The notes: generated by a model from the letters alone, not told the origin. DNA of 7,505 bases from a bacterium (GCA_030429345.1 JAUIFJ010000064.1:1-7505), one strand, 5' to 3'; positions 1 to 7,505 are shown, counted from the stretch's first letter. Translations and numbers: made by a program.

Positions 1-2
1 AG

Positions 3-3000
3 TACGCGATCGAGAAGTTTCCGCCCCAGCCGCTTCACCCCGCCTGCCGCTGCACCCATGTCCCGGCGCCCGGATCCCTGGATCAGATCAAGGACTTGCC
101 GGCCATCCAGGACTTGGTGACGAAGCACACGCTGGGCCAGCAGGCGGTGAAGCAGGCGCTGAAGACTGGCGACTTTTCCGCCCTGACAGTCCGGCAGCTA
201 CGCGAGCTGGCCAAGCAGAAGGGGATTCCGATCTCCCGCTCCAAGGCCTACCAGGTCCAGCTGCTTGCTGATGTCTCCAGCCTTGATGTGTCACACCTGC
301 AAGGCCTGAGCACCGCGGAGTTCAAGCAGCTGCTGAAACAGCACAAGGTCAGCCCGATCAAGTCCCGCGAGGACCTGGTGAAGGACCTGCTGGGCGAGGG
401 GGCGGAGAAGCATGCGGCCAAGCTGGCGGCGCTGAAGCAGGCGGAGAAGGCGGCAAAGGAAGCGGCGGAGAAAGCCAAGATCGCGGCCCAGAAAGCCGCC
501 GAGGAAGCGAAGGCCAAGCAGGAAGCCACCGAGTTGATGTACTCCAAGGTGGGCAAGCTGGTTGAGGCCGCGAAGCCCGAGACTTTCGATGCGTATTACG
601 CGGCTGCCTACGAAGTGGGGGCCGTCCTGGAGAATGCACAGAAGGTGCTGGGCATCGAGGCGCTCAAGCCGTTCAAGGTCCAGATCGCCAAGGCCTACGA
701 TGGTTTCCTCGCCTCACTGAAGGGCATGAAGCAGAAGCAGCTGCGTGATCTGCTCAAGGCACACGGGGTCAAGAACTTCCAGTGGTACACGAAGGAAGAG
801 ACCCTGTCCTACATCCTGAACCCGGAGAAGCGGCCGGAGCTAATCGCCCAGGTGGCTCAGAAGCTGAAGGCGGTGAAAGCGAAGAACGCGGCGAAGAAGG
901 CCGCGAAACCCAAGCCCGTGCCGCCGGAGCCCAAGGCCCCGGTGATCCAGTTGGCCAACCAGGCGGATCAGGAGTGGGAGGCCCTCAAGGACGGCAGCAC
1001 CTTCGTCTACGACGGCGACGCCCGCAGCCTGGGCGGCGCGCACAGCAAGTACTTTTTTCGTGATGCGGAAGGCAACCGCTGGCTGTTCAAGCCGATTGCC
1101 GAGGAGTTTCGCGCCTGGGGCGATGAGGTGGCCTACCGGATCCAGCGGGAGATTGACCCCAACGCCGTGGAAGCCCGATTCATCCGTCTGGAGGTGAAGG
1201 GCAAGAAACTGGCTGGCTCGATCCAGCGGATGAAGACCGGGCTGAAGGAAGTCAGCGACTACGGCGGCCTGGGGCTGGACACGCTGCAGGCGGAGGAGCT
1301 GCTGCAGCTGCAGCGTGAGCACGTCATCGACTGGCTGATTTCCAACCACGACAGCCATGTGAACCAGTTTCTGCGCGCGCAAGATGGGAAGGTATACGGC
1401 ATCGACAAGGGGCAGCTGTTCAAGTTTTTCGGCAAGGACCAGCTGAACCTGACCTACTACCCCAACCGGGTGCACAATGCGGGCGAGCCTGTGTACAACC
1501 AGCTACTGCGCCTGCACCGGGACGGGAAGATCCAGCTGGATCTTGGAGCCACGGAAGAGTTCATTCGGCGCGCCCAGGCCATTACGGACAGCGCGTACAA
1601 GGAGATGCTCAGGCCCTATGCGGAGCGCCGGTTCGCGGGCCAGCCTGGAGCCTTGGCCGACTTCCTGAGCGGGGCCGTGAAGCGCAAGCAGACGTTGCGT
1701 GAGGACTTCGAGCGCCTGTACAGCGAGGTGGAATCCGCGAGGACGGGAAAGAAGGTGACCTTCCGCTTCGGGGAGAAGGGACCCGCGGCACCGGCACCCG
1801 CTGCGCCAGCGGATGCGCCTGAGCTCACGTGGGGCCGCGACGCCCGTTTCGACCTGTCACACGAGGTCAAGGAAATTCGGGACAACGGCTGGCAGGGCAA
1901 GTCCCTGGGCATCGATTCGGATCAGATCGAGGACCAGAATGTCCTGGTGCGCGAGGTCCTGCTGCCCGGGGGTGGGAAGCGCACGATGATGGAGCTGCGG
2001 CTGCGCCCAGAGGCAGACCAGCGGCTGACAAAGTTGCTGAAGCAGCAGGCGGGGCACTTGCCATCCGAAGTGTATACGGACGACTATTGGCATTCAATCC
2101 TGAATGCCGCCAAGACCGTGAACCATCATCTGTCTGATCTGGGATTCAATGACGGTACGATCAATGACATGCTGTCTCACGGCCCAGCCCTTCAAAAGCT
2201 GTTGAAGTCGGGGAATGTGGTTGAGCGGAAAATGGCTGAGCAGTATCTGGACGCCATGGAGAAGATCCAGCAGAAGGTAACTCAGGCCCGGGCTGGAAAG
2301 TCGCCGGATCCGCTGCCGATCCTGAAGCAGTTCCAGGCGGACCCCAAGGACCTGAAGACTCTGAGCAAACCGGTGGCAGCGGATCCGGAGTACACAGTGA
2401 CCGTGCGCGATCGTGTGACAGCGGACCGCACCCGCGCCAAGGGCGATCGCCTGGTGCTGGAGAAGGACAACGTGCCGCTGAGCGAGTTCGATCACCGGTT
2501 GGCCGACCAGGCGGCGGAGTTCGAGGTCGACCTGGGAGACGGCATTCAGGTGGTCTATCGCCCTTACCGCAGCCTGACCCAGCAGCATCTGTTCGCAGTC
2601 CAGGGGCGGATGACCGTGCGCGCCGCTGGCGAGGTCAGCGAGGCCCGGGTGGCCCAGGCGCTGCAGAAGCTGCAGAAGCTGGGGCTGGACACCACGCCCT
2701 CTACGGCGGCTCAGGAAGAGCTGATGTATTTACAGAAGACGGCCTACGCCGCCAACATCGATCAGACGCCGCTGTTCCAGCAGGCGGCGGCCCGGGCGGC
2801 AGGGGCGGAGTCCACGGAGGCCGAGGTCGCCGTGTGGCGCGAGGCCTGGTCGTCCCAGCTGGGCGTGCCGGATGTGACCAAGCTTCCGGCCTACAAGCCC
2901 CAGGGCCACTACCAGTATTCCACGGTGCGCGGGGCCGGCAGCCAGGGCGGGATCCGGGTGCAGGAGCGCTTCGACCTGGACGACAAGACCTTTCAGAAAT

Positions 3001-3533
3001 CGATGAAGGGGCATGTGCTGGTCCACGAGATCACGAAGGGGGATATCGAGGAGTTTTTCGAAGTTGTGCTGCCGACGAACCGGGCCTTCGTTCCCACGGC
3101 TGATCGTTTCACCGCCGGTGTGCCCATCGGCGGCATGAGTCCCGGTTCCGACATGAACACCGGCGGCGCCAGCTACTTCTTCACGCGCATCAAATCGCGC
3201 AGAAGTCTGGGCGGGGATCAGATTCGGTTCAAGATCGACATGCTGAAGCGCGCGGACGCCATCAGCTATCCCCGCGACCTGTTTGGTCGTGTGACAGGAA
3301 CAACAGTGCGGGACAACCGGCGCAGCGACCTGGCGGGTTTCAAGGCCAACGCGAGGTCCTCGAGCAATGAAACGGATTTCAAGGGGCCGGTCACCATCCT
3401 GGATAATCTGGACTCGATCGGTGTGCGCAGCCCCTTGAAACGTGATCGACTCCTGAAGACATTCCGCAAGAATGGTATTACGGTCCTGCCGGATGGCAGG
3501 GCCATTGAAGATGTGATTGTGGTGGCCAATTGA
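3..3533 (+). CDS. MuF-type minor head protein with SAP-like repeats, HipA/PI-kinase-like domain and C-terminal ART-like region (5' partial)
   Basis: The frame is open to the left edge, so the N-terminus is missing; 1176 residues are visible. The TTG at 96 is not a credible start because in-frame coding continues upstream. Codons 30-60 encode PLHPACRCTHVP, the conserved C-terminal signature of Mu gpF/SPP1 gp7 (MuF) portal-associated head proteins. Next come SAP-like helical segments at about 183-270, 306-398 and 717-824, with an Ala/Lys/Glu-rich helix at about 400-560. At about 987-1620 lies a HipA/PI-kinase-like domain: GGAHSKYFF loop, Lys in WLFKP (1089), NHDSHVNQ catalytic loop (1344-1367) and metal-site Asp in GIDKG (1404). 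A Pro/Ala linker at about 1775-1825 leads to an unrecognised middle. The last 180 or so residues hold GGASYFFTR (near 3171) and NETDF (3366), which may be an ADP-ribosyltransferase-like core. MuF is secure, kinase likely, ART speculative. The usual gpF/gp7 protein is far shorter, so this resembles MuF polyvalent/effector fusions. It overlaps the next gene by 4 bases. Confidence 0.85.
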   Translation, partial: YAIEKFPPQPLHPACRCTHVPAPGSLDQIKDLPAIQDLVTKHTLGQQAVKQALKTGDFSALTVRQLRELAKQKGIPISRSKAYQVQLLADVSSLDVSHLQGLSTAEFKQLLKQHKVSPIKSREDLVKDLLGEGAEKHAAKLAALKQAEKAAKEAAEKAKIAAQKAAEEAKAKQEATELMYSKVGKLVEAAKPETFDAYYAAAYEVGAVLENAQKVLGIEALKPFKVQIAKAYDGFLASLKGMKQKQLRDLLKAHGVKNFQWYTKEETLSYILNPEKRPELIAQVAQKLKAVKAKNAAKKAAKPKPVPPEPKAPVIQLANQADQEWEALKDGSTFVYDGDARSLGGAHSKYFFRDAEGNRWLFKPIAEEFRAWGDEVAYRIQREIDPNAVEARFIRLEVKGKKLAGSIQRMKTGLKEVSDYGGLGLDTLQAEELLQLQREHVIDWLISNHDSHVNQFLRAQDGKVYGIDKGQLFKFFGKDQLNLTYYPNRVHNAGEPVYNQLLRLHRDGKIQLDLGATEEFIRRAQAITDSAYKEMLRPYAERRFAGQPGALADFLSGAVKRKQTLREDFERLYSEVESARTGKKVTFRFGEKGPAAPAPAAPADAPELTWGRDARFDLSHEVKEIRDNGWQGKSLGIDSDQIEDQNVLVREVLLPGGGKRTMMELRLRPEADQRLTKLLKQQAGHLPSEVYTDDYWHSILNAAKTVNHHLSDLGFNDGTINDMLSHGPALQKLLKSGNVVERKMAEQYLDAMEKIQQKVTQARAGKSPDPLPILKQFQADPKDLKTLSKPVAADPEYTVTVRDRVTADRTRAKGDRLVLEKDNVPLSEFDHRLADQAAEFEVDLGDGIQVVYRPYRSLTQQHLFAVQGRMTVRAAGEVSEARVAQALQKLQKLGLDTTPSTAAQEELMYLQKTAYAANIDQTPLFQQAAARAAGAESTEAEVAVWREAWSSQLGVPDVTKLPAYKPQGHYQYSTVRGAGSQGGIRVQERFDLDDKTFQKSMKGHVLVHEITKGDIEEFFEVVLPTNRAFVPTADRFTAGVPIGGMSPGSDMNTGGASYFFTRIKSRRSLGGDQIRFKIDMLKRADAISYPRDLFGRVTGTTVRDNRRSDLAGFKANARSSSNETDFKGPVTILDNLDSIGVRSPLKRDRLLKTFRKNGITVLPDGRAIEDVIVVAN

Positions 3534-4033
3534 GTGCAGCGATTGAAGCACGGGATGAGCTCCAGAAGTATACGGATTCCCTCTTCGGTGAATTCGGGCT
3601 AACACTGTATGTAGATTTTCAGGATGGATCACAGAATCTTCGCAACTATCTAGGTGGAGTTCGCGTGCTACGAGCGACACCCATCTATGACCGGAGCAAT
3701 GGCAGTATTCAGAACTTCCGCTACCTGATGATGTTCGTGGATCAGGGGGTGATTGACCTGGTGAACGCTGGAAATCCGGTGCATGTCTTTGAGTGTGAAG
3801 TGACGAAGCAGATGGTGCAGTCTTGTTGGCTTCGCGAAGTGGATGGCCCTCTGGCCTTCCTGCTTTCAAAGAATGATCCCCATTCCCTGTTTGAAGAGCA
3901 GGCGGCTATCTACACCCAGTGGGACCAGGAGCTCGCGCGCTTCGGCGGGCAGGAAAAGCTGGACCAGCGGCTCGACGAACTGGCGGCCCGCCAGCTGAAG
4001 GATTGGGAGTGGCACGAGAGGCACAACCAATGA
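3530..4033 (+). CDS. Unrecognised 167-residue protein, candidate immunity/accessory protein
   Basis: I do not recognise the family. The frame starts at TTG 3530 within a TTGA overlap with the stop of the preceding gene, which implies translational coupling; no ATG or GTG in this frame lies near, and the upstream GGTGG is only a weak ribosome site. The protein looks soluble and cytoplasmic: no signal peptide or membrane helix. The first two thirds look alpha/beta, with hydrophobic strands such as YLMMFVD and FECEV. The C-terminal third is helical and highly charged, ending near KDWEWHERHNQ. Base composition is about 50% GC over most of the gene (about 40% around 3601-3660), well below the flanking structural genes, and continues the drop seen at the end of the upstream gene. 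The position directly behind an effector-like C-terminus fits an immunity protein, but that is inference only; a phage accessory protein is equally possible. Confidence 0.75.
   Translation: MSAAIEARDELQKYTDSLFGEFGLTLYVDFQDGSQNLRNYLGGVRVLRATPIYDRSNGSIQNFRYLMMFVDQGVIDLVNAGNPVHVFECEVTKQMVQSCWLREVDGPLAFLLSKNDPHSLFEEQAAIYTQWDQELARFGGQEKLDQRLDELAARQLKDWEWHERHNQ
4016..4032 (+). promoter_or_regulatory. Ribosome binding site that fixes the ATG at 4030
   Basis: GAGAGG at 4016-4021 lies 8 bases before ATG 4030. This decides the start of the 102-residue gene. The same frame is open upstream to at least 3919, but there it overlaps the end of the preceding gene and encodes an Arg/Ala/Gly-rich sequence typical of an out-of-frame shadow. 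Confidence 0.65.
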
Positions 4034-4338
4034 CCGTCAGCTACTTCTATGTGCACGACATCGAGTCCGGCCGAAAAGCCCCTATCGGTGCCTGGATTGT
4101 CGACCAGGACAACGCCTTCCACTATGTCTTCCATCCTGACTACTATTTCTCGGATGAGCTGACCGCCTCTCATGTGATCGATCGCATGATCGAGGAGAAC
4201 CAGGACACGGTGGCCGAGGGCTTTCTCGAGTACTGGCAGCAAAATGTGGGCTACTACCGCTCGGCCACGGAGATCCATACTGAAACCGTAGACGACCTGC
4301 AGCTTTTCCTGGACCGGATGCAAAAAGCCGTCAACTAG
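4030..4338 (+). CDS. Unrecognised small acidic protein (102 aa)
   Basis: I do not recognise this protein. It starts at ATG 4030 in an ATGA overlap with the preceding gene, with GAGAGG 8 bases upstream, and ends at TAG 4336-4338. It begins MTVSYFYVHD, is rich in Asp/Glu and aromatic residues (FHYVFHPDYYF), and its second half looks helical. It has no signal peptide, no membrane segment and no Cys. The small size, acidity and coupling to the upstream gene fit a small binding or inhibitor protein, such as a second immunity-type or anti-host factor, but nothing in the sequence shows a target. The gene ends the tightly overlapped block; a 77-base AT-rich gap follows, so this may be the end of an inserted accessory cassette within the head operon. 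Confidence 0.8.
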   Translation: MTVSYFYVHDIESGRKAPIGAWIVDQDNAFHYVFHPDYYFSDELTASHVIDRMIEENQDTVAEGFLEYWQQNVGYYRSATEIHTETVDDLQLFLDRMQKAVN

Positions 4339-4415
4339 CTTCAACAACCCCCTCACTTTTTCTTCCAAAAGTCTTTTTCAAATCATTTCGGGGCGGCTAC
4401 CCTTGTCTCGTAGCA
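4339..4415. other. AT-rich intergenic gap
   Basis: This is the longest non-coding stretch in the window. Its first part is pyrimidine-rich with two short T runs (4357-4361 and 4374-4378) and about 40% GC, unlike the GC-rich genes around it. I see no convincing -35/-10 pair. I also see no terminator: the only short repeat before a T run, AAAA-GTC-TTTT, is too weak. The 3' end carries the hairpins described separately. It may mark the boundary of the inserted small-gene cassette. Confidence 0.5.
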
Positions 4416-4434
4416 ATGCTTTTGTGCGAGACGG
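4396..4434 (+). promoter_or_regulatory. Alternative hairpins over the methyltransferase start
   Basis: Two inverted repeats share bases. GCTAC 4396-4400 pairs with GTAGC 4410-4414 around a 9-base loop. GTCTCG 4405-4410 pairs perfectly with CGAGAC 4427-4432, extendable on both sides by G-U and A-U pairs to about 10 pairs (4403-4412 with 4425-4434). The second hairpin places ATG 4416 in its loop and ends just before the in-frame GTG 4434 and ATG 4437. The two structures exclude one another, which could tune initiation. No good Shine-Dalgarno precedes either ATG. The pairing is seen in the sequence; regulation is inference, and chance is possible. Confidence 0.35.
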
Positions 4435-7358
4435 TGATGCCTTTTCTGACCGTGGAAGCCGCCCTGTTTCCCGAATTGTGTGCCGAGGCCAAGGGGCCTC
4501 CCATTCATGGCGTGCAGTACATCGGGAACAAGCGCCAATCTCTTGATTGGATCCGGGCCCAGGTTCCGGACGGGGTGACGCGCGTGGTCGACGCCTTCTC
4601 CGGCGGGGGCAGCGTCTCCTACATGTTCAAGCGCGAGGGATACCATGTAATCGCCAACGACTCCCTGAAATGGCCCTGGCACATCGCACGGGCCACCGTG
4701 GTCAACCAGGGCCAGAAGGTGAGTGAGGATGAGGTGAAGGCGCTGCTGGAACCGAATCCGAAAGCCGGCAGCTGGGCGCGCACGCACTACAAGGGCAAGT
4801 TCTGGAAGCCGGGGGTCCACCAGCTGGTGGACGAGATCCGCGAGAACGTGGACGCCCTGAAGGGCTTCAAGCGCGACATCGCGCTCGCCGCCTTGGGCGC
4901 CACCATGCTCTCGGCGCGCGGCACTTTTCCCCAGTTCACGGTGCCGAAGATCGGTGATCGCGCATATACGCCTAAACAGTTCAAGGCGCGCTACGCCCAG
5001 GTGATCCAGCGGCTGAACTCGATGGTGTTCAAGGGCCCCAAGGCCGAGGCCCGCTGTCTGGACGTGCGCGCTCTGCTGAAGACGGTCAAGGCCGATGCCG
5101 TGTACTTCGATCCCCCCTATGTGTCCGGCATCCTGACCCACAACTACAGCTACTACTACCACGCGGTGGAAGCGGTGATGGTGAAGGGCGAGGGCAGAAG
5201 CCCGGATCCGGAGACCGCGGGCTCGACGGAGAAGACCCAGGAGAGTCTGGGCAAGAAGAACATCGGCCCGTTCTTCGAAGAGCTCTTCGCCGCGGCCGAG
5301 CACATCCCCACCTGGCTGTTGTCCTACCGGGACGCGGCCTTCCCTTCCGAGAAAGAGCTCAAGGAGCTGATCACGGCGGCAGGCCGCGAGGTCGACCTGC
5401 AGTCCCGTGAGCACGAGTACACGATGGCCGGGACGAAGCGGGGGGGAGCGCCGTCAAAGGCGAAGGAACTGCTCTTCATCGGCCGGAAGGGTAAGCAGGC
5501 GAAGAACACGAAACAGAAAGCGCCGGCAGCAGCGGCCAAGGCAACGACGAAGGAGGACCCGAGGATGAAAGTGCCGAGCATTCAGCTGGCCGCGCAGGCC
5601 GCGTCCCTGCCCGAGGACTACTGGACCGGTGAAGCACGCGCCATCGTGGCCGAGCACGGCTGGCCGGGCCTGGCCCTGGCCTGTGCCGTGGTCGACGCGG
5701 ATCACCCGGGCTGCGAGCTGGAGGACGGGCTGCCCAAGGTCTTCGAGGCTTACCACCTGCCGGTGATGCAGCGCGCCGAGAACGGGGAGCTGAAGGTGCT
5801 GCCCGCTGTCGTGGATTCCGCGCTCGCCACGCTGGCGGATGCCGCTGGCTGCCCGCGTCTGCCGGCCCAGGCACTCTCCCTGGCGGAGCAGAAGCTGCAG
5901 TCCCTGAAGGACTGGGGCCTGGCCTGCGAGGCCGTGGACGCCTTCGCCAGCCTGTCCGAGGAGGAAACCCAGGGGGTGGCGGCCCCGCCGGCGCCAGTGG
6001 TTCCCGAGGGCAATCAGCTGCTGGCCATCGCCGGCAGCGGACCCCGTGTGCTGCCCATGCTCTCGAAGGCCCAGCTGGTGGCCGTGGCGGCCAAGGAGGA
6101 CGAGGAGGGCGATCACGCCATCAAGTTCATCCTGTGTCACGCCGGCACCAACAAGAACGGCGACCACTTCACGGCCGACGAGCTGAAGAAGGCGGTCAAG
6201 TCCGCGGCGGGCGTCAAGATCAACCTGAAGCACGGCCAGCAGGCGCAGGACATTGTCGGCAAGACCGAGAAGGCGTCCTTCGAGGACACGGACGGCGGCC
6301 GCATCGTCTGCGCCGGCCGGCTGTTCACCAAGGAGGATGAGCTGGCGGCCAAGGCGCGCCGGCTGATCAAGGAGAACATCATCACTAAGGTCTCGATGGA
6401 GTGCAGCTACACCGAAGGCGAGTGCTCCGTCTGCGGCGAGACCTACAAGAATTTCGACGAGCGCTGCGAGCACTTGAAGGAGAGCAAGGGCGGCACCGTC
6501 GACGGTAAGGAGGTCTACGCCATCCTGAAGGGTGTGACGTTCAGCGGCGCCGGCCTTCTGGAGGGCTACGAGCCCGCCGATCCCCGGGCGGATATCACCT
6601 CCATGGCCTGGGAACGCGACGGCCGCATGCACGCCATGTCCTACGGGATCTACGGTCCCAACGACAAGCCCGAGTCCATGAAGGAGGTGCTGAACCAGGA
6701 AGAGATCCGCGAGGACCTGTGGAAGACGCAGGACGCCTTTCGCCGGGTCACCGATTCCCTGGTGATGTCCTTCGTCAAGGAGAGCAGCGAGCTCTCGGAC
6801 GTGGAGACCAAGCTGAAGAAAGCGGGGGCCGACTTCGCCAGCCGCGTGATCCAGATCCTGAAATCCATCAACACCAACACGGACAAGGAGACCGCCGTGG
6901 ACAAGAACACCCAGGCCAAGGCCGGCAAGCCCCTCGAGGAGATGACCCAGGAGGAGCTGCTGGCGCACACGAAGCAGCTGCAGGAGAAGGCGGACGCCGA
7001 CGAGAAGGTCCGCCAGGAAGCCGAGGCCAAGGCCGCGGCCGAGACCCTGGTCCAGCTGATGGAGAAGAAGGGCCGCGAGTTCGAGAAGGCCGAGGCCCGC
7101 GAGGCCGAGGTGACCAAGCTGGCCGCCATGACCGAAGAAGCCCGCCAGGCCGTCACCGACACCTGGTCGGCCCTGCCGGACAAGCAGGTCGAGGATTCGG
7201 CCGCCGCTGCCGCCGGCACGGCGCGCGCCAACGCCGAGGGCGCAGCCCCCACGGCCACGCCCGACGGCGAGCCCCAGACCCTGGGCCAGAAGCTGGCCAT
7301 GGTCTGCAATGCGAGCTACGAGGCCCGCGAGGGCATGACGGCGACCGAGAGCAAGTAG
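4416..7358 (+). CDS. Fusion: D12-class N6-adenine DNA methyltransferase + prohead protease + coiled-coil scaffold
   Basis: One 980-residue frame with no internal stop. Residues 1-355 are an adenine-N6 methyltransferase of the Dam/D12 class: YIGNK (35-39, motif X), DAFSGGG (59-65, SAM-binding motif I), FDPPY (231-235, catalytic motif IV), then LLSYRD and the terminal strand ELLFIG. A basic, Ala-rich linker spans about 356-383. Residues 384-565 form an unrecognised domain. Residues 566-760 resemble a capsid-maturation serine protease, with likely catalytic His606 in INLKH and Ser660 in KVSMECS, followed by a C-x2-C-x10-C-x-H cluster (670, 673, 684, 686) that could bind zinc. Residues 839-920 are an Ala/Glu/Lys-rich coiled coil, as in protease-scaffold proteins. 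ATG 4416 is the outer start; ATG 4437 is an alternative, and both have weak ribosome sites. A strong internal start exists at 5565. The methylation target is unknown; GATC is a guess. Confidence 0.85.
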   Translation: MLLCETVMPFLTVEAALFPELCAEAKGPPIHGVQYIGNKRQSLDWIRAQVPDGVTRVVDAFSGGGSVSYMFKREGYHVIANDSLKWPWHIARATVVNQGQKVSEDEVKALLEPNPKAGSWARTHYKGKFWKPGVHQLVDEIRENVDALKGFKRDIALAALGATMLSARGTFPQFTVPKIGDRAYTPKQFKARYAQVIQRLNSMVFKGPKAEARCLDVRALLKTVKADAVYFDPPYVSGILTHNYSYYYHAVEAVMVKGEGRSPDPETAGSTEKTQESLGKKNIGPFFEELFAAAEHIPTWLLSYRDAAFPSEKELKELITAAGREVDLQSREHEYTMAGTKRGGAPSKAKELLFIGRKGKQAKNTKQKAPAAAAKATTKEDPRMKVPSIQLAAQAASLPEDYWTGEARAIVAEHGWPGLALACAVVDADHPGCELEDGLPKVFEAYHLPVMQRAENGELKVLPAVVDSALATLADAAGCPRLPAQALSLAEQKLQSLKDWGLACEAVDAFASLSEEETQGVAAPPAPVVPEGNQLLAIAGSGPRVLPMLSKAQLVAVAAKEDEEGDHAIKFILCHAGTNKNGDHFTADELKKAVKSAAGVKINLKHGQQAQDIVGKTEKASFEDTDGGRIVCAGRLFTKEDELAAKARRLIKENIITKVSMECSYTEGECSVCGETYKNFDERCEHLKESKGGTVDGKEVYAILKGVTFSGAGLLEGYEPADPRADITSMAWERDGRMHAMSYGIYGPNDKPESMKEVLNQEEIREDLWKTQDAFRRVTDSLVMSFVKESSELSDVETKLKKAGADFASRVIQILKSINTNTDKETAVDKNTQAKAGKPLEEMTQEELLAHTKQLQEKADADEKVRQEAEAKAAAETLVQLMEKKGREFEKAEAREAEVTKLAAMTEEARQAVTDTWSALPDKQVEDSAAAAAGTARANAEGAAPTATPDGEPQTLGQKLAMVCNASYEAREGMTATESK
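5550..5567 (+). promoter_or_regulatory. Strong internal Shine-Dalgarno and in-frame ATG at the methyltransferase/protease junction
   Basis: AAGGAGG at 5550-5556 lies 8 bases before ATG 5565, which is in frame with the long fusion. It is the best ribosome site in the window, and it falls at the linker between the methyltransferase and the protease part. It therefore argues for independent initiation of the protease-scaffold. The ATG sits in an ATGA whose TGA is in the +1 frame, the form of a normal stop/start overlap. Confidence 0.7.
5565..7358 (+). CDS. Probable separately initiated prohead protease-scaffold (597 aa), nested in the fusion
   Basis: Starting from ATG 5565 and its AAGGAGG site, this product would begin MKVPSIQLAA and contain an unrecognised domain of about 180 residues, the protease (His223, Ser277 in this numbering), the Cys/His cluster and the C-terminal coiled-coil scaffold. 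This is the expected architecture and gene position for a capsid-maturation protease-scaffold, directly before the next head gene. The protease forms inside the procapsid, and this family typically trims capsid and scaffold proteins. Known: the herpesvirus-like/HK97-type protease fold uses a His and a Ser in the INLKH and VS-type strands. Seen: both motifs in the right order. Not shown: whether cells make this form, the fusion, or both. Confidence 0.6.
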   Translation: MKVPSIQLAAQAASLPEDYWTGEARAIVAEHGWPGLALACAVVDADHPGCELEDGLPKVFEAYHLPVMQRAENGELKVLPAVVDSALATLADAAGCPRLPAQALSLAEQKLQSLKDWGLACEAVDAFASLSEEETQGVAAPPAPVVPEGNQLLAIAGSGPRVLPMLSKAQLVAVAAKEDEEGDHAIKFILCHAGTNKNGDHFTADELKKAVKSAAGVKINLKHGQQAQDIVGKTEKASFEDTDGGRIVCAGRLFTKEDELAAKARRLIKENIITKVSMECSYTEGECSVCGETYKNFDERCEHLKESKGGTVDGKEVYAILKGVTFSGAGLLEGYEPADPRADITSMAWERDGRMHAMSYGIYGPNDKPESMKEVLNQEEIREDLWKTQDAFRRVTDSLVMSFVKESSELSDVETKLKKAGADFASRVIQILKSINTNTDKETAVDKNTQAKAGKPLEEMTQEELLAHTKQLQEKADADEKVRQEAEAKAAAETLVQLMEKKGREFEKAEAREAEVTKLAAMTEEARQAVTDTWSALPDKQVEDSAAAAAGTARANAEGAAPTATPDGEPQTLGQKLAMVCNASYEAREGMTATESK

Positions 7359-7368
7359 CCCCGTACTC

Positions 7369-7384
7369 CCCGGCAACCACCGGG
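7369..7384 (+). other. Small hairpin in the gap before the last gene
   Basis: CCCGG 7369-7373 pairs with CCGGG 7380-7384 around the loop CAACCA. No T run follows, so it is not an intrinsic terminator. It could be an mRNA processing or stability element that sets expression of the following head gene, or chance in GC-rich DNA. Confidence 0.25.
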
Positions 7385-7406
7385 ATGTGATACACCAACA
7401 ACTGAC

Positions 7407-7413
7407 GAAGGAG
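7407..7413 (+). promoter_or_regulatory. Strong ribosome binding site of the last gene
   Basis: GAAGGAG at 7407-7413 lies 7 bases before ATG 7421. Its strength fits a highly expressed structural gene and fixes the start. Confidence 0.8.
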
Positions 7414-7420
7414 AACGACG

Positions 7421-7505
7421 ATGTTCAACAACTCCCACCCCGGTGTCGAGTACGGCGACGGCGTCCTGAAGGGCCCGGGGGTTCCCGGACTGGGCGTCAA
7501 GCTCG
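7421..7505 (+). CDS. Start of next structural gene (3' partial), probably capsid decoration or major capsid protein
   Basis: Only 28 codons are present, starting MFNNSHPGVEYGDG and continuing past the right edge. The Gly/Pro-rich start has no signal peptide. The identity cannot be read from so short a piece. The call rests on position: in head modules of this order (portal, MuF, protease-scaffold), a decoration or major capsid protein usually follows, and the strong GAAGGAG site fits high expression. Confidence 0.6.
   Translation, partial: MFNNSHPGVEYGDGVLKGPGVPGLGVKL

Follow-up and report, generated by a model that had tools for sequence, protein, structure and literature searches.

The locus raises the question of whether a DNA adenine methyltransferase (MTase) and a capsid maturation protease-scaffold, read in one frame on a bacterial contig, belong to a single virion protein and, if so, whether such a protein would bring the MTase into the assembling phage head. 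The window, i.e., the whole stretch of DNA analysed, represents an entire 7505-base contig (C86) of a 4.24-Mb bacterial genome; all features given below are on its plus strand. The gene in question (4416-7358) comprises 980 open codons with zero stops and encodes, in this order, a D12 MTase, a linker module, a maturation protease and a scaffold-like tail. Its likelier start is the ATG at 4437 (MPFLTVEAALFPEL), as judged from the conserved N-terminus MxFLTVEAALFPEL.

Domains and gene neighbourhood

The D12 class N6-adenine DNA MTase domain (4500-5549) was matched by Pfam PF02086 (MethyltransfD12) at residues 35-249 (E 6e-22; 79 bits vs. a gathering cutoff of 22) and by phrog_27806 at residues 29-378 (8e-126), and a PDB sequence search gave one weak match, DpnM (2dpm, 0.0017). 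Motif I (DAFSGGG) is located at 4590-4610 and the catalytic motif IV (DPPY) at 5109-5120. By its profile and motifs, the domain is assigned to the D12 class of N6-adenine MTases, with DNA adenine methylation as the predicted activity. Counts of GATC showed no depletion of this site in these phages, which gives no sign of past restriction at GATC and does not identify the target site of the enzyme. The DPPY motif was intact in every MTase domain of the family that covered this region, second copies included, which makes it highly improbable that the MTase fold mainly serves the protease in DNA binding or assembly, with catalysis being secondary, even though such a structural or DNA-tethering role would account for the obligatory covalent link described below.

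The MTase is followed by a module of approximately 140 residues (5565-5975). Comparison of the junction sequences by eye revealed its counterpart (AYHLPYRK...DGKL..VWRG...) at the equivalent junction in five other loci (L030, L031, L041, L042 and L046), which ruled out a private insertion of the window. In the fusion family the linkers are variable and flexible-looking. A short conserved motif, H-T-[TS], was observed between the last MTase and the protease core, immediately ahead of the latter (ACHTSIPVEI, NHTTVIGDIRL and NCHTSVPVDI among the junctions of L032-L053); it is a candidate for either an autocleavage site or an N-terminal strand.

The protease domain (6102-6638) was poorly visible to single-profile scans (phrog_3017, 0.004; phrog_18299, 0.3), apart from phrog_27806 (8e-46). 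Single-sequence scans with the protease found no relatives, the wider family being reached only with alignments that included outside relatives, and the PDB sequence search with this domain produced nothing meaningful. The protease region of one relative (L005) matched gp19 of Bacillus phage G (7e-8) and the 'capsid maturation protease' of Gordonia phage Stormageddon (6e-4). In a 42-sequence alignment the invariant columns included N-x-N, D, F, one His, one Ser and three zinc-knuckle Cys residues. The invariant His (6231-6233; H73 of the domain) and Ser (6393-6395; S127 of the domain) are inferred to be catalytic, and the zinc-knuckle residues of the window are C6423, C6432, C6465 and H6471. 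The AlphaFold2 model of the domain had a mean pLDDT of 81, with the core above 90, and showed the fold of T4 gp21 and herpesvirus proteases: T4 gp21 was the best match among solved structures, at Z 11.3 and an rmsd of 2.5 over 126 residues, and the herpesvirus assemblins came next (Z 7-11). The top PDB matches obtained with Foldseek were likewise T4 gp21 and the herpesvirus proteases, and among predicted viral structures many prohead proteases, together with phage G gp19, ranked first. Once relatives were added, the assignment of the second half to capsid maturation proteases became firm on alignment and model, and cleavage of scaffold or capsid proteins is its predicted function.

The remaining C-terminal region (6645-7358) is predicted to form long helices, which were the best-scoring stretch of a poor full-length AlphaFold2 model (pLDDT 36, from 7 sequences), and residues 738-912 of the fusion weakly matched phrog_3017, a head maturation protease profile. 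A scaffold role would fit these features. Altogether, the PF02086 match, the DPPY motif and the protease domain established with its relatives confirmed what the sequence-only reading had seen, namely both sets of motifs within one continuous frame.

In the relatives, the gene order was TerL, portal, a giant MuF-type protein, two small genes, the fusion, a decoration-like gene, MCP, sheath, tape measure and more tail genes, with an integrase adjoining the terminase. By this conserved order of head genes, the MTase occupies the place that a maturation protease has among the structural genes. The window starts within the giant MuF-type minor head protein (3-3533; C-terminal part with a SAP domain, phrog_6577), a full-length copy of which (L079:5939-10348) matched minor head and head morphogenesis PHROGs. 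Two small genes without assigned function (3530-4033 and 4030-4338) lie between it and the fusion, with counterparts at the same place in the viral contig L020. Downstream, the window ends within the start of the decoration-like gene (7421-7505; MFNNSHPGVEYGDGVLKGPG), cut by the contig end. The same small gene, with the motif HxGxxYGDG, was present downstream in the relatives, at most about 140 bases after the fusion in nearly all fused loci with sequence at this place, and the major head protein (phrog_2522) was confirmed downstream in two lineages. No sigma-70 promoter was matched near the fusion gene, and the Rfam scan gave no match. The giant MuF-type protein, 1469 aa long in a second copy of the region (C62, see below), has a SAP domain and weak similarity to HipA_C; the phage may have in it a second head protein equipped with effector domains.

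Conservation of the fusion

The genome set represented the host phylum with five genomes. A second copy of the fusion was found in the source genome (C62): it was 94% identical to the window at the DNA level and had the same frame, which could be followed for 824 residues up to the contig end. Another genus of the same family carries the fusion twice (G002, contigs C87 and C100; 863 and 861 aa), and two IMG/VR viral contigs, L020 and L021, contained intact fusions of 853 and 852 aa. The dN/dS values were 0.04 for the MTase and 0.07 for the protease between the window and C62, and 0.05 and 0.21, respectively, between the two G002 copies; both halves are under purifying selection. The fusion sought in related phages was thus found, and a stop between the domains in all close relatives, which would have spoken against it, was not observed, the relatives keeping the frame. 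An assembly or indel artefact was ruled out by the presence of the same frame in C62, in the G002 copies and in the IMG/VR contigs, and a chance open frame is excluded since the fusion is conserved with purifying selection acting on both of its parts.

Several further observations were made in these genomes. The source genome (G000) contained no fewer than three partial copies, closely related to one another, of the prophage head region on separate short contigs (C86, C62 and C90; L079, L080), which are several related prophages split by the assembly. A decayed remnant in a further genome (L011, G003:C275) kept the MTase half (390 aa) and lost the protease half, with a transposase-like reading frame downstream. 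Beyond the integrase end of the prophage on G002:C100 (L078:14614-17095), genes similar to a cytosine-C5 methyltransferase and Vsr, with unusual base composition, were noticed by eye.

The IMG/VR database was scanned with a profile built on the protease only, the sequences from phage G and the Gordonia phage included, and the MTase therefore had no influence on which loci were found. Loci qualified if their protease was at least 42% identical to that of L020 and enough upstream sequence was available. A D12 MTase was found in the protease's own open frame in 25 out of 25 such loci: 15 had two tandem MTases, five had one, three were cut by the contig end, and two had two MTases with a broken frame. 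The 15 tandem fusions ranged from 1166 to 1393 aa stop-to-stop, and the presence of two D12 domains in tandem members was confirmed independently by Pfam. Four further loci (L045, L054-L056) started inside the fusion gene. No MTase was present in the 4 kb around the 20 distant relatives of the protease (up to 32% identity), and in the protease tree the 28 fused sequences formed a single clade (100/100), apart from the unfused ones. The fusion is, hence, no error; it is a conserved trait of a large and divergent viral family.

The two MTases of the tandem members, MT1 and MT2, formed two separate clades (100/100), indicating that the tandem arrangement has been kept over a long divergence; the single MTase of the window grouped on the MT1 side of the tree, a placement to be taken with caution because of long branches. 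Two otherwise tandem fusions were irregular: one (L036:3074-3076) had an in-frame TAG, with part of the second MTase missing, and the other (L031:2678-2970) a frame change inside or around the second MTase, a pseudogene, a programmed event and an assembly error being the candidate explanations. One viral contig of 133 kb (IMGVR_UViG_3300001567_000262) harbored two complete tandem MTase-protease genes (L047 and L052) approximately 88 kb apart.

A possible internal start at the domain boundary

The window possesses a Shine-Dalgarno sequence, AAGGAGG (5550-5556), 8 nt before an in-frame ATG at 5565, exactly at the domain boundary (the whole site spanning 5550-5567), and this site is shared by C62. 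It is a possible start of a separate protease-scaffold of 597 residues, in agreement with the sizes given by the sequence-only reading, i.e., either one product of 980 residues or two of about 380 and 597. The site is the joint strongest of 64 in-frame sites in the open frame of the window. In L020, L021 and each of the two G002 copies, AAGGAGG precedes an in-frame GTG at the domain boundary by 5 nt; in all six sequences of the window clade the internal start was among the strongest of the 44-64 in-frame sites per open frame. Internal starts have a precedent in lambda, in which Nu3 is made from within C. Judging from these signals, the internal ribosome site in the window clade probably also yields an extra, MTase-free protease-scaffold, and the fusion could be the minor product there, given that the strong internal start is conserved.

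Most of the other fused members (e.g., L034, L035, L037, L038, L039, L047, L048, L051 and L052) had no usable start at the junction, and the fusion protein must consequently be made in most members of the wider family; the junction sequences argue strongly that it is. An internal start was, therefore, rejected as the whole explanation for the family. The possibility that the frame holds two proteins, of which the one started at ATG 5565 would be the working protease-scaffold, the long frame mainly expressing the MTase with an inert tail, draws on the strong Shine-Dalgarno sequence with an in-frame start at the domain boundary in all six window-clade sequences. It appears improbable, as it cannot explain the members lacking the site; moreover, in a GC-rich genome AAG GAG GAC is likely to be a coding sequence for Lys-Glu-Asp anyway.

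Possible function and relation to known systems

Maturation protease-scaffolds co-assemble inside procapsids (T4, HK97, herpesviruses), and on this basis we infer, with a probability of roughly 0.55, that the scaffold-protease carries the MTase into the procapsid, so that methylation would protect the phage genome when packaged or on entry. In these temperate contractile-tailed phages, one conserved virion gene joins the maturation protease and scaffold to one or two N-terminal D12 MTases. In the proposed sequence of events, the N-terminal MTase would enter the procapsid together with the co-assembling protease-scaffold; the protease would then trim the scaffold and perhaps the junction, so that the MTase, either freed or kept, might stay beside the genome in the head. 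The phage DNA could then be methylated by it in the head or upon ejection and so be shielded from host restriction, and tandem MTases may widen the set of protected sites, two target sites being suggested by their belonging to separate clades. In a more specific and tentative version, somewhat less probable than the general one, the protein would act as a self-processing cargo carrier, which brings one or two MTases into the procapsid and releases them in the head, the genome being methylated during packaging or entry.

The main rival of the procapsid reading is cytoplasmic modification by a late gene. In this case, the MTase would methylate the replicated DNA before packaging, and the fusion would do no more than make the amount and timing of the enzyme follow those of the late structural operon; the MTase would either be cut off by the protease or stay outside the head. 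Free Dam-type MTases are common on phages and plasmids, and the variable, flexible-looking linkers are compatible with processing. However, a separate gene in the operon would suffice for this purpose, yet all close relatives whose gene is undamaged and complete at the 5' end have the covalent link, which makes the cytoplasmic alternative the less likely one. For carriage into the procapsid, in turn, a covalent fusion does not by itself prove that the MTase gets into the capsid or remains there. The sequence-only reading had expected a fusion to place the MTase inside the head; it was right in that the fusion is real, free of an indel artefact and must be made in the wider family, but the placement in the head is not yet supported.

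The family is already represented in PHROG 27806 (798 positions), as residues 1-778 of the fusion in L035 aligned to positions 1-790 of this profile, and in the window the profile matched the MTase, the protease and, weakly, the scaffold parts. Its only label there, 'DNA methyltransferase', mentions neither the protease half nor the fusion. We found no report of an MTase-maturation protease fusion in the open-licence papers searched, in line with the initial impression that no standard arrangement of this sort was known, and an earlier description elsewhere is possible; in the text of PMC5512222 a prohead protease is named only in the reference list. It appears that the parts are known, and that the fusion architecture, its tandem form and its spread are undescribed.

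On the protease side, gp19 of Bacillus phage G and gp13 of Stormageddon share with the window the N-x-NGD-x-F motif, the His, VSMxC and the CSxC zinc knuckle, and also the locus between the portal and head genes, but they have no MTase attached and are only about 20-25% identical to the window. The distant unfused protease of Stormageddon (L026:3845-7114; 1089 aa) has a large C-terminal part without assigned function, and this type of protease may carry other cargo domains too. T4 gp21 and the herpesvirus assemblins share the fold and the His-before-Ser order but are remote in sequence (up to 17%) and, to our knowledge, have neither a zinc knuckle nor an MTase.

On the MTase side, phage MTases usually act as free enzymes in the cytoplasm; the known example from a phage head, DarB of phage P1, is a cargo protein in its own right and is coupled to an ATPase. 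In the divergent viral family described here, the MTase, frequently present as a tandem pair, is part of the capsid-maturing enzyme. Its entry into the head, if it occurs, would couple methylation to capsid assembly, and the timing and place of the protective marks would become directly testable; the fusion also suggests a natural route for targeting enzymes into capsids via a protease-scaffold. DarB, an adenine MTase-helicase carried in the head, protects the injected DNA in cis against type I restriction, and in polyvalent proteins MTases are joined to further domains (Iyer et al., 2017; PMC5512222). A review that covers the whole P1 Dar system calls its mechanism unclear (PMC12707154). Similar to these proteins, the MTase of the window is in one polypeptide with other predicted virion domains and in a late-gene context. 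The fusion may work like DarB; nevertheless, DarB pairs its MTase with a SWI2/SNF2 ATPase and not with a maturation protease, and the window fusion was not filed as a DarB homologue because its open frame contains no SWI2/SNF2 domain. Should the self-processing carrier prove true, it would represent a form of antirestriction based on the virion and different from P1 Dar.
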